Positions 1-64,000 of a stretch of DNA of 64,000 nt are shown here, piece by piece. This DNA is from Salinimonas iocasae (GTDB taxonomy: Bacteria > Pseudomonadota > Gammaproteobacteria > Enterobacterales > Alteromonadaceae), in contig NZ_CP039852.1 in assembly GCF_006228385.1 (NCBI RefSeq), forward strand, positions 868,001-932,000. Direction: 5' to 3'. Made by a program: the position numbers and the translations under genes. Each line of letters opens with the position of its first letter. The stretch's first letter is position 1. Under the pieces are notes generated by a model. That model did not search any database. It was given only the letters and a program-made list of their open reading frames with translations, and was not told the DNA's origin.

Positions 1-1
1 C

Positions 2-1384
2 TATTTCAAATCAGCCGTAAAACAAGGGCTCAAAGGCATCAATGTATTGCTTTACGGTGAATCCGGTACCGGCAAAACGGAGCTTGCCCGTACATTGGCC
101 AAAGAGCTTGGACATGTACTTTACGAGGTTCGGTCGACGGCACTGAATGAGACGAAAAGTACCGATGATTTCGAGACTAAGTATCCAGATAAGGAGCGGT
201 TACGCTACCTATCTATGATCAGTAACTTGCTATCAAGCAGCTCAAAGTCTCTGCTACTGATTGATGAATGCGAGACGATTTTTGAACATGCCTGCTACCA
301 GTACAGCAAAGAGCACCTTCAGCGATTGGTAGAAGATAATGATATTCCATGTATCTGGATAACCAATCACATCGATTATCTGGAGCCCAGCTTTATTCGG
401 CGCTTCAAGCTTATCACTGAAGTACCACGACCAACGCCTGAAGATATCGCGGCCATTTGCAAGCCACACTTCAAAGGCTTGTCGTTGTCATCGGACTTTA
501 AACGAACGGTAACGCGCGTGAACAATATTTCGCCTGCCATAATAGCAAATGCTGCACATGTAGCTAAAACCCTGCATACAGCGTATACCGAAGCGGAGAA
601 CGTTATATACGAAACCGTTGAGGCAACACTGCGTGCAGCCGGACAGTGGGAAAGTAAACTTCAGTATCAACACGCCCTGAAGTTCGACTTTCCACTATTT
701 AACATCAAGCAGTCCAGAAGCTACCTCGATGACATCCAGCACGCGTTAGACAATGATTCTTCAGTACGTGTGTTGCTATCAGGGCCACCTGGTACTGGCA
801 AAACTGCGTTTGTTCATCATCTGGCAGAACAACATCACCGTGAGCTTATTCACGTAAAAGCATCGGATGTGCTTAGCAAGTGGGTGGGCGAGAGTGAGCA
901 AAACATTGCCGCCATATTTGAAGCAGCGCACACCGACGAAAAGATGATCCTTTTAGACGAGGTAGATAGTTTACTCACTAGCCGTGAGTCGTTGAACGCT
1001 CATCATGAGCTGCAATTGGTGAACGAGTTGCTTACTCAGATTGAATCGTGCTCACAACCGCTTTTCGCAGCGACCAACCTTGAAAGCCGACTGGATCACG
1101 CCGTGCTCCGGCGCTTCGACTTCAAACTGCAATGTACTTATCTAACGTTCGCTCAAGTGCTTCAGTTGTACAAGCAATCGCTCGGTATCAAAACGGTTAA
1201 GAAAGCTGAGCAACAGGCCTTGGCTGAGCTAACTCAACTAACACCCGGCGACTTTGCCATTCTGACAAGACGCAAACAATTTAGAACCAAACAAAATCAC
1301 AGACTATCTGCCATCACCTTGTTGGCAGAAGAAAACCAGCGCAAGCAAACCAAACCACAAATGGGCTTTATTCGCCCGAACTAA
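2..1384 (+). CDS. tandem AAA+ ATPase, 5'-truncated by the window edge
   Basis: The reading frame is open to the first bases of the window, so the true start lies outside; the TTG at 47 is only the first start-like codon in frame. Two AAA+ modules are visible. The first has Walker A GESGTGKT and Walker B LLLIDECE. The second has Walker A GPPGTGKT (about 240 residues later), Walker B MILLDEVD and an arginine-bearing sensor region (AVLRRFDF). The second module resembles the classical FtsH/Cdc48-type AAA domain; the first is more divergent. Family knowledge suggests an ATP-driven protein or nucleoprotein remodeller. The next gene starts 18 bp downstream, so the two are probably co-transcribed. 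I infer cargo of a genomic island, not a housekeeping ATPase. The specific substrate cannot be told from the sequence. Confidence 0.8.
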   Translation, partial: YFKSAVKQGLKGINVLLYGESGTGKTELARTLAKELGHVLYEVRSTALNETKSTDDFETKYPDKERLRYLSMISNLLSSSSKSLLLIDECETIFEHACYQYSKEHLQRLVEDNDIPCIWITNHIDYLEPSFIRRFKLITEVPRPTPEDIAAICKPHFKGLSLSSDFKRTVTRVNNISPAIIANAAHVAKTLHTAYTEAENVIYETVEATLRAAGQWESKLQYQHALKFDFPLFNIKQSRSYLDDIQHALDNDSSVRVLLSGPPGTGKTAFVHHLAEQHHRELIHVKASDVLSKWVGESEQNIAAIFEAAHTDEKMILLDEVDSLLTSRESLNAHHELQLVNELLTQIESCSQPLFAATNLESRLDHAVLRRFDFKLQCTYLTFAQVLQLYKQSLGIKTVKKAEQQALAELTQLTPGDFAILTRRKQFRTKQNHRLSAITLLAEENQRKQTKPQMGFIRPN

Positions 1385-1402
1385 CCTAACGAGGTAAACA
1401 AC

Positions 1403-1870
1403 ATGACTACATCAGTATTGAGTTCGCTCAAGGTCACCGCTCGTCCAAAACTTGAGTCCAAGCCGCCCGTTATCGGTAAACGCATGAAGCTCATCGAGAA
1501 GCTGGAACAGCAGCAGGAGATGGCAACATGCATGATTGAAAGACGGCCTTTCGAAGCCTATCGCGAGAAAATGATCAAAGACCCAGAGACCGGCGAGCGC
1601 AAAAAGGAACGTCGTCAAATCACCGTCCGGCCTTGGTACTACGACAGTGATGGTCACTTTTACTTAGAAGTTAAAGTCAACAACAAACCGATAGAGTTTG
1701 ATACCGGGAAGCCAGCAATCGATGTCGGTGAAGCCAGTAAGATCCCTGAGACAATCGCTACAGTGATTGAGGCAGTTGAAAAAGGTGAGCTTGATACGTA
1801 TTTGCTCGCTCCGGCCAAAAGCACTAAAAAGCCCGCCAACGAGAAGCAACCTGCCAAACCCAAAAGCTAA
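1403..1870 (+). CDS. DUF6641-like hypothetical protein
   Basis: This is a 155-residue, strongly basic protein with no signal peptide or membrane segment. The N-terminal half is charged and probably helical (KLIEKLEQQQEMA). The middle is a probable beta region with aromatic residues (VRPWYYDSDGHFYLEV). The C-terminus is a lysine/proline-rich tail that looks disordered. A good Shine-Dalgarno (AACGAGGT) precedes the ATG. It follows the tandem AAA+ ATPase by 18 bp. I recall such ATPase plus small basic protein pairs from islands in Vibrio and Alteromonas, and the family name DUF6641 comes from memory, not a search. The function is unknown; a partner or adaptor of the ATPase is an inference from position only. 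Confidence 0.6.
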   Translation: MTTSVLSSLKVTARPKLESKPPVIGKRMKLIEKLEQQQEMATCMIERRPFEAYREKMIKDPETGERKKERRQITVRPWYYDSDGHFYLEVKVNNKPIEFDTGKPAIDVGEASKIPETIATVIEAVEKGELDTYLLAPAKSTKKPANEKQPAKPKS

Positions 1871-1967
1871 AACACAACTTTATCAGTCCGCCCTTTTAGC
1901 AGTGTTTACTTAAATTAGTAATCCACGCTGTCAGGGCGTTTTATTTCAAAATTTCTACGGTGTATTT

Positions 1968-2378
1968 ATGGATATTAACTATAAGAACTTGGCGCTGCCA
2001 GTATCCCAGCGCTTCACTGCGGCTCTGACTGAAGAGCTAGGCGATATGTCAGTCTCTAATTCAGCAGTCACGCTCAACTTCCGCGACCCAAGTTACTCAG
2101 CCGAAACCGGCGGCTTTCATCCAGTCGAAATCCGACTGGAAAGAAGAGGCGATGCATTCGATATCATCTACATCACAGACTTTGCCTATATCGGTATTGG
2201 GCCTTTCGCTGAGCTCGTTAAAGAGTTGGACTTCGACTTTCAGAGTGGAGTGTTTCAAAACCTACATGGCATCTTCCCAATCGAGACTGGGTACGATCTC
2301 TACCGGATATGGGAAGGCAACTTTTTGCATTACTGGCGTGAGCTATCTGCCTTTCAGGTATCAGTTAGTGAAGAGTAG
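1968..2378 (+). CDS. DUF2787 family protein
   Basis: This 136-residue soluble protein carries the recognisable DUF2787 pattern: the NFRDPSYSAETGGFHPVEIRLER stretch near residues 46-68 (key residues NFRD, GGFHPVE), followed by FAYIGIGPFAELVKELDFDF and a conserved end containing a FLHYWRELS-like helix. Family members are small proteins of unknown function, common in genomic islands of Vibrio, Shewanella and Alteromonas. It lies about 100 bp after the DUF6641-like gene, with only a weak ribosome site. Its presence supports the reading that 1-5.5 kb is island DNA. Biochemical function is unknown. Confidence 0.8.
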   Translation: MDINYKNLALPVSQRFTAALTEELGDMSVSNSAVTLNFRDPSYSAETGGFHPVEIRLERRGDAFDIIYITDFAYIGIGPFAELVKELDFDFQSGVFQNLHGIFPIETGYDLYRIWEGNFLHYWRELSAFQVSVSEE

Positions 2379-2406
2379 GGTTAGATAAATCAAAACTGTA
2401 AACCGG

Positions 2407-2434
2407 TTGATAGGCGCAATGAGGCGCCTATCAA
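2407..2434. other. perfect 11-bp inverted repeat just upstream of a ribosome site
   Basis: TTGATAGGCGC at 2407-2417 pairs perfectly with GCGCCTATCAA at 2424-2434 around a six-base loop. No T-run follows; the arm ends two bases before the GGAG Shine-Dalgarno of the next gene. It may be a hairpin controlling mRNA stability or translation, an operator, or an inefficient terminator after DUF2787. Confidence 0.55.
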
Positions 2435-2446
2435 TTGGAGACTTAT

Positions 2447-2677
2447 ATGAACGTTTTAAACAAAGGCCCTTGGTATGTAGTTTTTGTCGGTGCCTGTCCG
2501 GGCATTTATAGCAGTTACAAGGAAGCATCAAGATACACGCACGGATATCCCAAACAGGAAATCAGAAAGTTTAAAACAAAGCAGGCGGCTGAAGCAGAAT
2601 TCAATAAACGAAGCCGAAGTGATTACGATCCCAAAAAAGAATTTAAATGGAGTTATCAAAGACCTGTAAGGCGTTAG
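2447..2677 (+). CDS. small protein with RNase H1 N-terminal (viroplasmin-type) domain
   Basis: The ATG at 2447 was chosen because GGAG sits seven bases upstream; the in-frame TTG at 2435 would place the Shine-Dalgarno inside the gene. The 76-residue product is almost entirely one domain: GPWYVVFVGACPGIYSSYKEA followed by a glycine-containing turn and RKFKTKQAAEAEF. That is the pattern of the hybrid-binding domain found at the N-terminus of RNase HI and in caulimovirus viroplasmin (WYVV..G..PGIY..W.EA...V.G.....KKF.T...A). The catalytic RNase H domain is absent. Family knowledge suggests binding of double-stranded RNA or RNA/DNA hybrid. The basic C-terminus fits nucleic-acid binding. Its job in the island is unknown. 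Confidence 0.75.
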   Translation: MNVLNKGPWYVVFVGACPGIYSSYKEASRYTHGYPKQEIRKFKTKQAAEAEFNKRSRSDYDPKKEFKWSYQRPVRR

Positions 2678-2701
2678 TTAGGCTTTATCGTTATCGCTCA
2701 T

Positions 2702-2734
2702 AGTAGCCGATGGGCACTGTGTCCATCGGCTACT
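2702..2734. terminator. strong hairpin between convergent genes, probable terminator
   Basis: AGTAGCCGATGG at 2702-2713 pairs perfectly with CCATCGGCTACT at 2723-2734, and the inner bases can extend the stem. It lies between the convergent viroplasmin-like gene and the nuclease gene and overlaps the nuclease stop codon. No long T-run follows on either strand, so the termination role is inferred from position and stem strength. Confidence 0.5.
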
Positions 2735-3488
2735 CGCTATAACGGCACTTTGGAAAACTGGAACAACCTGAGAAAGTATTCCCTGCATTGATACCACGTT
2801 TCGCTTGTCGTTCAACAAGCTCACTACCACACCTTGGACAGATGGTCTGCTTTGTCGCTTCTACTTTGGGGGCCGTTTGCACATCATGGATAAGGGAAAG
2901 TAGTCCGTTGCCGTCAACGAGTAGCATTGGCTTGTCAGATGCGAAGTCGATTGCCTGCTGGGTATACCTACCTGAACTAATGACAATTACCTTATCTGCA
3001 TTACTTGCCGCGAGTACACCAAACATCTCACGTATCACGTTCACGCCTACTTTTTGGGCTTTCCACTGTTTACATTGTACAAGCACCCATTCATCGTTTT
3101 TTCTCAATTCTAAGTCGATGCCACCGTCCGCACCGAACCCGCCTTCTGCCACTCGATAGCCTTGTCTGCGATATGCTTCAGCGACTAGCTCTTCAAAATT
3201 GCGCCAGTGCAGTTGTCGAATGGTATCAATACTCTTTTGAGTATCAAGTTGCTTGGCCTTGCGTCGTGAATTGAAAAACGAAAAAGGCGCGATGAGTACT
3301 ATGAAAAGTGCGAAAAACGGTGCAGGAACAGCAAGAGCCTTAAACACCATATTAATAATTTGGTTTTCGGTTTCGATAGAGGGTAGTAAGCGGCCCATCA
3401 CAAAATAAGTGATTGCTGCCGTGACAACGGAAAGCCACCATGGTGCTTGGAGCAAAAGGTCAGCAAAAGAAGTATTTTTTCTTGGCAT
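2730..3488 (-). CDS. Mrr-like restriction endonuclease, membrane-anchored, with C-terminal zinc ribbon
   Basis: The ATG at 3488 (MPRKNTSF) is preferred over the upstream in-frame start because AAGGAT lies about 10 bases before it. The 252-residue protein has two N-terminal membrane segments (PWWLSVVTAAITYFVMG and ALAVPAPFFALFIVLIAPF). Next comes an Mrr/PD-(D/E)xK nuclease domain with the active-site pattern GADGGIDL ... VQCKQWK. The protein ends in a topoisomerase-type C4 zinc ribbon (CPRCGSELVERQAKRG ... GCSSFPKC). Family knowledge suggests DNA cleavage, in some relatives directed at modified DNA. The two-helix anchor would hold the nuclease at the inner membrane facing the cytoplasm. No methyltransferase is next to it, so it is not an ordinary restriction-modification pair. 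A role in defence against incoming DNA is an inference. Confidence 0.8.
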   Translation of the reverse strand: MPRKNTSFADLLLQAPWWLSVVTAAITYFVMGRLLPSIETENQIINMVFKALAVPAPFFALFIVLIAPFSFFNSRRKAKQLDTQKSIDTIRQLHWRNFEELVAEAYRRQGYRVAEGGFGADGGIDLELRKNDEWVLVQCKQWKAQKVGVNVIREMFGVLAASNADKVIVISSGRYTQQAIDFASDKPMLLVDGNGLLSLIHDVQTAPKVEATKQTICPRCGSELVERQAKRGINAGNTFSGCSSFPKCRYSE

Positions 3489-3617
3489 CGTCAGACATCC
3501 TTGTTTGATTATCCTGACTATAATACAACTAGCGCAATGGTTAGGTATCAAACCCAATTATGTAGTATTGTAAGTTGGCATAAAGATAGCGATACCTAGA
3601 GTTTAGGAGATTGAGGC

Positions 3618-4388
3618 ATGGAGCAAATTGAAATAGGTATTATGTTGCCAGGCGCGATTAAGTTTAATGACGACAATGTGAACCCTACGTGGAAAGCTCA
3701 TATACAAACCCACAAAGAGGCGGTCGTTGGTTTTGTGAAATTAGTCGAGTTTCGCAAGGTATATGTTGAATGTGTTTGTGCTGTTATTGGGCGAGAACTG
3801 GGGTTACCAATTCCTAAGCCTATACTGGTTAAAGTTCCCCATGAAAGCTTGCCAGACGAAGTACCCAAAAGCTCATTTACAATAGGTTTTGCATCACAAG
3901 ATGCTGAATACCCCAGTTTCAGAAGATATTTCAACAGCAATAGCCAAGAAGCTATAAATAGCTTAATCAATTTTTCTAAAGCACTAGACATATCGGTTTT
4001 TGATGAGTGGATCGGGAACTGGGACAGAAATATCGGTAACATTTTATTCGATGGAAAAGACGAGTACTACTTTATCGATCATGAAAATGCGATCGATAGA
4101 AAACTAAATTCAGACGCTCCAGCATCTAGAAACCAGATACTTGAGCAGTTAGCAAGTTCGTTAAGCGAATTTGAAAAGTACAAATCAAATAGAATTAGCC
4201 AAACTAATATAACACCTACATATGAGGGACTACCATTTTCTCTAGTCTCAGAGAAAACACTTGGTGGTTTATACCTTTCTGATGATGAAGTTGTTAGCGT
4301 TATTCAATTTTTAGAGGAACGGTTAAGTAGTTTAAAAGAACTGGTCAACGATCGGTGGGGATTTCAGCAACAGGAGTTATCGCTATGA
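3618..4388 (+). CDS. HipA-like kinase family protein
   Basis: The product is 256 residues, much shorter than classical HipA (about 440). It matches the compact HipA-like kinase family. Kinase-fold residues are visible: a candidate ATP-binding lysine near residue 41 (VVGFVKLVEF), the catalytic loop WIGNWDRNIGNILFD with Asp136, Asn138 and Asn141, and the metal-binding aspartate in YYFIDHENA at about residue 154. An AGGAG Shine-Dalgarno precedes the ATG. The last bases overlap the next gene as ATGA, so the two are translationally coupled. Base composition is more A/T-rich than the core genome to the right. Known HipA kinases phosphorylate translation components and act as toxins, but relatives of this short type are poorly characterised. 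No HipB-like HTH antitoxin is present. Confidence 0.75.
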   Translation: MEQIEIGIMLPGAIKFNDDNVNPTWKAHIQTHKEAVVGFVKLVEFRKVYVECVCAVIGRELGLPIPKPILVKVPHESLPDEVPKSSFTIGFASQDAEYPSFRRYFNSNSQEAINSLINFSKALDISVFDEWIGNWDRNIGNILFDGKDEYYFIDHENAIDRKLNSDAPASRNQILEQLASSLSEFEKYKSNRISQTNITPTYEGLPFSLVSEKTLGGLYLSDDEVVSVIQFLEERLSSLKELVNDRWGFQQQELSL

Positions 4389-5251
4389 ACAGTCTAGATT
4401 CATTATTTCCCGCGTTGCCAGAAACCACTGGCTGTTGGAGGCCTGTTTACTTAGAGCCGATTGTTGGCTCCGGAGAAAAAATATCAATAGCGGTTATTGG
4501 TGTTTCAGGAAAGTCTTATAAGGTGATTCAATCAGTCAGAAATGAATTGTTGGACTGTCTATATGGAAAACAAGCTGAAAATATAAGCTCAATGATCACA
4601 TGGGTAATTGAATCTTTAAATAACCAGTTACGATTAAAAGGTAGTTTAGAGGAATGGGAATCTCCCATTACTGGGGTGGAAATTGGCGCAGAGACAACAG
4701 CACGAGGCTCCAATATTGATGACATTCTACGACAAGCTATCAGATTTAGCGCAAGTTTGAGTACGCTATCGCTTGATGCGGAGCGTTCTGATGATGATGA
4801 GCAGCCTAAAAAATACACAGAGCATTGGGCGAGGAGCATTTCAACCGCAATGGTTGATATAAACCCACAGCTTTTATCTTCTTTCGGAAAAAAGGTGCAG
4901 TTAGGTGAAACTAACTTACTAACGAGTTTTGGTTTTATTTATGGTGAATATACCGCAAATTTCGGACTGTTAGTTCCATCAAGGTTGTCAGCGTCTCTAA
5001 ATAATGTAAAAGCTAAGCTGTTAGATCTGGAAACTTTTAAAAAGTCATCGCTAGGAGTAAAACCCAATTCATATGAAGTTATCATTGGAAGTCCATCCCT
5101 TAAAGATCCAACATTAACTAGTAAGTCTGTCAAAAAAATACGAGATAATTTTACGCTAATTGAAGAAATTGCTCATGCTGAGAATATAAATGTCTATCGA
5201 GCTGAGAGTGCTGAGGAAGCTGCCAATCACATCAACGAGCAGGTAGCTTGA
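4385..5251 (+). CDS. unknown protein translationally coupled to the HipA-like kinase
   Basis: The start is the ATG at 4385, which overlaps the kinase stop codon (ATGA). The product has 288 residues, no signal peptide, no membrane segment and no motif I can name with confidence. It begins with a strand-rich stretch (CWRPVYLEPIVGSGEKISIAV), then a helical middle containing an acidic run (DAERSDDDEQ), then a long soluble C-terminal part with SYEVIIGSP. The opening resembles in style the DUF3037-type partners that accompany other short HipA-like kinases (phrases such as EP..GSGE.I.IAV), but I would not assign that family. I infer a functional partner of the kinase: substrate, regulator or antidote. 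Confidence 0.6.
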   Translation: MNSLDSLFPALPETTGCWRPVYLEPIVGSGEKISIAVIGVSGKSYKVIQSVRNELLDCLYGKQAENISSMITWVIESLNNQLRLKGSLEEWESPITGVEIGAETTARGSNIDDILRQAIRFSASLSTLSLDAERSDDDEQPKKYTEHWARSISTAMVDINPQLLSSFGKKVQLGETNLLTSFGFIYGEYTANFGLLVPSRLSASLNNVKAKLLDLETFKKSSLGVKPNSYEVIIGSPSLKDPTLTSKSVKKIRDNFTLIEEIAHAENINVYRAESAEEAANHINEQVA

Positions 5252-5417
5252 CCAAGGTAGAGGCGGAGCTGTTGTATGCTGAACCAATCAAACAGCGAAG
5301 TAAAACATAACTATAGAGAATTTGAACGTATATTTCTTCCACTTAGATTGGCTTAGAAAAACGAGCTAAGACAAAAAACGGCTTTCATCTGTTTTGATAT
5401 TCTTCTCTAAGGGAGAA

Positions 5418-5438
5418 TGGCTCCAGTGGGCGTACTTT
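5418..5438 (-). repeat. imperfect copy of the tRNA-Leu 3' end, possible old attachment site
   Basis: These 21 bases match 5551-5571 (the CCA end, acceptor and start of the T arm of tRNA-Leu) at 18 of 21 positions; the mismatches are at the fifth, sixth and seventeenth bases. A tRNA 3'-end duplicate is the usual footprint of tyrosine-integrase integration. The length is short and the spacing of only about 130 bp is odd, so chance similarity or a deletion remnant remain possible. Confidence 0.45.
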
Positions 5439-5495
5439 ATTGGAGTGACGCTCGGACGCTACGACAGGGGGTGGCAGTTTCAGAATTCCAGACAT

Positions 5496-5517
5496 AAAAA
5501 AACCGACTTACGTCGGC
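5496..5517 (-). terminator. intrinsic terminator of tRNA-Leu
   Basis: Read on the minus strand, GCCGAC-GTAA-GTCGGT forms a short stem followed by a run of T. It lies 35 bases beyond the CCA end of tRNA-Leu, as expected for a single tRNA transcription unit. Confidence 0.75.
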
Positions 5518-5551
5518 TTATTGTTATCTCTTTCATTGGTAAGAAAAGAGA

Positions 5552-5636
5552 TGGTACCAGTGGGCGGACTTGAACCGCCACGCCCGAAGGCAACGGATTT
5601 TGAATCCGTCATGTCTACCAATTCCATCACACTGGC
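5552..5636 (-). tRNA. tRNA-Leu(CAA)
   Basis: The minus strand gives a complete class II tRNA of 85 bases with encoded CCA. The acceptor arm is GCCAGTG/CACTGGT with a G-U closing pair and discriminator A. The D arm contains GGAATTGGTAGAC. The anticodon arm ACGGA-TTCAAAA-TCCGT places CAA at the anticodon. A variable arm (TGCCTTCGGGCG) and a T arm with GGTTCAAGTCC follow. A transcription terminator follows it. This tRNA type is a common integration target for islands, and the A/T-rich mobile-type genes lie directly on its 3' side. An unusual duplicate of its 5' half lies upstream. Confidence 0.93.
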
Positions 5637-5646
5637 ATCTAACTTT

Positions 5647-5675
5647 ACTATTTGCGTAGTTTAAAAACTTTGCAA
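5647..5675 (-). promoter_or_regulatory. weak candidate promoter for the intact tRNA-Leu
   Basis: On the minus strand TTGCAA (5670-5675) and AATAGT (5647-5652) are separated by 17 bases, ending 10 bases before the tRNA. The -10 hexamer matches the consensus at only four positions, so this is a weaker element than the one facing the orphan half-copy. Confidence 0.4.
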
Positions 5676-5763
5676 ATCTTTGCAAGCGTATTTTAGCTTG
5701 TTTGAGTCAAAAGGTGCTTACCTTTCAATGACTTTGCCGTTGAGGTTGACTAGGCGCATTCAT

Positions 5764-5804
5764 TTTTGAATCCGTCATGTCTACCAATTCCATCACACTG
5801 GCAT
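5764..5804 (-). pseudogene. orphan 5' half of tRNA-Leu (41-bp exact repeat)
   Basis: This segment is identical over 41 bases to 5598-5638, which runs from the anticodon loop to just beyond the 5' end of tRNA-Leu. Identity stops abruptly at the anticodon loop, so the copy cannot make a tRNA. The break point matches the place where some integrases recombine within tRNA genes. It is the copy that lies next to the consensus-like promoter, so it may be the original gene start. Confidence 0.8.
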
Positions 5805-5830
5805 TGTCGACGTGGGTCGATGTGCTTTGC

Positions 5831-5858
5831 ATTATAGCGATGTGCGAATGACACTCAA
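5831..5858 (-). promoter_or_regulatory. consensus-like sigma-70 promoter facing the orphan tRNA half
   Basis: On the minus strand TTGAGT (5853-5858) and a perfect TATAAT (5831-5836) are 16 bases apart, 28 bases before the orphan tRNA 5' half. This looks like the ancestral tRNA-Leu promoter. Transcription from it would pass through the orphan half and 125 bp of spacer before reaching the intact tRNA. Confidence 0.65.
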
Positions 5859-6122
5859 GCTTTTTTTGGTGTGTAGCACACCTTTCGATTAATTGATGTG
5901 CAACTGGCGCCGAATTATTGCTGCCTACCGTGTATAAACTGCTATTAAAACTTACCCGCTGCCTCTAGTTGGCTATTTCAAACTCTTTGCCAGTAAATTG
6001 CAGGCAAAAAACGAAAAAGCATAACAAATTGCTTACGTTATGATGAAAACGGTATTTATTGATGACTGCGCTAAGTTTGTTTCAGACTGCTTTAAGTTGT
6101 GTCATTCTATGAGCGCCACTAA

Positions 6123-6668
6123 ATGGAACGCGCTGTGAAAAAACATAAGCAAAAGAAACAACAGGTTAACGATAGCGAACCGCAGATAATGCCACGGGCG
6201 ACCTTCTTTCGCCGGTTGCTGGCAATGGTATATGACACGCTGGTCGCAACAGCAGTAGGGATGTGCGCGGCCATTGTGTTAATCGTAACACTGGTCATCT
6301 TGCTGAAAAATGGCATCCTCGACCTGAGGGGATACGCTGAACCAGCAGACCTGATCCAGGCTTCTTTTGGCTACAAGTTGGTGATTCAACTGTGGGTCGG
6401 GGCGTGGATAGCCGGTTTCTTTCTCTGGTTTTGGAAAAAAGGGGGGCAAACCCTGGGTATGCGCGCCTGGCGACTTCGCATTTATTCATCCAGCGATGCA
6501 CCAATGACCTGGGGCAGGCTGATACTGCGACTTATTTGCTCGTTAGGAGGACTGGGCACATTGCTGGTGCTCTTTGACTTCAAGAATAAACAGTCCCTGC
6601 AGGACAGGGTAGCTGACACCGAGGTATTGTTTCTGACCAAAGAAGCCAACCACCATAAGAATTGGTAG
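6123..6668 (+). CDS. RDD family membrane protein
   Basis: The product has 181 residues. After a basic, lysine-rich N-terminus comes an RDD-type core: PRATFFRRLLAMVYDTLV with the conserved Arg and Asp, two hydrophobic segments (GMCAAIVLIVTLVILL and LVIQLWVGAWIAGFFLWFW), the GQTLGMRAWRLRI loop typical of the family, and LQDRVADTEV near the end. It is an inner-membrane protein. Some family members have been linked to ion homeostasis, but no function is established for this group. It converges on lptG. No strong Shine-Dalgarno precedes the ATG. Confidence 0.85.
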   Translation: MERAVKKHKQKKQQVNDSEPQIMPRATFFRRLLAMVYDTLVATAVGMCAAIVLIVTLVILLKNGILDLRGYAEPADLIQASFGYKLVIQLWVGAWIAGFFLWFWKKGGQTLGMRAWRLRIYSSSDAPMTWGRLILRLICSLGGLGTLLVLFDFKNKQSLQDRVADTEVLFLTKEANHHKNW

Positions 6669-6685
6669 CGGCTCCTTTGGTAATG

Positions 6686-7747
6686 CTATTTACGCAGTAA
6701 AAATGCCGCTATGGCAGCGAAAAGTAAGCTGGGTAATAGCGCTCCGACAAATGGCGGGAAGTTGTACACAAGACTAAGCGGGCCGAACACCTCATTAGTA
6801 ATGAAAAAGCCAAAGCCTGTCAGCACACCCATTATCACGCGCGCGCCCATCGTAACGCTGCGCAGCGGCCCGAATATGAATGACAGTGCGGTAAGTAGCA
6901 TTACGCTGATGGAAACCGGTTGCAGGACTTTACGCCAGAAGGCCAGCTGGTACCGGCTACTGTCCTGATCATTATTATCCAGATATTGAATGTAGTCGTT
7001 CAGCCCCCGGATAGACAACGCTTCAGGCTTCACCGCTACAATACCTAACTTGTCAGGCGTCAGGCTTGAGTTCCAGCGTTGCTTATTCTCATGGGCCACG
7101 GAGACTTGTTTGTCAGTAAATGTGGTTGTGGACACGTCACTGAGAAACCAAACATTACCTTCAAAAAATCCCTCGTGAGCAAAGGTAATATCCTTTAACT
7201 TCAGCGCATCGTCAAAGTTATAGATAGTAATGTCACGCAATTGCTCGCGGGTGACGACCTGGCCGATACTCACAAAGTGTTCACCATCTTTAGCCCACAC
7301 TAACTGGTCTGAAGAAAACAGCGAACCACCGGATATGGCCTCTGTGCGCACCTCTTTTGCTTTGGACTCGGCGAAAGGCGTTACCCATTCGCCCACTGCC
7401 ATGACAGCCAGAATCATCACTACGGCAGATTTCATGGCGGAGCTGATAATATTCCAGCGGCTTAAGCCGGATGCCTGCATAACAACCAGCTCACTGTTAC
7501 TGGCTAGCACCCCCATGCCCACAAGCCCGCCGAGAAGTGTTGCCATGGGGAAAAAGAGTTCTAATTCTCTGGGCAGGCTGAGAACGACGTAGACCGCCGC
7601 AAGAATAACGTCATATTCGCCTTCGCCCAGTTTACGTAGTTGCTCCACAAATTTAATCAGCGCACTTAAGCCGATAAGCACCGACAAAGTGACAGAGATA
7701 GTGCCAACTAACGTTCTGGCGATATACCAGTCGAGTATTTTAAACAT
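6686..7747 (-). CDS. lptG: LPS export ABC transporter permease LptG
   Basis: LptG is one of the two permeases of the LptB2FG transporter, which extracts lipopolysaccharide from the inner membrane. The protein (about 353 residues) has the family layout: N-terminal membrane helices (LDWYIARTLVGTISVTLSVLIG), the MGVLASNSELVVMQASGLSRW coupling-helix region that contacts LptB, a periplasmic beta-rich domain in the middle, and three C-terminal helices. The ATG at 7747 overlaps the lptF stop by one base (TGATG), so the genes are coupled. lptB is not in the window, as usual. Confidence 0.95.
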   Translation of the reverse strand: MFKILDWYIARTLVGTISVTLSVLIGLSALIKFVEQLRKLGEGEYDVILAAVYVVLSLPRELELFFPMATLLGGLVGMGVLASNSELVVMQASGLSRWNIISSAMKSAVVMILAVMAVGEWVTPFAESKAKEVRTEAISGGSLFSSDQLVWAKDGEHFVSIGQVVTREQLRDITIYNFDDALKLKDITFAHEGFFEGNVWFLSDVSTTTFTDKQVSVAHENKQRWNSSLTPDKLGIVAVKPEALSIRGLNDYIQYLDNNDQDSSRYQLAFWRKVLQPVSISVMLLTALSFIFGPLRSVTMGARVIMGVLTGFGFFITNEVFGPLSLVYNFPPFVGALLPSLLFAAIAAFLLRK

Positions 7748-8847
7748 CACTTCTTCCTCAACAGCCAGGCACGGAATTCAGTACCGGTTTTTCTGTCACG
7801 GAATATCAGGCCGATGCCTATGACAAGCATGATGCCGTGCACCCACCACAGCCCCAGCTGAATAGGCATCTTGCCATCGGCAAGTACCCGCCGGCTGGCC
7901 AGAAGCAGTAGGAAATATCCCAGATACAACAATATGGCCGGAAACATTTTGCCGAAACGCCCCTGTCGCGGGTCGACCGCCGCAAGAGGTACTGCTATCA
8001 GGGTGAGAAAGGGAATAGACAGAGGTATGGCTATACGCCATTGCAGCTCAGCTCTGGCTTCGATGGAGTCATCACCCCACAATTCCGATGTGGGTAAAAC
8101 ACTGACTTTGCGACGGGGTTCCTCAGCAGGCTCATCAGCAATCTGAATCTGATACTGATCAAACTCAACTTTACGATAATTAAGGGCTTTCTGCTCGCCC
8201 TCGTATTGCACACCGTCCTGCAGCACCAGGCTACGTGTACCATCATCGTTGTTCTGAATATAGCCCTCATCAGCATAGACAACCCGAACCTCTGAGGTTT
8301 CAGCATCAGGCTGATTCTGCGACAAAAAGACGCGGTCTAATCTGTCATTCTGGCCAATATCATGAACAAAGATAACGGCTTTTTCATTGCCGGTCTGTTG
8401 AAAGCGCCCAGGTATAAGGGCAGAAATCCCGGCCTCGTTTCTGGCCTTTTCCCGCAATAAGTATTCGCTTTCTGCAGCAGACGGCGCCAGATAGAGTGTA
8501 ATAAAACCGGTAACGCACATGATAAAAAGTGATAACAATAACATTACCCTGGCGATATACCATTCGCTGATGCCGCAGGCACGCATAATGGTCATTTCGC
8601 TATCGACGTAAAAACGCCCGTGGGCCAGCATAATTCCCAGGTAAGCACTGATTGGCAGCACCAGAGAAGAGAGAATAGGGGCATACAATCCTAAGAATCC
8701 CAACACCAGCCCGGCAGGGATATCGCCGTCAGACGCATCACCCAAAACGCGTACAAAACGCAATGTGATGAAAATTGCCATTAGGATGAGGAATATCGCC
8801 AGCTGAGATTTCAGCGTTTCCTTAATCAGGTAGCGAAATATGAGCAT
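7747..8847 (-). CDS. lptF: LPS export ABC transporter permease LptF
   Basis: LptF pairs with LptG in the LptB2FG lipopolysaccharide extractor. The 366-residue protein begins LIFRYLIKETLKSQLAIF with a membrane helix. It carries the coupling-helix motif region FYVDSEMTIMRACGISEW, a periplasmic beta-jellyroll domain (about residues 130-260), and a C-terminal helix bundle with FLTLIAVPLAAVDPRQGRFGKM. A TAGGA Shine-Dalgarno precedes the ATG. It is divergent from pepA, with 267 bases between them for the two promoters; this order is conserved in gammaproteobacteria. Confidence 0.95.
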   Translation of the reverse strand: MLIFRYLIKETLKSQLAIFLILMAIFITLRFVRVLGDASDGDIPAGLVLGFLGLYAPILSSLVLPISAYLGIMLAHGRFYVDSEMTIMRACGISEWYIARVMLLLSLFIMCVTGFITLYLAPSAAESEYLLREKARNEAGISALIPGRFQQTGNEKAVIFVHDIGQNDRLDRVFLSQNQPDAETSEVRVVYADEGYIQNNDDGTRSLVLQDGVQYEGEQKALNYRKVEFDQYQIQIADEPAEEPRRKVSVLPTSELWGDDSIEARAELQWRIAIPLSIPFLTLIAVPLAAVDPRQGRFGKMFPAILLYLGYFLLLLASRRVLADGKMPIQLGLWWVHGIMLVIGIGLIFRDRKTGTEFRAWLLRKK

Positions 8848-9114
8848 GTCTGTCCTACTGGAATAATTGGATTTATAGTGAAAGAGCGCACAATTTTGAG
8901 TAAACTAACCGTTTTTACAAGTTTTACCTGTATTTGTGTTACCTGTTTGCGTGGATTTTGACCATAATTAAGGTAACAAAGAAACCTCAGCCACTTTGCG
9001 CCATCGGTGATAACCATGCAAGTTTGGCTAAGTATTAAAACATAAATACGGCGTAAATCGTTATGTGATTTTGTATTTGTGCAATCACATCATGAAGAAA
9101 AGCGAGGTGTCATC

Positions 9115-10620
9115 GTGGAGTTTAGTGTAAAAAGTGGTAGCCCTGAAAAACAACGTAGCGCATGTATCGTCGTCGGGGTGTTTGAGCCACGACGCCTGAC
9201 AGCGGTAGCTGAACAACTGGATGAAATCAGTGATGGCTATATCAGTAATTTGCTGCGCCGTGGCGATCTTGAAGGCAAAGCTGGCCAGATGTTGCTGTTG
9301 CACCATGTGCCCAACGTGCTAAGTGAGCGTGTGCTGTTAGTCGGTTGCGGTAAAGAGCGCGAACTGGATGAGCGCCAGTATAAGCAGATCATTGCCAAAA
9401 CAATTAAAACGCTGAACGAAACCGGTTCAATGGAAGCGGTCTGCTTTTTAACCGAGCTGCACGTTAAAGGCCGCGATACTTACTGGAAAGTGCGTCAGGC
9501 AGTAGAAGCCACTCAGGATTCTCTGTATACCTTCCTGCACCTTAAAACCAAAAAAGGCGAGCCGCGTCGTCCGTTACGCAAAATTGTCTTCAACGTGCCG
9601 ACTCGTCGCGAGTTGACCGTTGGTGAAAGAGCGGTTGAGCATGGACTGGCTATCAGCGCAGGTGCCAAAACTACCCGCGACGTGGCAAACATGCCCCCTA
9701 ATATCTGCAACCCTGCTTATTTATGGGAACAGGCGCAGAAACTGGCGACAGATTATGACTCTGTGTCAGCCGAAGTGGTGGATGAGGCACAGATGGCCGA
9801 GCTTGGTATGCAGGCTTATCTGGCTGTCGGACGAGGCTCAGCCAATGAGTCAATGATGAGCATTATTCACCATCGTGGCGGCCCTGCAGACCAGCCGCCA
9901 ATTGTCCTGGTAGGTAAAGGGCTGACCTTCGATTCTGGCGGTATATCCATCAAGCCCGGCGAGTCGATGGATGAAATGAAATACGACATGGGTGGCGCTG
10001 CCGGTGTATTGGGCACAATGCATACTGTGGCCGAGATGAATCTGCCTATTAATGTTATCGGTGTGCTGGCTGGGTGTGAAAACATGCCGGATGCCAATGC
10101 ATATCGCCCCGGCGATATTCTGACAACGATGTCAGGGCAGACTGTTGAAGTGCTCAATACCGATGCTGAAGGACGTCTGGTGCTATGCGATGCACTTACC
10201 TACGTGGAGCGTTTTGAGCCTGAACTGGTTATTGATATCGCCACATTAACCGGTGCCTGCATTATCGCATTAGGTAACCATGCTTCAGCGGTAATGAGTC
10301 AGCACAACCCTCTTGCGCACGAATTGCTGAACGCATCAGAGCAAAGCTCTGACCGCGCCTGGCGTTTGCCGCTGTGGGATGAATATCAGGAGCTTCTCGA
10401 AAGCCCGTTTGCCGATATGACTAACCTTGGCGGTCGTGCTGCTGGCTCTATCACCGCAGGCTGTTTCCTGTCGCGATTCACTAAAAAATATACCTGGGCG
10501 CATATGGATATTGCCGGTACTGCATGGCGCAGTGGCAAAAATAAAGGTGCTACAGGTCGACCCGTTCCCATGCTAACGCAGTTTCTGATGAATCGCGCTG
10601 GTATCAACGACGAGGACTAA
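9115..10620 (+). CDS. pepA: leucyl aminopeptidase PepA
   Basis: This M17 aminopeptidase removes N-terminal residues from peptides in the cytoplasm; in E. coli it also binds DNA, assisting Xer recombination and repressing carAB. The GTG at 9115 is the preferred start because it yields the conserved beginning [20 protein letters not shown] and follows a GAGGT Shine-Dalgarno; upstream in-frame codons are not conserved. The 501-residue product retains the metal and active-site signatures [16 protein letters not shown] and [14 protein letters not shown]. It starts the pepA-holC-valS run, with holC six bases downstream. Confidence 0.97.
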
Positions 10621-10626
10621 AGCGGC

Positions 10627-11055
10627 ATGCCGCAGGTCACCTTTTATCAATTACCAGATGCTCAACGGGCAGGTCAGGAAGTGGCCTGCTCGTTGATTGC
10701 TGACGCCTATGCAGCCAAACAACGTGTTGTCGTGCTCTGTGAGGATAAAACACAGGCAGAGGCTCTGGACGATTTGCTGTGGCAGCTTCCCGCCAAGCGC
10801 TTCGTGCCTCACAATATGAACGGAGAGGGGCCTTCCGCCGGTACGCCGGTAGAAATCTGCTGGGCACCTGAGCAAGTCAGCCGTCGGCATCTGCTGGTAA
10901 ATTTAAGTAATGCGATGCCTGATGCTATCGGGCAGTATCAATATATTATCGATTTTGTACCCGGTGAAGAAAACGCCAAGCAGGCGGCCCGGGTCCGGTA
11001 TAAGCAATTCCAGCAGGCTGGCTGTCAAATGAAATTCCAGTCTGCACAATCTTGA
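10627..11055 (+). CDS. holC: DNA polymerase III chi subunit
   Basis: Chi bridges the polymerase III clamp loader to single-strand binding protein. The 142-residue product has the chi fold signature: an opening VTFYQL, a helix with [20 protein letters not shown], the F(V/I)PH motif at KRFVPHN, and the end [23 protein letters not shown]. It lies between pepA and valS, as in most gammaproteobacteria. The valS start follows by eight bases, which suggests co-transcription. Confidence 0.95.
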
Positions 11056-11063
11056 GAGTAAGT

Positions 11064-13835
11064 ATGGATAAAACCTTCGAACCCAAATCCATTGAACAGC
11101 AATGTTATCAGTCGTGGGAATCTTCGGGCATGTTCAAAGCATCCGGAGAGGGCGAGCCTTATTGTATTTTGCTTCCGCCACCGAACGTTACCGGTAGCCT
11201 GCATATGGGGCATGGTTTTCAGCAAACCATTATGGATGTGCTGACCCGCTATCACCGAATGAAAGGTGACAACACGTTATGGCAGGTGGGAACAGACCAC
11301 GCCGGTATTGCTACGCAGATGGTGGTGGAACGTCAGCTGAACGCGCAGGGCAAAACGCGTCACGATCTGGGTCGTGAAGAATTCGTTGAGAAAATCTGGG
11401 ACTGGAAGGCACAGAGCGGGGGCACCATCACGCAGCAGATGCGACGGATGGGAACGTCACCTGACTGGGACCGTGAAGTCTTCACCATGGACGATAACCT
11501 GTCTCAGGCGGTTACCGAAGTATTCGTAAAGCTGCATGAGGAAGGGCTGATTTACCGGGGTAAACGACTGGTAAACTGGGATCCTGTACTGCATACCGCC
11601 GTCTCAGATTTGGAAGTGCTGAACGAAGAAGAAGCCGGTTTCATGTGGCATATGCGTTATCCGCTGGCCGATGGTAGTGGTGAGCTGGTCGTAGCCACAA
11701 CGCGCCCTGAAACCATGCTGGGTGATACCGCGGTAGCCGTGCACCCTGAAGATGAGCGCTACGCCGATTTGGTAGGCAAAGAAATCAAGTTGCCAATTAC
11801 CGGGCGACTCATTCCTATCATCGCAGATGATTATGTTGATCCTGAGTTCGGCACTGGATGTGTGAAGATTACGCCAGCGCATGACTTCAACGACTATGAC
11901 ATGGGTAAACGTCACAATTTGCCAATGATCAATGTGCTTACTGCGGATGCAAAAATTAACGATGAGGCGCCTGAAGCCTATCGCGGTATGGATCGCTTCG
12001 ATGCACGTAAGCAAATTGTGGCCGATCTTGATAGTGCTGGTCTACTGGTAAAAATTGATGATCACAAATTAAAGGTGCCGCGCGGTGATCGCACAGGCGC
12101 CGTCATCGAGCCATTCTTAACCGATCAATGGTATGTCGCTGTTGAGTCACTGGCTACACCTGCAATCGAGGCCGTAGAGTCTGGTGAGATTCGTTTTGTG
12201 CCTGAAAACTGGAATAAAACCTATTACCAGTGGATGCATAATATTCAGGACTGGTGTATCTCCCGTCAGTTGTGGTGGGGTCACCGTATTCCCGCCTGGT
12301 ATGATGACGAAGGCAATATTTATGTAGGCCGCGATGAAGCAGAAGTGCGCGCCAAACACGGTCTGGACGATGGCATTTCTCTGACACAGGATGAGGATGT
12401 CCTGGATACCTGGTTCTCCTCAGCATTATGGCCTTTTGCTACATTGGGCTGGCCGAAGGAAACTCCGGAACTGGAAACTTTTCTACCCTCATCTGTGTTG
12501 GTGACAGGGTTTGACATCATCTTCTTCTGGGTGGCCAGAATGATAATGATGACGAAAAAGTTCACCGGCAAAATTCCGTTCAAAGACATTTATATTACCG
12601 GCCTTATTCGTGACGAAAGCGGTGATAAGATGTCAAAATCAAAAGGGAACGTGCTTGATCCCATTGACCTGATTGACGGCATCGAACTGGAAGACCTGGT
12701 CAATAAGCGTACCTCGGGAATGATGCAACCTCAGCTGGCAGAGAAAATTGCCAAGCGCACCCGCAAGCAATTTCCGGATGGTATCCAGGCGTATGGTACT
12801 GATGCACTTCGCTTCACATTTGCAGCGATGGCCTCGACCAGTCGGGATATCAATTTCGATATGGGACGTGTCGAAGGATATCGCAACTTTTGTAACAAAA
12901 TCTGGAATGCATCACGCTTTGTGTTGATGAACACAGAAACTGAAGATACCGGACGCGACGGCGGCGATATGCAGCTTAGTCTGGCTGATCACTGGATACT
13001 TGCTAAGTTCCAGCAAACGCTTAAAGAATTTGAACAGGCACTGGCAGACTATCGTTTTGATATCGCTGCTCAAACCGCGTACGAGTTCACCTGGAACCAG
13101 TTCTGCGACTGGTACCTTGAACTTACCAAGCCGGTCCTTAATAGCGAAGAAAGCACGCCAGCTCAGAAGCGCGGAACCCGACATACGCTGATTAATATGC
13201 TTGAAAGTATGTTACGTCTGCTGCATCCGTTTATGCCTTTTATCACAGAAGAAATTTGGCAAAAGGTTGCACCCTTGAGCGCGGTTAAAGACGAGACGCA
13301 AAGTATAATGGTTCAGCCTTTCCCAACGCAGGATACAGCGTTGCAGGACGATCAGGTTCTGGCTGATATCGAGTGGGTTAAACGCTTTATTGTCGGAATC
13401 CGTAATATCCGTGGCGAAATGGATATCTCTCCTAACAAGCCGCTTAATGCGAAGCTGCGCAATGTTTCTGATGAAGACAGACGTCGCATCGACACCGCGC
13501 GCGTGTTTATCGACAGACTGGCACGACTGGAGTCTATTGATATTCTGGCCGAAGGTGAGCAGGCTCCACCAAGTGCAACGGCAATAGTTGGTGATATGGA
13601 GATTCTTATTCCAATGGCCGGGCTTATCGATAAAGACGCTGAGCTCGCTCGACTGAGCAAAGCTATCGATAAGACAGAAAAAGACTTATCGCGGGTTCAG
13701 GGAAAACTGGCTAACGAAAAGTTTGTTAGCAATGCACCAGATGCGGTTATCGAAAAAGAGCGTAGCAAGTTAGATGAAGCTGAAAAACAGCTGTCAAAAC
13801 TTAAAGAGCAATACGAGACTATTAACGCTTTGTAA
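11064..13835 (+). CDS. valS: valyl-tRNA synthetase
   Basis: This class Ia synthetase charges tRNA-Val. The ATG at 11064 ([15 protein letters not shown]) was chosen over an in-frame TTG 12 bases earlier. The 923-residue product has the HIGH-type motif in [14 protein letters not shown], an editing domain in the first half ([18 protein letters not shown]), the KMSKS motif in [12 protein letters not shown], a helical anticodon-binding domain, and the C-terminal coiled coil typical of ValRS. A strong terminator follows. No abnormalities are seen. Confidence 0.98.
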
Positions 13836-13852
13836 GTAATAAACTGTAAAAA

Positions 13853-13885
13853 AGCCCCGCTGGCTCCGCCAGCGGGGCTTTTTTT
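13853..13885. terminator. bidirectional terminator after valS
   Basis: AGCCCCGCTGGC pairs perfectly with GCCAGCGGGGCT around a TCC loop (13853-13879). The stem is flanked by A-run and T-run, so it can end transcription of the pepA-holC-valS unit and of the opposing DUF2798 gene. Confidence 0.92.
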
Positions 13886-13937
13886 GTGAACGGGCGAAAA
13901 ACCTTAAGAGCGTAAAAGCGCCGAAAAGGGAAGGTTG

Positions 13938-14162
13938 TTAACGCCTGATGACCAGCCGCGTAAGCAGCAGCGAAGTGCGATTTACCGCTGGTCCGAACAC
14001 AAAAGATATAATCGCTGCAGCTGGCCAGGCCATGAGCCATGCTTGCATCCAGCGTTGCACGAAAGTATCGACAAACCCAAGGTTCAGGTAGGTTACCCAT
14101 GCTGACATTAAAAAACTAAGTACCAAAGACATCAAAAAAGAAAATATTATGCGTTGAGTCAT
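13938..14162 (-). CDS. DUF2798-type small membrane protein
   Basis: The core beginning MTQRIIFSFLMSLVLSF at 14162 gives 74 residues with two membrane helices (IIFSFLMSLVLSFLMSAWVTYL and WMQAWLMAWPAAAIISFVFGPAV). This is the layout of DUF2798 proteins. A longer frame extends upstream to 14288, but that extension is cysteine-rich and low-quality. No clear Shine-Dalgarno exists for any start, so the start is uncertain (a GTG nine bases upstream is possible). Function unknown. Confidence 0.7.
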   Translation of the reverse strand: MTQRIIFSFLMSLVLSFLMSAWVTYLNLGFVDTFVQRWMQAWLMAWPAAAIISFVFGPAVNRTSLLLTRLVIRR

Positions 14163-14292
14163 GCCTGCCACAAAAGGATATACGCAATGATGCAGGCAGT
14201 GTAACGAGTGAATAATGCCAGACCAAACGCTTTGCGAACAAAACGCAACATTGCAGGATAACCGACGATATTGTTTCGTGGTATTCAACGGG

Positions 14293-16971
14293 TTACTGGT
14301 TTCTCAGGTAACTGGTAATCGCGCTGGCCAGCAGTTCACGCTTTACCGGTTTAGTAATATAACTACTCATACCGGCTTCCAGCGCCAGATTTTTATCTTC
14401 CTGCATGGCGTTAGCAGACAAGCCAATAATCGGAATTTTAATAAACCCTTTTTCTCGCAAACGGCGCGTCGCCTCATAACCGTCCATTACCGGCATCTGC
14501 ACATCCATCAGAACGAGATCGTACTGAGGCGAGTTTTCAAATTTGGTCACTGCCTGCTTGCCATCTTCGGCAATATCATAACTCAGCCCCAGTGAACTTA
14601 GCATTTCCCCGGTTACTACCTGATTGATAGCATTATCTTCAACTAAAAGAATATGACCATCAATGGCAGGTTGCTGTGACACGGGCATATCATCTGTTAA
14701 TTGCTCTGTACTGACACCGGCCAGCTCACCGACGAACAATTCAAATTGGGTGGGCGTAAACGGATGACTTAACAGTCCATGTGGCCAGCTGAAAATCATT
14801 TTTTCAAGCAATTTACCGGGTAATGTATTGACCACGAGCCCGGTTTTGATGCCGCGTTCGGCTAACTCAGTGAGTCTGGGCAGCAGTGCTTTATAGGTAC
14901 TGAAATCCTCGATATCTACCACGATGCAGGGCGGGGCGCCGATGTCCTCTGAAAGTGCCTCAAGGGGGCGCGACTGGCTTTTTATACGAAGTAGTTGTTG
15001 ATATTCGGGCGGCAGCAGCGCCTGATTGGAGTAATACATACTGCCGGTGGGAAGCGCAGGCAGGCGCGACAGAATTCCCGGGTTTTCCATATCAACATGT
15101 TTAAGAGGGATAGCCGCGTTAAATACCGACCCGCACCCGGGGGTGGAGCTGACAGCAAGTTCGCCGCCCATTAATTCAATCAATTGCCGGACAATAGCCA
15201 GACCAAGCCCCGATCCGCCATATTTACGGTTAGTCGCTTCATCCGCTTGCGAGAATGGAGAGAATACGCGCTTGAGCTGCTCCTCATTCATGCCGATGCC
15301 GGTATCTTTAACTTCGATATTTAATGTGAACCACTCACTTTCAGATTGCATCTCGCCATCGAAACGAATAACGACCTCACCCTGTTCAGTAAACTTGATG
15401 GCGTTACTACACAGATTCATCAAAATTTGTGATATCCGAAGCGCGTCTCCTATCGCCTGACGAGGCAAGTCAGGGGAAACGATAAGTCGGATGCTCAGGT
15501 TCTTTTCCTGTGCTCTGAGTGTCACTACAGATAGCAGGTTGTTAAACAAAGAGTGCATGGAGAAGCTGACATCTTCCAGTTCCAGTTTACCGGCCTCAAT
15601 CTTTGAAAAGTCGAGCACATCGTTGATAACGCTCATCAGTACCTGACTGGAATAAGCAGCTTTATCTAGATACCCTTTAAGTACGGATGACATAGGTTGC
15701 TGTTGAGCCAGTTCGACAAGGCCGACGATACCATTGACGGGGGTTCGTAATTCATGGCTCATGTTCGCCAGAAATATACTTTTGGATGCAGTGGCACGCT
15801 CTGCTTTTTCTTTTGATGCGGCAAGCTCATCATTAAGGGCGCGCTGACGCTTATTGAGGTCCCGGGCCTCATCAAGAAGCGCCCGGGTTTGCTGATTTTT
15901 GGTATTAAAAACCTGCGCTGCATTTGCAAGCTGACCAATTTCGTCCCCGCGTTTAAGGCCGGGAATTTCGGTAATATTCTCGTCCCGGGCGAGCCGGCGG
16001 AAGACATCAGTCAGCGTTTTAATCGGGCTGAGTATGCGGTATATCGTGTAGCCTGCTGCGGTGATGGCAAGCAGAATAGCCAAAAATGACGCTATGTTCA
16101 GGCTCTGCTGTGCTTGAAGAGCTTGCTTTTGCGTGTTTGAACTAATTGTTGCGTACTGGTTGTTTACCTGTTTAACCAGTTCATTGCTTAAATACAAAAA
16201 TTCGTTTGCAGAGCCCGCCATGACGACATTCACCAGAAACAGATTACCCTGAATCAGTTGAGTCAGAGTTAAAAAACGCGAGCGCGTTGTATCCAGAGCG
16301 TTAAGAAGCGGACCTGACTCATCTAAGGCCGCTTGCTGAACCAGGTTTCTGGCCTGTGCTATAGCGGTAATGAATGCCTGACGGTGCTCAGCATCAGGCT
16401 GAAGCCGGTATTCTAATGCAGCGCCTCGGGCCAGGCTAAGTTCCAGACGAATCGCAATTTCCTGCGTTTCGGAAAGTGAGGCGGGCATAAGCCGATCATC
16501 GTCAAACTGTTCGAACAAAGATGCGGTGCTTAATGTATCATCGCGCCGCGCCCGGGCATCAACAACATCTTTAAAGTTGTTCTGATATGCTTTTAGATGA
16601 TGCCGCATGCTGGTGAGCATTTCTCTGGTTTGCTGCATCGGTAACAGGGCCAGGCGTGAAGACTCCAGGTTATCCAGCTTTTGTTGTATAGCCTGCATTA
16701 ACCTTTCAAAACGGCTGACGGCCGAGTCGCTGGCAGTCTCTCTGAAAATAAGTACGTTGCGCTGTAAGTCAAGGATGTCACGCTGTAACGCACGAACCTG
16801 ACCAATATCAGTGACCGCCTGGCCGGATGCACTGATACCATCAAACAGTACCTCCTGATTCGCCCGCGCAATAACACCCTGTAGTAATAGCAAAACAACC
16901 AGCGCGGCCAGTACCAGAATGATCTGAGCGCGAATGGATGAAAGTGAGAAAAACGAAGGTTGTTTATTCAT
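14293..16971 (-). CDS. hybrid sensor histidine kinase/response regulator
   Basis: The product has 892 residues. TM1 is near residues 14-34; a long, all-helical periplasmic region (about 35-290) looks like a four-helix-bundle sensor of the TorS kind. TM2 is near 292-312 and HAMP near 313-365. The HisKA domain carries the phosphorylated His406 in NMSHELRTPVNG. The ATPase domain carries NLCSNAIKFT, DTGIGM and GGSGLGLAI. A degenerate receiver-like segment lies at about 640-750. A full receiver follows, with Asp823 in LVLMDVQMPVMDG. No Hpt domain or output domain is fused, so the phosphate must pass to a separate protein. Its ATG overlaps the stop of the upstream solute-binding gene (ATGA). I infer that the binding protein presents a ligand to the periplasmic bundle. 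Confidence 0.9.
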   Translation of the reverse strand: MNKQPSFFSLSSIRAQIILVLAALVVLLLLQGVIARANQEVLFDGISASGQAVTDIGQVRALQRDILDLQRNVLIFRETASDSAVSRFERLMQAIQQKLDNLESSRLALLPMQQTREMLTSMRHHLKAYQNNFKDVVDARARRDDTLSTASLFEQFDDDRLMPASLSETQEIAIRLELSLARGAALEYRLQPDAEHRQAFITAIAQARNLVQQAALDESGPLLNALDTTRSRFLTLTQLIQGNLFLVNVVMAGSANEFLYLSNELVKQVNNQYATISSNTQKQALQAQQSLNIASFLAILLAITAAGYTIYRILSPIKTLTDVFRRLARDENITEIPGLKRGDEIGQLANAAQVFNTKNQQTRALLDEARDLNKRQRALNDELAASKEKAERATASKSIFLANMSHELRTPVNGIVGLVELAQQQPMSSVLKGYLDKAAYSSQVLMSVINDVLDFSKIEAGKLELEDVSFSMHSLFNNLLSVVTLRAQEKNLSIRLIVSPDLPRQAIGDALRISQILMNLCSNAIKFTEQGEVVIRFDGEMQSESEWFTLNIEVKDTGIGMNEEQLKRVFSPFSQADEATNRKYGGSGLGLAIVRQLIELMGGELAVSSTPGCGSVFNAAIPLKHVDMENPGILSRLPALPTGSMYYSNQALLPPEYQQLLRIKSQSRPLEALSEDIGAPPCIVVDIEDFSTYKALLPRLTELAERGIKTGLVVNTLPGKLLEKMIFSWPHGLLSHPFTPTQFELFVGELAGVSTEQLTDDMPVSQQPAIDGHILLVEDNAINQVVTGEMLSSLGLSYDIAEDGKQAVTKFENSPQYDLVLMDVQMPVMDGYEATRRLREKGFIKIPIIGLSANAMQEDKNLALEAGMSSYITKPVKRELLASAITSYLRNQ

Positions 16972-18236
16972 GAAGTCAGGAACTCATACCATTTTTGCAG
17001 GCTATACTCGTAAGTCGGCATAACCGTATTCCAAACGGCAACATTACTGAATCTGTCTGTGTAGCTGCCTCCGGTGCGCTGCTGCCCCTGTTTCACACTA
17101 ATGCGTCCGTCGGTACCTTTAAGATCGGTAGCCGCAGGCTTACCGCGGTACCAGTAATCCCATTCAGCATCGCTCAGATATGAGGCGGAACGCTCGGGGT
17201 TGCTGATGTAGTAGCCCTGGCGGGCGATAAATGCCCCCGGCCAGCCCGACAGCCACCAGTTCATATATTCATAAGCGGCATCTTTCTGGCGACCCGCAGT
17301 GGCAGATGATAAGCACATAACCCCGTGCCAACCACGGTAGCCCTCTTTAGGCGCAGCGAAGGTAACTGGTATATTATTTCCGTTCAGTGCGGAAACAGCC
17401 GGTGAAAACATGCTCTCTACAACACTGCGTCCGTTTTGCATAAACTGAACGGATTCAGGTACTGATGTCCAGAATCCGGCAAAATGTCCCAGTTGCTTTA
17501 ATTCTATAAGAATGCCAAACAGCTCATCCATTTCCGGCTTTGTAATTGCTCCGATATCGCCGAACCGCATTAAGCCTTTTGCCTCTGCAGCCAGTGCAAG
17601 ATCAAACAGACCAATCGTGGGGTCATTAACAATTGCCACTTTACCTGAGACGCGAGAATCGAGCAGCCACCCCCAGCTTTCCTGCTCGCTCATCAGCCCT
17701 TCATCAATCAGGCGACGGTTGTAGCCAAAGGAATCGACGTTGTGAACATAGGGTAAAAAGCTGATTTGCCCTGTAGGCTGGCTTCCAAGTGTGCCATTTT
17801 GCTGAACGTTGAGAATTTTATAGGGTGCGTCGCCGGCGCCAAGGCGAGCCTGAGGTTGCAGGCGACCGGTTTTGGTCAGCGCGTTGATTTCGTCCCAATA
17901 TGTCAGCCGGTTTACCTCAATAGGTGCTATGGCTTTTGCCTGCCATAATACATTGATGCTGTTGGACCACTGCTCGTACAAATCAAAGCTTTGCGGGTTC
18001 ATTGAGGCTTTTTGTAAGACTGCCGCAGAGCCACCGGGCTCAAATTCCAGCCGGATGCCCAAATCTTCCATAGCACGTTGGCGCAATGCTTCCTGTAAAG
18101 TAACGTGGGTGCCCATTACTCTGACAAGTGGCTTTTCACGGCCAATTGCAAAGGGTGCAACACCGGCGGTGAGGGTGGAGGCCAGCGCACCCTTCAGGAA
18201 TTTTCGACGGCCAGATGATAATGCAGCGTTATCCAT
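16968..18236 (-). CDS. Tat-exported extracellular solute-binding protein, probable sensor partner
   Basis: The 422-residue product starts with a twin-arginine signal (SSGRRKFLKGALASTLTAG), so it is exported folded. The mature part looks like a family 1 / PotD-like periplasmic binding protein (LYEQWSNSINVLWQ, SFLPYVHNVDSFGYNR, GWLLDSRVSGKVAIVNDP, EYMNWWLSGWPGAFIARQGYY). Such proteins bind polyamines, iron or small organic ligands; the ligand here cannot be told. No ABC permease or ATPase gene is nearby. The stop overlaps the hybrid kinase start, so a sensing role is more likely than transport. The start has a poor Shine-Dalgarno. Confidence 0.8.
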   Translation of the reverse strand: MDNAALSSGRRKFLKGALASTLTAGVAPFAIGREKPLVRVMGTHVTLQEALRQRAMEDLGIRLEFEPGGSAAVLQKASMNPQSFDLYEQWSNSINVLWQAKAIAPIEVNRLTYWDEINALTKTGRLQPQARLGAGDAPYKILNVQQNGTLGSQPTGQISFLPYVHNVDSFGYNRRLIDEGLMSEQESWGWLLDSRVSGKVAIVNDPTIGLFDLALAAEAKGLMRFGDIGAITKPEMDELFGILIELKQLGHFAGFWTSVPESVQFMQNGRSVVESMFSPAVSALNGNNIPVTFAAPKEGYRGWHGVMCLSSATAGRQKDAAYEYMNWWLSGWPGAFIARQGYYISNPERSASYLSDAEWDYWYRGKPAATDLKGTDGRISVKQGQQRTGGSYTDRFSNVAVWNTVMPTYEYSLQKWYEFLTS

Positions 18237-18321
18237 TTAGTTGTTACGCAAACTCTTGGCATCCATACATTTATTCTGCACTATATTTGTTAAATTAACC
18301 AAATATATCCGCGTACTTATA

Positions 18322-19017
18322 CTAAAGCCTAAGTTTGGTACATCTTCTGGCTATTGCAAATATGAACATCAGAATACCGGCCAGGCCGATACTTCCGCCG
18401 TGACGAGATGAGGAGTGATGCGAGTCATGGTATGGCTGGTCATTGGAACGACTTTCCAGGCTCACCAGCGATAAGTCGGCGTCGTTAAAGGCATCGTAAA
18501 CCGCAACGCGATAATCATTGTGTGCATCAAACAGCTCTATACGAATATCATAGTCATAAGGCGCGTAGCCACTCACAAGCTCAATATCCAATGTCACATA
18601 ATCATCGCTGTCTTCACCATAAACAGTAAAAACCGAGGTTACATAAACTGACTTATACTCAACGGCGTCGCCGAGATAGATAACCGCATATAATTCGTGG
18701 GCCTGATAAAAGGTGTCCGCATCAAACGAGAGCGAAAACGATGCAAAATACCCATCGTAATCTTCATCTGTTAACAATGTCAGCCAGCAGTCGTAAATCC
18801 AGAAATCCTGATTTGATACAGTATTATGCTGGTCTACCTTTTGAGGTGCGAAAGCGGATGTTGAACGGGCCGGTCCCGGTTTGTGCTTTTTTGCGTCGGC
18901 TGGCAAATGTTGTGATTGGCTGACCGTCACCATTACTGGCTCTTGATGAGATGACTCAGCCAGAGCAGCAGCGCTCACTCCCATCATTATTGCCAGCGAA
19001 AACAATAAATTTTTCAT
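18322..19017 (-). CDS. choice-of-anchor H / GlyGly-CTERM-like exported protein
   Basis: The ATG at 19017 (MKNLLFSLAIMMGVSAAALAES) follows AGGAAGAG and gives a clear signal peptide; the longer frame adds an unlikely 15 residues. The 231-residue product has a beta-rich central domain with many Asp/Tyr residues (DEDYDGYFASFSLSFDADTF), then a serine/histidine-rich linker (DSHHSSSRHGG). It ends in a short hydrophobic segment plus basic end (GSIGLAGILMFIFAIARRC). That tail is the tripartite GlyGly-CTERM sorting pattern handled by rhombosortase, followed by surface display or type II secretion. The family name is from memory. The protein's role is unknown. Confidence 0.65.
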   Translation of the reverse strand: MKNLLFSLAIMMGVSAAALAESSHQEPVMVTVSQSQHLPADAKKHKPGPARSTSAFAPQKVDQHNTVSNQDFWIYDCWLTLLTDEDYDGYFASFSLSFDADTFYQAHELYAVIYLGDAVEYKSVYVTSVFTVYGEDSDDYVTLDIELVSGYAPYDYDIRIELFDAHNDYRVAVYDAFNDADLSLVSLESRSNDQPYHDSHHSSSRHGGSIGLAGILMFIFAIARRCTKLRL

Positions 19018-19350
19018 CGTCTCACTCTTCCTATGCAAAGTCAGGGGTACAGGATGAAACAATTAAAATGAACAAAAGCTGAAGCGAAGGTGAACCTCGC
19101 TAAAGAATATTAAGCACGTTTTGTAGCAAAAACGTATTGTGGTATTTTACAGAGTAAAGATATTCGGTATGGCGAGAAAGGTTGGCCCGTTCTGGTGGGA
19201 GTGATGGAGCTTCTCAGGCAGGAACCGCGATAACAGCGTATTTTTCGTCAGACCATTAATCGGGTTATGAATGCTCAACTTACGCCTTTATTACAAAGAG
19301 GGTAACGCTTTAAAAGAAACAGGCTGCGTCGGCAGCCTGTTTTATGAAGA
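19018..19350. other. 333-bp gene-free interval
   Basis: I see no credible gene here. The left part must hold the promoter of the exported anchor-H-like protein (minus strand), although no convincing hexamer pair stands out. The right edge holds the rraB terminator. Confidence 0.5.
19311..19341 (-). terminator. terminator of rraB
   Basis: On the minus strand AACAGGCTGC pairs perfectly with GCAGCCTGTT around a CGAC loop, followed by TTCTTTTA. It lies just beyond the rraB stop codon. Confidence 0.85.
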
Positions 19351-19749
19351 TTATTCGTCGAACCCATCATCAGACATCTCGTCTGATTCTTCACCCCGGG
19401 GCATAAAGTAGGTGCCCCAGCCGTCGTATACCACATCGTGTTTATCTGCGATATGGAGCAGGGCTTCTACATCTTTATCCAAAAATTCGCGACTGAGTTT
19501 CCTTTCGGCAATTGCATCAAAGCAAAAGGCGGTACTGCCATCGTCAAGGTAAACTTCTTCAGCATCAGAAACCTCGAAGCCTGCTTTAAACGCATCTACT
19601 GCTGCTTTTTCAAGCTGATCAAAATCCTGCCCGGCAAAGTGGTGCTCAATAGAATAATCGGCGTCGGCCTGGCTACCGTCTTCTAACAGGGCATCCATTG
19701 TTTCCTGATTAAAAGCGTGCCATTCAGCTAATTCATCAATTTGTTTCAT
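19351..19749 (-). CDS. rraB: ribonuclease E activity regulator RraB
   Basis: RraB binds and inhibits RNase E, changing degradosome composition in the cytoplasm. The 132-residue product shows the family hallmarks: [22 protein letters not shown] near residues 17-38, a helix with [34 protein letters not shown], and [14 protein letters not shown] before an acidic tail. It is followed by its own terminator. The plsC gene lies upstream on the same strand with a 34-bp gap. Confidence 0.92.
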
Positions 19750-19783
19750 AGTCCAAGGTCTCAGCTACATATTTGTGGCGAGT

Positions 19784-20509
19784 TTACCGCTTTTTTTCCA
19801 GCTCAGCGACTTCAGTATCCAGTTCCTGCTTTCTTTTTTGCATACAGGTGCGAAAGTAGTCGGACCATTCTTTTATACTTTTACTCTGATCTACAGGGAC
19901 GGGACCGGAAATATCTATCAATACCGTGCCGTTATCCCAACGATTCCATTTTACCTTCTTATGGAGTTCGCTTGCCGTCACCATAACCACAGGCTCATTA
20001 ACAGCCTGCGCCAGTCTGAACGCGCCTGATTTAAATGGCAGCAACCCGCGACCGTAACTACGGGTGCCCTCAGGGAACACCCAGACCGATGTGCGGCGTT
20101 CTCTGATCTTCTTACCGGCAAGCATCAGCGTATCTCGCGCTTTACCGGTATTTTTACGGTCAATCATAATATTGCCGGACAACCAGTAAATCTGACCAAA
20201 AATAGGGATCCATTTCAGGCTCTTCTTGCCTACAGTGACGACGCCAGGCATCGCTGCTTTGCAGATAGTGATAATATCAAAGCTGTTTTGATGGTTTGCG
20301 ATATATACGTAGGGTGTATCAATGCGGTGTGACTCGTCGATACGCATTTTCAGCTTAAGACCGACTATCGGTGCCATCATCGCATATGCACTGCCTGCGA
20401 AATGGACATTATTGCGATTAAACGGTCTGAGTATGCAAACAGCGAAGACCACGATATTGATGAGAACGAAAGCAAGAAACAGCAGAAAAATTCTTAAAAT
20501 TGCGAGCAC
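19784..20509 (-). CDS. plsC: 1-acyl-sn-glycerol-3-phosphate acyltransferase
   Basis: PlsC transfers an acyl chain to lysophosphatidic acid to make phosphatidic acid at the inner membrane. The GTG at 20509 follows TAGGA and is chosen as start. The 241-residue protein has an N-terminal membrane helix (ILRIFLLFLAFVLINIVVFAV). The acyltransferase motifs follow: NHQNSFD (the HX4D catalytic pair), a basic IDRKNTGKARD block, FPEGTRSYGRG, and PVVMVTAS. The C-terminus is a charged coiled region (QKRKQELDTEVAELEKKR). This matches the family in length and order. Confidence 0.92.
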   Translation of the reverse strand: MLAILRIFLLFLAFVLINIVVFAVCILRPFNRNNVHFAGSAYAMMAPIVGLKLKMRIDESHRIDTPYVYIANHQNSFDIITICKAAMPGVVTVGKKSLKWIPIFGQIYWLSGNIMIDRKNTGKARDTLMLAGKKIRERRTSVWVFPEGTRSYGRGLLPFKSGAFRLAQAVNEPVVMVTASELHKKVKWNRWDNGTVLIDISGPVPVDQSKSIKEWSDYFRTCMQKRKQELDTEVAELEKKR

Positions 20510-20679
20510 TTAGGATCCTATAAAAGCATTTGCGGCGCAGTATAAATTATTCGCCGTCAGATAGATGTCCGATCAGTATGCTATCTTAAATTTAATCTAA
20601 AGAACTAAAGCACTTCGCGGTTCAAACCGATAGCCTATTACACGAATTCACGCTTTCTCATGCATGTGGTACTGATTTA

Positions 20680-21840
20680 ATGCAAACTTTTGTTCCCGAA
20701 GACCTTGAAGACGATATCCTCACCGATTTGATGGAGGAAATAAATGAGTTGTACGAAGCCAGCGAGCAAACACTGATCGAGCTTGAGCTGCGTCCTCAGG
20801 ACAATGAGTTGCAGCGTGCACTATTTCGCTCCATACATACCATTAAAGGTGATCTTGGTCTGGTAAATTTCACGCCGATGATTCCGTTACTGCAACATGT
20901 TGAAGATCTGCTGGATTTTCTCAGAAAAGGGCAGGTGCAGTACACCAGTACAATGAGTGACCTGGTACTGCTGACTATGGATCGCGTCAAGGTGTTCGTT
21001 CAGGAGGTGATGAATCAGGGTAAAAGTCAGTACGATGACGATTTACATCAGAAACTGGTTTTAGCTGTTTCACGTATTAAGCCGGATAATCAGGCTGATC
21101 ACGAGCGCCTGTTACACGAGGCGGTTTTATTGCTAAACCCTGCTTTGGACGCGCTGTCAGGCAGCGACGGGCCGCAAGGCGCAGGTTTTTTGCCGGAAGG
21201 ACAGGCATTGCCTGCAACACTCTCCAATACCGGTATTCCAAAAGCGATGAGCGCAGAGCGTCAGATGGATATGCTGTTTTTCCGGGAGTTGATGCAGACT
21301 ATTGAGCATCGTTCAAACTACTGGGCGGGGAGGGGCGACCGTATCGCCAAGCTGGCGCTTTATATTAATCATCAGGCGGGCAGCCCTATTGATGATGATC
21401 AGTTGGCTGTCGCCTGTTATGTTCACGATTTTGGAATGGCGTTTATGCCATTACACCTGTTGAACAAAACCGAGCCGCTAAGTGATAATGAGTTTAATCT
21501 GATGCGCTCGCATGTGTATAAAAGCTCACGTTTGCTGGAGCATCTGGACCAGTGGGACCACGCCCGTAAAATTGTCATGCAGCATCACGAGCGTCCCGAT
21601 GGTAGCGGCTATCCTTTAGGTCTTAAGGATGCCGATATCTGCGATGGCGCAAAGTTGCTGGCAATTCTGGATACTTATGACGCAATGACCCACTCCCGGG
21701 CCCACAATAAATCGTCCCGCGTACCGAAAAAGCAGGCGGTCATAGAAATGAACCGGCAGGCGAAGGGCCAATTCAGCGCCGAGTGGATGCGTCATTTTAA
21801 TTCTGTTATGACTTCCCTTTTGACGAAGCAAAGCAACTAG
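20680..21840 (+). CDS. Hpt-HD-GYP fusion, putative phosphorelay-controlled cyclic-di-GMP phosphodiesterase
   Basis: The 386-residue product joins two signalling modules. Residues about 1-125 form an Hpt helical bundle with the phosphorylatable His53 in FRSIHTIKGDLGLVNF. A linker follows. Residues about 195-385 form an HD-GYP domain with HD at 249-250 (CYVHDFGM), His278 (MRSHVY), and the signature HHERPDGSGYPLGLK at about 302-316. The invariant lysine of HDxGK is methionine here, and HPxxG is HVYKS, so activity may be altered. HD-GYP enzymes hydrolyse cyclic di-GMP and usually carry a receiver domain; an Hpt input is unusual. The hybrid kinase at 14.3-17.0 kb lacks an Hpt and could be a donor, which is speculation. 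It converges on the LysR gene with a 4-bp overlap. Confidence 0.85.
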   Translation: MQTFVPEDLEDDILTDLMEEINELYEASEQTLIELELRPQDNELQRALFRSIHTIKGDLGLVNFTPMIPLLQHVEDLLDFLRKGQVQYTSTMSDLVLLTMDRVKVFVQEVMNQGKSQYDDDLHQKLVLAVSRIKPDNQADHERLLHEAVLLLNPALDALSGSDGPQGAGFLPEGQALPATLSNTGIPKAMSAERQMDMLFFRELMQTIEHRSNYWAGRGDRIAKLALYINHQAGSPIDDDQLAVACYVHDFGMAFMPLHLLNKTEPLSDNEFNLMRSHVYKSSRLLEHLDQWDHARKIVMQHHERPDGSGYPLGLKDADICDGAKLLAILDTYDAMTHSRAHNKSSRVPKKQAVIEMNRQAKGQFSAEWMRHFNSVMTSLLTKQSN

Positions 21841-22745
21841 AAATGCTCTTTAGCTAATAATGATGTCGCCTGCTCTATGACCTGTCGGGCGATAACATTG
21901 TCGCGTTGATTGTGTCGGGTTAGTGCAAAAAACTGCTCCTGCAATGTATCGGCCTGGCCAATCCACTTCACTTGATATTGCTGTTCGACATGCCGGGCAA
22001 TACAGGATGGCGCACAAAACACACCGAAACCCTCTGCGCCGAAGAGTTTGAGCAGTGCACTGTCATCAAATTCCGCAATTTGCAGTGGAAATAACTGACG
22101 ATCCTCAAGCCATGCGCTCAGGCCGTAAGCGATGCCAGAGCGCACGCCTGGCATTAGCATGGGTGTTTGATTCAAAGATTCCGGAAAAGTGGCTTTCAGC
22201 TTACTGGCAATACCGGGACTGGCGAAAAAGCTGACCGCACTAGTGCCCAGGGACTGACTGACGGCGCTGACCGCAGCACCGGGCGCCACGCCGCGGTCTG
22301 CCAGTACAATATCTATCCGGTTGACGGCCATTTCGCTAAGCAGGTCATCAAATAAACCTTCTTTAAACACGAAGCGTACTTTAGGGTTAGATAACATCGT
22401 CTGGTGCATGAAATCATAAGCAAGCACCTTGGGTATAGCATCGGTCAGGCCAACAGTATAGTGACTGATAGCGTGTTCAGTGCCTGCGCTGAGCATTTCA
22501 GTCAGCTGGTTTCCTTTTTTAAAAATTTCCTGAGCATGTTGATAAACCTGTTTCCCCAGCGTATTCAGCTGTAACCGCTTGCCAGAGCGATCAAATAACT
22601 GCTGATTGCACTGTGATTCAAAGGTGGTAAGGAGCCCGCTGACTGTCTGCGGGGTAACATGCATCGCCTTGGCTGCACTGGCAATACTGCCCAGTTTTGC
22701 GGTCATGTAAAAATAATAGAGGTGGCGATAATTAAGCTGATTCAT
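21837..22745 (-). CDS. LysR-family transcriptional regulator, NhaR-like
   Basis: The 302-residue product has an N-terminal winged HTH (NYRHLYYFYMTAKLGSIASAAKAMHVTPQTVSGLLTTFE) and a LysR effector domain. The opening Y.HLYYF plus TPQT.SG, together with PGVRSGIAYGLSAWLE and EFDDSALLKLFGAEGFGVFCAP, closely follows NhaR, the sodium-responsive activator of the nhaA antiporter gene in enterics. No nhaA is adjacent. It is divergent from the ABC/HlyD/TolC trio, with about 100 bp between the starts, so by the usual LysR pattern it may control that operon. Assignment to the NhaR subgroup is fairly secure; the target is inferred. Confidence 0.8.
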   Translation of the reverse strand: MNQLNYRHLYYFYMTAKLGSIASAAKAMHVTPQTVSGLLTTFESQCNQQLFDRSGKRLQLNTLGKQVYQHAQEIFKKGNQLTEMLSAGTEHAISHYTVGLTDAIPKVLAYDFMHQTMLSNPKVRFVFKEGLFDDLLSEMAVNRIDIVLADRGVAPGAAVSAVSQSLGTSAVSFFASPGIASKLKATFPESLNQTPMLMPGVRSGIAYGLSAWLEDRQLFPLQIAEFDDSALLKLFGAEGFGVFCAPSCIARHVEQQYQVKWIGQADTLQEQFFALTRHNQRDNVIARQVIEQATSLLAKEHF

Positions 22746-22844
22746 TGCTAAGGTTTTTTCGATGTTATATCTCGATATTATCAGTTTTACGCTGATGATA
22801 AAGACCGTTACACTCTGGGTTCATTTTTTATCTGCGAAGAAGTG

Positions 22845-24518
22845 ATGGCTAAACACATAGCGCTTAAATCTGTTCGTAAAAAACTGTTTTCTCTACTTAA
22901 ACCTGATCGGCAATTCTTCACGGCAGCTATCGTCTATGGGATTGCAATTGGCTTGCTCACCCTGGCTGTTCCGTTAGCGGTACAGACGCTGATCAACAGC
23001 GTAGTCAATACAGCATCGGTGCAGGCGGTGGTTACTTTGGGAGTGGTACTTTTCGTTATCCTGCTCATCTCTGGCATCTTCAGTGCGCTGCGGATGCGTG
23101 TGATGGAATTTTATGAGCGGAAAGTATACTCACGGCTCACTTCACAACTGAGTCTGAAAACGATTTTTGCCCCTCACCGTTTTTTTGAAGGGCGGCGAAA
23201 TGTTGCTATCACGCAGCGATACTTCGACATCATGACGCTGCAGAAAAATATTCCCTCGCTGATGATTGACGGCTTTGCGCTGGTGCTGCAAATGCTGGTG
23301 GGATTTACACTGGTCAGTTTTTATCATCCGGCGTTCTTTGCATTTAACATTTTTATCCTGTTGATTATGCTGGCGATCTGGAAGTTGTGGGGCAAGGGCG
23401 CGAAACGTTCTGCTGTGCAGTTATCGCAGGCGAAATATGACTCTGCAAAATGGCTTAATGATATTGCTTCTGCACACGAGTTCTTTAAATCAAGCCGGCA
23501 TCTGGATTATGCCGCGAACAATACACAAAAGCATATTGAAAGCTACCTTAGCGCACATCGTCAGCATTTTAGGTTCACGTTTACCCAGGCGGTGATGTTT
23601 TTGCTGCTTTATGCGGCTGCTAGTGCCTTATTACTTGGTATCGGAGGATATCTGGTGGTGAAAGGGCAGTTATCACTGGGACAGCTAGTGGCGGCAGAAC
23701 TGATCATGTCGGCTGTTTTCATCGGTATATCCCGTTTTTCAATTTATCTTAAGCTTTATTATGAGCTTTACGGGGCAGCAGAAAAACTCTGTGGTGCACT
23801 GGAAATGCCGCAGGAGGATACAGACCAGACACAACAGGCTGTACCGGCATCATCCGCTTTGCGCTTCGACCAGATAGGTCTTGAGCATAATCATACCGCC
23901 TATTCGTTATCCTGGTCGATTCCACCGGGACAAAAATGTTACGTAATGACCACCCACGGATGGATGCAAAAGCAATTGCTCAGCTTTGTGAAGCGTCATG
24001 AGCGGCCGTCACGCGGCGTTATCTTCCTGGGTGAAAAGGCAATGCAGGATTATGATATCTTCGAGCTGCGCCAGAGCATTACCACCTTAGACAGAGCGCT
24101 GATGGTCGAATGTACGGTTAAAGAGTTTTTTCGCATGGCGGCACCGGATGCTGGCAGTGGGGATATCTATTCGGCGCTACGTCAGACCGGACTTTACGAC
24201 ACTATAGAGGGACTGCCGCAAGGGTTAGACACAACGCTATCGGTGATGGGTAGCCCGCTACAGCCTATTGAGCTACTACTGTTAAAGCTGGCAGCAACAC
24301 TGGTATCACAACCAAGAATTGTGCTGATTAACCAACATTTTGATGCGATTCCTGCAGCAACAAAAACCCGGCTACTGGAGGTTATTGAGGGTCTGGACGC
24401 TACTGTTCTGTATTTCACTAATGCGCCTGATTCACGGTATTTCGACAGGACAGTTACCCTTGAAGAGATTGCCGACAGGGTGCCAGCGACAAGAGATGGT
24501 CATCACAATGCATCATAA
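22845..24518 (+). CDS. ABC exporter-like protein with a degenerate ATPase domain
   Basis: The protein (about 557 residues) has the architecture of a type I secretion ABC exporter. A six-helix membrane domain (about 20-320) contains FYERKVYSRLTSQLSLKTIFAPHRFFEGRR and the family phrase GQLSLGQLVAAELIMSAV. The domain that should bind ATP follows. It has lost every key motif. In the Walker A position it reads TTHGWMQKQ (about 370-378), with no GxxGxGK[ST]. The LSGGQ signature is LQPIE. Walker B LLLDEP has become VLINQH (D to N, E to Q). The surrounding fold is still recognisable. The reading frame is intact, and the HlyD and TolC-like genes overlap it, so this is a maintained non-hydrolysing homologue and not a decayed gene. 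ATG 22845 or GTG 22842 are the possible starts. Confidence 0.85.
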   Translation: MAKHIALKSVRKKLFSLLKPDRQFFTAAIVYGIAIGLLTLAVPLAVQTLINSVVNTASVQAVVTLGVVLFVILLISGIFSALRMRVMEFYERKVYSRLTSQLSLKTIFAPHRFFEGRRNVAITQRYFDIMTLQKNIPSLMIDGFALVLQMLVGFTLVSFYHPAFFAFNIFILLIMLAIWKLWGKGAKRSAVQLSQAKYDSAKWLNDIASAHEFFKSSRHLDYAANNTQKHIESYLSAHRQHFRFTFTQAVMFLLLYAAASALLLGIGGYLVVKGQLSLGQLVAAELIMSAVFIGISRFSIYLKLYYELYGAAEKLCGALEMPQEDTDQTQQAVPASSALRFDQIGLEHNHTAYSLSWSIPPGQKCYVMTTHGWMQKQLLSFVKRHERPSRGVIFLGEKAMQDYDIFELRQSITTLDRALMVECTVKEFFRMAAPDAGSGDIYSALRQTGLYDTIEGLPQGLDTTLSVMGSPLQPIELLLLKLAATLVSQPRIVLINQHFDAIPAATKTRLLEVIEGLDATVLYFTNAPDSRYFDRTVTLEEIADRVPATRDGHHNAS

Positions 24519-25545
24519 TGAATCTCGCTATCTTGAGAAAATTTCCGCGTTAAAGAATGATTACCTGCCCAGCGCGTACCGCATCCTGGGCGGTGTGGTG
24601 GTTGCGCTGGTTTTAGTCACGGCTGCCATTTTGTGGTTTACCCCCTGGATTCAGACAGCATATGGCACCGGTTATGTGGATTCCCTTGATCCGTCAGAGC
24701 GAACACAGGCCATTTCGGCCCTGGTCTCAGGGCAAATCAAGCAGTGGCACGTTAAAGAAGGTATGCCGGTAGAAAAAGGACAGCCTATTGTAACGCTTAT
24801 CGACGTTGATGAAGAACTGGTTACCAAGCTGCAGGGGCAACTGGACGCCGCACAGGCTGTACATGCAGCAAATCAAAGTGCTGTAGCAAATGCCCGGAAC
24901 AACCTGACGCGACAGCAGGCGTTACTTGAACAGGGCGTGGCGTCAACCAAAACAGTGGAGGCAGCTCAGATAAAACTGCAGGAACTCATTGCAAAAGCGG
25001 CCAAATCACAATCTGATATCAACAAAGCCAGCGTGGCGTTGTCTCGTCAACGGACGCAGACCAAAGTGGCACCGGCGGATGGCGTTATCGTAAAGCTTAA
25101 ATCCGGTGGCCCGTCTACATATGTAAAGGCCGGAGAGGTATTGGGCGAGTTCATACCCCAGGTAGTACGCCGCACGGTACGGGTAACTGTCAGCGGTATG
25201 GATGCGCCACTTATCGAAAAAGGCCGCAAAGCACGCCTTCAGTTCGAGGGATGGCCGGTATTTCAGTTCAGTGGATGGCCCGATGCTGCAATTGGTACGT
25301 TTGGCGGGGAAGTTATCTACGTTGAGCCGGTAGCAGACAATACCGGTAACTTTACTGTATGGATTGCGCCAGATGAAAATGGTACACCCTGGCCGCAGGA
25401 GCAGGTAGTTCGGTATGGCAGTCGCGTAAAAGCCTGGATATTATTGGAAGAGGTTCGTCTGGGTTACGAGCTGTGGCGACAGCTCAATAATTTTCCGCCA
25501 AAACCTGTCGTCGCTAAAGACAGTACTCAGGGAACAAGCAAGTGA
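24508..25545 (+). CDS. HlyD-family membrane fusion protein
   Basis: The frame runs back into the ABC gene. The ATG at 24508 (MHHNESRYL) has AGAGATGG upstream and overlaps the ABC stop region by 11 bases; an ATG at 24496 is an alternative. The 345-residue product has a short cytoplasmic tail and one membrane helix (ILGGVVVALVLVTAAILWF). A lipoyl/barrel-sandwich strand follows (ISALVSGQIKQWHVKEGMPVEKGQPIVTL). A coiled-coil hairpin spans about residues 115-185, then comes the second lipoyl half (APADGVIVKLKSGGPSTYVKAGEVL), then a beta-barrel domain. It would bridge the inner-membrane exporter to the TolC-like channel. Confidence 0.9.
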   Translation: MHHNESRYLEKISALKNDYLPSAYRILGGVVVALVLVTAAILWFTPWIQTAYGTGYVDSLDPSERTQAISALVSGQIKQWHVKEGMPVEKGQPIVTLIDVDEELVTKLQGQLDAAQAVHAANQSAVANARNNLTRQQALLEQGVASTKTVEAAQIKLQELIAKAAKSQSDINKASVALSRQRTQTKVAPADGVIVKLKSGGPSTYVKAGEVLGEFIPQVVRRTVRVTVSGMDAPLIEKGRKARLQFEGWPVFQFSGWPDAAIGTFGGEVIYVEPVADNTGNFTVWIAPDENGTPWPQEQVVRYGSRVKAWILLEEVRLGYELWRQLNNFPPKPVVAKDSTQGTSK

Positions 25546-26933
25546 GAAATTTGCTGATTCTTTTTACATTGTCGTTTATCTGCGGCGCTACTCAGGCGTC
25601 ATCAATTACGCTGACGCAATTGCTGGAGCAGGTGATGGTATCACATCCTTATCTGCAGGTACTGGAGCAGCAAGGGCGCCAGCAGCGCTTTGCGCTGGAC
25701 AATGCTGATGCCGCATTTGATCCGTATATCGGTCAAAGCGCGGATAGTCGGCTGTCCGGCTATTATTCCGGTGATGTCGCCACCAGTGAGTTTGCTCAAC
25801 CACTGCGCGATATGAATGGTGAAATCTATACCCGATACCGGATCGCCGACGGTGATTTTCCGGTTTACGATGGCCAGTATGATACGTTGTCTGCAGGCGA
25901 AGCGTCTATTGGTGTAAAGCTGTCGCTGCTCAAAGGGCGCGAGACCGATGAGCGACGCACTGCTGTGCGCAATGCACGACTGGATATAGAACGCTGGGAA
26001 ACAGATTACCTGTTGGGCGTAAACAAACTGCTGTTTTCAGCAAGTATGACGTTTTTGAACTGGTACGAAAGCCATTTGAAAATTGAGCGTCTGACAGAAC
26101 TGCGCAGGACGCTGGAGAAGCAGGAAGCCGCATTGGCAAAAAAAGTGGAGCAGGGGGATGAGGCCCGGGTTACCCTAGAGGCCTTTGAAGCTAATCTGCT
26201 TGAAATTGATCTGCTGCGAGCGGCAGAAGAGCAAAAGTTGCAGTCTTCGGCAACCAAGCTTTATTACTATGTTCCCGCAAAGTGGGTCTCGCGTCTGGAA
26301 CCTGAACTGGCAACTGAGGGATGGCCGTTTCAGGTTAATCCTACGCTTCTTTCTGATTTGAAAAATAAATTGTCCGGGCATCCGCTTACCGATGACCTTT
26401 CACTGGCCCTTGAACAGCAACGAAACAAGCAGCGGCTGGCGGCCAATAATTTATTGCCAAAACTGGATGTTAAAGCAGAACTTGCAAGAGATATGGGGAC
26501 GGGGCCCAAGTCACTGACCCAGACAGATACAAAAATTGGGCTGAGCTTTTCGTATCCGCTAGGCAACCGGCAGGCTAAAGCAAAGGCAGCCAGCGCTCAG
26601 GCAAAATATAAAGAGCTGGAGTTTAAGCTACAGGATACAGAAAGAAAGCTGAATCAGCAGTTTGAAACAGCCGTCGCGCAGTGGCAGCAGAGCACCAGGC
26701 TCAGTGACCTGAATGCAAAGGCTGCTACGCTGGCCGACCGGCTTCAGGCTGTAGAGAAAACCCGTTTTGACGCAGGGGATACCGATATTTTTGTGCTTAA
26801 TGCCCGGCAAATAGCCTTTATTAAAGCACAGCTTAAACTGATTGCCGCACGCATTGATGAACGTCGCGCCCAGCTATCACTTTACTATGCCGTGGGTGGA
26901 CTACCCGCCACCCTTACACGGCAATCACGGTAA
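25542..26933 (+). CDS. TolC-family outer membrane channel protein
   Basis: The GTG at 25542 overlaps the HlyD stop (GTGA) and yields a signal peptide (MRNLLILFTLSFICGATQASS). The 463-residue mature-type product has the TolC layout: long amphipathic coiled-coil helices rich in Leu/Gln/Ala (LTELRRTLEKQEAALAKKVEQG; ANNLLPKLDVKAELARD), two internal repeats, and beta strands. It ends close to, and slightly overlapping, the convergent halogenase-family gene. It completes a three-gene type I secretion-like set. Nothing that looks like an RTX or other exported substrate is encoded nearby. Confidence 0.88.
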   Translation: MRNLLILFTLSFICGATQASSITLTQLLEQVMVSHPYLQVLEQQGRQQRFALDNADAAFDPYIGQSADSRLSGYYSGDVATSEFAQPLRDMNGEIYTRYRIADGDFPVYDGQYDTLSAGEASIGVKLSLLKGRETDERRTAVRNARLDIERWETDYLLGVNKLLFSASMTFLNWYESHLKIERLTELRRTLEKQEAALAKKVEQGDEARVTLEAFEANLLEIDLLRAAEEQKLQSSATKLYYYVPAKWVSRLEPELATEGWPFQVNPTLLSDLKNKLSGHPLTDDLSLALEQQRNKQRLAANNLLPKLDVKAELARDMGTGPKSLTQTDTKIGLSFSYPLGNRQAKAKAASAQAKYKELEFKLQDTERKLNQQFETAVAQWQQSTRLSDLNAKAATLADRLQAVEKTRFDAGDTDIFVLNARQIAFIKAQLKLIAARIDERRAQLSLYYAVGGLPATLTRQSR

Positions 26934-28412
26934 CCTCTGTGACTGAGGACTAAAGTTCAGTAAACAGCCATTAAAAAAGCTGGCCAATTGATGTTCCTTA
27001 AATAGATCACCGGTGCCGGGTTGTTCAGGGGCCAGCCCGGGAAATGCGCCGTAGCCTGCCAACAGGCAATGCCACGACGTAGCACCAAAATGCGTTGCGT
27101 GAGATTTTTCACTTAAAAAGCGGGCAAGATCTTCGCGCCGATACCAGGTATCCAGAATCTGTAACAGGTTTTCCGATAGGTGCATATTGTTACGGTTATC
27201 CCGCCAATACGCACTGTCGTTACGTGTATTGAGCTTATAATGGGCAACAATATAGTCACGCACATTATTGAAGTGCCCGGTGATTTTCTGATTGCACGAG
27301 ACCTGATGTTGCGCGGTGAAATTGCCTTTAACATACGCCTCACAGAAAAAGCGTATAGACAGCTGCACCAGGTGCAATGCCGTGGCTTCCAGCGGCTCGA
27401 TGAAGCCTTGTGATAAGCCCAGAGCCAGACAATTGCGATACCAGTGTTTGTCGGCCTGGCCGACCTTCATGGACAAAAAGCGCGCAGGTGCATCGTCCTC
27501 AAGCATTCCCAAATGTGTGCGCAGTTCAGTTTCAGCCTGATCATCACTGATATACTGACTACTATACACATAACCATTACCGGTTCGGTGCTGTAACGGA
27601 ATTGCCCAGGTCCAGCCGGCACTAAGCGCTGTTGCCTGTGTTTCTACCGGCGCGCTCGGATCGGCTGGCGTTGGCAGTACGACGGCCCGGTCGTTGAAAA
27701 GGTTGTCGCTGAATGAAGAGAAGGGCACCTTGAGCGCTTTTTGCAATAACAGGCTGTTAAAACCGGTGCAGTCTACGAATAACTCTGCATGAATCTCGTT
27801 GTCGTTTGAATCGATTAGCGCGCGAATATCGCCGTTTGGATGTAACGCCACATCCTGAACGTCGCAGACGGTATGTCGCACGCCCTGAGACAATGCGTGC
27901 TCTTTTAAAAACTCGCCCAGTAAACCGGCATCAAAATGATACCCATACTCAATACGAAACGGGAAATTGTCTGGTGTTAACGGACTTCGTTTTTGTTCAG
28001 CCAGGTAACTGTTAAACAAAAATGCGTCGGGGCTGGTGGTCACATCCAGCCCGAGCCTGCGGGTTTGTGAATTAACGTAAAATGCACGCTCGCTGAAGGT
28101 ATCAAGCTGGGAGATAAACGGATGACGATAGCTTGAATTACCCGATGCAGGGCTCCAGCCATGAAACTGAATGGCTACCTTATACGTCGCCTGACAGCGG
28201 GGCATCCACTGTGCATCTTCTATACCTAAATCCCGGAAAAACTGCTTCAGTGAGGGCGTGGAGCCTTCACCAACGCCTACTGTGGGGACATTGTCTGACT
28301 CAGCAAGCGTAATGGTTACCGGATGATGTTTGAAGTGGTGTGCAAACAGGTTGGCTGCCATCCAGCCAGCTGTTCCGCCTCCCACTATGACGATACGATG
28401 GGGCTGGCTCAT
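26925..28412 (-). CDS. tryptophan-halogenase family flavoprotein (second of pair)
   Basis: This 495-residue protein belongs to the flavin-dependent tryptophan halogenase family. Visible features are the FAD-binding GGGTAGWMAA near residues 11-20, a lysine at about position 78 (ATYKVAIQF) equivalent to the catalytic Lys79 of PrnA, and a WxWxIP motif in AGWTWAIPLQHRTGNG. True halogenases use FADH2, halide and oxygen to halogenate an aromatic substrate. Many homologues next to TonB receptors have unknown substrates, so no reaction is assigned. Its ATG overlaps the stop of the first halogenase-like gene (ATGA). No flavin reductase gene is adjacent. Confidence 0.85.
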   Translation of the reverse strand: MSQPHRIVIVGGGTAGWMAANLFAHHFKHHPVTITLAESDNVPTVGVGEGSTPSLKQFFRDLGIEDAQWMPRCQATYKVAIQFHGWSPASGNSSYRHPFISQLDTFSERAFYVNSQTRRLGLDVTTSPDAFLFNSYLAEQKRSPLTPDNFPFRIEYGYHFDAGLLGEFLKEHALSQGVRHTVCDVQDVALHPNGDIRALIDSNDNEIHAELFVDCTGFNSLLLQKALKVPFSSFSDNLFNDRAVVLPTPADPSAPVETQATALSAGWTWAIPLQHRTGNGYVYSSQYISDDQAETELRTHLGMLEDDAPARFLSMKVGQADKHWYRNCLALGLSQGFIEPLEATALHLVQLSIRFFCEAYVKGNFTAQHQVSCNQKITGHFNNVRDYIVAHYKLNTRNDSAYWRDNRNNMHLSENLLQILDTWYRREDLARFLSEKSHATHFGATSWHCLLAGYGAFPGLAPEQPGTGDLFKEHQLASFFNGCLLNFSPQSQRLP

Positions 28413-29902
28413 TGTATCTGAGTAAACCGGGCTAAAAAGTCGTCATGAGAAAGCATCTGGGCAAGAGGTTGTTGTTTGGCTTCATATATTTTACTCATGA
28501 TATCCAAAATCGCCTGGTCGCTGTGAACATCTGCTGAAGGGTGATAGTCGTTGGGCATAATACCTTGCCCCATCATTACCTGAACCCACGAGGCATCGCG
28601 AAAGATATCGTTTTGCTCATTAAATATTGTGGCGGTATCTCGAAAGGCGTTTATTTTCTGTTCAAGGCGAACCGGGAGTGACAACCGCTGCATATCCTGC
28701 CAGAAGTCTGAATCATCCCGTTCATTGAGATAGTAATGCAGGATTATAAAATCACGAATTGTCTCAAACTCGTCTTTTGACTCCGTATTATACAGTGCCT
28801 CCATCGATGGATTCACGGCCCCGTTCGGAAACATCTTCAGCAGTCTGACAATGCCGGACTGAATCAAATGAATGCTGGTAGATTCCAGCGGCTCGAGGAA
28901 TCCGCTGGAAAGTCCAATACCCACCACATTCTTATGCCATTGTTTTTGGGCGCGTCCCGTCTTGAAGCGAATTTTTCGAGGCTCGTCCAGGGCATCTGTA
29001 TCAAGATTGCCCATCAGCATGTTCGTTGCTTTCTCATCATCCATATAAGCTGAGCTGTAGACCAGACCGTTTCCGTTACGGTGAGTCAGCGGAATACGCC
29101 ATTGCCAGCCGACTTCACGGGCAATGCTGCGAGTATAAGGCGCCGTTTGCGTATGTGGTTTGGATGGGACGGCCAGCGCAGAATCTGCAGCCAGCCAGTG
29201 CGACCAGTCCTCATACTCAACACCTAATGCTTTTTGCAGCAACAACGCGCGCATACCGGTGCAGTCGATAAAGAAGTCGCCGTCAATCTGGCGCCCATCT
29301 GTCAGTTGCAGTGCCTTTACAAAACCGGATTCATTATCTAAAGCCACGTGTTCGATAGTGCCTTCGGTACGCTTAACACCGGCTTGCTCTGCCAGGCGAC
29401 GCAGGAACTGACCATACAGGGTGGAGTCGAAATGGTAAGCGTAGCCCATTGAGTAAACGGGGTTTTCGGTTTGTATCTTATTGAACTTGCCGGCTTTGCA
29501 GCTAAGGTAATTTAAATCAAAATCCCACAACGAAGCCTCAAGCCCTGCTTTTTTTGCCCGCAGCCAGTAATGCTGAAAACCACAGAAACCGAGCGTAGCG
29601 CCAGGTGCGCCAAACGTATGAAAATAGCTTTCACCCTGTTTTCGCCAGTTTTCGAATGCTATTGCCAGTTTGATCGTGCCGTTGGTTTCTCTTAAAAATG
29701 CTTTTTCATCCAATCCAAGAAACTGGTTGAAGGTTTGTATGGGAGGAATAGTGGCTTCACCGACACCAATAGTACCAATATCTTTTGACTCGATGAGTTC
29801 GATATCGACCTGTGCCTGAAGGACTTTTTTCAGCAAAGCCGCCGCCATCCATCCTGCTGTACCGCCACCGGCGATAACGAGTTTGCGAACGGATTGTTGC
29901 AT
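28409..29902 (-). CDS. tryptophan-halogenase family flavoprotein (first of pair)
   Basis: The 497-residue product is a divergent paralogue of the downstream gene. It has AGGGTAGWMAA near residues 11-21, Lys78 in GTIKLAIAF, and the WxWxIP motif in VGWQWRIPLTHRNGNG. The segment GVGEATIPPI is also family-typical. It lies about 115 bp downstream of the TonB receptor on the same strand, with a hairpin between. I infer co-regulation of the receptor and both flavoproteins, perhaps for uptake and modification of an aromatic or glycosidic compound. Substrate and halide specificity cannot be read from sequence. Confidence 0.85.
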   Translation of the reverse strand: MQQSVRKLVIAGGGTAGWMAAALLKKVLQAQVDIELIESKDIGTIGVGEATIPPIQTFNQFLGLDEKAFLRETNGTIKLAIAFENWRKQGESYFHTFGAPGATLGFCGFQHYWLRAKKAGLEASLWDFDLNYLSCKAGKFNKIQTENPVYSMGYAYHFDSTLYGQFLRRLAEQAGVKRTEGTIEHVALDNESGFVKALQLTDGRQIDGDFFIDCTGMRALLLQKALGVEYEDWSHWLAADSALAVPSKPHTQTAPYTRSIAREVGWQWRIPLTHRNGNGLVYSSAYMDDEKATNMLMGNLDTDALDEPRKIRFKTGRAQKQWHKNVVGIGLSSGFLEPLESTSIHLIQSGIVRLLKMFPNGAVNPSMEALYNTESKDEFETIRDFIILHYYLNERDDSDFWQDMQRLSLPVRLEQKINAFRDTATIFNEQNDIFRDASWVQVMMGQGIMPNDYHPSADVHSDQAILDIMSKIYEAKQQPLAQMLSHDDFLARFTQIQ

Positions 29903-29978
29903 GGGCTAATCCTTATAGTTCAAACAATTTACTAAAAGGCTGACTCTAGTGAAAAAAAACATAAAAGCAACAGATTAA

Positions 29979-30010
29979 TAAAGCGGCCTTGCTTTAACAA
30001 AGCCGCTTTA
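29979..30010 (-). terminator. hairpin after the TonB receptor gene, possible attenuator
   Basis: TAAAGCGGC pairs with GCCGCTTTA around a 14-base loop just beyond the receptor stop codon. On the minus strand the stem is followed by TTATTAATCTG, a poor T-run. It may be a partial terminator that lowers expression of the downstream halogenase-like genes, or a stabilising 3' hairpin. Confidence 0.5.
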
Positions 30011-30018
30011 GGCGATGG

Positions 30019-32937
30019 TTAGTAGAAGTTGTAGTTGAAGTTAAGCATGTATGACGGTCCGAACTCGCGACGCAGCGTTACAAGGCCGTTACCGTCGCGG
30101 GTTTCTTCATCCTCGTCAGTCAGGTTGGTGCCCTGAAGCGAAACCCGTAGACCCTTGAGGTAGTCAATACCGCTGTCAGCAAAATCGTAGCTGACTTGCG
30201 CATCAACCTGCGTAATACCATCTCGGGTGGCCTGTTCAATTTTGTTTGAACCACCACGTTGATAGGTCAGGTACTCAGAACGGTCTGTTGCTGCAACCCG
30301 AATTTCAAAGCCACCAGTTTCGTAGTAAGCCGTCAAAGAGTACACCCGATCCGACTGACCCGGAATGGCAGTGCCGTCGCTCAATTCCGCGTCAATTATG
30401 GTAGCGGATCCGGCGATACCAAAGCCTTCCAGCATATCTGCCAACATTGAAAGCGGAACTTGCGCGGTAAATTCGGCACCTTTCACTTCACCTTCCAGGC
30501 CATCTTCAAAGAATGAGAACGTGCCCAGGTCCGGCGGTGTCAGGTATGTGCCCGGGGAATATTCGGTGCCATCCGGACCGACCAGACCATCCGCACCCAC
30601 GGTACGATCATGGAACCCCGGAATGAAGTAGTTCGCACCGTCGTTGGTTGGATCGTTAGTGAAATCAATAGTCTGGTTGCCGTCTCTGGTCCAGTTCACC
30701 AAATCTTTATAGAACAGGGCCAGTGATACATAGCCTTCATCTTCAAAATAATTCTCAAATGACAAGTCGAAGTTATTCGCTTCTAAGGGACGAAGTGTTG
30801 GGTTGCCCTGGAATTTTGACCATGGCGACCCATATTCCGCAACATCTTCTGCCGTATTTGGAATCGCGATGAGGTTGATATTCTGGTCAAATTTCACAAA
30901 GCCGGACGCTTTCATCTGGTCAATACGTGCGCGGCTGATGGTCTTCGATGCGGCGAAACGCACATACTGATTTTCTGCCAGCTCAACATTGATGTTCAGG
31001 CTGGGCAGAAAATGAGAGTAGTCATCAGAAATGCTCTGAATACACGAAGCATCTACCTGCCCATCGTTATCCGCGTCACATACTTTAAAGTTTGCACCGA
31101 CAATCCCGATATATCCGGTAGAACTTTGGTCAGTTTGTACATATTGCGCACCTACATTACCGGTAACAAAGAAGCCGGCGAGGTCAGTTTCAAAGTCAAA
31201 CTTAGCAAACAGGGTGGTCACTTCTTCATTCACCTCAAAGGTATCACCCAGGCGATCCGGCTCCAGCAGACCTGCATCATTTAACGTGTACTCACCATCG
31301 TTATAAGGGGCAAAACCGTCATAAGCAACAACCTGACCGAACCCGGCCCAGCTTAAATCTGCAAGACCGTTGTAGAGGTATTGCTCAGGAATGGCTTCGG
31401 ACTGAGGGTAAGAAGACGCCGTGGCAAAGAAACCTTTGTTATCTTTGCTCTTATAGCGATCGGAGTAAGCGACACCAACATTCACTTTACGGATAATCCC
31501 CCAGTCGACTAAACCGAAGGTTTCGAACCGGGCTGTGGTCAGCTCTTCCTCAAAATCGGCAAAGTTAAGAAAGCCATCCTGAGCATTGATATAGTTGTAG
31601 GTTTCACCGTCTGCGCGCAGTACATCGGTGGCAAACTGATCTGCCAGACTCGCCATACCACCACCCCAGGGCTGCGGGCCAGCCAGTTGTAGCATGGATG
31701 GATCGGCAAACGCGCCAAGGCCGTTGGAGCCGGTAAATACAATCCCGTCAGGGCTCATAACAAAGTCACGCGAGCGTTCATCAGCCGGCGCCAGTGCGGC
31801 ACCATTTCGTGAAAGGCCGGCGTAGGATTCGCCGCGCAGATCCCGTTTTGATGATTCGCTGTCAGCAACATCCAGTTCAACAGACCAGCTGTCATTCAGG
31901 TGGTAAGTAAGGTTGATACCGTAAGTAGAAAGTTCACCATCTTTTTGCGCCGGGTCGGTACGCAGTACCGGGTTTGCATTTATTTGCGTTCCCGTTGAGT
32001 TTGCACCGCTGCCGCTTAGCGAGGCAGCATCCAGCTCAAACGGTTCGATAAAACCACGAATTACGCCAGAGTCCGAGTAGTCAATATCCAACACATCAAC
32101 AACAATGTCCCAGTTGTCGCCGGGGCGCCATTGCACAATACCTGATACAGTATCGCGCTCCAGTACACGACTTATCGCTTGTGTATCGAGTCCGAAAGGC
32201 AAAAGCGCGCCGTTGTTATCACCGTAACCCCATACGCCATACTTACGCTCGTTTCGGGGTGACTCAGTAGAGGCAATTGCTAAAGCTACACCTAACGTAT
32301 CATCGGCAAATTTTTCGACAAATGATAATGCGTAGCGATGGCCCTCATTATCGAACTCCGGATTGTCGGAATCATTTCCTCCGCGTTCCAGAGTACCTGT
32401 TAACGTCAGCGTTTCCTGTGCAGCCAGTGGGCGCACAGTTTGTAAATCAACAGTACCACCGATGCCCTGAACCAGTAATGAAGCGTCGGTGGTTTTATAA
32501 ATAGTGGCACCCGTCATAATCTCTGATGGATAAAGGTCGTATTCGACACCGCGGTTATCGCCGATACCGATAAGTTCACGACCATTTAACGAGGTGCCGG
32601 TGAAATCTTCTTTAAAGCCACGAACAGAGATACCGGAAGTTCGACCACCTACGCGCTCACCGGCAAGACCAGGCAGGCGTGCCAGAGATTCGGCGATAGA
32701 AGAATCGGGAAGCTTACCAATATCCTCAGCAGAAATTGCTTCAACGATTGAAGTGTTATCCATCTTTACGGCCTGAGCGCGGATCAACGAACCCCGAATC
32801 CCTTTTACCGCAATGACCTCAACATCTTCGTCAGGATTAGAAGTGAGCGTATCCTGAGAAAAGGCGTGAGCGGAATACATTGCCGAACCAACTGCAATTG
32901 ACAGTAAAGCCGGTTTAAATAGTTGTTTTCTCATCAT
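30019..32937 (-). CDS. TonB-dependent receptor (Xanthomonas/Caulobacter type)
   Basis: The product (about 972 residues from the ATG at 32937) starts with a signal peptide (MMRKQLFKPALLSIAVGSAMYSAHAFSQ). The plug domain follows, with a TonB-box-like stretch (EDVEVIAVKGIRGSLIRAQ) and the family phrase DIGKLPDSSIAESLARLPG. The rest is a long beta-barrel rich in Asp/Gly/Tyr turns, ending with the C-terminal signature YMLNFNYNFY. Receptors of this class in Alteromonas and Xanthomonas import oligosaccharides and other large nutrients using the proton motive force via TonB. The ligand is not identifiable. A palindromic candidate operator lies 32 bases before the start. Two halogenase-family genes follow it. 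Confidence 0.92.
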   Translation of the reverse strand: MMRKQLFKPALLSIAVGSAMYSAHAFSQDTLTSNPDEDVEVIAVKGIRGSLIRAQAVKMDNTSIVEAISAEDIGKLPDSSIAESLARLPGLAGERVGGRTSGISVRGFKEDFTGTSLNGRELIGIGDNRGVEYDLYPSEIMTGATIYKTTDASLLVQGIGGTVDLQTVRPLAAQETLTLTGTLERGGNDSDNPEFDNEGHRYALSFVEKFADDTLGVALAIASTESPRNERKYGVWGYGDNNGALLPFGLDTQAISRVLERDTVSGIVQWRPGDNWDIVVDVLDIDYSDSGVIRGFIEPFELDAASLSGSGANSTGTQINANPVLRTDPAQKDGELSTYGINLTYHLNDSWSVELDVADSESSKRDLRGESYAGLSRNGAALAPADERSRDFVMSPDGIVFTGSNGLGAFADPSMLQLAGPQPWGGGMASLADQFATDVLRADGETYNYINAQDGFLNFADFEEELTTARFETFGLVDWGIIRKVNVGVAYSDRYKSKDNKGFFATASSYPQSEAIPEQYLYNGLADLSWAGFGQVVAYDGFAPYNDGEYTLNDAGLLEPDRLGDTFEVNEEVTTLFAKFDFETDLAGFFVTGNVGAQYVQTDQSSTGYIGIVGANFKVCDADNDGQVDASCIQSISDDYSHFLPSLNINVELAENQYVRFAASKTISRARIDQMKASGFVKFDQNINLIAIPNTAEDVAEYGSPWSKFQGNPTLRPLEANNFDLSFENYFEDEGYVSLALFYKDLVNWTRDGNQTIDFTNDPTNDGANYFIPGFHDRTVGADGLVGPDGTEYSPGTYLTPPDLGTFSFFEDGLEGEVKGAEFTAQVPLSMLADMLEGFGIAGSATIIDAELSDGTAIPGQSDRVYSLTAYYETGGFEIRVAATDRSEYLTYQRGGSNKIEQATRDGITQVDAQVSYDFADSGIDYLKGLRVSLQGTNLTDEDEETRDGNGLVTLRREFGPSYMLNFNYNFY

Positions 32938-32968
32938 ATTTTGCGTGCCCTGTTGCGACTCTATTGGT

Positions 32969-32984
32969 TGTAACATTCGTTACA
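32969..32984. promoter_or_regulatory. palindromic candidate operator upstream of the TonB receptor
   Basis: TGTAACATTCGTTACA has 6-bp perfect arms around a 4-base centre, 32 bases upstream of the receptor start. The size and form resemble operators of LacI or TetR-type regulators. No regulator gene of those families is adjacent, so the protein that binds it is unknown. Confidence 0.4.
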
Positions 32985-33161
32985 TCACATTAACAATAGA
33001 CGCAATTTAAAGGTTGCTCAAGAAAAAAACAAGAAAAAACTTAATTGATTAAGAAGGGCTATGGGTAAGTTTATAATAAGGTTTGATTGTAGGTGGTGAT
33101 TTCTACTTAATAGATCAAGATGCGGGGCAAATGTTAACGAGTTTGCGCCCGCACAGGAAAA

Positions 33162-34574
33162 TCAGAGGGAAACGTCAAGTTCTTTGAGTTTTCTGGTCAG
33201 CGTATTGCGACCCCAGCCCAGCCGGCGGGCTGCATCCTGCTTGTGTCCGTGCGTATAGTGTAGCGCACGTTCAAGCATTATTTTTTCAAAGGTGTGCATC
33301 GCCTCATTCAATATATCGAATTGTCCGGCATTGAGCTGTGCATCAGCCCAGCGGGCGAGCAATTCCGGCCAGTCACCTGAATTATTACCTTCGCCGTCGC
33401 GGCTTCCCTCGTTGTGGATCTCAGGAGGTAAGTCATGCGGTAACACCTCTTGCCCACTGGCCATAACCGTCAGCCAGCGACAAACATTCTCAAGTTGTCT
33501 GACGTTACCCGGCCAGGGCAAACGTGCCATCAGCTTTTCGGTGTCTTTGCTCAGGGTTTTGGTTTCCACATCCAGCTCAATAGCGGCCTGACGAAGAAAA
33601 TGTTTGGCCAGCAAGCCAATATCTTCACGACGCTCAGCCAGTGAGGGGAGGTGGATGCGAATAACGTTAAGGCGGTGAAATAAATCTTCCCGGAACTTGC
33701 CTTCTGTAACCCGTTGCTCCAGGTTTTGATGGGTAGCTGCAATAATGCGCACATCTACCGTAACAGATTGATGTCCCCCCACCCGATAAAACTGCCCGTC
33801 AGCCAGCACGCGTAAAAGCCGCGTTTGGACATCCAATGGCATATCACCTATCTCATCAAGAAAAAGTGTGCCGCCATTGGCCTGCTCAAAGCGACCCTGC
33901 CGCGCATTCTGTGCGCCCGTAAATGCGCCTTTTTCGTGTCCGAATAACTCTGACTCCACCAGGTCTGCAGGAATCGCTGCCATATTCAGTGCAATAAACG
34001 GGTTTGCTGCCCGGGGACTATGCCGGTGTAATGCCTGGGCTACCAGCTCTTTCCCTGTTCCTGACTGGCCGTTTATCAGCACACTAATGGAGGAGCGGGA
34101 AAGTCTGCCTATAGCGCGAAACACCTCCTGCATTGCCGGTGCCTCACCGATAATCTCAGTGGCTGACTCCACGGGCGGGGCTTCCTGATGACGTTTCTGT
34201 TCCCGGGCATGGGCCAGGGCGCGCTGAGTGAGAGTAACAGCTTCATCCACGTCGAAAGGTTTTGGCAGGTATTCAAAGGCACCGCTTTGGTAGGCGTTTA
34301 CAGCGCTGTCTAAATCAGAATGCGCTGTCATAATGATCACAGGTATCATATTATTGACATCATGCACTTCCTGAAGCAGTGTCATGCCATCCATCTGAGG
34401 CATGCGAATATCAGAGATAACCACCTCAGGAGACTGGCCACTGTGCAACTGGCGTAGCAAGTCTTCAGGATTTTCAAAGCAGATACAGCTGATATTTGCA
34501 GCCTGAAGGGCCTTTTGGATGACCCAGCGAATGGAGCTGTCATCGTCTACAATCCAGACGGATTCACTGTTCAT
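33162..34574 (-). CDS. glnG: nitrogen regulation response regulator NtrC
   Basis: NtrC is the phosphorylation-activated enhancer-binding protein that drives sigma-54 promoters of nitrogen genes. The 470-residue product has a receiver domain with the Asp in VVISDIRMPQMDG. The AAA+ domain follows, with Walker A GQSGTGKE, the sigma-54-contacting GAFTGA loop and Walker B GGTLFLDEIGD. A C-terminal Fis-type HTH ends it (DAARRLGWGRNTLTRKLKEL). The ATG at 34574 follows a GGAGTT Shine-Dalgarno located inside the ntrB end; the genes overlap by 11 bases. A matching binding site lies upstream of glnA in this window. Confidence 0.97.
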   Translation of the reverse strand: MNSESVWIVDDDSSIRWVIQKALQAANISCICFENPEDLLRQLHSGQSPEVVISDIRMPQMDGMTLLQEVHDVNNMIPVIIMTAHSDLDSAVNAYQSGAFEYLPKPFDVDEAVTLTQRALAHAREQKRHQEAPPVESATEIIGEAPAMQEVFRAIGRLSRSSISVLINGQSGTGKELVAQALHRHSPRAANPFIALNMAAIPADLVESELFGHEKGAFTGAQNARQGRFEQANGGTLFLDEIGDMPLDVQTRLLRVLADGQFYRVGGHQSVTVDVRIIAATHQNLEQRVTEGKFREDLFHRLNVIRIHLPSLAERREDIGLLAKHFLRQAAIELDVETKTLSKDTEKLMARLPWPGNVRQLENVCRWLTVMASGQEVLPHDLPPEIHNEGSRDGEGNNSGDWPELLARWADAQLNAGQFDILNEAMHTFEKIMLERALHYTHGHKQDAARRLGWGRNTLTRKLKELDVSL

Positions 34575-35652
34575 CAATTAACTCCTTTCGGTCTATTGGA
34601 AGATAGAGGGCAAATTCGGTATGTCCGGCATGACTATCCACATCAATGCGTCCGCCATGATGGTTAATCAGGGTTTGTGCGATGGAAAGTCCCAGCCCGC
34701 TACCATGCTTTTTACTGCTTACCATGGGGTAGAACAATGTATCTTTTATTTCATCGGGAATGCCCGGGCCGTTATCGGCTATAGTGATTTTTGCCACTAA
34801 CGGATGGCGCTTCCCCTGAATCGTCATCTGGCGCTCAATACGCGTCTGCAAACGAATCCGGGGATTTTCGGTAGCTGCCTCAGTCAGCGCCTGAACACTA
34901 TTGCGGATAATATTTAAAACCGCCTGCTGGATCATGTCCTGATCAGCATGGATATCCGGGATGCTCGGGTCGTAATCACGAATGATGGTAATAGGGTTAT
35001 CGGAGTCCACTCGCATCAGACTACGAACTTTCTCCAATGCCTGATGCAGGTTGCTCCATTGTAATCGGGGCAGGGCATTAGGGCCCAGCAGACGGTCTAC
35101 CAGGCTACGCAACCGGTCAGATTGCTCGATAATCATCTGGGTGAACTCTCTAAGCTCATCACTGTTAAGTTCTTTTTCCAGAAGCTGAGCGGCGCCCCGA
35201 ATACCGCCCAAGGGATTTTTTATTTCATGAGCGAGGCCGCGGACCAGTTCCCGGGCTGCATAATGCTGAGCATTTTGCAGGTTTTCCCGTGAAATACGCT
35301 TTTGCTGATCTATCTGGCGCACCTCAAACAACAGGCGTGCCCGTGACTCTACCTGCAGGTTAGTTACAGTTAAATCAGCCATTACGAAGCGGTTGTCTTT
35401 AAACACTAATCTGACTTCGTTTTCGGTAAAATCCTCGCCGCGCCGCATAGCGGCTTTCAGGCGAGACTGCTTTATCGCCCCGGGCAGGAAAAAATCATAA
35501 AGAGGGTGGCCGTAAAGCTGTTTGGTGCCGGTTTCAAACAATGCTTCACCAGCATGATTGGCGTAGACGATGTTTAACTGATCATCAACCATGACCAGCG
35601 CCGTGTTCAGATTGTCCAGCAAGTTAAATGGCGCCTGAGCGAAGCCATGCAT
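34564..35652 (-). CDS. glnL: nitrogen regulation sensor histidine kinase NtrB
   Basis: NtrB phosphorylates or dephosphorylates NtrC depending on PII binding. The 362-residue cytoplasmic protein has an N-terminal PAS domain (FNLLDNLNTALVMVDDQLNIVYANHAGEALF) and the phosphorylated histidine in LVRGLAHEIKNPLGGIRGAAQLL. The ATPase motifs are NIIRNSVQA, ADNGPGIP and GSGLGLSIAQTLI. No membrane segment is present, as expected. It is translationally linked to ntrC. The DUF4124 gene lies upstream on the same strand. Confidence 0.97.
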   Translation of the reverse strand: MHGFAQAPFNLLDNLNTALVMVDDQLNIVYANHAGEALFETGTKQLYGHPLYDFFLPGAIKQSRLKAAMRRGEDFTENEVRLVFKDNRFVMADLTVTNLQVESRARLLFEVRQIDQQKRISRENLQNAQHYAARELVRGLAHEIKNPLGGIRGAAQLLEKELNSDELREFTQMIIEQSDRLRSLVDRLLGPNALPRLQWSNLHQALEKVRSLMRVDSDNPITIIRDYDPSIPDIHADQDMIQQAVLNIIRNSVQALTEAATENPRIRLQTRIERQMTIQGKRHPLVAKITIADNGPGIPDEIKDTLFYPMVSSKKHGSGLGLSIAQTLINHHGGRIDVDSHAGHTEFALYLPIDRKELIDEQ

Positions 35653-35771
35653 GATTGCAAATACTCCTTTGCACTATCCTGGTGCATTGTACGCTGTCGT
35701 TGTGACAGTGCAACGTTGCTTATGCACCAAAACCTTCATCATGAAAACCCGCAGTGGCAGGGTATAGAGCG

Positions 35772-36323
35772 CTACTGACTATTCTGCGTATTAATGAGCG
35801 CTGAGGCCTGGTGCATATAAAATGTTTGTTCCTTGCTCGATGCAAGAGTCTTGCCCGACTTATCAAGTAACTGAATAGTAAAGGTGTGTGCTCCGCGGTT
35901 AACGCCTGTAAGTGTAAACTCACCGGTGGCGCTATTCTTAACTATCTTACCGTCCATCGTTAACTGATAGGTGCCTGATGACTCAGGTTGTGAAGATGCT
36001 TTGACTGTCATTGCGCCGTTGTTATTTCTAACTGTGGCTTCTGGCTTAGGATGTGATACCGAGATACGGTAGTCGGGCGCAGGTTTCTTTTGTTTTTTTG
36101 AGGCGTTTTCCTTTGGCGATACAGGCTTAGGAGAAACGACGGGCAGGCTTTCTGCCACATTGGAGGTTTGCGCTTTAAAAGTTACAGGTTCGCTCTGCTT
36201 GGACGGGGTGTCTGTATAAACCACCGTACCGTCTTCCTTTTCAATCTTGTAAACTTCCTGTCCTTGGGCGGTACCAAAGACAAAGCTCATACCAATAGCT
36301 GTCATAAGTACTGTTAGTTTCAT
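35772..36323 (-). CDS. DUF4124 domain-containing exported protein
   Basis: The ATG at 36323 follows AGGAG and starts a signal peptide (MKLTVLMTAIGMSFVFGTAQG). DUF4124 comes next (EVYKIEKEDGTVVYTDTPSKQSEPVTF), then a Lys/Pro-rich linker. A small immunoglobulin-like beta domain completes the 183 residues (VRNNNGAMTVKASSQPESSGTYQLTMDGKIV ... NRGAHTFTIQLLDKSGKTLASS). Such proteins are periplasmic, sit between glnA and ntrB in many gammaproteobacteria, and have no established function. The position in the nitrogen block is conserved and may be coincidental. Confidence 0.85.
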   Translation of the reverse strand: MKLTVLMTAIGMSFVFGTAQGQEVYKIEKEDGTVVYTDTPSKQSEPVTFKAQTSNVAESLPVVSPKPVSPKENASKKQKKPAPDYRISVSHPKPEATVRNNNGAMTVKASSQPESSGTYQLTMDGKIVKNSATGEFTLTGVNRGAHTFTIQLLDKSGKTLASSKEQTFYMHQASALINTQNSQ

Positions 36324-36488
36324 CGTTAACTCCTCTTCCGTCATAAACATAGTACGTACCACAGCCTGAAAAAACACAGTTTACTTAATAAATAGGTATG
36401 ATTTTAAGTGCTAACGCAATCCATGTTACCCATATAAAACTTATCTTAGGAGCGGTGGTTATCTTTAACCCAGTTGAACGACAGATAC

Positions 36489-36516
36489 AAAAAAGCCCGC
36501 ATCAGGCGGGCTTTTT
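36489..36516. terminator. terminator of glnA
   Basis: AAGCCCGC pairs with GCGGGCTT around an ATCAG loop, with A- and T-runs on the two sides. It sits 15 bases beyond the glnA stop codon (minus strand) and separates glnA from DUF4124-ntrBC. Confidence 0.9.
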
Positions 36517-36530
36517 ATAAGCGGGTAAGA

Positions 36531-37940
36531 TTACACGCTGTAGTACATGTCAAACTCAACAGGGTGAGTAGTCATGCGCAGTGTGGTGACTTCTTCCATT
36601 TTAAGATCGATATATGCATCGATCATGTCATCAGTCATAACGCCACCGGCTTTAAGGAATTCGCGATCGTTGTCTAACGCTTCAAGCGCCATTTCCAGAG
36701 AGCTGGCTACCGTTGGGATATCCTTGGCTTCCTCAGCTGGCAGGTCGTACAGATCTTTATCCATTGCATCGCCAGGGTGAATTTTGTTCTTAATACCGTC
36801 GATACCGGCCATCAGCATTGCAGTAAACGCAAGATAGGGGTTACCTGTCGGGTCAGGGAAACGTACCTCGATACGACGTGCTTTATCGCTCGTCACGTAA
36901 GGGATACGGATAGACGCAGAGCGGTTACGCGCAGAGTAAGCCAGCATTACCGGCGCCTCAAACCCTGGTACAAGACGCTTGTACGAGTTGGTAGAAGCGT
37001 TAGCAAAAGCGTTAATCGCACGGGCGTGCTTAATGATACCACCAACATAGTAAAGCGCTTCTTCTGACAGACCCGCATACTTGTCACCGGCGAAGATATT
37101 TTTGCCATCTTTAGAAATCGACTGGTGCACGTGCATACCAGAACCGTTATCACCCACTAGAGGCTTAGGCATAAAGGTCGCCGTCTGACCGTAGGCGTGT
37201 GCTACGTTATGAACAACATACTTGTAAATCTGAAGTTCATCAGCTTTCTTAACCAGGGTGTTGAATTCACAAGCAATTTCGTTCTGGCCTGCAGTGGCTA
37301 CTTCATGGTGATGCGCTTCGATGCGCAGACCCATTTCTTCCATAACCAGACACATTGCGGCACGCGTGTCGTGAGCAGAATCTACCGGAGGAACCGGGAA
37401 GTATCCGCCTTTAACACCCGGACGGTGAGCAAGGTTACCGCCTTCAAAATCTTCGCCAGAGTTCCATTTGGCTTCAGATGAATCGATCTTGTAGAACGAT
37501 CCACTCATATCTGTGTGGAAACGAACGTCATCAAAGATAAAGAATTCCGGCTCAGGACCGAAGAAAGCAGTATCACCGATGCCTGTTGATTTTAAGAATT
37601 CTTCAGCGCGGCGGGCAACTGAGCGAGGGTCACGTTCATAACCCTCTAGGGTTGTAGGCTCTACGATATCACAACGAATATTGACCTGTGTCTCTTCAGC
37701 GAACGGGTCAAGAACGGCAGAGGTTGAATCTGGCATAAGAATCATGTCTGATTCGTTAATACCTTTCCAGCCGCTGATAGAAGACCCGTCGAACATTTTG
37801 CCTTCTTCAAAAAACTCGTCGTCGACCAGAGCTGCCGGAATAGATACGTGTTGCTCTTTACCTTTGGTATCAGTAAAACGTAAATCAACAAATTTCGCTT
37901 CACTTTCTTGAATCAGCTCTAATGCCTTTTCTATTGACAT
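36531..37940 (-). CDS. glnA: type I glutamine synthetase
   Basis: GlnA condenses ammonium with glutamate using ATP, as a cytoplasmic dodecamer. The 469-residue product matches the GSI-beta length. It has the N-terminal beta-grasp domain ([18 protein letters not shown]) with the DGSSISGW loop, catalytic motifs ([45 protein letters not shown]), and the adenylylation tyrosine in [13 protein letters not shown], indicating GlnE control. A strong GGAGG Shine-Dalgarno precedes the ATG. Upstream lie a sigma-54 type promoter and an NtrC palindrome, so expression is predicted to rise in nitrogen limitation through NtrB/NtrC encoded alongside. Confidence 0.98.
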
Positions 37941-38009
37941 CGTGTCCTCCAGGTTTTGATGTATTGGTGCAGGAAAATCGAAGTTTCCTGGCTTAAGTTA
38001 AAAACGTCG

Positions 38010-38026
38010 AAGCGATATTCATGCCA
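38010..38026 (-). promoter_or_regulatory. candidate sigma-54 promoter of glnA
   Basis: On the minus strand TGGCATGAATATCGCTT has the invariant GG and GC separated by 10 bases, close to the TGGCACG-N4-TTGCW consensus. It lies about 70 bases before the glnA ATG and about 63 bases downstream of the NtrC palindrome, the expected geometry. Confidence 0.7.
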
Positions 38027-38088
38027 TTTGTCGACATCCGCAATTTCGCGGGATAGACAAAGTTTCCCCGAAAAAACACAATAAAGAT

Positions 38089-38105
38089 TGCACTAAATGT
38101 GTGCA
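38089..38105. promoter_or_regulatory. NtrC-binding site upstream of glnA
   Basis: TGCACTAAATGTGTGCA fits the enteric NtrC operator TGCAC-N7-GTGCA exactly. It lies about 150 bases upstream of glnA, behind the sigma-54 type promoter. Confidence 0.8.
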
Positions 38106-38398
38106 TTGTTGCTCTTTTGTGGTGCGAATTGCGACCGCCTGACTCACTCTGCGTGCGTTATGCTGGTGCGGCAACCACGCTTTCGATAGCACGCCGGGTG
38201 TTATTTTTCTTTCTACAGGCGTTCATACACCTGTTTTTCTCATTGAGATTACCTGAGTGATAGAAAATAAACGAAAAAACAGGCGAAAACCCGTGAGAAT
38301 TTCTGTACAATCCGCGCACATTTCATCTCTGCAAAAATTTTCACTTCCAAAACCGGTCCCTCTTGGTAGTACCGGGCAGGTAATACAGGCTCTATTTA

Positions 38399-40234
38399 AT
38401 GAATACTTACGATATTTCAAAGTTACGCAACATCGCGATTATTGCGCACGTTGACCACGGTAAAACAACGTTGGTTGATAAACTGTTGCAGCAGTCCGGT
38501 ACATTAGAAAGCCGTGGCGAAGCTGAAGAACGCGTTATGGACTCGAATGACATCGAGAAAGAACGTGGCATCACAATTCTGGCGAAAAACACGGCTATTA
38601 ACTGGAAAGACTACCACATTAATATCGTGGATACTCCCGGACACGCCGACTTCGGTGGTGAGGTAGAGCGTGTAATGTCAATGGCGGACTCGGTACTGCT
38701 ATTGGTTGATGCGCAGGAAGGCCCGATGCCGCAAACACGCTTCGTTACCCAAAAAGCGTTTGCGCAGGGACTGAAACCTATTGTGGTTATTAACAAAATT
38801 GATAAGCCAGGCGCGCGTCCTGACTGGGTAATGGATCAGGTTTTCGATTTGTTCGACAACCTTGGCGCGACTGACGAGCAACTGGACTTCGACGTAGTTT
38901 ACGCGTCGGCGATCAACGGTTGGGCTTCTCTGGATGCAGACAGCGAAGGGACAGATATGAACCCGCTGTTTGAAACCATCATTGAAAAAGTGAACGCGCC
39001 GAATACCGATCCGGATGGTCCGTTCCAAATGCAGATTTCTCAGCTGGACTATAACTCGTATGTCGGCGTTATTGGTGTCGGCCGGGTTAAGCGTGGCTCG
39101 GTTAAAACCAACCAGCAGGTCACTATCATTGATAAAGATGGTAAAACCCGTAACGGTAAAGTTGGCCAGGTACTAACATATCTTGGTTTGCAGCGTTTTG
39201 AAGCCGAAGTAGCCAGTGCCGGTGATATTATTGCGGTAACGGGGCTGGGCGAGCTGAAAATCTCAGACACTATCTGTGATGTTAATAATGTAGAAGCACT
39301 GCCTGCACTGACAGTAGATGAACCGACAGTAACCATGACATTCCAGGTCAACACGTCGCCATTCTCTGGTCGCGAAGGTAAATATGTCACCTCACGTAAC
39401 ATTCTGGATCGTCTGAATGATGAGTTGGTCCACAACGTAGCGCTACGTGTTGAAGAAACAGACAACCCGGATAAATTCCGCGTATCGGGTCGTGGTGAAC
39501 TTCACCTGGGTATCCTGATTGAGAACATGCGTCGTGAAGGTTACGAACTGGCGGTATCACGCCCGGAAGTAATCTTAAAAGAAGACGAGAATGGTAATAT
39601 CGAAGAGCCGTTTGAAACGTTGACCATCGACTGTGAAGAGGAAAACCAGGGCTCAATTATGGAGCAACTTGGTTACCGTAAGGCCGAGCTGACAGATATG
39701 TCGCCTGACGGTAAAGGTCGTGTTCGTATGGACTTTATTATTCCAAGCCGTGGTTTGATTGGCTTCCAGACTGAGTTTATGACACTGACGTCAGGTTCAG
39801 GTCTGATGTACCATGCGTTTGATCATTACGGCCCGCATAAAGGCGGCAAGATTGGTCAGCGTAAAAATGGTGTATTGATCGCCAACGCAGCTGGTAAGGC
39901 GCTGACAAACGCGCTGTTTAACCTGCAGGAACGTGGTCGTCTGTTCATCGGACACGGTGTTGAAGTTTACGAAGGCATGGTTATTGGTATTCACAGCCGT
40001 GAAAATGACCTGACCGTTAACGCGCTTAAAGGTAAGCAGCTGACTAACGTTCGTGCATCCGGTACCGATGAAGCGCAGACACTGGTTCCACCTGTGAAAA
40101 TGTCACTGGAGCAGGCGCTTGAGTTTATCGATGATGACGAGCTGGTAGAGGTTACGCCTGAGAACATTCGTATCCGTAAGCGCTTCTTGACTGAGAATGA
40201 GCGTAAGCGCGCATCGCGTGAAGCCAAAGGCTAA
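38399..40234 (+). CDS. typA: translational GTPase TypA/BipA
   Basis: TypA is a ribosome-associated GTPase needed for growth under cold and other stresses and for 50S assembly. The 611-residue product has the G1 motif AHVDHGKTT, switch [20 protein letters not shown], domain II and III barrels, and the TypA-specific C-terminal domain ending [19 protein letters not shown]. Length and order are normal. The ATG lacks a strong Shine-Dalgarno, and upstream lies a long leader shared with the divergent glnA regulatory region. A terminator follows. Confidence 0.97.
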
Positions 40235-40257
40235 TTTCGCTTTTACTTAAGTTGAAT

Positions 40258-40285
40258 AAAACGCCGGCATTTTGCCGGCGTTTTT
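40258..40285 (+). terminator. terminator of typA
   Basis: CGCCGGCA pairs perfectly with TGCCGGCG around a TTT loop, flanked by AAAA and TTTTT, 24 bases after the typA stop codon. Confidence 0.92.
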
Positions 40286-40393
40286 GTATCTGCTAAAAAG
40301 TTAAAAAGAATGATTCGGTGTGTATGACAGTTTGGCAGGTAAAATAAACAGGCACGGTCTATACTCTGACTACCAAGGTTCTGTCGAGTCGTT

Positions 40394-40768
40394 ATGTCCA
40401 GTCAACCCGTTGTTGTTATCGATGATGATCCTGTTACTGTGCAGATAATAGCTGATGCACTGCATCAGCAGGGTAATATCGATGTGTATAGCTTTACCCG
40501 CAGTAAACTGGCACGTGAGTTTTTACTTAAGCAGTCCGATGCGTCTGTTGCACTGATCATCAGCGATCAGTGTATGCCTGATTATGATGGAATTTCAATA
40601 CTGACTCTGTGGCGTAAAAAAGGCATGCTAACGCCGTTTCTGCTGCTAACCGCTGATGCTACCCGCCAGACGGTTATAAAAGCCCGGCAGCAGGGTGTCA
40701 CCCAGTTTATTGCTAAGCCTTTTAAGACCACAGAGCTAATAAGCAAGGTGCGCTATCTTCTGACTTAA
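40394..40768 (+). CDS. single-domain response regulator
   Basis: The 124-residue product is only a CheY-like receiver: an acidic pocket (VVVIDDDPVTVQ), the phospho-acceptor Asp in LIISDQCMPDYDG, the conserved Thr in LLLTADATRQ and Lys in FIAKPFKTTEL. No output domain is present. It stands alone, with no kinase gene next to it, so its partner may be any of the kinases in the genome, including the hybrid kinase in this window. Roles for such proteins include phosphorelay intermediates and motility control; none can be assigned here. Confidence 0.85.
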   Translation: MSSQPVVVIDDDPVTVQIIADALHQQGNIDVYSFTRSKLAREFLLKQSDASVALIISDQCMPDYDGISILTLWRKKGMLTPFLLLTADATRQTVIKARQQGVTQFIAKPFKTTELISKVRYLLT

Positions 40769-40879
40769 CATATGACGCCATCCATCTCATTCCTAAATCT
40801 TCTAACGCTATAGTAGATAGCATCATGAAGACTTGGTTACACTGCCTGAACAGTACTTTCTAACCAAGGATTGCCAGTT

Positions 40880-42016
40880 GTGACCTACAGTTTTGATAAT
40901 ACCCCCTCCAGAGAAGGAACTTATTCGTTCAAATGGGAAAAATATAAAGGGCGGGATATTATTCCGGCCTGGGTGGCGGATACCGAATTTCGCTGTGCAG
41001 ACCCGATTTTAGAAGCGCTGCAGGGCAGAGTTGAACACGGTAATCTGGGGTACGTACTGCCCGGGCAGTATCAGCCCGCTATAGATGCGGTGGTTCGATG
41101 GCTGAAAGACAAACACGACTGGCACATAGACCCGCTCTGGTTAGTCTGGACACCAGGTGTTGTGCCAGCCTTCAATTCAACCTGTAAGGCGTACTGTAAC
41201 CCTGGCGATAAAGTGATGGTACAGGTGCCTAACTATCCTCCACTACTGGCAGCGCCAAAGCTGAACGGGCTGGAACGGGTCAGTATAGATACTATTGAAA
41301 TAAACGGGCGCGCCACGCTGGACTTGGAACAACTAGAGCGTGAAGCCAGCGATCCTGCCTGTAAGTTGCTTATACTCTGTAATCCGATGAATCCGGTCGG
41401 CTCCGTGCTCAGTCAGGATGAGCTATCGCAGATTGCACGAATTTGTAACGAAAATAACGTCATTCTGTGTTCCGACGAAATTCACTGCGATTTGATACTC
41501 GATGAAGATAAAACGCATCTGCCTGCAGGTCGTGACGCGCAGCTTAAAGACAACAGCGTAACGCTCATGGCGGCCAGTAAAACGTTTAATATTGCTGGGC
41601 TGGGCGCTTCATTTGCGATAATTCCGGATGCCGGCCTGCGCCAGAAATTCGTAAAGGCGGCAGCAGGTATTGTGCCTTGGGTTAACCAGCTTGGCCTGCT
41701 AGCCACCGAAGCCGCATTTACCCGCTGCGATGACTGGCATCAGGACCAGCTCGATTATCTGCGTGAGAACCGCGCGCTGGTCTACGAGCGAATCAATGCT
41801 ATCGAAGGCTTATCGGTAAACCATCAGGAGGCTACTTTCCTGGCGTGGGTAGACGCCTCAGGGCTGGGCGTTGAAAATGTGCAGCGCTGGGCTGAAGAGA
41901 AGGGCGTAGGCCCTTCTCCTGGCGTTGATTTCGGAGCGCCGCAGCATTTTCGGATCAATTTTGGATGTAGCCGTAAGATGCTGACAGAGATTTTAGACCG
42001 GCTGGCTTCAGAATAA
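40880..42016 (+). CDS. PatB/MalY-type PLP-dependent C-S beta-lyase
   Basis: The GTG at 40880 is taken as the start because AAGGA lies nine bases before it; an upstream TTG is too close. The 378-residue product matches the MalY/PatB group of fold-I aminotransferases: SFKWEKYKGRDIIPAWVADTEF at the N-terminus, LCNPMNPVGSV, and LCSDEIHCDLILDE. The PLP-binding lysine lies in LMAASKTFNIAGLGASF, and a C-terminal arginine in HFRINFGCSR binds substrate. Family enzymes cleave cystathionine or cysteine conjugates to pyruvate, ammonia and thiol. It converges on the Nramp-like gene with a nine-base overlap. Confidence 0.88.
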   Translation: MTYSFDNTPSREGTYSFKWEKYKGRDIIPAWVADTEFRCADPILEALQGRVEHGNLGYVLPGQYQPAIDAVVRWLKDKHDWHIDPLWLVWTPGVVPAFNSTCKAYCNPGDKVMVQVPNYPPLLAAPKLNGLERVSIDTIEINGRATLDLEQLEREASDPACKLLILCNPMNPVGSVLSQDELSQIARICNENNVILCSDEIHCDLILDEDKTHLPAGRDAQLKDNSVTLMAASKTFNIAGLGASFAIIPDAGLRQKFVKAAAGIVPWVNQLGLLATEAAFTRCDDWHQDQLDYLRENRALVYERINAIEGLSVNHQEATFLAWVDASGLGVENVQRWAEEKGVGPSPGVDFGAPQHFRINFGCSRKMLTEILDRLASE

Positions 42017-43234
42017 CGAAGCCAGCTTGTACAAGCCCAGGCATACCACAAAGCCTACAACGACAATGCCCAGAACGTTGCTGGGCATTTTATTTTTGAA
42101 GTGGCCCAGCGTTTTACCTTTATTCATTACTACCAGCAGAAATATCGCGACGATGGGCAATAGCAGTCCATTGGCTGCCTGCGCGAACAAAATAGCAGCA
42201 AGCGGTTTAAAGCCGGCCCCGGCAATCACCACACCGGTTGCGATAATAGACATCCATACTGCCTTAAAAGCGCGGCTATTAAGATCAGTAGACCAGTTAA
42301 GCGCACCGCATACGGCATAACTTGCTGCCAGTGGTGCCGTTATTGAGCTGGTTAGCCCGGCAGCAAACAGGCCGGCAGCGAAGAACCACTGTGCAGATTC
42401 ACCCAGCACGGGTTCTAATTGCTTACCCATATTCGATGCATCCATTTGCGCTTGCTGACCAAAAAACGCCAGCATCGCGGTTGCCATAACAACCAGGGTG
42501 ATGAGGCCGCCGAAACCAATTGCAAAAATAGATTGCTTTCTCGAGGCTTCGATCGCCGCAGCCTTATCTTCACCGGCATAATTTTGCGCCGTCAGACTGG
42601 CATGTAAAAAAAGGTTATAGGGGACGATGGTGGTGCCGATCAATGCAAGAATCATTGTAATAGCCTCAGCGTCCAGCCGCGGCGACAATGCCTGACCAAG
42701 CATGGCAGACCAGTCAGGACTTGCGGCAAACAGTGTCACAAAGAATACCAGTGCCATCGCAATCACCAGAATGACCAGCACAGACTCAATCATTTTGTAT
42801 TTGCCGTTGTACAGCAAGGCAGCAGAAATACCCCCGAGAATCATCGCCCAGTTACCGGTACCTATCTGCAAAAAGGCATCAAGACCGATGGCTGCCCCGG
42901 TCAGATTGCCTGATTCATAAGCAGCATTACCAATCCCTACGGCTGCGACGACCAGCGCAGAGAAAAACACTTTGAGCCCGCGGTTTTCACTGATGTCTTT
43001 CAGCCCGGCCGCCAGACCATTACCCGTGGCAATACCCAGCCGCGCCGCCATATCTTGTAGCACCATGGTCGCAGCAATGGAGAACAGCAGTGCCCACATA
43101 AGGTGAAAACCAAAATTTGCACCTGCGATACTTGCCGTTGTTACCGTGCCAGGACCGATAAAGGCCGCTGCAATGATAAATCCGGATTTGTCTTTTGCCA
43201 TAGCTAGGCCTGCCTGTATCAAAACGTTTAACAT
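42008..43234 (-). CDS. Nramp-family transporter with altered metal-binding motif
   Basis: The product (about 408 residues) has eleven likely membrane helices and clear Nramp similarity: SGFIIAAAFIGPGTVTTASIAGANFGFHLMWALLFS at helix 1, TTIVPYNLFLHASLTAQNYAG at helix 6. In canonical manganese/iron Nramps helix 1 reads DPGN and helix 6 MPHN. Here they are GPGT and VPYN, so the metal-coordinating Asp, one Asn, and the Met are missing. This belongs to a divergent subgroup whose substrate is not established. The start is ambiguous: ATG 43234 with AAGG, or ATG 43201, which begins just before helix 1. Confidence 0.8.
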   Translation of the reverse strand: MLNVLIQAGLAMAKDKSGFIIAAAFIGPGTVTTASIAGANFGFHLMWALLFSIAATMVLQDMAARLGIATGNGLAAGLKDISENRGLKVFFSALVVAAVGIGNAAYESGNLTGAAIGLDAFLQIGTGNWAMILGGISAALLYNGKYKMIESVLVILVIAMALVFFVTLFAASPDWSAMLGQALSPRLDAEAITMILALIGTTIVPYNLFLHASLTAQNYAGEDKAAAIEASRKQSIFAIGFGGLITLVVMATAMLAFFGQQAQMDASNMGKQLEPVLGESAQWFFAAGLFAAGLTSSITAPLAASYAVCGALNWSTDLNSRAFKAVWMSIIATGVVIAGAGFKPLAAILFAQAANGLLLPIVAIFLLVVMNKGKTLGHFKNKMPSNVLGIVVVGFVVCLGLYKLASLF

Positions 43235-43464
43235 CAACCTTCACTGTGTAAAGGCTATCTGATTTTTTGGGGCGCGAATGGTACGTAAATCAAACAGTCA
43301 CGCCAAGAGGTAATAGAAATTTTTTTCTTATACTGGCATTTTTTAAACCCGTTTTCGTTAGTTTTTCGCTTACCAGCCTTCTTCGCCAAGAGTAACCGTA
43401 AACAAAATGTGCAAAGCGAGGCGTGAGCGGGTAGGCTACGTAAAAAAACAATAATGAGGCAAGT

Positions 43465-44121
43465 ATGACGCAATCCGCCGATGCTTTTACCACGTTATAC
43501 AGTCGCCCTAATCTGTGCAGCGCGATTACTGAGCAGGCTGAGGCAAGAGGGTTGATGGTGGCTGTGTGCGCAGCACCTGAAATTCCGCTTCCTGAGCAGT
43601 GGATGCCCTGGTTTATTCGTCAGGACAATGCAGCACCGCGTCTGTCTCAGACTCACATCGATGAGCTTGCTCAACATTTGATGCACTGCTTGCGCGATAC
43701 ACTCAACATGATGCGGCTTGATGTGCCTCTTATTCCGGAGCAGTGGGTACAGCAGGATGCGCCTGGCAGGGCGCTGCAGTTATGGCTTACCGGTTTGCTT
43801 AGCGGGCATCAGCATCTTGAGCGAACGTGGCAGAGCGCATGGAAGCGGGCTCAACATGATCCTGCACGGGATAGTGGACTGGAAAATGAGGATCCGGCCA
43901 GACGTTTACGCCGCTGTCTGAAGTTTTTTACCACACTGGCAGATATTGAGAATGCGATGACTGTTCGTACCGATGCTCAGCGGGCTCAGTTGCAGGAAAA
44001 TCTGCCTTCACTGGTTAAGCAATTGCCCGCTATGCTGGATGAGTACATAAAGCTGGCCGGAGAGCTGGCAGCCTTTTTACCCAACCAGTTCGAGAAGTAC
44101 GACGGTAAGCTGGAAAAATAA
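43465..44121 (+). CDS. UPF0149/YecA-like hypothetical protein
   Basis: The 218-residue cytoplasmic protein is helical and rich in Leu, Gln and Arg. The segment LQLWLTGLLSGHQHLERTWQSAW resembles the W..G...G......W pattern of UPF0149/YecA proteins, and LPEQWMPWF is also reminiscent. No SEC-C metal-binding tail is present. The assignment is tentative. GAGG precedes the ATG. Neighbouring genes give no functional hint. Confidence 0.55.
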   Translation: MTQSADAFTTLYSRPNLCSAITEQAEARGLMVAVCAAPEIPLPEQWMPWFIRQDNAAPRLSQTHIDELAQHLMHCLRDTLNMMRLDVPLIPEQWVQQDAPGRALQLWLTGLLSGHQHLERTWQSAWKRAQHDPARDSGLENEDPARRLRRCLKFFTTLADIENAMTVRTDAQRAQLQENLPSLVKQLPAMLDEYIKLAGELAAFLPNQFEKYDGKLEK

Positions 44122-44128
44122 AAGAGAG

Positions 44129-44314
44129 TCAGAGCTGACTGGAAATGCGCTGAGTCAGCGTTTTGCGCACAGAAGCGATATAAGTATCCAGCTCCTGTTT
44201 GGCAGACTCATAGGCGTAATTTCGCTCAGCCGAATCCGGCTGCTGCAAAAGGGCCTGAAAAGCGCTATCTGTCTGGTGCAGTAATAATTTCAGGCGCTCA
44301 TTGTTTACATCCAT
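44129..44314 (-). CDS. small helical protein of unknown function
   Basis: This 61-residue frame is preceded by a good GGAGTG Shine-Dalgarno, which supports its reality. The product is charged, without signal peptide, and looks like two amphipathic helices (MDVNNERLKLLLHQTDSAFQALLQQ and NYAYESAKQELDTYIASVRKTLTQR). It lies convergent to the UPF0149-like gene with a seven-base gap. I do not recognise the family. Confidence 0.6.
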   Translation of the reverse strand: MDVNNERLKLLLHQTDSAFQALLQQPDSAERNYAYESAKQELDTYIASVRKTLTQRISSQL

Positions 44315-44409
44315 GTATACACTCCGGCTTCGCGACGATAGTTCCTTCTTATCGTCTGGGTTGACAGCGAAAGACTATATATAGTTGAGAATATTATTCG
44401 TTGCAATAG

Positions 44410-44850
44410 TCAAAAAGGTTTAACCACTGCCAAAATAATTACTGCCAGTAGCACCAGAACGGGCACTTCATTGATGATACGGTAGAACTTAGCCGAGTGC
44501 GTATTTTCATCACGAGCGAACTGCTTTACCAGCCGGTACAGATAAAAATGATAAATATACAAAGCAGTAACCAGCGTAAGTTTAGCGTGCAGCCATCCCG
44601 ATGCAGCCAGCCACTGTGTCCCATAAATCGTTATTAACCAGATGCCGAATACCGCAGTGAGTAATGCAAATGGGGTAACGAAAAACCACAGTCGTCTTTC
44701 CATCGTCTTAAATTGTTCTTTAACGGCTGGCTCGCTGGTTTGCGCGTGATACACGAACAATCTGGGTAAATAGAATATGCCGGCAAACCAGGCAACCATG
44801 AAAAAAATATGCAAAGCTTTTAACCAGAGAATCATCATTGTCGTTGTCAC
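44410..44850 (-). CDS. hemJ: protoporphyrinogen IX oxidase HemJ
   Basis: HemJ oxidises protoporphyrinogen IX to protoporphyrin IX in the inner membrane during haem synthesis. The 146-residue product has four membrane helices and the conserved residues His and Trp/Arg in LKALHIFFMVAWFAGIFYLPRLFVYHA, RRLWFFVTPFALLTA, and WLHAKLTLVTALYIYHFY. The frame opens at GTG 44850; ATG codons 12 and 15 bases further in are alternatives. It lies downstream of the ClC gene's stop by reverse orientation and is probably monocistronic. Confidence 0.9.
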   Translation of the reverse strand: MTTTMMILWLKALHIFFMVAWFAGIFYLPRLFVYHAQTSEPAVKEQFKTMERRLWFFVTPFALLTAVFGIWLITIYGTQWLAASGWLHAKLTLVTALYIYHFYLYRLVKQFARDENTHSAKFYRIINEVPVLVLLAVIILAVVKPF

Positions 44851-44929
44851 TTTTATCGTGGATGCTGTGAAATGGCGTTAATAGCCGCTTTGTAAACGTG
44901 GAGCAATACCGCTGAAACGGTCGCCGGAT

Positions 44930-46606
44930 TTAGTACTGGGTACGCTGCAAAACGCTTTGCAAAATATTCCAGGTAATTACCCCTACGATATTTTCAGGCA
45001 CGGAATCGTAAATATATACAGCACCATCGCGGGCATTTTTAAGTTTTTCATACACCTCATGCAAGGTCGACTGGCTATTGAGCCCCTCAATCTTGCTATA
45101 ATCAAGCGCCTGCGCATCGTGCTCCAGACTGACATCATATTCAATCATTTTAAATTCAACGTTTTGTTCGTGCTGAATCTGTTGCAACACCACAGAGGAC
45201 GGATTGTCAGACAAGTATTGCTCGATGGTCTCTTCTGGCGCGTCCAGAAACAATTTGTACTGCGTGGTCATCGCTGCCAGAACACCGGTTTTTTCCAGCG
45301 CTTCACGAATGGATGTGATGGCATAGGGAAGGTTCTGGTAATCCAGTTGCCGGATGAAGATTGAGCGGTTGCCTAAAAACTGCGTAGAGGTGACATAAGC
45401 CGGCACAATGACAAGCATTGCAGGCAGAATAATTTGCGGACTGTAAGACAACTCCATCACTGCAGATAAAGCGGCCAGAGGCGCGTGCAATGATGCTGTC
45501 AGCATGCCCGCAACCCCAAGTAATGCAAAGCTACTGATATAATTCTGGGTATCAATGATACCGTTTAAAGGATAGAGCAACACCGCGCCGGCAAGCATAC
45601 CAATGATGATTACCGGGCCCATGATACCGCCCGGCACACCCAGGCCGATAGCGAAGACCGCCAGCAAAAATTTTGCTGCCAGTAGTGCCAGCAAAAAGAG
45701 CGTATCGGGCTGCTCGGTAAATATTACCTCAATACTTTCGAAACTTGAGCCCGTGGCGTCGGGTAATATCACACTGATACCGCCGGTAATTACGGCTGCC
45801 AGTATCAGTCGCCAAATCATACTGAACGGGCGGAACAGGGTCATCACCCGCATCAACTGGTTATTAAACAGTGCAGCAAGTGCGCCCAGTACAATACCAA
45901 GAACAATCAGATACAGATACATCCACTGGCTGAATACTGCGAAGGTCAGAAAAGAAAGCTCGTTGATCTCACCAAAAACCATTCGCGTCAGTACAGTACC
46001 ACAGGCTGCAGCCAGCATTACCGGCACAAAAATATGGATCTTATACTCTCGCAGTACCACCTCCATAACAAAAATTACAGCGGCGAATGGTGTGTTAAAG
46101 GACGCTGAAATACCGGCGGCAATGCCGCAACCAGCTAAAATCCTGATACTGTTGTAGGGCAGGCGCAGCCACTGACCTAAATAGCTGCTACCAGAAGCTC
46201 CAATATGTACAGAGGGGCCTTCCCGACCCACAACAAACCCGCCGGCAAGGGCAAACATCCCTCCAAAGAACTGATTAATTGTGGTTCTGAAGGGCACATA
46301 GCCGTAGAACATTTTAACCCGGTGTATAACAAACGGGATTCCCATGCGATAATGCTTAAAACCGGTGAGAAACGCGACTATCAGGATGAGCGCAACCGCG
46401 ATAAGTGGCAATAAAAAGCGTCCCATCCACTGATGGGTAAATAGCTCGCTGAGCGTTTGCAGTGCGTGCACGTGAAGCCACTCATAGCTAAGCCGGAATA
46501 AAATGATCAGGCCAGCAGCAATACTTCCGCCAAATATACCCAGCAGGCAGACTAAAACTGATGTGCGGGGGTGAGCAAGTTCCTGGCGTAACCCGTTAAG
46601 CTGCAT
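44930..46606 (-). CDS. ClC-family chloride channel/transporter with CBS domain
   Basis: The 558-residue protein has the ClC core (about residues 20-420): the gating glutamate in GGFVVGREGPSVHIGASGS, and GLGVPGGIMGPVI for the third anion-site segment. A cytoplasmic CBS-type region (about 440-550) includes IEGLNSQSTLHEVYEKLKNARDGAVYIYD. The canonical GSGIP selectivity loop reads RMGIP, so the chloride-coordinating serine is methionine. Retention of the external glutamate argues for proton-coupled exchange. Physiological role is unknown; acid tolerance and anion homeostasis are known for relatives. Confidence 0.87.
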   Translation of the reverse strand: MQLNGLRQELAHPRTSVLVCLLGIFGGSIAAGLIILFRLSYEWLHVHALQTLSELFTHQWMGRFLLPLIAVALILIVAFLTGFKHYRMGIPFVIHRVKMFYGYVPFRTTINQFFGGMFALAGGFVVGREGPSVHIGASGSSYLGQWLRLPYNSIRILAGCGIAAGISASFNTPFAAVIFVMEVVLREYKIHIFVPVMLAAACGTVLTRMVFGEINELSFLTFAVFSQWMYLYLIVLGIVLGALAALFNNQLMRVMTLFRPFSMIWRLILAAVITGGISVILPDATGSSFESIEVIFTEQPDTLFLLALLAAKFLLAVFAIGLGVPGGIMGPVIIIGMLAGAVLLYPLNGIIDTQNYISSFALLGVAGMLTASLHAPLAALSAVMELSYSPQIILPAMLVIVPAYVTSTQFLGNRSIFIRQLDYQNLPYAITSIREALEKTGVLAAMTTQYKLFLDAPEETIEQYLSDNPSSVVLQQIQHEQNVEFKMIEYDVSLEHDAQALDYSKIEGLNSQSTLHEVYEKLKNARDGAVYIYDSVPENIVGVITWNILQSVLQRTQY

Positions 46607-46715
46607 GTATCGACCGACTGGAAGGAAGCAAAGTAGAATGCTGCTAGCTTATCACATGCTGGTAGATTTCCTAAGCTGATGATGTCTATAAATTTTCACG
46701 CATTTACATGTTTCT

Positions 46716-47432
46716 ATGAAGATAAATATAACTAGTTTGTCCCGACCATGGCGGGTTTTAATCGGGGCAGGGATATTGCTTCTCACATTCACAATCGGTG
46801 TGAAGTGGGGAGAGGTTTCAGATGAAAATCGCGCATTATCGCTTGAAAATGCGCAATCCACCCTGATTTCATTGAGACAGGAAAACGCGGATCTGCTTCG
46901 CCAGACACATCAGCTGGAGACGCGTTTCGCGCTGTTGGAAATGGAGCATAGCGCGCTGCAGGACTCATACGGGCAATCGTTGAACGATGTTGCAGATCTG
47001 CAGGAAACGGTCGCTTTTTACCAGAACGTGGTGGCACCGGAAAAGGTGAATGACGGGTTGGTGGTAGACGGTTTAGCGCTGGAAGCGTTAAAGCAGCTAG
47101 GCAAGTTTCGGCTGCAGTTTGTATTAATGCAGAATTTTGCCCGCCGAGCGGTGGTCAAAGGTGATATGCAAATTTGTATCGAAGGCCAGCAGGGCGGTGC
47201 CTCGAAGATATTGTGTCCCGGAACATCACATATTTTGCCCGATGGACCACTTAAATACCGGTTCAAGTTTTTTCAGGCTGTTACTTTGGCTATCTCGCTG
47301 CCCGAAGGATTTACACCTCAGGCTCTGACGTTTACCACTGACGTCTACCGTTATACCACTAAGCGACAGGATTTTAGCTGGGTGGTGGACTGGACCGAGG
47401 CACTGTCAGGGGCAGCAATAAGTAACGGCTGA
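46716..47432 (+). CDS. DUF6776-like membrane-anchored coiled-coil protein
   Basis: The 238-residue product has a short basic N-terminus and one membrane helix (VLIGAGILLLTFTIGVKWG). A coiled coil covers about residues 37-105 (LENAQSTLISLRQENADLLRQTHQLETRFALLEMEHSALQ). A periplasmic beta domain ends with FKFFQAVTLAISLPEGFTP. The family name DUF6776 is from memory. The gene lies about 90 bases before erpA, as in related genomes. A structural or envelope-scaffold role is an inference from architecture only. Confidence 0.65.
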   Translation: MKINITSLSRPWRVLIGAGILLLTFTIGVKWGEVSDENRALSLENAQSTLISLRQENADLLRQTHQLETRFALLEMEHSALQDSYGQSLNDVADLQETVAFYQNVVAPEKVNDGLVVDGLALEALKQLGKFRLQFVLMQNFARRAVVKGDMQICIEGQQGGASKILCPGTSHILPDGPLKYRFKFFQAVTLAISLPEGFTPQALTFTTDVYRYTTKRQDFSWVVDWTEALSGAAISNG

Positions 47433-47521
47433 CGCATTAGCAGCGTTGATTGCACCGGCCTGATGTAAGATAATTAGCGCAATTCTGCTTTTTGGCGGAT
47501 AGCGTATGCAAAGAGGTTTTT

Positions 47522-47866
47522 ATGTCTGTAGAAGCAGCAATGCCCATCGAATTTTCCGATGCGGCAGCAATGAAAGTAAAAGAGCTGGTCAGCGAAGAGG
47601 AAAACCCTGAGCTGAAGCTTCGGGTTTATGTCACCGGTGGCGGTTGTTCAGGCTTTCAGTACGGTTTCACTTTTGATGAAAAGGTGAACGAAGGCGATAT
47701 GACTATTGAAAAAGGTGATGTGACACTGGTCGTGGACCCTATGAGTCTGCAATATCTGGTTGGCGGCATCGTAGATTATGTCGAGAACCTGGAAGGTGCC
47801 CGCTTCTTAGTTGAAAACCCCAACGCCACCACAACATGTGGGTGCGGTGCCAGCTTCAGTATTTGA
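47522..47866 (+). CDS. erpA: iron-sulfur cluster insertion protein ErpA
   Basis: ErpA is an A-type carrier that delivers Fe-S clusters, in E. coli to the isoprenoid enzymes IspG and IspH and to respiratory complexes. The ATG at 47522 follows AGAGG and is preferred over a longer frame. The 114-residue product has the three cluster-ligand cysteines: [13 protein letters not shown], and [11 protein letters not shown] at the C-terminus. It also shows the family phrase [17 protein letters not shown]. Length is normal. Confidence 0.97.
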
Positions 47867-47975
47867 CAGAGCGCGTTTGCCTGCGTCCGGCCTTTACAGG
47901 TCGGGCGACTAAAAGTGGTCTGCTCCATAACTGTTCGCGTAATCAATGAGCAAATGCGATTGGTCAGGAGTTATA

Positions 47976-48548
47976 ATGAAGCTTTATGGTTCAACCACTT
48001 CGCCGTACGTGCGGCGAATCAGAGTATTACTATCACAAACTCCCCATGACTTTGTCAGCCTGAATATCTACGAGGGTGAAGACAGAGAGACGCTGGCCAG
48101 CAAAACGCCCGTTCTCCGGGTGCCATGTCTGGAAGATGATGGCCACCTTATTTTCGACTCCCGCGTTATACACAATTATCTTACCGAAAAGTATCAGTAT
48201 GCTGCGTTAAGCTGGGAGCAGGAAAATCAGCTGACGACGATTGACGGGGTCAACGATTCACTCGTTATTCTGTTTCAGATGAAGCAGTCAGGTATAGAGG
48301 CTGACCGTGATGCAATGATTGTGCGGAACCAGCGAGAGCGTATTGATGCCAGCCTTCGCGCCTTAAACCAGCAGGTCGAGAACGGGCATTTTGATAGTTG
48401 GCATTATCCATCAATTTGTTTGTACACGCTTATTGACTGGATTGAGTTTCGCCAGTTGCACAACCTTAAAGAAATGGACGCACTAAAGTCGTTTCACGAA
48501 AAGCATTCCGACAGAATTGAGCTGACTGCCACTGATCCCCGCAAATAA
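47976..48548 (+). CDS. glutathione S-transferase family protein
   Basis: The ATG at 47976 follows AGGAG and gives the family-typical beginning MKLYGSTTSPYVRRIRVLL. The 190-residue product has a thioredoxin-like N-terminal domain (RVPCLEDDGHLIFDSRVIHNYL; the cis-Pro is in RVPCL and the glutathione-binding Ser follows in FDSR). An all-helical C-terminal domain follows. No catalytic cysteine is at the first active-site position; Ser/Tyr near residues 6-10 may serve. Substrate unknown. Confidence 0.85.
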   Translation: MKLYGSTTSPYVRRIRVLLSQTPHDFVSLNIYEGEDRETLASKTPVLRVPCLEDDGHLIFDSRVIHNYLTEKYQYAALSWEQENQLTTIDGVNDSLVILFQMKQSGIEADRDAMIVRNQRERIDASLRALNQQVENGHFDSWHYPSICLYTLIDWIEFRQLHNLKEMDALKSFHEKHSDRIELTATDPRK

Positions 48549-48585
48549 TACGGGCCAGTGGCCGGGCTGGTGTCATGCAGGTATC

Positions 48586-49545
48586 TCAATATCCCTTGTC
48601 AAAATCAATCACGTGTTCCGGTGATTTGTTGTGAATAAATCGCTGCGCATTGTGATGAAATAATGCGGCGATATCCTTTGGATCTGACTCTGCCGCCGTA
48701 TGTTGGGTGACGATGATTTTATCATGGTGCCAGAACGGATGATGGTCTGGCAGGGGCTCTTGTCTGAAGACGTCCAGCACTGCAGCGCGAAGATTGTCGT
48801 TGTTCAGCGCTTCGGTTAATGCCTGTTCTTCAATTGCACTGCCACGCCCTGCGTTGATTAAGACGCTGTCTTTACTCATCGCCTGAAACAGCGACTTGTC
48901 AAAAAAGTTATGAGTATCCGGTGTATCCGGCAGCAGATTCACTAAAAAGTCACAATCTGCAGCAAAAGTGGCTTTCTGGTCTGGCGTATAGATTTTATCG
49001 TAGCCCGTCATGGCCTCTCCTGAGCGAGTAAGTCCAATTACGCGCATATTAAAAATATCTGCCACCGGCAGTAAACTTTGTGCAATTGAACCTGCGCCGC
49101 AGATGCCAAGCGTTTTGCCGGCCAGATAGCCGTACTCAGGTTTATTCCATTTATTGAAACCTTCATTTTTCTGCGCCGTGTAGAAAGCCTGAATATTTCT
49201 GGCAAAGTAGAGCAGATAGGCAAACACATATTCCCGCATTTGGCGTCCGAATACGCCTTTCACGCCACTTAGCACATAATTGCGTTTATTCTGCTTAATC
49301 AGCGGCGTGTTGCCTGCCCATCCGGACTGAATCCATTGAAGATTATCACATTTGTCTACAATGCTTGCCGCCAGACCGGGATCGGCCAGCATTACGCGAA
49401 CCTTATCATGGTCTATCTGAAGCGGGTCATCGGTAGCCTGGGTGATAGTAAAGGTTGGTTCAGTGTACGTCTCAAGCGCGGCCTTGTAGGCTGCGTATTC
49501 TTTACTGAGTATGACGATGTCCAGTGCATGCGTATTTTTTGACAT
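48586..49545 (-). CDS. D-2-hydroxyacid dehydrogenase
   Basis: The 319-residue product has the D-isomer-specific dehydrogenase layout. A substrate domain flanks a Rossmann domain (GKTLGICGAGSIAQSLLPVADIFNMRVIGLTRSG). The catalytic residues are Arg in INAGRGSAIEEQAL, Glu in VFRQEPLPDHHPFW, and His in IIVTQHTAAES. It resembles the GhrA-type glyoxylate/hydroxypyruvate reductases. The motif GAGSIA differs from the canonical GxGxxG by the last glycine, as in that subgroup. It is divergent from the long PLP enzyme gene. Confidence 0.87.
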   Translation of the reverse strand: MSKNTHALDIVILSKEYAAYKAALETYTEPTFTITQATDDPLQIDHDKVRVMLADPGLAASIVDKCDNLQWIQSGWAGNTPLIKQNKRNYVLSGVKGVFGRQMREYVFAYLLYFARNIQAFYTAQKNEGFNKWNKPEYGYLAGKTLGICGAGSIAQSLLPVADIFNMRVIGLTRSGEAMTGYDKIYTPDQKATFAADCDFLVNLLPDTPDTHNFFDKSLFQAMSKDSVLINAGRGSAIEEQALTEALNNDNLRAAVLDVFRQEPLPDHHPFWHHDKIIVTQHTAAESDPKDIAALFHHNAQRFIHNKSPEHVIDFDKGY

Positions 49546-49647
49546 AGTAAAGTTATCTTTCCTTCCCTTTTTATCTGATTCACTCGAACAGGTTTATTAA
49601 ATGTTATCAAAACGTTTAAATTTTGGTGTTTTCCATGATGAGTACGA

Positions 49648-51429
49648 ATGATGTCACAAGAATTAGATAATGCGCGTTGTCTTTCTCCACGGCGTAACAC
49701 CACAAAGGCCACCTCAATAGAGGCACTTGTTGATGAACAGCTTGCCCATTTTGGTATCGATAAGCAATCTGATTACGGCCAGGCACTGGCCAGTACAGCC
49801 AGTCACCTGTACCACGCACAATCTGATGTCTCCCGGCTATGGGAGATTACCAACCAGACACTAGCAGATCTTGATAAGGAAGATCGGGTAGCCTGGTTTA
49901 ACGCAAAGAAATTTTTATCGTTCCAGCTGGCTAAGGTGTTGGATACGCTGCAAAACCCATTTCGTAAAACCTGGCAAAGTTTGTCCTCGGGCAACTCCAG
50001 TCAACATCACTACCCACTGTTTGATAACGTAACGGCGCTATTTTCAGCAACGCCGGTGGTTGTGCGCACGGCAACTTATGTTTATGCGTGTACAGAGTGG
50101 GTGGATGATGCGTTTCAGGGCAAAGAATTTACTCACCAGATTTATTCTCGCCTGTTAAATCCAACCAATATTTCTCTGGCCAATGCGATAGTCGATATGG
50201 AAGCCGGGCCTTACTCAGCCGACTACCTTGCCTGGAACTTCAATTCAGGGATGGCGGCGATTGATGCTGTATTGGCTAATGTATTGCAACATGGCGATGT
50301 GCTGGTTGTTTCGCGCAATGTTTATGGTGGGGTATACCAGTTACTGCACGACTACTATGCCCGCGAGAATCGCATGGACATCCAGATAGCCTGGTTTGAC
50401 GGCTATACTACCGAGGAATTTGAGGCCTTTTTCGATAAGACTAAAAAGGAACATGCCCAGCGTCTGGATAATGGCGCTAATTTGCATGTGTACATAGAGT
50501 CACCCTGTAACCCTCATGGTTACGTGCTCGATGTACCCGGTATCTGTGATTATGCGCATCAGCATGATGCACTGGTTATGCTTGATTCCACCCTGGCGAC
50601 GCCGGTGTTGCATCAGCCGTTGCAACATAAAGAAATTACCAGCCGCCCTGACTATCTGATTCACAGCTATACCAAGGACTTATGCGGCAGCGGTGCAACA
50701 ACCGCGGGTGTGGTTATCGGACCGGGATACCGAATGTTTCAGCCCAAAGGGTCGAGCATGAACGGCGTCGACTGGTCGCAAACACTCTTCTGGGATGTGT
50801 ATTACATTAAAGGCGCTTTTCTGGACTCAGAAAAGGCCTTTGATGTACTTAACGGCATGAAGACCCTGGAACCGCGCATTATGAATAAAGTGATCAATAC
50901 GCAGGTATTTACGGCCTTTTTGAATCATCATCAGGACATCCGTGTAAACAGCCATGCTGTCGAAACCCACGCTAATGCAAAGCTTAAACAAAAGCAGCAC
51001 AACCATAGCTGGCCGTGCACATTGTTTACGGTTGATATGGCAGGAGCAGGGTTAAGCCGTGAGGTCTTTACACGCTTCTTCGATGCACTTGAACCTGCGT
51101 TCAGCCATCAGGTGAGCATCGGGCAGAACAACACTATCGTGCTTTGTCCGGCACTGACGTCTCATTCAGAGCTTAGCGCCGAGGAACAAAAGCGAGCGGG
51201 GATTGAGCTGACCACCATGCGTATTGCCATGGGAACCGACAACGTCAAACAGCTTATCGGACATTTCATTCTGGCAGCCAGACACTATATAGAGCCTGAA
51301 TATCCGGGGTTCTGCGATAAGTTCATGGCATCAGAGGATGTCGACGCACTGTATGAAAGCACGGCCAGAGAGGTTGCCGGACAGTACTACGGTTCTGCAC
51401 CTTCTATGGCCACAATCATGCAGGAATAA
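49648..51429 (+). CDS. large PLP-dependent Cys/Met metabolism family enzyme
   Basis: The 593-residue product contains a Cys/Met-metabolism PLP domain (cystathionine gamma-synthase/lyase type). It shows SRNVYGGVYQLLHDYY, ESPCNPHGYVLDVPGICDYAH, LVMLDSTLATPV, and the PLP lysine at residue 343 in HSYTKDLCGSGATTAG. Ordinary members have about 400 residues with the lysine near position 200. This one has an extra N-terminal region of about 140 residues, helical and with no recognised motif, and an extended C-terminus. The reaction is uncertain: gamma-synthase, lyase or sulfhydrylase are all possible. The Shine-Dalgarno is weak; ATG 49651 is an alternative start. Confidence 0.78.
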   Translation: MMSQELDNARCLSPRRNTTKATSIEALVDEQLAHFGIDKQSDYGQALASTASHLYHAQSDVSRLWEITNQTLADLDKEDRVAWFNAKKFLSFQLAKVLDTLQNPFRKTWQSLSSGNSSQHHYPLFDNVTALFSATPVVVRTATYVYACTEWVDDAFQGKEFTHQIYSRLLNPTNISLANAIVDMEAGPYSADYLAWNFNSGMAAIDAVLANVLQHGDVLVVSRNVYGGVYQLLHDYYARENRMDIQIAWFDGYTTEEFEAFFDKTKKEHAQRLDNGANLHVYIESPCNPHGYVLDVPGICDYAHQHDALVMLDSTLATPVLHQPLQHKEITSRPDYLIHSYTKDLCGSGATTAGVVIGPGYRMFQPKGSSMNGVDWSQTLFWDVYYIKGAFLDSEKAFDVLNGMKTLEPRIMNKVINTQVFTAFLNHHQDIRVNSHAVETHANAKLKQKQHNHSWPCTLFTVDMAGAGLSREVFTRFFDALEPAFSHQVSIGQNNTIVLCPALTSHSELSAEEQKRAGIELTTMRIAMGTDNVKQLIGHFILAARHYIEPEYPGFCDKFMASEDVDALYESTAREVAGQYYGSAPSMATIMQE

Positions 51430-51516
51430 ACAGCGAACAAGCTGGCAATGTAATCGCAGCCATCGCCAGTAGCGTATACACTTAATTCTTTGAATACAAA
51501 TACGTTACTGGCGATT

Positions 51517-51945
51517 ATGCAGGAACTCTCCTTACATCATACCTTTGCTATGCCGGTTAACCGGCTTTACAGTTGCTTTTGCAAAACAGAGTTACTGGTA
51601 CAGTGGTTTGCCGGTTCTCAGATGCGTCTCAAGAAGATTGTGATGAATCTGCAAAAAGGCGCTGAATTCGAAATGGAATTTGAAAGTGAAGCGGATCAAA
51701 CCGTAGAAAGATACAGCGGTCAGATTGCAGAGATATATGCTAATGAGGAAATCATTTTCACGCTCAAAGCGAATGATGAGCATGAAACCTCGGTGGATGT
51801 CCGCTTCGAGCAGGATGGTGATAATCATAGCGAGCTTCATCTTACCCACAGTGGGCTGAGCTCTCCGGCTATGCTCGAGAAGACGGCGAGACTATGGCAC
51901 GAGCGTTTTGCACGCCTGGAAAAACTTCCTGAAGTGAAACGTTAA
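51517..51945 (+). CDS. SRPBCC/AHSA1-like small protein
   Basis: The ATG at 51517 is preferred over a TTG 27 bases upstream. The 142-residue product has the START-like fold used by AHSA1 proteins: an opening strand LSLHHTFAMPVNRLYSCF with the helix that leads to TELLVQWFAGSQM, a series of beta strands (FEMEFESEADQTVERYSGQIAEIYANEEIIFTL), and a long C-terminal helix (KTARLWHERFARLEKL). Such proteins bind small hydrophobic ligands or chaperones; no function is assigned. It overlaps the convergent anmK gene by four bases. Confidence 0.72.
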   Translation: MQELSLHHTFAMPVNRLYSCFCKTELLVQWFAGSQMRLKKIVMNLQKGAEFEMEFESEADQTVERYSGQIAEIYANEEIIFTLKANDEHETSVDVRFEQDGDNHSELHLTHSGLSSPAMLEKTARLWHERFARLEKLPEVKR

Positions 51946-53042
51946 TCCGGCAGAAACAAGCCTCCAAGCACAGCAGCACGTGATGCGCCTGTTACTCCGG
52001 GTACATTGCCCTGAATTCTCATGATATTTGCGTGGGCAAGCCACGCAAATGCCGCTCCTTCTACCCACTGCGGGTGTATACCCAGCGCCGTAGTTGTATC
52101 AACAGGTAGTGGCGCTACCTGCGCAGACAGCATTTGCATTAACTGCTGATTAAATGCGCCCCCACCACAAACATATACATTCTGAACATCATTAAAACCG
52201 GCGACAGCCTGGCCGATGCTTCGGGCAGTCAGCGCGCAAAGGGTAGCCTGAACGTCCACAGCTTTTACAGGCACTGGTAAATCAGCCAGTACGGAGTCCA
52301 GCCATGAAAGATTGAAGTATTCTCTGCCGGTACTTTTCGGGGCAGGCTGCCTGAAGTACGAATCGTCCAGCAGGGCTTTTAACAGAGGCTCGTTAACATT
52401 TCCTGAAGCCGCCCACTGACCATCGGCGTCGTACGTGACCCCTTTATGATGCTGAACCCACTGATCCATCAGTGTATTGCCCGGACCGGTATCAAACCCT
52501 AACGGCGGCTGTTCATGCCTGAGCACAGACAGATTTGCAATTCCGCCTATGTTTACCACAATCGCAGGTTGCTGTGCACCGAACTGAAATTGATGAAATG
52601 CCGGCACCAATGGGGCTCCCTGGCCATCCAGTGCGATATCCTTGCGCCGAAAGTCAGCCACCACGGCAATACCCGTAGCGGCTGCCAGTGTATTTGGATC
52701 GCCAAGTTGCAGGGTAAAAGGCGGGGTCGTGTCGGGATGGTGGCGCACGGTTTGCCCGTGACTTCCCAGCGCTGTTATGTCAGCCGGTTCCAGGTTGTTT
52801 TGTTTGAGTAGTGTTTTTACCGCACCGCTGTACAGATGCGCGATTTCTCTGTCCGCCTGACCCGCCAGAAAAAGCTCGTTTTCACCCGGCGCGCAAAGCT
52901 GATGCAGTGTGTTAAGTAAGGGGGCGGGAAAGGGCAGGGCCACCTGGGATAGTGTGGTTAACTTTTGACCCTCTATACGGCAAAGGACGGCGTCCACGCC
53001 GTCCATACTGGTTCCTGACATTAGCCCTATATACAGGCTCAT
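51942..53042 (-). CDS. anmK: anhydro-N-acetylmuramic acid kinase
   Basis: AnmK phosphorylates and opens 1,6-anhydro-MurNAc during recycling of cell-wall fragments, giving MurNAc-6-phosphate. The 366-residue product shows the family signature GLMSGTSMDGVDAVL at the N-terminus, LGSHGQTVRHHP, FRRKDIALDGQGAPLVPAFH, and VNIGGIANL. It starts five bases after the mepM stop, so the two cell-wall genes form an operon. Confidence 0.96.
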   Translation of the reverse strand: MSLYIGLMSGTSMDGVDAVLCRIEGQKLTTLSQVALPFPAPLLNTLHQLCAPGENELFLAGQADREIAHLYSGAVKTLLKQNNLEPADITALGSHGQTVRHHPDTTPPFTLQLGDPNTLAAATGIAVVADFRRKDIALDGQGAPLVPAFHQFQFGAQQPAIVVNIGGIANLSVLRHEQPPLGFDTGPGNTLMDQWVQHHKGVTYDADGQWAASGNVNEPLLKALLDDSYFRQPAPKSTGREYFNLSWLDSVLADLPVPVKAVDVQATLCALTARSIGQAVAGFNDVQNVYVCGGGAFNQQLMQMLSAQVAPLPVDTTTALGIHPQWVEGAAFAWLAHANIMRIQGNVPGVTGASRAAVLGGLFLPD

Positions 53043-53047
53043 TGTAT

Positions 53048-54367
53048 TTACCGCATCGCCAGCATAACCCGCTTGTTATTTTTAAGCTGGGTGAGGCGAT
53101 TATCAGCAATTTGCATAAATGCAGCACGCTGTGAAGAGGCGATTGGTTCTGCTTTAGGCAATTCTACAGTGCGCGGATTACGATGTACGCCGTCCACCAG
53201 AAACTCATAATGTAAGTGGGCGCCGGTTACCATTCCTGTGCTTCCCAGATAACCAATTACCTGACCCTGCTTGACGGTTTCGCCGGTTTTTACTGCTTTA
53301 CTCTTAAAGTGCAGGTATTTGGTCACGTACTTCTCGCCATGCTGAACAAATACGTAATTACCGTTGAAGCGATTGTAGGATGCTTTGATAACTCGTCCGT
53401 CACCAGCCGCCATCACCGGTGTACCGGTCGCAGCAACGTAATCAGTACCATTGTGAGACTTCCAGCGCTTTTGAACAGGGTGAAAACGCTTCTTGGTAAA
53501 GTTCGAACTGACATACTTAAAATTGATAGGCGCACGTAAAAAGCTTTTACGCATGCTTCTGCCTTCCGGCGTGTAGTAGTTACCGTCAGTATGCTGTATA
53601 GCCGTAAAAGTCTCGCCCTGATTGATAAACTCCGCGGCGACAATATCGCCATAACCAACAAACTCACCATCAATGAACTGCTCTTCATACACAATACTGA
53701 ATGTATCGCCATGGCGCAGTTCCATAGCAAAGTCGATGTCCCAGCCGAAAATGCCGGCAAGATTCATGATCTGATTATTGCTCAGGCCAGCGGTCACCGC
53801 CGCTTTCCAGAAACTGGTATCAATGCTTCCCTGGGCAAAGTTATAGCGTGTTTCCACTTCTTTGCTTTCCAGGTCTGCCTGCATCTTACCATTCGTATCA
53901 GTGGCTCTGATTACCAGTGTATCTTTGGCTGATACCGCATAGCGAAGACCGGCGAAAGCACCGGTGCTGTCGGCTTTGAGGTGCAGTTTGTCACCAGGGA
54001 CCAGGGTTACCAGTGTTTTTGCCAGCTCGCCCGCCTGAGTAACATTATACGTATCGCGGGCAGAGAAGCCGGCACGCTTAAAGATTTTTGCCAGTGTATC
54101 GCCCGAACCCACCTGGTAGAGGTGCCAGCCAGTGTCATCTTCACCAAAATTAATATCCGGTGAATCTGTTACGGAAAGTTCGATAGGGTAGCGTACACCC
54201 GCATCCAGAATAGTCGCGTCCTGATGACGGCTGGCCTCAACGGGATCGGAGGGCAACAGTATCAGACTGCCCAGAAACAGACTGCCCAGAATAAGGCCAG
54301 TACGATGCGGTCTGGGTAAATTGCGAAGTGTTTTATAAACCACGTTATCTTTCAATTTCATTCTCAT
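53048..54367 (-). CDS. mepM: M23 peptidoglycan DD-endopeptidase, MepM-like
   Basis: The protein (about 439 residues) has an N-terminal membrane/signal segment (GLILGSLFLGSLILLPS), a LysM-like and OapA-type region (LYQVGSGDTLAKIFKRAGFS), and a C-terminal M23 metallopeptidase domain. That domain carries HNGTDYVAATGTPV, YVTKYLHFKS and GAHLHYEFLV, which supply the zinc ligands. MepM cleaves D-Ala-mDAP cross-links to allow wall growth. The frame opens at TTG 54370; ATG 54367 is used here. It is co-transcribed with anmK and divergent from tyrS, a conserved order in Vibrio and Alteromonas. Confidence 0.93.
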   Translation of the reverse strand: MRMKLKDNVVYKTLRNLPRPHRTGLILGSLFLGSLILLPSDPVEASRHQDATILDAGVRYPIELSVTDSPDINFGEDDTGWHLYQVGSGDTLAKIFKRAGFSARDTYNVTQAGELAKTLVTLVPGDKLHLKADSTGAFAGLRYAVSAKDTLVIRATDTNGKMQADLESKEVETRYNFAQGSIDTSFWKAAVTAGLSNNQIMNLAGIFGWDIDFAMELRHGDTFSIVYEEQFIDGEFVGYGDIVAAEFINQGETFTAIQHTDGNYYTPEGRSMRKSFLRAPINFKYVSSNFTKKRFHPVQKRWKSHNGTDYVAATGTPVMAAGDGRVIKASYNRFNGNYVFVQHGEKYVTKYLHFKSKAVKTGETVKQGQVIGYLGSTGMVTGAHLHYEFLVDGVHRNPRTVELPKAEPIASSQRAAFMQIADNRLTQLKNNKRVMLAMR

Positions 54368-54557
54368 CAAACTGCTCGACCCGAGAATATCGTGTAAAGC
54401 GCCTTGTTTCTACTTTGACTGGCTAATAATAGTGCTTTTTTTGCGCAGCGCCAGTCCCGAATCCTGATTTTGATGCGTAAACCTTTCATTGGTTCACTCA
54501 CATGCGTAAAATGCTCGCCCTGATTAAACCGAACCTGACAAACGTGTGGAAAAACAG

Positions 54558-55760
54558 ATGAGTGACTGGCAAACCGCTTTTGCTGAAATAAAAAGAGGCA
54601 CAGACGAAATACTTCCCGAAGATGATCTGATTGAGAAGCTCAAATCGGGCAAAACGCTGACAATTAAAGCGGGTTTTGATCCTACCGCCCCTGATTTGCA
54701 CCTTGGACACACCGTGCTTATTAATAAGCTGCGCGTGTTCCAGCAGTTCGGTCACAAAGTTGTTTTTCTTATCGGTGATTTCACCGGGCTTATTGGCGAT
54801 CCTACAGGTAAAAATGTCACACGCAAGCCCCTGAGCAAAGAACAGGTATTGGAAAACGCGCAAACGTATCAGGATCAGGTCTTTAAAATTCTTGACCCGG
54901 CACAGACAGAAATTCGCTTCAATTCTGAGTGGATGGACAAGCTTGGTGCTGCCGGCATGATTAAACTGGCTGCCAGCCAGACCGTTGCCCGCATGCTGGA
55001 ACGCGACGACTTTAAAAAGCGCTATAACAATGGTCAGGCTATCGCTATCCACGAGTTCCTTTATCCGCTGGTACAAGGCTGGGATTCTGTAGCATTAGAA
55101 GCAGACGTTGAGCTGGGCGGTACGGACCAGCGGTTCAACCTGCTGATGGGCCGGGAATTACAAAAAGAAAACGGCCAGAAGCCGCAGACCACAGTGATGG
55201 TACCACTGCTGGAAGGGCTGGACGGTGTTCAGAAGATGTCAAAGTCTCTGAATAACTATATCGGCATCACTGATACGCCGAATGAAATGTTCGGAAAAAT
55301 CATGTCAATCTCCGATGATTTGATGTGGCGTTATTTTGAATTGCTCAGCTTCCGTCCTTTAGAGGAGCTGGCAGAACTTAAAGCGCAGGTTGAGCAAGGG
55401 GCCAACCCCAGAGATATCAAGATTCAGCTAGCCAGAGAAATCATTGCCCGTTTCCACAGCGATGAGGCGGCTGAAGCGGCATATCAGGACTTTGTACAGC
55501 GTTTTCAGAAAAACGCGATTCCTGACGACATGCCTGAGGTGTCTGTGGCACTTGAAGAGGGGACGCTGGCAATCGGTAACCTGCTGAAGCAGGCGAACCT
55601 GGTGGGTTCCACCTCTGATGCGATCCGCATGATTAAACAGGGCGCCGTAAAAATTGACGGTGAAAAAGTAACAGACACCCGCCTGCAAATCACAGAGCCG
55701 GGAGAGGCGGTGTACCAGGTCGGTAAACGTAAGTTTGCCAGAGTTACTGTGAACGCTTAG
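54558..55760 (+). CDS. tyrS: tyrosyl-tRNA synthetase
   Basis: This class Ic synthetase charges tRNA-Tyr. The ATG at 54558 gives [14 protein letters not shown], the normal beginning; a GTG 12 bases upstream is an alternative. The 400-residue product has the HIGH motif in [13 protein letters not shown], tyrosine-pocket residues in [20 protein letters not shown] in [13 protein letters not shown], and a C-terminal S4 RNA-binding domain ([21 protein letters not shown]). It converges on the FAD oxidoreductase gene with a four-base overlap. Confidence 0.97.
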
Positions 55761-57079
55761 CGCTCAGCGATGCGCGCCCAGCTGTACAGGGCGCGTAAAG
55801 CACTACGCCGCAGGCCGGCAAAAGGAAAGCGTTTTAACGGCGTGCTGTACAACGGCAGTTGAAGATTAACAGGTTGATGCATAGCACGCTGGGCCAGACG
55901 CCGTCCGGCAAGGTTGGCGAAGGACACGCCGGCACCGCAATATCCCATGGCATACCCAATCTGTGTCTGTTCATCAAAGTGAATCCGCGGTAAATTGTCC
56001 AAAGACACTGACACCCAGCCGCTCCAGAAGTGACTTATCCCAATATCCTGCAGTGCAGGAAAGCTGGTTTGCATCGCGCTATACAGCCTGGCTTTACCAG
56101 CATGTGCTTGCTTCGCGCTAACTTCCCCGCGCCCGCCAAACAGTAACCGGTTATCCGGTAATAAGCGGTAATAGTATTTCATCATGCGGGTGTCCATCAT
56201 GGACACCGGGCCGGTGAAGCCGATACTGGCAAGCTGCGCATCGCTGAGCGGCCTGGTAACAATAATGCTCGATTGTACCGGAAACTGCCGTTTGTTGACC
56301 GAGGGATGCAATGCTTTACTGGTATAAGCGTTACTGGCAATGAGCAGTACGCGCGCACGGATATCACCCTGCGGGGTTTTAACCAAGTGACCCGCGTCGC
56401 TGTGAGTAATTTTTAGCGCTGGCGTGCCACTGTAAAGATTAACCCCCTTGGTTTTGGCTACACCACTCAGCCCCAATATCAGCTTAAGGGGATTAAGCGC
56501 ATAGCCGGGCTGACGGCTGGCGCCATAAAAACCGCTAACGGCCAGGGTATCGTTTAATTGCGCCTGACTTAATATCTCTGCTTGTTGACTGAAATTAGTT
56601 TTTAGATAGTCAGCCGCTTCGCGTTGCTGTAGGGCATGTTTGGCTGTGTGAGCGAGTTTGTAATAAGGGCCGGGACAAAGGTCGCAATCAATATCGTAAG
56701 CGCTGATTCGAGCCAGAAGATCACTGACCGCACCATCAAATTCATTCTGGATGCCTCTGGCGATATCCAGGCCAAAGCGCTTTTCTAGCGCTGCCGGGCC
56801 TAGCCTGCCACTGCCTGAAAGCACAAAGCCGGCATTTCTGCCCGCGCACCCATAACCCGGCGAATGGCTGTCTATAACGGTCACCGAGCCTGCCTGACTT
56901 TCAGCAAGCGCCAGTGCTGCCGAGATACCGGTGTAGCCAGCACCGATAATCAGAAAATCTGTTTCAATATCTTTATCCAGTGCAACCCCGGTTGGTACAT
57001 CAACTGTATCATGCCAATATGTGGGCGGCAGGCTATCGGAAGGGTTTACGGCAGTATCGATGAGCGGGTCATAACTCAT
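55757..57079 (-). CDS. FAD-dependent oxidoreductase, PuuB/DAO-like
   Basis: The 440-residue product is a DAO-family flavoprotein: FAD dinucleotide motif [20 protein letters not shown] near residue 42, the [12 protein letters not shown] loop typical of gamma-glutamylputrescine oxidase, and the C-terminal FAD site [19 protein letters not shown]. It likely oxidises an amine or amino-acid substrate with release of hydrogen peroxide. The ATG overlaps the GNAT stop (ATGA), which places it third in a coupled DUF2721-GNAT-oxidoreductase operon. Substrate unknown. Confidence 0.85.
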
Positions 57080-57654
57080 GAAAATGTCAGCAGCATTTCA
57101 GCGCCTTCACAATCACAAATACCTTCACATACCGGGCAATCATAGCCTTCATGTATGGCTTCATAGCGCCACTTGTCGGGATGTTTTTTGATGAGCGTGC
57201 CACCGTTTTTACTGAAGTATTTAAACGCGCTGTTGCCGGGACTGGCCAGCCAGATGTGAGCCAGGCCTGCCAAGGCCCCCTGACGAGATGCCGACGCTAT
57301 TGAGCGGCGCAGCATTTCACTGCCTATGCCCAGCCCCTGCCGGTCAGGTGAGACCGTATTACACTTGAAATAGCAGACTTTATCAGCAGGCACTGTCCAC
57401 TCATCGGGCGAGCACCACTTATCCGGTTGCCACTGGGAGTGGGCATAGGTAAGGCGAAAGCCAACGACCTTGTCATTATCAAGCGCCACCCAGCTTGCAT
57501 TTATTCCATCATGAAAGCTTTTATCATACATTTGGCGCAAGCTTTCTTCTGTCAGATAATTGTCACCGTGAACGAAGTTACCCAGTGTGACAACACCCTC
57601 AAAGTGCGCCGGAGTAAGCGTTTCATAGCGAATGCCTGAAGATTGTTCACTCAT
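57076..57654 (-). CDS. GNAT acetyltransferase with cysteine-rich tail
   Basis: The 192-residue product has the GNAT acetyl-CoA motif (SPDRQGLGIGSEMLRRSIA; R/QxxGxG/A) and the order beta-alpha-alpha expected of the fold. After the domain comes a C-terminal tail with four cysteines (GYDCPVCEGICDCEGAEML), which could bind zinc or a metal cluster. It is coupled at both ends by ATGA overlaps to DUF2721 and the FAD oxidoreductase. One possible link is acetylation in the metabolism of the oxidoreductase's amine substrate; this is inferred from linkage only. Confidence 0.82.
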   Translation of the reverse strand: MSEQSSGIRYETLTPAHFEGVVTLGNFVHGDNYLTEESLRQMYDKSFHDGINASWVALDNDKVVGFRLTYAHSQWQPDKWCSPDEWTVPADKVCYFKCNTVSPDRQGLGIGSEMLRRSIASASRQGALAGLAHIWLASPGNSAFKYFSKNGGTLIKKHPDKWRYEAIHEGYDCPVCEGICDCEGAEMLLTFS

Positions 57655-58034
57655 TTAGTTTTTATCCCATCCAGATGAACATCCAGCGCCTCTACCGAAA
57701 TTAGTATTTCTCTTACTGACATCCATAGCGAGTAAAGCAGGCAAATCAGGCTAAGTGCAAATATCCAGTTGCCGACAATCTGGTAGGTAAGATAAATAGC
57801 AAGCATGGAAAGCACGCACAGAAAAAAGCTGACAACACCGGCAATCTGCATGCGTTTGATAAACTGGATTCGCTGCCGCAGATTCTGAATCTGTGCCTCG
57901 GTATTATCATCCCACTTTTCTTTGGAAAAGTTCCGAATGATACTGGCCAGCGTCAGGAACCGGTTCGTATAGGCCAGCAACAATAATGAAATTGCCGGAA
58001 ACAGCATTGCAGGCGTAGCGATATCAATAGTCAT
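57651..58034 (-). CDS. DUF2721 membrane protein
   Basis: The 127-residue product has an N-terminal membrane helix (AMLFPAISLLLLAYTNRFLTLASIIR), a charged helical loop (TEAQIQNLRQRIQFIKRMQ), and two more helices (IAGVVSFFLCVLSMLAIYLTY and WIFALSLICLLYSLWMSVREILISVEAL). This is the DUF2721 pattern. Function unknown. It is the first gene of a tightly coupled operon with the GNAT and FAD oxidoreductase. Confidence 0.85.
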   Translation of the reverse strand: MTIDIATPAMLFPAISLLLLAYTNRFLTLASIIRNFSKEKWDDNTEAQIQNLRQRIQFIKRMQIAGVVSFFLCVLSMLAIYLTYQIVGNWIFALSLICLLYSLWMSVREILISVEALDVHLDGIKTK

Positions 58035-58123
58035 TCGGTAATTATACGTAGGGGGCCGGAATAAAAACGGTATTTTATCAAATAAGCGCCACTTTCTCGA
58101 CTCAATAAGTCGCGTTGACGATG

Positions 58124-58522
58124 TTACATCCGGTCAACAGGCAGACCAGCCGCGTTCCAGCCCATCATATCGCCTTCAAGATGACTTACATCCGTAAACG
58201 AACGGGATTTTAGCGTCTCCAAAGTAAGCATGGCGCGGCGGCCTGAGCGGCAGTAGACGATAATCCGCTGGTCTTTATCAAGCTGGCTGACATACGACTC
58301 AATTTCACTATGCGGCATATTTATCGCGCCAGGAATATGACCTTCGGCAAATTCTTCCGGTGATCGAACATCAATCAGCAACCATTCATCGTTTTGCACT
58401 TTCTGCATCAACAAAGATGCCGTTTCCGATGAAACGGGTTTAACGGTGGTAGCCTGGCCATCGCAACCTGAAAGGGCGGCCAGCAATAGAATCATTACAG
58501 TGCAGAATAGTCGTCTGATCAT
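58124..58522 (-). CDS. rhodanese-domain lipoprotein
   Basis: The 132-residue protein starts with a lipoprotein signal (LFCTVMILLLAALSGC), so it is anchored at a membrane with the domain in the periplasm. A single rhodanese domain follows: LLIDVRSPEEFAEGHIPGAINMP, with the active-site cysteine in IVYCRSGRRA. Family members carry sulfur as a cysteine persulfide. No associated sulfur genes are adjacent. Confidence 0.9.
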   Translation of the reverse strand: MIRRLFCTVMILLLAALSGCDGQATTVKPVSSETASLLMQKVQNDEWLLIDVRSPEEFAEGHIPGAINMPHSEIESYVSQLDKDQRIIVYCRSGRRAMLTLETLKSRSFTDVSHLEGDMMGWNAAGLPVDRM

Positions 58523-58585
58523 AAACAGCGTTTATAAAACGTTAATGGCAAAAGCTGGCGTTAGTATAGGCAATTAACGGCAACT

Positions 58586-59389
58586 TTAATCATCAGTTTG
58601 ATGAATTTGTTTGCATAAGCTACGCAGTTCAGGAATAAGCCGTAAGGTATAACGACTGAAAATATCCGGATTAACCACCAACACCGGTGCCTTCAATACG
58701 TTTTCATGAGAAGACCAGAATGCTTGCTCAGTGGATAAGCTACGGGTAGTTGCAGCGACCAGAAGGTCAGGTTGCCGGCGAATCACTTCCTGTACAGATA
58801 CCTGAGGGTAGTCGACATGTGCATCGTGAAACAATGTTTTTACCTGACACTGAGCAAGAAGTTTACTGGCCCACGCGTCGGGGCCAGCACTCATCAGCGG
58901 CGCGTTCCACATATAGTAAAACACTGAAACAGGGCTGGCGCTATCAAACTGGCTGGCAATTTGCGAAAGCTGCTTATCAAAATTTTCGGCGAGTTTTTTT
59001 GCGCGGTCCGCCGCCTCGAGAATTTCTCCTAACTGACGTAACTCTTTACTGATATCTCCTAGCACCATTGGCTGAGACTCAAATACGTTAAAACCCAATT
59101 GTCTGAGACGGGCGATATCCTGAGGTTTGTTTCCGCCTCGCCAAGCCAGGATGACGTCTGGTTGAAGCTTTACGATAGCTTTAACGTTCACGCCATTGGC
59201 ATCAGCTACACGCGGCAGCGATTTGGCTGCTTGTGGGTAGTCACTGTAGGCACTGACAGCGAGCAGTTTATGCTGTTGACCAAGGCTGTAAACCCACTCA
59301 GTCAGATGCGGAGAAAGGGTGACAACAGATTGAGCCAGGGCGGGGCGGCACAACAGTACCAGTACGGTAACACACAATATTCGAACCAT
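58586..59389 (-). CDS. btuF: vitamin B12-type ABC substrate-binding protein BtuF
   Basis: The ATG at 59389 starts a signal peptide (MVRILCVTVLVLLCRPALAQS); the longer frame adds a cysteine-rich, implausible beginning. The 267-residue product matches the BtuF/TroA-fold class III binding proteins: RVADANGVNVKAIVKLQPDVILAWRGGN and ISKELRQLGEILE are typical. It would deliver cobalamin or corrinoid to a BtuCD transporter, which is not in the window. It lies four bases after the cbiB stop, in an mtnN-cbiB-btuF cluster; mtnN and btuF are neighbours in enterics as well. Confidence 0.9.
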   Translation of the reverse strand: MVRILCVTVLVLLCRPALAQSVVTLSPHLTEWVYSLGQQHKLLAVSAYSDYPQAAKSLPRVADANGVNVKAIVKLQPDVILAWRGGNKPQDIARLRQLGFNVFESQPMVLGDISKELRQLGEILEAADRAKKLAENFDKQLSQIASQFDSASPVSVFYYMWNAPLMSAGPDAWASKLLAQCQVKTLFHDAHVDYPQVSVQEVIRRQPDLLVAATTRSLSTEQAFWSSHENVLKAPVLVVNPDIFSRYTLRLIPELRSLCKQIHQTDD

Positions 59390-59393
59390 TATC

Positions 59394-60341
59394 TCAGCCC
59401 AGCCTCCATATTGATAACAACAGCAGCGTACACACACTGATAAACAGCATCATGGCGCGCAAAATGGCGCGATAAGAATACGTCATATCGGAAAAGCGTA
59501 CTTCACGCTTGCCTCCCACGCGCTGGTGGCGATACGTAACACCATGATAAATGGCCGGTCCACCAAGCTGAAATCCCATGGCTGCGCCAAAAGCGGCGAG
59601 CAGGCGGGAGGTAAGATCGCCGGCAGAGCTCGTTACAAACCCGCGGGTTGCCCGCAGCGGATTGGTCACGAACGCTATAGTAAGAAAGCCGAACACAAAA
59701 GCCGGTATAGCCATCAGTCGCGCGGCGACGCGTGCTGGTTTGGCAAATAATGAAAAACCGGGCCGTTTAGGGTGCCACTGCCAGCTGATTAAAATTAGCA
59801 GACGGTAGCAAAGTGCGGCTATCGGGCCGACAAGAACAAACCAGAACAACACACCGCAATACAGGTAATAAAAGCGTAGCAATAAGGCTTCAATGCATGC
59901 CTTGGCTATACCAATATCAGTCAGCCTGTCGGTATCGCGGGCCATGAATTGCGCTGCGCGATCCCGCGCCAGCATTTTCTTGCGTCCGGCCACAGCACGA
60001 ATGACATGTTTGTAATACGTTCTGTCGTGACCGAAATCCAGCAAAGTAAGCACAATAAGCGCTTCAAAAAACCATGGATACTCTGCCAGACTAATTAAAT
60101 TTGCCAGCAAAGCGGCAAAAGGAACAATCAGCAGCAGTGCGCCCAGAGTACCTGAAATCAAATGCTGAGAAGCCGGCTCACGATTTTTTGGGCACACCCG
60201 ACCTGCCATTGTTTCAGACAGATAACGAATCAGCGTAAGGGGGTGATAAGCCTTTGGCCAGCGCCACAGAGCATCAGATATTGCGCTGACCAAAACGATG
60301 ATCAGCGTCTGTATAGCCGGAGAATGAAGCGCCGATTCCAT
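59394..60341 (-). CDS. cbiB: cobalamin biosynthesis protein CbiB/CobD-like
   Basis: CbiB makes adenosylcobinamide phosphate from adenosylcobyric acid and aminopropanol phosphate in the inner membrane. The 315-residue product has several membrane helices and the family phrases MLARDRAAQFMARDTDRLTDIGIAKACIEAL, WQWHPKRPGFSLFAKPARVAARLMAIPA, and YHGVTYRHQRVGG. It lies 15 bases downstream of mtnN and 4 bases upstream of btuF, so a corrinoid salvage operon is likely. No other cob/cbi gene is in the window. Confidence 0.85.
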   Translation of the reverse strand: MESALHSPAIQTLIIVLVSAISDALWRWPKAYHPLTLIRYLSETMAGRVCPKNREPASQHLISGTLGALLLIVPFAALLANLISLAEYPWFFEALIVLTLLDFGHDRTYYKHVIRAVAGRKKMLARDRAAQFMARDTDRLTDIGIAKACIEALLLRFYYLYCGVLFWFVLVGPIAALCYRLLILISWQWHPKRPGFSLFAKPARVAARLMAIPAFVFGFLTIAFVTNPLRATRGFVTSSAGDLTSRLLAAFGAAMGFQLGGPAIYHGVTYRHQRVGGKREVRFSDMTYSYRAILRAMMLFISVCTLLLLSIWRLG

Positions 60342-60356
60342 TGCCAGGGCCGATCC

Positions 60357-61058
60357 TTACGCGAGCGTAGCCACCATGCCCATCACCAGCTGCGCTGAAT
60401 TTTTAGCCGCGGTATCAAGATAATCCTGAAACGACACCGTAGACGTCTTGCCCGCGATGTCAGATAAAGAGCGAATAACCAGGCAGGGCGTGTTCAGCAG
60501 ATGACAGGTTTGCGCAATGGCGGCGCCTTCCATTTCACATGCTTTCATATCGTCATACGTTGCACGGATTTTTTCTGCCGCCTCATCACTACCGATAAAG
60601 GCGTCGCCGGTACAAATCAGGCCGGTTTTGTATGTGATACCCGCAATGTTCGCGGTAGCTGTTTGCGCAGCCTCTATAAGCCGGTCATCACACTCATACG
60701 CCTGGGGCATATCGCCGGCACACTGACCAGGCGCATATCCGAAGAACGTCAGGTCTACATCATGGTGAATCAGTGCTGAGCCGATAACCACATCACCGAT
60801 ATTAAGGTCAGTATCAAAACCGCCGGCAGAGCCGGTATTAACGACATAATCCGGCGCAAACCGCTCTATTAGTGCTGTAGTAGCCACAGTTGCCGCTACT
60901 TTGCCGATACCGCACTTCACCAATACAATCTCATGCCCGCTCAGAACACCCTGATAAAATGTCAGGTGGTGCCAGGTTTCAGTTGTAAGGTTCTCAAGAG
61001 ATGATTTTAACAGGGCCACTTCCTGATCCATGGCACCCAGAATTCCAATTTTAGACAT
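60357..61058 (-). CDS. mtnN: 5'-methylthioadenosine/S-adenosylhomocysteine nucleosidase
   Basis: MtnN (Pfs) splits MTA and SAH to adenine and a ribosylthiol, feeding sulfur recycling and AI-2 production. The 233-residue product is standard: KIGILGAMDQEVALLK, VKCGIGKVAAT, VNTGSAGGFDTDLNIGDVVIGS, the catalytic glutamate region CEMEGAAIAQTC and Asp in RSLSDIAG. It is the first gene of the mtnN-cbiB-btuF cluster. Confidence 0.96.
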   Translation of the reverse strand: MSKIGILGAMDQEVALLKSSLENLTTETWHHLTFYQGVLSGHEIVLVKCGIGKVAATVATTALIERFAPDYVVNTGSAGGFDTDLNIGDVVIGSALIHHDVDLTFFGYAPGQCAGDMPQAYECDDRLIEAAQTATANIAGITYKTGLICTGDAFIGSDEAAEKIRATYDDMKACEMEGAAIAQTCHLLNTPCLVIRSLSDIAGKTSTVSFQDYLDTAAKNSAQLVMGMVATLA

Positions 61059-61142
61059 AATTGCAGGCTTTTGAGGTTAATGCGTGAAAACAGATAATGA
61101 GGCGTATGGTAATACGAATCGAATAAAACTGACAGTATTGAA

Positions 61143-61182
61143 AAGAACGGGAAATCACATCTTGGGGGTGATGTGACTTCCC
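61143..61182 (-). terminator. terminator of the DUF2726 gene
   Basis: A 13-bp stem (61149-61161 with 61170-61182, one mismatch) encloses an eight-base loop, followed on the minus strand by GTTCTTTTC. It lies just beyond the DUF2726 stop and before mtnN. Confidence 0.65.
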
Positions 61183-61188
61183 TTAAAA

Positions 61189-61773
61189 CTAGGCGGCAGC
61201 GCGGCTTGAACGTAGCGGGCGAGTAGGTCGCTTGGGCGTGACCGGGTTATGGCTTGGCACCTGGGCCAGTTTATTCTGCTTGCGACGGTACGGAATAAGT
61301 TTGGTTTCAAGACACTCTCTGATTTCTTCTACCGTATACCCTGATTTAACCTTGATGCGTGCATGGGGGATGCCTGCAGCATCCAGCGCGCCGGATACGA
61401 ACCAGTCCCGCTGAGACTTATAACCATCTTTACCTGCATTATGTACCAGGTCTACAGCCAGAATAGGGGTCATATCTTCTTTATCGCAGAGTATGAAATC
61501 CAGCTGACGCGAGGATGCACGAGCAATAGCTGCACTGGCCTGCTTTTTTGACGTACTTTGACGAACAGACAGAACGTCAGACAGGCGCACCCGGCACAAG
61601 ATACGAAACTCGCGACCCATAGACTGTTCAATGAGGTTTAAAAAGGTGTGTTCTACCGGAGTAAACAGTTGTTGTCTGCGTTTGAACGGGAATGCGACCC
61701 CGCCGTCTGACAATTTTATGGCGCCTGCGGCAACCACAATAAGCAGCATCATTAGAATTATAGCCAGTTCCAT
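61189..61773 (-). CDS. DUF2726 domain protein, membrane-anchored
   Basis: The ATG at 61773 follows GAGGAAT. The 194-residue product has one N-terminal membrane helix (MELAIILMMLLIVVAAGAIKL), then a DUF2726 domain (LFTPVEHTFLNLIEQSMGREFRILCRVRLSDVL ... RQLDFILCDKEDMTPILAVDLV ... AAGIPHARIKVKSGYTVEEI), and a basic, Arg/Pro-rich tail. DUF2726 resembles the PD-(D/E)xK nuclease fold (DF ... VDL) and is often fused to helicase or topoisomerase-type zinc domains in other proteins. Nuclease activity is unproven for this one. It would face the cytoplasm. Confidence 0.82.
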   Translation of the reverse strand: MELAIILMMLLIVVAAGAIKLSDGGVAFPFKRRQQLFTPVEHTFLNLIEQSMGREFRILCRVRLSDVLSVRQSTSKKQASAAIARASSRQLDFILCDKEDMTPILAVDLVHNAGKDGYKSQRDWFVSGALDAAGIPHARIKVKSGYTVEEIRECLETKLIPYRRKQNKLAQVPSHNPVTPKRPTRPLRSSRAAA

Positions 61774-62003
61774 AACAATTCCTCGATAAAGCATGTAAAA
61801 GCGTCGGTTTTCTGACGTTTACATTAAAAAAATCATCTTCAATCAATGAATTGCAAGGGAGGTGCCATATCTACGAAGAATCGTCTGAAAGCGAGAAGGA
61901 ATCAGAATTGTAGAATTAAAGGATAGTCAGCAGAGGCAAGTAAAAGGTGCTGGCGTTACCGTGCGGTTGGGGCGCATGTCAGGTAACACCAGGCAAGGAA
62001 AGG

Positions 62004-62378
62004 TTATTGGCGGGCCAGAAGTGTATCGATGACCAGAAGATCAATTTGCGAACCGTCATTATCCGGAGAGATAACCACGCGTATGTTATTTTGCTGGGCC
62101 GCCAGGACAACACGTCCGTTAAACTGGCTCACTACATCCAATTCCGGCATAGCTTCTTTGTACCAATCAATGATTTGCTGATTCTCCATTGGCGTATGGA
62201 AAACCAGTGACGCTGGCATGTCATCATCAAAACGCTGGCACTGAACGGCATCGCCAGGCATGTTGATGGAATAAAAATCGCCCGGGCAGGCCGCTACATC
62301 AGGCTGACTGGATTCGGCCTGTGAGGTGAAAGAAACTGCAAATAAAGCAGACAACGTTAACGCGCCTAAAAACTTCAT
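62004..62378 (-). CDS. small secreted protein of unknown function
   Basis: The 124-residue product has a clear signal peptide (MKFLGALTLSALFAVSFTSQA) and two cysteines (ACPGD, VQCQRF) that may form a disulfide. The mature part (VFHTPMENQQIIDWYKEAMPELDVVSQFNGRVVLAAQQNNIRVVISPDNDGSQIDLLV) resembles in style small periplasmic proteins with a two-strand, helix, strand arrangement. I do not recognise the family. It is a single gene between DUF2726 and gltD. Confidence 0.72.
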   Translation of the reverse strand: MKFLGALTLSALFAVSFTSQAESSQPDVAACPGDFYSINMPGDAVQCQRFDDDMPASLVFHTPMENQQIIDWYKEAMPELDVVSQFNGRVVLAAQQNNIRVVISPDNDGSQIDLLVIDTLLARQ

Positions 62379-62560
62379 ACGACCCCGTTTTTGATTATTT
62401 TGTGTACCTGACTACTATAGGTTTGTGATCAGCACCCATCAACTGATCTTACGGGGTATTAGGTATGCTAAGTGATATTAAGGTATTGAGGGGGAGGAAA
62501 AGCAAAAGGGTGGAAACAGAGGAAGTGGCAGGCAGCATTATTTACTGCCTGCAATAATTA

Positions 62561-63979
<1,419 letters not shown>

Positions 63980-64000
63980 TCACACCTCCTACTGCGCCTG

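Follow-up and report, generated by a model that had tools for sequence, protein, structure and literature searches.

An operon of Salinimonas iocasae was found to encode an ABC-exporter homologue that lacks the ATPase motifs. By sequence comparison, the protein almost certainly belongs to an old family derived from ABC exporters, with one type of adaptor gene adjoining, an outer-membrane factor nearly always present and a LysR-type regulator often; relatives with similar losses are found in two bacterial phyla. ABC transporters are defined by ATP use, and this three-part machine may work in some other way. A family without ATPase motifs in which fold, adaptor, channel and often the regulator persist would be a natural experiment on the purpose of the ATPase domain, and the question of whether an ABC membrane domain can transport without ATP is made testable. 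The motif loss has been hidden by annotation, since databases label several members "ABC transporter ATP-binding protein". No such family was described in the titles and abstracts of the literature searched (mostly open-access papers, no bioRxiv preprints).

The window analysed was a stretch of 64,000 nucleotides (contig NZ_CP039852.1, positions 868,001 to 932,000, forward strand), and the features of the locus are collected in Table 1. For the ABC gene, a start at ATG 22845 is more likely than one at GTG 22842. The adaptor gene overlaps the ABC gene by 11 bases and the outer-membrane-factor gene overlaps the adaptor gene by 4 bases, so that the coordinates bear out the initial annotation, which had described an intact ABC frame overlapping adaptor and TolC-like partner genes. 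The membrane domain and the overall ATPase fold had also been claimed to be kept, and both of these ABC-exporter features were present by test: Pfam ABC_membrane matched the ABC protein at 62.1 bits (cut-off 28), and a one-chain AlphaFold2 model showed a complete exporter fold including an ATPase-like domain (mean pLDDT 86). ABC_tran (PF00005) was not among the Pfam matches of the protein at E<=1.

Table 1. Features of the locus (positions in the window; residues of the ABC protein numbered with GTG 22842 as residue 1)
Feature	Position	Strand	Basis or remark
Divergent LysR-type regulator, NhaR-like	21837..22745	-	Pfam HTH_1 and LysR_substrate; NCBIfam NhaR 179.8 bits, below cut-off 219
Operator-like site CGATGTTATATCTCGATATTATCAGTTTT between the two divergent genes	22760..22788	+	Conserved motif
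Pseudo-ATPase ABC-exporter homologue	22845..24518	+	One intact frame; 558 aa counted from GTG 22842; stop at 24518
Membrane domain, residues 8-320	22863..23801	+	AlphaFold2 helices; conservation against intact references
Former Walker A TTHGWMQKQ, residues 370-378	23949..23975	+	Lys to Q376, plus W374
Former signature LSGGQ, now LQPIE, residues 473-477	24258..24272	+	Alignment
Former Walker B VLINQH, residues 494-499	24321..24338	+	Asp to N497, Glu to Q498
Former H-loop His, now N527	24420..24422	+	Alignment
Periplasmic adaptor, 345 aa, from ATG	24508..25545	+	Profile matches, fold model
TolC-docking RLS motif RQQALLEQGVAS at hairpin tip (R135, L139, S146)	24910..24945	+	Adaptor alignment
TolC-family outer-membrane factor, 463 aa, from GTG	25542..26933	+	Pfam OEP 92.4 bits, two stretches

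The three motif losses reported earlier (TTHGWMQKQ, LQPIE and VLINQH) were recovered exactly, and the H-loop histidine was found to be lost as well. Alignment A1 consisted of 121 rows, the window protein and 120 listed of 1090 matches. At the Walker A position, W374 and the Q376 that replaces lysine were present in all 121 rows, as was R418. N497 and Q498, replacing the Asp-Glu pair of Walker B, occurred in 119/119 rows reaching that position. The first glycine position of the signature was proline in 109 of the 119 rows with a residue there, and the H-loop position was asparagine in 88/119, histidine being retained in 7. The catalytic residues have been exchanged for neutral ones, mostly amides (K to Q, D to N, E to Q and H mostly to N). 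Chance or misalignment was ruled out as the source of the losses, given the invariance of the replacements and a complete fold model.

Of 377 genome loci, 80 were kept, each of which has degenerate ABC motifs, and the ABC gene was without stops in 31/31 copies from the genus. A recent local loss was ruled out by these two results together with the same losses in the A1 rows. Recent decay of the gene, or an artefact of sequencing, is hardly credible: the motif losses themselves would fit, but the 80 degenerate loci, the stop-free copies and a low dN/dS all oppose it. Sixteen pairs were used for dN/dS, of which one gave nothing; values left after saturation numbered 10 for the membrane domain, 7 for the ATPase domain, 8 for the adaptor and 6 for the outer-membrane factor. 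Only three Sphingomonas-type pairs were unsaturated, since dS exceeded 1 throughout the window's own clade, and they gave 0.04-0.05 for the membrane domain, 0.04-0.10 for the ATPase domain and 0.08 and 0.15 for the adaptor. Within these limited pairs, the low ratios agree with the earlier view that the ABC gene is kept under selection.

In a tree of the membrane domain, 46 degenerate rows were separated from 18 intact exporters by a branch with 100/99 support. The tree program warned of long branches, and 56 gammaproteobacterial genomes supplied the intact references; none of the homologues sampled was a close relative with intact motifs, and intact relatives nearer than those sampled may exist. 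A quick tree including 15 of 122 Bacteroidota-type rows, from which 7 degenerate rows and 2 intact references were left out, kept 54 degenerate rows together (SH-aLRT 100) with an unsettled order of the inner groups. The trees took 11 of 120 methanotroph-type rows. Conservation within the protein was also reversed relative to intact exporters. The ATPase-like domain was more conserved than the membrane domain in 0/276 sampled family pairs (from the row set of the quick tree) versus 120/120 intact pairs; with all rows the counts were 0/3057 pairs for the 80 loci, 1/6520 for the methanotroph type and 0/7214 for the Bacteroidota type versus 153/153 for intact exporters. Conservation is highest in the membrane domain, to which 55 of the 59 invariant columns of A1 belong. 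Within it, F128, Q150, H162, E286 and Y307 were found in 54/54 sampled family rows (the same row set) and in at most 2 of 16 intact references, and position 286 was glutamate without exception in five larger sets (of 121, 80, 7, 120 and 122 rows).

Hydrolysis of ATP by the protein with other residues is very improbable. The complete fold would allow it, and relatives of the Bacteroidota type keep a GK[STN] Walker A in 112/122 rows and an aspartate at the catalytic position in 12/15 sampled rows; in the window's clade, however, the Lys, Asp and Glu were lost in every row reaching them. Among the methanotroph and Bacteroidota-type relatives, Walker A is mostly kept, and ATP binding may therefore still matter there, while the signature and the H-loop histidine are not kept. 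The Q-loop count for the Bacteroidota type is unreliable, because many rows have the glutamine shifted by one position.

The adaptor gene came next after the pseudo-ABC gene in 77/77 loci, and a TolC-like outer-membrane-factor gene was present in 74/74 loci, in each case among those with enough sequence and with neighbour models built from the same loci that they score. Together with the 100/99 branch, these counts support the proposal that the homologues sharing these losses are a clade in which both partners are retained. In two distant genomes (L099 and L100), the outer-membrane factor was not found beside the ABC/adaptor pair. A search bias, by which a degenerate query finds degenerate matches, was tested in two ways. 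An adaptor profile, built from 8 adaptors adjoining pseudo-ABC genes, was used to probe 398 genomes without selection on the ABC protein and matched 11 genomes of 7 genera, including the window's own genome and three others of its genus. The gene beside the adaptor was a pseudo-ABC gene in all 11 (10 fully degenerate, 1 of the methanotroph type) and a normal ABC gene in none. With a family-wide profile in 249 genomes, the listed scores fell from 664 bits to 157 bits, the latter belonging to an intact protein of the type I secretion system (T1SS) type.

The adaptor has one predicted membrane helix, a lipoyl-type domain and a hairpin of about 40 residues. Its RLS motif, with definition and spacing as given in PMC3391258, was conserved among adaptors (R 69/69, L 69/69, S 52/69), a feature of tripartite conduits that was present by test. 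An RND-type adaptor model scored 83.4 bits and HlyD 45 bits, both under their cut-offs, and AaeA gave a weak match of 32.6 bits. The best PDB fold matches were MacA, AcrA, ZneB and MexA, with low TM-scores, and a PDB sequence search found no close relative at E<=0.001.

The operon had been called type I secretion-like. This holds in that an adaptor and an outer-membrane factor are encoded alongside the ABC gene, a T1SS feature present by test. The label is weakened by the ABC protein, which scored far under the T1SS family cut-offs (TIGR01846 116.5 against 725.55, TIGR03375 81.8 against 693.1 and TIGR01842 72.9 against 510.15 bits), and by the RND/MacA/AcrA-like adaptor and the LysR neighbour. 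Unlike HlyB-HlyD-TolC, LssB and PrtD, the system has an ABC protein without Walker A, signature, Walker B and H-loop and with no room for a C39-like domain ahead of the membrane domain, a short MacA/AcrA-like adaptor and a LysR-linked locus. MacAB-TolC and RND efflux systems (MacA, AcrA, MexA) resemble it in adaptor fold and RLS spacing, but their inner-membrane partner is MacB or an RND protein and not a six-helix ABC-exporter fold without ATPase motifs. Tripartite efflux systems of the AaeAB/EmrAB type share a dedicated regulator, an adaptor and an inner-membrane protein that does not use ATP, which there is not of the ABC fold. PADLOC gave no defence-system match for the three proteins, and a phage search with one Xanthomonas member gave no match at E<=1e-20.

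The chief rival to transport without ATP, and a rather unlikely one, is that the complex draws its power in trans from an intact ABC exporter whose gene lies elsewhere. The pseudo-ABC protein would then form the inactive half of a heterodimer, or else an inactive dimer within a mixed ring that surrounds the adaptor hexamer. Catalytic residues have been lost naturally on the same fold in TmrAB, TM287/288 and TAP, the first two of which are among the fold matches of the ABC protein, and exporters with one degenerate site are common according to PMC7756269. To our knowledge, the degenerate halves of known heterodimeric exporters keep Walker A, whereas here all motifs including Walker A are lost and conservation is lower in the ATPase-like domain than in the membrane domain. 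The HlyB/HlyD complex is described in PMC9751043 as a trimer of HlyB dimers with six HlyD in which only one dimer is the protein channel, but in which all three dimers hydrolyse ATP. The window's own genome has at least 4 ordinary ABC exporters with intact motifs, and 6 Xanthomonas loci (of 81) have an intact exporter about 3 kb upstream, which at the one locus tested belongs to MsbA_rel. Against this, an intact partner gene was directly adjacent in 0/81 loci, and a motif scan of the 81 loci (flanks of at most 10 kb, many shorter) gave no further intact exporter, with the possible exception of seven unclassified ORFs with ABC motifs (524-610 aa), 4.4-9.3 kb downstream.

More improbable still is a scaffold or sensor without transport, in which the ABC-fold protein would anchor the adaptor and outer-membrane factor or use its pseudo-ATPase pocket to report a ligand or the state of the envelope. 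The replacements are conserved, neutral and non-random, and the invariant W374 and R418 would suit a pocket with another use; the strong conservation of the membrane domain, and an adaptor with a kept RLS motif next to an outer-membrane factor, point instead to a conduit.

The preferred reading is a small-molecule conduit that can be induced and in which the ABC-fold subunit does not hydrolyse ATP; it is given a probability of about 0.5 as a whole, the part read from the sequences included. The regulator would sense a small molecule and induce the operon through a single operator. The adaptor, anchored by its membrane helix, would join the ABC-fold membrane dimer to the outer-membrane channel via the hairpin tip, and passage of the substrate through the membrane domain would involve no ATP hydrolysis at that site. 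The drive could be the substrate's own gradient, or an ion gradient acting by way of the new polar residues in the membrane; those residues could instead serve adaptor contacts or folding. The role of the pseudo-ATPase domain would be to keep the dimer assembled, perhaps with ligand sensing as well. A more tentative version, with the odds somewhat against it, is that the use of ATP was abandoned entirely in one line of ABC exporters. The ABC fold would then serve as a secondary transporter or gated channel at the inner membrane, within a tripartite system that draws on the gradient of an ion or of the substrate. E286, H162 and Q150 would be coupling or gating sites, and the methanotroph and Bacteroidota-type relatives would be ATP-binding intermediates.

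The substrate is suggested to be a small molecule and not a secreted protein, because the adaptor is of an RND-like type and the only widespread neighbour is the LysR-type gene: when the neighbours of 81 loci were clustered, it was found in 60, and the next commonest cluster in 18. A LysR gene of this type lay within 3.5 kb in 57 of the 76 loci with enough upstream sequence and was absent within that distance in 19. The operator-like motif was found in 30/36 divergent intergenic regions. Its pattern was written after these same, partly related regions had been viewed; a shuffle control is circular, since the pattern was drawn from them, and the pattern was checked by scans of the own genome and of genus genomes. 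In the own genome, the site was the sole match with zero mismatches, and one other had 2 mismatches. The sibling pattern occurred in 23/40 genus genomes, once each, and in 23/23 at this locus. The LysR gene and the unique predicted operator mark a dedicated regulatory unit, to which both belong although the initial annotation had mentioned neither.

The window's pseudo-ABC protein, an ABC-exporter homologue, was aligned with the best 120 of 1090 matches (121 rows). W374 and Q376 of the former Walker A, as well as R418, were kept in all 121 rows, N497 and Q498 of the former Walker B in 119/119 rows extending there, and at position 527, the former H-loop position, His was left in 7 of 119 rows. 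The replacements were Lys to Gln, Asp to Asn, Glu to Gln and His mostly to Asn. A genome scan yielded 377 relatives, of which the best 80 loci were retained. In none of them did a Walker A motif occupy the corresponding alignment position, and none had an LSGG-type signature in the protein's second half (0/80 for each). Loss of the ATPase motifs is a trait of the family. Several family members are labelled ABC transporter ATP-binding protein in public records, with ATP-binding motifs absent or partial.

One group among the 80 loci, with an identity of about 40% and members in Sphingomonas, Xanthomonas, Kordiimonas and Halieaceae, had more variable replacement residues; of its 13 sampled rows, 3 still had Glu as the catalytic residue. 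The four rows L093-L095 and L100, which are more distant, were likewise degenerate, with the Walker A Lys in one and the Walker B Asp in two. Two further sets appear from their sequences to be intermediates in motif loss. In the methanotroph-type set (best 120 of 2054 matches, those named being Methylococcales), the 11 sampled rows all had the Walker A Lys and the Walker B Asp, one had the catalytic Glu and none the H-loop His; the signature was LSTTQ- or LSAAQ-like. The Bacteroidota-type set (best 120 of 6587 matches plus two translated proteins, 122 rows) had a GK[STN] Walker A in 112 rows, no LSGG, no His, and the canonical Asp and Glu in two rows each. The relatives in L096 (methanotroph) and L128 (Persicobacter) carry about 150 additional N-terminal residues, which might form a C39-like domain.

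A tree built on membrane-domain sequence only, in which branches were long and intact references thinly sampled, had a branch (100/99) that parted 46 degenerate rows from 18 intact exporters, and the window's clade of 14 rows had support of 100/99. A quick tree that included 15 Bacteroidota-type rows showed the same main split. As a degenerate query might retrieve degenerate kin alone, 398 Pseudomonadota genomes were probed with an adaptor profile. Matches were obtained in 11 genomes of seven genera, the window's own among them, and a pseudo-ABC gene adjoined the adaptor in 11/11 (10 fully degenerate, one methanotroph-type). With a family-wide ABC profile against 249 genomes, scores among the matches listed dropped from 664 to 157 bits, the latter belonging to an intact T1SS-type protein.

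The gene was present in single copy in 31 of 40 genomes of the genus, and none of the 31 copies contained a stop codon. Median dN/dS was 0.02 for the membrane domain (10 pairs, highest 0.05), 0.04 for the ATPase domain (7 pairs, highest 0.10), 0.02 for the adaptor (8 pairs, highest 0.15) and 0.06 for the outer-membrane factor (6 pairs, highest 0.10); these values are rough because dS exceeded 1 in every pair of the window's clade, the three unsaturated pairs each being Sphingomonas-type. Conservation of the ATPase-like domain exceeded that of the membrane domain in 0/276 pairs drawn from 24 rows sampled in the window's group and the Sphingomonas group, 0/55 methanotroph-type, 0/105 Bacteroidota-type and 120/120 intact pairs. 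With all rows, the counts were 0/3057 (80 loci), 0/6 (the four distant rows), 1/6520 (methanotroph-type), 0/7214 (Bacteroidota-type) and 153/153 (intact). In the window's clade, 55 of 59 invariant columns precede residue 326.

Among the best 80 of the 377 relatives, the adaptor gene came next in all 77 loci whose downstream sequence extended for 1.2 kb or more; where it extended for 2.8 kb or more (74 loci), the outer-membrane factor was always present as well. A single membrane helix is predicted for the adaptor, which also has a lipoyl-type domain and a hairpin some 40 residues long; its best fold matches, at low TM-scores, were MacA, AcrA, ZneB and MexA. The RLS TolC-docking motif, as defined in PMC3391258, was retained as R in 69/69, L in 69/69 and S in 52/69. 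Methanotroph-type loci gave weak matches to the outer-membrane-factor model (65 bits in L096, 42 bits in L143). Two annotated Bacteroidota records had the order ABC, HlyD, TolC, and a third had ORFs of suitable kind and length in the same order, the third ORF being a candidate. In L130, a Riemerella plasmid record, the three-gene set lies among thymidine kinase, mur and ribosomal-protein genes; because of these housekeeping genes, the record may represent part of a chromosome. Beside the adaptor of L099 and L100 no outer-membrane factor was found. These are 2.0-2.1 Mb genomes of one family with a very diverged pseudo-ABC gene, and the neighbouring genes, judged from their first residues, presumably resemble gatCAB.

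Of 76 loci, 57 had a LysR gene of this type no more than 3.5 kb away, and 30 of 36 divergent regions, lying between the LysR and ABC genes, contained an operator-like site. The sole mismatch-free site in the window's own genome is the one at this operon. Of the 40 genomes of the genus, 23 had one copy each of a sibling operator pattern (23 of 31 with the gene, 0 of 9 without; 0 control matches), and all 23 copies lay in the LysR-ABC intergenic region. The operon therefore looks like the main or sole target of its regulator.

Features of the operon region, and a second operator-like site in the same genome
Feature	Position	Strand	Remark
LysR gene	21837-22745	-	divergent
Operator-like site	22760-22788	+	
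Pseudo-ABC gene	22845-24518	+	558 aa counted from GTG 22842
Adaptor gene	24508-25545	+	
TolC-like outer-membrane factor gene	25542-26933	+	
Two tryptophan-halogenase-like genes and TonB-dependent receptor	26925-32976	opposite to operon	just downstream
Second operator-like site	G000:C1:1313681-1313709		elsewhere in genome; two mismatches; 3 kb locus around it lacks an ABC or LysR gene of this type

Family, partners, selection and regulator are documented at the level of sequence. The best reading, we think, is an inducible small-molecule conduit, in which adaptor and outer-membrane factor would act as in efflux pumps and the ABC-fold membrane subunit would not hydrolyse ATP; its transport, substrate and energy source we infer. 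F128, Q150, H162, E286 and Y307 were invariant in 54 sampled rows representing all groups, and Q134, K135, G154, F168, S195, K198, W204, H242 and Q249 almost so; of 16 intact references, no more than 2 shared any one of them. In five larger sets that overlap in part (121, 80, 7, 120 and 122 rows), E286 and F128 were present in every row, with exceptions for H162 in one row, Y307 in two (one a gap) and Q150 in five. Three of the five invariant residues are polar or charged and lie within or adjoining membrane helices predicted from an AlphaFold2 model and hydropathy, and because of them ATP-free, gradient-driven transport may be considered, though only as a lead. It is conceivable, as the chief rival, that an intact ABC protein supplies the power in trans: a passage of PMC9751043 describes a stoichiometry for HlyB/HlyD in which one of three dimers forms the channel. 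However, all three HlyB dimers hydrolyse ATP according to the same passage, even Walker A is gone from the pseudo-ABC protein, and no partner ABC gene adjoins the operon. In six Xanthomonas loci (L073, L078, L079, L081, L083 and L085) the pseudo-ABC gene has an intact ABC exporter on its upstream side, at a distance of about 3 kb; the one examined scored above the MsbA_rel (TIGR02204) cut-off.

Searches of an open-licence library yielded no description of such a family. In the passages concerned, reviews of degenerate sites (PMC7756269) and of tripartite systems (PMC8277102) deal with one-sided degeneracy as it occurs in heterodimers. In sequence comparison with the PDB, the ABC profile matched best to ordinary exporters, e.g. 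ABCB1 and HlyB, and the adaptor had no match at E<=0.001. We regard the system as a novel variant within the tripartite ABC systems and do not count it as a T1SS. ORFs of one cluster (c19), similar in length to those just downstream of the window's operon and candidate counterparts of them, were observed downstream of the operon in L006, L007 and L009 and are absent from most other loci.
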